From contig JAGQJJ010000164.1 in the NCBI GenBank assembly GCA_020430675.1, forward strand, positions 1 through 7,670: a stretch of 7,670 nt of DNA, given 5' to 3'. The position numbers and the translations under genes are program-made. Shown here piece after piece: positions 1-7,670 of the stretch (the stretch's first letter is position 1; each line of letters opens with the position of its first letter). Source of the DNA: Myxococcales bacterium (GTDB taxonomy: Bacteria; Myxococcota; Bradymonadia; UBA7976; UBA1532). Below the pieces are notes generated by a model. The model worked only from the letters and a program-made list of their open reading frames with translations. It made no database searches and was not told where the DNA came from.

Positions 1-1
1 T

Positions 2-1090
2 TGGGCGCCCGCGTTGGTACAGATCGCCGCCGACGACTTCGGCGACGTGCCGCCGGTCTGCCTCGAGGGCCGCGATGTCGAGCGCTTCCAGCGCCACCTG
101 AGCCGCCTGGTGCGCGTGCTGCGCGTCGAGCCGGTCGATGACGTCGTCGAGGTCACCGTCGACCGCCCGCTCAACCTGGATGTGCCCGCCGAGGCCAACC
201 CGCGGCTCATCCCGGTCGGCGTGGCTCGCAACATCGCCCTGCGGGACGTCAGTCTGGTGGCCAACTGCCCCGAGGCGCTGGCCATCGCCAACCACACGGA
301 GGCCGCTTGCACCAACGCCCAGGTGCTCGATGACAACGGCGTGTTCTTCGAGTGGACCTGGGGCGCCCTGGCCGAGCGCGTGGCCGGGCAGGGCTTCGGC
401 AAGTTCACCATCGTCGTGCAGCACTCGGCCGACGCCGCAGTGCGCGACTGCTCGATGCACCACCCGGCGGCCTACGGCGATGGCGGGCAGGGCTATGGCG
501 TGCATCTCATCCGCACCGGCCGGACGGTCGTGCGCGGCGAGCGCGTCGACGTGGCCCGGCACGGCGTGGTGGTCGACTTCGGCTCGACCGACGCCCAGGT
601 GCTCGACTGCGACCTGCGCAACATGAACCAGGCGCTGATCGACGTGCACGGCGAGGCCAGCTACGACACGCTCATCCGCGGCAACGTGCTCGCCGGCTCG
701 ACGCTGGGCGTCATCGTCGGCGGCGGCGGGCGCGATGTGCACTGCAACGACGGCCCGCGCCATCACGTCGAAGACAACGACATCCGCGACTGCGCGCTGG
801 CCGCGGTCTCGATCTCGGATTACACCCGCGGCCTCTTCGTGCGCAGCAACGCGCTCGACGCCTCGGGCACGCTGTTCACCGCGGCGTTCGGCGGCGGCGG
901 CGCGCTGATCGAGCGCAACATGCTGGGCGCCGCGGGGGTTTTTGCCATCTCGCTGGGCAGCGAAGGCACCGGAGACGTGACGGTGCGGCGCAACGTGTTC
1001 ACGTCGGCCTGCACCCCCGAGCAGGCCGTGCTCGCGGTGCTGGGCGCCGAGCGGCCGGTGCTCGAAGACAACGTGTTCTGCCCCGAGTGA
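2..1090 (+). CDS. Right-handed parallel beta-helix repeat protein (5' end outside window)
   Basis: The reading frame is open from the first bases of the window, and the only early start is a TTG at 14 with no visible ribosome site. The true N-terminus, including any signal peptide, is therefore probably upstream. Numbering from the TTG, the C-terminal half shows a regular ladder of hydrophobic-x-x-Asn-x-hydrophobic turns: IRGN (Asn224), VEDN (255), VRSN (279), IERN (302), VRRN (327) and LEDN (353). They are spaced about 23-31 residues, one coil each of a pectate-lyase-like beta-helix (PbH1-type repeats). Earlier coils such as LRDVSL (76-81), VRDCSM (143-148) and VLDCDL (196-201) fit the same pattern. 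Such proteins are usually secreted or surface polysaccharide-binding or -modifying proteins. I see no recognisable catalytic lyase triad, so enzymatic activity is unproven. Cysteines at several turns would suit an extracytoplasmic location. The stop overlaps the next gene's GTG start (GTGA), implying one transcript. Confidence 0.8.
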   Translation, partial: WAPALVQIAADDFGDVPPVCLEGRDVERFQRHLSRLVRVLRVEPVDDVVEVTVDRPLNLDVPAEANPRLIPVGVARNIALRDVSLVANCPEALAIANHTEAACTNAQVLDDNGVFFEWTWGALAERVAGQGFGKFTIVVQHSADAAVRDCSMHHPAAYGDGGQGYGVHLIRTGRTVVRGERVDVARHGVVVDFGSTDAQVLDCDLRNMNQALIDVHGEASYDTLIRGNVLAGSTLGVIVGGGGRDVHCNDGPRHHVEDNDIRDCALAAVSISDYTRGLFVRSNALDASGTLFTAAFGGGGALIERNMLGAAGVFAISLGSEGTGDVTVRRNVFTSACTPEQAVLAVLGAERPVLEDNVFCPE

Positions 1091-1803
1091 ACAATCTTCT
1101 CGCCGATATGAAGACCCGCGGCGTGGCCGTCGCCCGCGGCGCGCTGCCGATCGCGGTCGTCACCACGACGCGCGAAACCCTGCGCCCCCGCCTCGCCGCG
1201 ATCGACGCCCAGGTCGCCGCGCAGGGCCCGTGGGCCACCGCTGCCCGTGAGCCACGCTACGTGCCCACCGCCAACTCGCTGCGCCTCGATCTCGACGACG
1301 TCGCCCCGCTACGCGCCGCCCTCGATGCCGCGCTGGGCGCAACGTTGGCCGCCGCCCTCGGCGCCCCGCATGCCTGGATGCCCGACCAGTGCTGGCTGCG
1401 GCGCCAGTTCGCCCCGGCGCACGCCCGACCGCCCCACGCACCGCATGGCTGGCACCAGGACGGCGCGCTCGGCTTCGACTTCCTCGGCGGCGACCCCACC
1501 GCGCCCGATGCCCTGCTGCCGATGCTGACCTGCTGGACGCCCCTGGTGCCCTGCGGCGCCGACGCGCCCGGCCTGCGCTACGAACCACGACGTCGAGAAA
1601 CGCTGATCGGACTCGCCGATCTGGCCTCACCAACCGCCTTCGAAGCGCCCACCCTGACCCCCGGCGACGTCATCCTGCTGCACGGCGGCACTTTGCACGC
1701 GACCCACGCCACCGCCGACATGACCCGCGACCGCCTCAGCGTCGAACTGCGGTGCCTGCCCCACGATCACCCCGGCCGCCTGCACGTCGCCCGCGCGGTC
1801 TGA
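1087..1803 (+). CDS. Phytanoyl-CoA dioxygenase (PhyH)-like Fe(II)/2-oxoglutarate oxygenase
   Basis: This is a 238-residue protein if started at GTG 1087, which overlaps the upstream stop as GTGA, or 231 residues from ATG 1108. Neither start has a strong Shine-Dalgarno, so translational coupling favours GTG 1087. Numbered from there, WHQDG gives the HxD iron-binding pair His123 and Asp125. Near the C-terminus GDVILLHGG is followed by LHATH and then RDRLSVELR. This supplies a distal His (204 most likely; 199 and 207 are nearby) and an Arg (214 or 216) about ten to twelve residues on, as expected for 2-oxoglutarate binding in the PhyH family. The substrate cannot be told from sequence; family members hydroxylate lipids, small metabolites or amino acids. 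At about 238 residues it is somewhat short for the family. No signal peptide is present, so it is probably cytoplasmic. The codon after its last sense codon is TGA 1801-1803, directly abutting the hicB stop on the other strand. Confidence 0.75.
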   Translation: MNNLLADMKTRGVAVARGALPIAVVTTTRETLRPRLAAIDAQVAAQGPWATAAREPRYVPTANSLRLDLDDVAPLRAALDAALGATLAAALGAPHAWMPDQCWLRRQFAPAHARPPHAPHGWHQDGALGFDFLGGDPTAPDALLPMLTCWTPLVPCGADAPGLRYEPRRRETLIGLADLASPTAFEAPTLTPGDVILLHGGTLHATHATADMTRDRLSVELRCLPHDHPGRLHVARAV

Positions 1804-2202
1804 TCACCCGGTGCCCAGCAACCGGCGCGCGCCCTCGGCGAGAAACGCCGAGCGGCTCATGCCTTGACGAGCGGCGGCGGTGTCGATGTCGGTCAGCAGG
1901 TGCTCGTCGATGGTGACGTTGATGCGCTTCGCTTTGCCGGGCAGCCGCACGGGCACCAGCGCGACCACCAACGCGCCTTCGGTTCGGCCCAGCGCAAAAG
2001 CCGCGTCGAGTGCCATCGGCTCGGGGATTGCCGCGCCGTCCTCCAGCAAGCCGTTCACATGGAACTGCAGCGCCTCCTCGGCCAGCGCAAAGGCCTCCTC
2101 GGGCGTTCGGTCGCCGGTCACGCACCCGGGAAAATCGGGGAACGAGACGCCGAAGTCGCTCTCAGGATCTTTGTGCACGAAGGCGGGGTAGTGACGAAGC
2201 AT
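1804..2202 (-). CDS. hicB: HicB-family antitoxin
   Basis: This 132-residue antitoxin of a HicAB type II toxin-antitoxin pair neutralises the HicA mRNA interferase and normally represses its own operon. Residues 1-65 carry the HicB partial RNase-H-like fold: YPAFVHKDPES, then GVSFPDFPGCVTGD, then a helix with TPEEAFALAEEAL, a hallmark of the family. Residues 91-128 (KRINVTIDEHLLTDID, then SRSAFLAEGARRLL) form a ribbon-helix-helix, the DNA-binding module of the long HicB subclass. It starts at ATG 2202-2200, four bases after the hicA stop. Its Shine-Dalgarno (GAGG, 2213-2210) abuts the hicA TAA with seven bases to the ATG. The gene looks intact with no missing elements. Confidence 0.93.
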   Translation of the reverse strand: MLRHYPAFVHKDPESDFGVSFPDFPGCVTGDRTPEEAFALAEEALQFHVNGLLEDGAAIPEPMALDAAFALGRTEGALVVALVPVRLPGKAKRINVTIDEHLLTDIDTAAARQGMSRSAFLAEGARRLLGTG

Positions 2203-2206
2203 CCGA

Positions 2207-2395
2207 TTACCTCAGGCTCACGCCCGACTGCCGCTCGATGCTGCGCAGGGTGCCGAGGGGCAGATCGCGCTTCGGGTGGGGCACGGTGACCCGCCCCTTT
2301 CGCTCCGGGTGTTTGAGCTGAACATGGCTCCCCTGCTGAGCCACGACGAACCAACCCGCTTGTTGGAGGCGGCGCAGGATGGCCTTGGAATCCAT
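2207..2395 (-). CDS. hicA: HicA-family toxin (mRNA interferase)
   Basis: A 62-residue HicA toxin, a small double-stranded-RNA-binding-like protein that cleaves mRNA. The N-terminal MDSKAILRRLQQAGW helix is followed by GSHVQLKHP, with catalytic His24 in the GSH motif, then RVTVPHPKRDLPLGTLRSIERQSG, the usual strand-plus-C-terminal-helix end. Length and motif order match the family. The start is ATG 2395-2393. In-frame sequence continues upstream, but homologues begin at this Met-x-Ser/Ala-Lys helix, so the upstream residues are taken as untranslated. An ATG at 2412 in another frame has a better-placed GGAGG and would read a different peptide; it is not used here. The order hicA then hicB on one strand is canonical. 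All key residues are present, so the toxin appears functional. Confidence 0.93.
   Translation of the reverse strand: MDSKAILRRLQQAGWFVVAQQGSHVQLKHPERKGRVTVPHPKRDLPLGTLRSIERQSGVSLR
2210..2213 (-). promoter_or_regulatory. Ribosome binding site of hicB, abutting the hicA stop
   Basis: On the minus strand the sequence reads GAGGTAATCGGATG: the Shine-Dalgarno GAGG, then the hicA stop TAA, then four bases and the hicB ATG. Spacing from GAGG to ATG is seven bases. The arrangement allows ribosomes ending hicA to reinitiate on hicB, tying antitoxin synthesis to toxin synthesis. Confidence 0.7.
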
Positions 2396-2433
2396 GGGTC
2401 TTCGTCGTTCATCGGCGCCTCCAGGCGACTTGA

Positions 2434-2450
2434 TGTGTATTACAAACACA
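2434..2450. promoter_or_regulatory. AT-rich dyad upstream of hicA, probable operator/promoter region
   Basis: The 17 bases TGTGTATTACAAACACA stand out in a GC-rich background. They contain an inverted repeat TGTGT (2434-2438) / ACACA (2446-2450) and a nested perfect palindrome TGTA-T-TACA at 2436-2444. They lie about 40 bases upstream of the hicA ATG, in the 80-base gap after the peptidase gene. On the minus strand TGTAAT matches five of six bases of a -10 box, but I find no good -35 at 16-18 bases. Since HicB with a ribbon-helix-helix domain usually autoregulates, this is the natural operator candidate; binding is inferred. Confidence 0.45.
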
Positions 2451-2475
2451 CTGCCGCCGGCAAGCCTTGCCGCGA

Positions 2476-4170
2476 CTACCTGCGCCTGCGGATGAAGACA
2501 CTCACGGCGATCAACACCCCCAGCAGCGCGGGCGCGCCGCGGTAGCCGGGGGTGGCGGCGCAGGCGAGGGGTTCGCCTTGCAGCGCGGCGCTGCCCGGCG
2601 GCGGCGGAATGTCGGCTGACTCTTCGCAGGCGCCGCCGTCGACACCGCACGGGGCCGGGGCAGGCAGATCGGCCGGCACCAGCGCGGCGTCGGGCGCAAC
2701 TTCGGCGTCGACCTCGCCCTCGGGCGCGGCCCACTCGGCGTCGACGGCGGTTGGCATGGGCTCGGCGTCGGGCATCTCTTCGACCGGCGGTTCTTCGACC
2801 GGCGTCTCCTCAAGCCCGGCATCGACTTCGATGGCGCCCTCGCCGTCGTCGGCGCCTTCGGGGTCCATTGGCCCCGGTTCGACCACGACCCGCGTGAGGC
2901 GCACGGCGTCGGCGAGGATGTGCTGGTCGGCGGGCACGTTGCCGGCGGCGTTGTCGAACAGGTCGACGCTCTGGTCGGCGCCGGCGGCGAAGGTAAAGAT
3001 GCCGATCGATTGCCAGCCATCGACCGCCGACTGGTCGACCTGGATCGGCGTGCTCTCGCCGTCGTGGCGCACGGCGTAGCGGGTGCGGGCGAAAACCCCG
3101 AACTCGCCGCCGGTGCGCACCTCGACCTCGTAGTCGCCCGCTTCGGCGAGGTCGAGCGTCCAGCGCGCCCAGTTGGCGGGATCGGCGGACGAGAAGGCGT
3201 TGGTCCACATCAGGCTGCCGCCCTGGCCCTGGCCGGTGACGGTGCGCCAGGTCGCTTCGGGCCCATAAGCGCGGAAGCACGGGCCGCGCTCGTCGACCAC
3301 TCCTCCTTCGGCTGGGACCGCGGCGCAGGGGGCCGGCCGGATGCGCACCGCGTCGGCGACGATGTGCCGGTTGGCCGGCACCGCGCCTTCGTTGTTGTCG
3401 AAGACATCGACATACTGATCACCGTCGGCGGCGAACCGGAAGGTGCCCAGATTCAGCCAGTTGCCTTCGCGCGACTGGTCGATGTGCACCGTTGAGCTCT
3501 GGCCGGCGTGGCGTACGCGGTAGCGCACCGAGGTCCAGGCGTCGGCCATGCCGCCGGTGCTGATGGCGACCTCGTAGAAGCCGGCCTGCTCGAAATTGAG
3601 CTGCCAGCGCGCCCAATTGCTCGGCTCAGCCGAGGTCCACACATTCGTCCAGCGCAGGCCGCCGCCGTGGCCGATGCCGTCTTCGCGCCGCCAGAACTGC
3701 GCGGGGCCGTTGGCCTGGAAGCACGGGCCGCTGTCGTCGAGCGTCTCGCCGCCGGCGCCGATGACCGCGCAGGGCGCGTCGAGGCAGACGCCGCCGCCGG
3801 GGCCGCCGCCCCACCACTCCCAATGCCAGTCTTCGCTGGGCACGGTGCGCGAGAAACCGAAGCGAGCGCCGTTGCGGTTGAGCCACCCGAGCACGCCCCC
3901 GGCGCTGGTGTTCAGGTCGAGCGCGTGGCCGCTCTGGTGATTGCTGAAGCCGGGGCGCGCGGCCAGGTTGCAGTTGTTGCAGTTGCAGTTGACGTAGCAG
4001 TTGTACAGGCGCTGCTGCTCGGCGTTGGTGCGAAAGCCGCTGACGATGCGGATGGCCACGCCATCGGCGGCGGCGGCCTGCTGCATGACCCAGTAGGCGT
4101 TGGCCGTCTCGCGCTCGACGGGCTTGCCGTCGGCGGTGACCACGGTGATGGGGAAGGGCTCGCCGCGCAC
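2476..4170 (-). CDS. VanY-type D-Ala-D-Ala carboxypeptidase with two golvesin-like domains and a MYXO-CTERM-like tail
   Basis: This is the open part of the gene, from the first usable downstream start (GTG 4170); residues are numbered from it. Residues 20-120 are an M15B/VanY zinc peptidase that would trim D-Ala from peptidoglycan stem peptides. SGFR is at 44-47, the SxHxxGxAxD motif at 76-85 gives zinc ligands His78 and Asp85, and ExxH at 113-116 gives catalytic Glu113 and ligand His116. An Asn/Cys-rich loop (YNCYVNCNCNNCN, 56-68) precedes the motif. Two homologous segments follow, 148-279 and 296-427, each running from GPCF to ADAVR. They match the golvesin C-terminal-like (xanthan-lyase CBD-like) beta-sandwich, probably carbohydrate-binding. 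Residues 430-535 are acidic and Pro/Glu/Ala-rich. The C-terminus has a Cys at 537, a hydrophobic helix (about 546-560) and four Arg, like MYXO-CTERM sorting signals. The GTG start leaves no export signal; a proper start and signal peptide lie upstream but are cut off by an in-frame TGA (see the 4171-4338 entry). Confidence 0.9.
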   Translation of the reverse strand: MRGEPFPITVVTADGKPVERETANAYWVMQQAAAADGVAIRIVSGFRTNAEQQRLYNCYVNCNCNNCNLAARPGFSNHQSGHALDLNTSAGGVLGWLNRNGARFGFSRTVPSEDWHWEWWGGGPGGGVCLDAPCAVIGAGGETLDDSGPCFQANGPAQFWRREDGIGHGGGLRWTNVWTSAEPSNWARWQLNFEQAGFYEVAISTGGMADAWTSVRYRVRHAGQSSTVHIDQSREGNWLNLGTFRFAADGDQYVDVFDNNEGAVPANRHIVADAVRIRPAPCAAVPAEGGVVDERGPCFRAYGPEATWRTVTGQGQGGSLMWTNAFSSADPANWARWTLDLAEAGDYEVEVRTGGEFGVFARTRYAVRHDGESTPIQVDQSAVDGWQSIGIFTFAAGADQSVDLFDNAAGNVPADQHILADAVRLTRVVVEPGPMDPEGADDGEGAIEVDAGLEETPVEEPPVEEMPDAEPMPTAVDAEWAAPEGEVDAEVAPDAALVPADLPAPAPCGVDGGACEESADIPPPPGSAALQGEPLACAATPGYRGAPALLGVLIAVSVFIRRRR

Positions 4171-4338
4171 GTAGCCGGTGTCCTGCCGTTCGGCGCAGTC
4201 GACGATGGCCTGTTCGAGCGTCGAGACCAGCGTCTCTTCGTCGGCGCCGCCGCCGAGGCAGGTGTCTTCACCGCCGACGTCGAGGTCGCCGCAACCGATT
4301 CACAAGCCGAGAAAGTTGAAGAGGGCGAGGCGGCGCAT
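4171..4338 (-). pseudogene. Disconnected lipoprotein signal peptide and N-terminus of the VanY-type peptidase (in-frame TGA)
   Basis: ATG 4338-4336 has a strong Shine-Dalgarno (GGGAGG, 4350-4345) six bases upstream. It opens MRRLALFNFLGL, then TGA (4302-4300), then in the same frame IGCGDLDVGGEDTC and a further 42 or so sense codons running straight into the peptidase at 4170. Positive charges, a hydrophobic core and an IGC lipobox are exactly a lipoprotein signal peptide. Changing the TGA to TTA would give LIGC, a perfect lipobox. I infer that the true gene is 2476-4338 (about 620 codons) and that a nonsense mutation or a single base-call error interrupts codon 13. If the base is real, the enzyme is either not made or is made without export from GTG 4170, and the gene is effectively a pseudogene. 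Confidence 0.7.
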
Positions 4339-4344
4339 CCATGG

Positions 4345-4350
4345 CCTCCC
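4345..4350 (-). promoter_or_regulatory. Strong Shine-Dalgarno for the VanY-type peptidase's original start
   Basis: GGGAGG on the minus strand with six bases (CCATGG) before ATG 4338. This decides the start: the other ATG at 4343-4341 is only one or two bases away from the site and reads a different frame. No comparable site precedes the downstream GTG 4170, which supports the view that the latter is not the native start. Confidence 0.65.
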
Positions 4351-4393
4351 TGGCGGGGTTCGGGAGGCACGAAGCAATTTGCGGGCCAGGGCG

Positions 4394-4411
4394 CTGATCG
4401 AATGAAATCAG
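4394..4411. promoter_or_regulatory. Small dyad in the leader region of the VanY-type gene
   Basis: Perfect five-base arms CTGAT / ATCAG separated by eight bases, in the only AT-leaning patch of the 143-base gap 4339-4481. It lies about 55 bases upstream of ATG 4338, where a promoter or operator would be expected. I could not assign a convincing -35/-10 pair. A chance dyad is quite possible. Confidence 0.2.
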
Positions 4412-4448
4412 GGGGTTGCGCGCGATGGCTGAGGCGGCCTTGTCTCAC

Positions 4449-4472
4449 CGCAGGGGACGCTCGACCCCAGCG
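4449..4472 (-). terminator. Terminator-like hairpin after the lipocalin-like gene
   Basis: Ten bases past the stop of the minus-strand gene at 4482 lies CGC-A-GGGG, an eight-base loop, then CCCC-A-GCG: seven base pairs with one A-A mismatch. No T-run follows on the minus strand, so it is not a textbook intrinsic terminator. It may protect the mRNA 3' end or act only weakly. Confidence 0.25.
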
Positions 4473-4481
4473 CAGGAGGGG

Positions 4482-5588
<1,107 letters not shown>

Positions 5589-5713
5589 GGCTTTTCTCCC
5601 AGCGATCGAGGCGCGTTCGGCGACGACGCCTGTCCGGCGGCATTCAACCCCGCCCGGGGCGCGGCGTCAAACGGAGTCGTGACATCGCCGCGCGCGCGGC
5701 CCACAATGCGCGC
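5589..5713. other. Divergent intergenic region (promoters expected, none clear)
   Basis: These 125 bases separate the minus-strand lipocalin-like gene from the plus-strand kinase, so both promoters should lie here. The region is very GC-rich and contains a CCCCG-CC-CGGGG palindrome near 5648-5659 but no convincing -35/-10 pair. The Shine-Dalgarno of the minus gene (GGGAG on the minus strand) is at about 5596-5600. No Shine-Dalgarno precedes the kinase ATG at 5714. Confidence 0.4.
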
Positions 5714-7420
5714 ATGTTGCGCGTCGCCGCTCAGGATCTGGGCCGTCTCCGAGAGATCGCCGGGGTGCTCGCCCGCCATGGGTATGCGCATCTGGCCGCC
5801 TCGGTGCGCGCCGGCGATGTGGACGCGGCCGATCCGGATGTGAAGGCCGACGCCGCGGCGATGGGCGCGCCGGAGCGCTTGCGGCGGCTCTTGCAGGACT
5901 TGGGGCCCACGTTCATCAAGCTCGGCCAGGTGCTCTCCTCGCGGCCCGATCTGGTGCCCACCGAGTTTCAGCGCGAGCTGGCGCGCTTGCAGGATGACGT
6001 CGAGCCGCTGCCCTTCGAGGCCATCGCGGCGCAGCTCGCCGAGGCGTGGCAGTCGCCGGTGTCGACGCATGTGGCCGAGATCGAACCGACGCCGCTCGGC
6101 ACGGCGAGCATCGCGCAGGTGCACCGGGCGACGCTGCTCGATGGGCGCCAGGTGGTGCTCAAGGTGCAGCGGCCGAACCTGATGCGCACGATTCGGGCCG
6201 ATCTCGACCTGCTCTACCTGCTGGCGCGGCTGCTCGACGCGACGGTCGAAGAGGCGACGCTGTACCGCCCGGTCGAGATCGTGCGCGCCTTCGAGGTGGC
6301 GCTGCTCGATGAGCTGGATTTCACGATCGAAGCGCGCAACGCGCGGGCCATCGCCGCCAATCTGGCCGATGATTCACGGATTCATATCCCTGAGATCATT
6401 GACGAACTGTCGACGCGCTCGGTGCTGGTGATGGAGTACGTCGAGGGCATCAAGATCACCGCGCTGCCCGAAGAGCACCTGGAAGAGGTGCTGCGCACGG
6501 TGCTCGACGTGGCGTTCAAGATGGCCTTTGTTGACGGGCTGTTCCACGCCGATCCGCACCCGGGCAACGTGATGGTGACGCCCGACGGGCGCATCTGCCT
6601 GCTCGACTTCGGGCTGGTGGGGCGGCTGACGGCCAACATGCAGCGCAACCTCATCCAGCTCTCGATGGCGATCGCCACGCGCGACGCCGAGACGACGACG
6701 CGGCTGGTCTATCGCATCGGGCGGCCGTTGGAGCGGGTGAATCTGCACGAGCTGCGCGATCACATCAGCGATCTGATGAGCCGCTATCTGGTGCGGCGGC
6801 TCGATGAGGTGGACGCAGCGAGCCTGGTCAACGAGCTGATGGACACGGCGATTCGCTACAAGATCCGCATCTCGGCGGATTACGCGCTGCTGGCCAAGGC
6901 GGCGGTGACCATCGAAGGCATCGTGCGGTCGCTCAAGCCCGATCTCGACATCACCGACACCATCCTGCCGTATGCGCACAAGCTGATCGCCGATCGGTAC
7001 AGCCCGCAGGCGGTGGGCCAGATGGCGCTGCGCACGGCGGTCGGCTTGCTCGATGGCGCGCAGGAGATGCCGCTTCTGGCCAATCAGCTGATCAATGACC
7101 TCGAGGCGGGTCGGCTGACGGTGCGGGTGGCCCATGACGAGCTGGATCGCCTGGGGCGGGCGCTCAATGACCTGGGCACCAAGATCGTGTTCGGGCTGAT
7201 CGCCGGGGCGCTGATCGTGGGCGGCTTCGGGGTGCTCGACCGCTACCCGTGGGAGTGGGGCGGCATGAACCTGTGGGCCCTGTTCGCGGCGCTGGCGGCG
7301 GGCGGGCTGGTGGCGGCGGTGATCACCTGGCATGTCGCCTACACGCGGCTGGGCAAGGTGCGCCTGAGCACGGTGATGCGCTGGTGGCAGCGCAGCCGGG
7401 CGGCGCGGCCGGATCGATGA
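5714..7420 (+). CDS. ABC1/AarF/UbiB-family atypical protein kinase-like membrane protein
   Basis: A 568-residue protein with the full ABC1/ADCK/UbiB signature. The KxGQ motif is at 69-72 (FIKLGQVLSSRPDLVP), an Ala-rich-loop equivalent at 127-139 (PLGTASIAQVHRA), and the nucleotide-binding Lys150 is in VVLKVQRP. Glu200 is in DELDF, the catalytic loop HADPHPGN has Asp280 and Asn285, and the metal-binding LDFG has Asp298. Two hydrophobic helices at about 491-508 and 519-541 anchor the C-terminus in the membrane, as in bacterial UbiB. Family members are ATPases that support ubiquinone or other isoprenoid-lipid biosynthesis and handling; which lipid is served here cannot be read from the sequence, and no ubi or men genes are adjacent. 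The start ATG 5714 is the first in-frame ATG, without a visible Shine-Dalgarno. All catalytic residues are present. The stop overlaps the next start (ATGA). Confidence 0.95.
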   Translation: MLRVAAQDLGRLREIAGVLARHGYAHLAASVRAGDVDAADPDVKADAAAMGAPERLRRLLQDLGPTFIKLGQVLSSRPDLVPTEFQRELARLQDDVEPLPFEAIAAQLAEAWQSPVSTHVAEIEPTPLGTASIAQVHRATLLDGRQVVLKVQRPNLMRTIRADLDLLYLLARLLDATVEEATLYRPVEIVRAFEVALLDELDFTIEARNARAIAANLADDSRIHIPEIIDELSTRSVLVMEYVEGIKITALPEEHLEEVLRTVLDVAFKMAFVDGLFHADPHPGNVMVTPDGRICLLDFGLVGRLTANMQRNLIQLSMAIATRDAETTTRLVYRIGRPLERVNLHELRDHISDLMSRYLVRRLDEVDAASLVNELMDTAIRYKIRISADYALLAKAAVTIEGIVRSLKPDLDITDTILPYAHKLIADRYSPQAVGQMALRTAVGLLDGAQEMPLLANQLINDLEAGRLTVRVAHDELDRLGRALNDLGTKIVFGLIAGALIVGGFGVLDRYPWEWGGMNLWALFAALAAGGLVAAVITWHVAYTRLGKVRLSTVMRWWQRSRAARPDR

Positions 7421-7670
7421 AGGCGGGGTGCGTCGGCCTCGTGGTGCTGCTGGCGCTGGCCGGCTGCCGTCGCGACGAAGACGAGGCGCCCGACGCCACG
7501 CTGGACGCCGCGGTGCCCGACGCGGGATCGATCGAGGTGGCCGGCTGCGAGGTGGTGATCGAAGGCGCGGCGCCCATCGTGACGCTGCTGCCGTTGAGCG
7601 GGCCGCTGGGCGACATCGGCGAAGGCATTCGACGGGGCGCCGAGGTGGCGGTTGCGCGCATCGACGCGGC
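7417..7670 (+). CDS. Lipoprotein with branched-chain amino acid receptor-like (type I periplasmic-binding) domain, 3' end outside window
   Basis: The start ATG 7417 overlaps the kinase stop (ATGA), so the two are probably co-translated. Residues 1-17 form a lipoprotein signal peptide with lipobox LAGC (Cys17) after a Val/Leu core. A short Asp/Glu/Ala-rich linker follows (about 18-40), then CEVVIEGAAPIVTLLPLSGPLGDIGEGIRR is read as three pieces: a first strand (IVTLLPLSG), a ligand-site turn (GPLGDIGE) and the first helix (GIRRGAEVAVARID). This is the N-terminal start of LivJ/LivK-type (Peripla_BP_6) and LppC-like domains. Only 84 codons are visible. The protein may serve an ABC importer or, as an LpoA/LppC-type lipoprotein, the envelope; the downstream genes would decide. 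Asp directly follows the two Arg after the Cys (CRRDED). Confidence 0.85.
   Translation, partial: MKAGCVGLVVLLALAGCRRDEDEAPDATLDAAVPDAGSIEVAGCEVVIEGAAPIVTLLPLSGPLGDIGEGIRRGAEVAVARIDA

Follow-up and report, generated by a model that had tools for sequence, protein, structure and literature searches.

An in-frame TGA in the putative signal peptide of a VanY-type carboxypeptidase gene from a Myxococcales bacterium: probably a recent inactivation or a sequencing error

Results

The window, by which we mean the whole stretch of DNA analysed (7,670 bases, GC-rich), carries on its minus strand a gene of about 1.86 kb with a TGA in frame close to its start. A Shine-Dalgarno-like GGGAGG (4350-4345) is separated by a 6-base spacer, CCATGG, from an ATG at 4338-4336, and the codons from this ATG read MRRLALFNFLGL, ending at the TGA at 4302-4300. 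These twelve codons (4303-4338, the ATG included) correspond to the start of a signal peptide and most of its hydrophobic core, with a similar N-terminus in homologues. Directly after the TGA the frame continues with IGCGDLDVGG and stays open for 607 sense codons (4299-2479) up to a TAG at 2476-2478, the natural stop of the gene. Reading the minus strand thus bore out the earlier note on this DNA, which had described a strong Shine-Dalgarno sequence followed by this same succession of start, stop and resumed frame. Export of the signal peptidase II type depends on an uninterrupted signal peptide with a lipobox cysteine; a lipobox-like Cys codon stands third after the TGA (4291-4293), and the TGA lies inside the signal peptide. 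There is no homopolymer at the TGA. The next in-frame ATG, GTG or TTG downstream of it is GTG 4170 (4168-4170), which has an AGGA 10 bases upstream, a longer spacer than usual; the 1.7 kb that the note had given as the length of the gene fits the part from this GTG and not the gene from ATG 4338. A start at ATG 4342, in a neighbouring frame that closes soon and is Arg-rich by eye, was rejected.

Just downstream of this gene, at 1804-2395, is a toxin-antitoxin pair made up of a HicA toxin (PF07927) and a HicB-like antitoxin (PF15919), while a Svf1_C lipocalin-like protein (PF17187, by Pfam) is encoded at 4482-5588, all on the minus strand. Among the matches listed, the latter has 60 other relatives at 46-63% identity, the nearest at 63%, and the five that name an organism are from Myxococcota or Myxococcales, as far as the abbreviated names show. 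Five other genes of the window were checked (those for a beta-helix protein, a PhyH-like protein, the HicB-like and Svf1_C lipocalin-like proteins and an ABC1/UbiB-like protein); TGA is the terminator of all five, and none contains a stop before it. The HicA gene, outside this count, ends in TAA by eye.

In the post-stop frame, Pfam places a VanY-type carboxypeptidase domain (PF02557) at residues 61-164 (3808-4119; E 7e-16, 58.6 bits against a cut-off of 25) and Golvesin_C (PF25275) in two stretches (2890-3720; E 2e-36), the second at residues 348-470 and the first with a start estimated from the alignment. Numbered from codon 4299, H121, D128 and H159, which we take to be zinc ligands as in the VanY/LdcB family, and E156, presumably the catalytic base, are invariant in an alignment of 20 sequences (the gene and 19 chosen homologues), as are C101 and C107 of the Cys-rich VanY part. 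The claim that an uninterrupted frame leads into an intact VanY domain with its zinc ligands is therefore upheld, as far as these residues are the ligands. Nine solved sequences match (E 1.8e-5 to 8e-4), most of them named D-alanyl-D-alanine carboxypeptidase, DacB or LdcB. The curated models were far from reached: the LdcB/DacB model NF041194 gave 39.1 bits against a cut-off of 275, and the best of the NCBIfam vanY glycopeptide-resistance models, vanY_BG, 32.4 bits against 400. By these models the protein is no vancomycin-resistance VanY, and 'VanY' serves here as the name of a domain family only. Taken together, the domains suggest a family of surface peptidoglycan carboxypeptidases. The protein resembles the VanY-type carboxypeptidases (PF02557; members LdcB/DacB and VanY) in having the domain above the Pfam cut-off and in keeping the presumed metal-site residues, but it adds the Golvesin_C stretches and a MYXO-CTERM-like tail and stays below the named NCBIfam cut-offs.

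That tail (2479-2562) consists of a Cys, a hydrophobic stretch and RRRR. The three-part MYXO-CTERM layout is present by eye, but in profile scoring the last 74 residues missed both curated cut-offs (TIGR03382, 15.6 bits against 15.85; TIGR03901, 16.6 bits against 20), and a similar score was obtained with Heimdall-CTERM (17.0 against 24). The C-terminal Cys, hydrophobic stretch and Arg cluster are shared with the MYXO-CTERM surface proteins of Myxococcota (TIGR03901, TIGR03382), described as myxosortase substrates (PMC11980579), and homologues of the gene likewise have a signal peptide. Unlike those proteins, this one has a tail just below both cut-offs and an N-terminus broken by the TGA.

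In the homologue search, 7,995 candidates sharing most words were scored and 627 passed, of which 119 were listed besides the window's own sequence. Hydrophobic N-termini and lipobox-like cysteines were counted by simple rules of our own rather than by a signal-peptide program: a hydrophobic N-terminal stretch was found in 116 of the 119, ending in a lipobox-like Cys in 98 (102 by a looser rule). The 21 homologues lacking a lipobox by the stricter count are a mixture of cases. The rule missed an evident lipobox in P0055, P0056 and P0073; roughly twelve others, P0012, P0013, P0022 and P0117 among them, resemble signals of the ordinary cleaved type, P0036 is truncated at its N-terminus and P0014 is without a signal. 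None of the 119 begins at or after the column of GTG 4170, and the comparison of N-termini that the earlier note had proposed thus revealed no native start equivalent to that codon.

The stretch between the TGA and GTG 4170 (4171-4299, 43 residues, with a DCxERxDTGY motif) is conserved as coding sequence in the alignment and in a pairwise comparison, in which 17 of 26 residues were identical to homologue P0002 (E 2e-8, a single comparison). The third-codon Cys after the TGA falls opposite the lipobox Cys in 19 of the 19 homologues aligned. These were chosen by hand out of the 119, and the invariance holds for the chosen set; passed over among the best 20 were P0006, P0012-P0014, P0016 and P0020, several of them without a lipobox by our rule. 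By rule, a hydrophobic C-terminal tail is not clearly present in two of the chosen homologues, P0004 and P0023, and their aligned C-terminal Cys means little. Judged from these alignments, the stop sits inside an ancestral gene and the stretch upstream of GTG 4170 is conserved coding sequence. Among the matches listed, the closest homologue over the full length is 59% identical, and partial matches reach 85% over 21%; on genome contigs the longest match has 65% identity and shorter ones up to 84%, and 72,556 plasmid records held no match.

Related DNA loci, found by protein, belong by title to Myxococcota or 'Deltaproteobacteria' assemblies. Twenty of the 21 loci read are open by eye from the putative start to the core, the exception, L016, being frameshifted, and an in-frame stop between start and core was found in none of the 21. 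In L016 (Nannocystis pusilla Na p29) a one-base length difference at about 2865-2870 puts the signal peptide and the VanY core in different frames; this was seen by comparison with four related loci, the fourth of which, L006, aligns poorly there. A second VanY copy in the same genome (G019:C2:7103221-7103657) is split over adjoining frames. Both the frame difference and the split copy are probably consensus errors of that assembly.

Beyond the TGA, the absence of decay claimed in the earlier note held good. No second stop occurs in the 607 post-TGA codons, and the protein matches at all 54 of the 54 columns with 95% or higher conservation in the others, a comparison of little power, as 68 of the 119 homologues keep them all too. 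Third-position GC is 0.90, against 0.83 to 0.94 in five neighbouring genes, and GC by codon position is neighbour-like. Under free drift, the absence of another stop bounds the divergence since the event to less than about 0.04-0.06 substitutions per site (95%), or, with frameshifts assumed at one per 15 substitutions, to about 0.015-0.017; the lesion, if real, is therefore young.

In the table of 65 matches on genome contigs, stops were counted in the aligned parts only, which mostly begin after the signal peptide. The only match with an internal TGA was G012:C292:9793-10533, in the Golvesin part. At least two matches over the VanY part were counted from this table in 12 of 19 related genomes, so that the loss of one copy appears plausible and tolerable.

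Discussion

We report an in-frame stop that stands within a conserved gene showing no other decay. This copy of the gene was probably either broken recently or misread in sequencing, and both are ordinary events. On a slightly better than even chance, we read the locus as a surface lipoprotein gene of Myxococcota type whose signal peptide is interrupted by a single nonsense codon, both real and recent. The intact gene type would encode a lipobox signal peptide, a VanY-type peptidoglycan carboxypeptidase domain, two Golvesin_C stretches and a MYXO-CTERM-like tail. Translation from ATG 4338 would end with release of a 12-residue peptide and yield no exported enzyme. The gene would then be a young pseudogene, or a null allele at strain level, and may be dispensable since further copies of the enzyme are common in such genomes. 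The good ribosome-binding site ahead of the interrupted frame, the N-terminus kept in homologues and the five neighbouring genes without an internal stop all suggest a real allele. Against it stand the lone contig and the lack of a close relative among the matches listed, and an error would account just as well for the signs of recency. As in bacterial pseudogenes and null alleles with a single nonsense codon, there is one in-frame stop and the rest of the gene is open; unlike in that class at large, the lesion here is indistinguishable from a sequence error.

Such an error, whether of sequencing or assembly or through a minor-strain base in a mixed consensus, would leave the gene of the organism itself intact, and we put it at somewhat less than an even chance; this estimate, like that for a real allele, is a matter of judgement. 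The lesion is single. The protein of the gene (P0001, the GTG-started open reading frame) clusters with no other sequence and comes from one contig of 7,670 bases, so that the window is probably an entire metagenome contig; this suggests that the organism is rare and its coverage perhaps thin. The likely consensus error in the related assembly of L016 points in the same direction. On the other hand, the 6,858 coding bases counted would be expected to contain about 0.017 false stops at an assumed 1e-4 errors per base and 0.0017 at 1e-5, the TGA lies outside any homopolymer and the five other genes checked are unbroken. Pseudogenes make up a few per cent of bacterial genes, and those with a single lesion are a small part of these; spread over about seven genes, this gives a prior of similar size to the expected false stops. 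With the gene known from one contig and no close relative among the matches listed, a true nonsense mutation of recent date is inseparable here from an error in the sequence.

It is far less probable that the UGA is decoded at a useful level, by a near-cognate, suppressor or selenocysteine tRNA, and that the exported lipoprotein is still made; we consider this very unlikely. UGA is described as the stop most prone to leak, readthrough in Salmonella and Escherichia coli being put at 1e-2 to 1e-3 or more (PMC4989110), and a tRNA-Sec scored above cut-off in 7 of 13 related genomes. It did so in 5 of 14 control genomes as well; at E <= 0.001 the tRNA was found in all 13 and all 14, and only matches above the cut-off were counted. 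The machinery thus exists in the group, which by itself decides nothing, and in the genome of the closest locus found (G001, completeness not stated) the best tRNA-Sec reached 43.7 bits against a cut-off of 47. Further evidence speaks against decoding. Three stretches folded at the TGA, two of them beginning with it and the third 6 bases earlier, were no better than shuffles (z 0.07, 1.10 and -0.38), no Rfam family reached its gathering score in the window, and none of the 98 homologues counted has Cys at the -3 lipobox place, where the residues are L, A, V, F, I, M, G, S, T or P. Folds, Rfam and alignment accordingly gave neither a SECIS hairpin after the UGA nor Cys or Sec at the site in homologues, the marks of a selenoprotein, and with no fold, no Rfam match and no such Cys we set selenocysteine and programmed readthrough aside. 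The related loci, L016 being frameshifted, also have no in-frame stop at all between start and core, and TGA ends each of the five other genes checked. The last observation led us to reject a reassignment of TGA to sense. More remote still is a leaky gate, in which rare decoding of the signal-peptide UGA would yield a trickle of surface carboxypeptidase and the level of export would be set by UGA decoding and not by promoter strength. The interpretation in the earlier note, which offered recent inactivation, sequencing error or readthrough, is supported as far as it can be tested. For readthrough itself, nothing specific speaks apart from the fact that UGA is leaky in general.

Equally improbable, in our view, is true use of GTG 4170, or of some other start downstream, with a cytoplasmic product and an upstream piece that is relic or chance. 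The mechanical list of open reading frames and the protein collection both give the frame from this GTG, and the AGGA 10 bases ahead may allow weak starts there despite its longer-than-usual spacer. Yet none of the listed homologues starts at this position, conserved coding sequence lies upstream, and the Cys-rich VanY part and MYXO-CTERM-like tail fit an exported protein. All 35 MYXO-CTERM proteins of the laboratory strain of Myxococcus xanthus are said to carry signal peptides (PMC11980579), so a non-exported form would be out of place. Homologue starts and upstream conservation together led us to reject GTG 4170 as the native start. That only an unexported form could be made from it, as had been proposed, agrees with the position of the GTG inside the conserved core, and annotating the gene from that codon gives a truncated protein that differs from the homologues listed.

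Should the stop be real, as we slightly favour, it would add another young null allele of a surface peptidoglycan enzyme, in a group where several copies per genome are common; should it be an error, it would show that a single wrong base in one contig is enough to conceal a lipoprotein. Searches of the open-access literature, from which we claim no absence from print, found no related report on nonsense codons in the lipoprotein signals of metagenome assemblies and, by title, nothing useful on golvesin with VanY or Myxococc.

A separate observation concerns the homologues themselves. By crude rules, 56 of the 119 listed combine an N-terminal lipobox-like Cys with a C-terminal MYXO-CTERM-like tail of Cys, hydrophobic stretch and basic residues. 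A putative lipidation site at each end of one protein would be worth checking.
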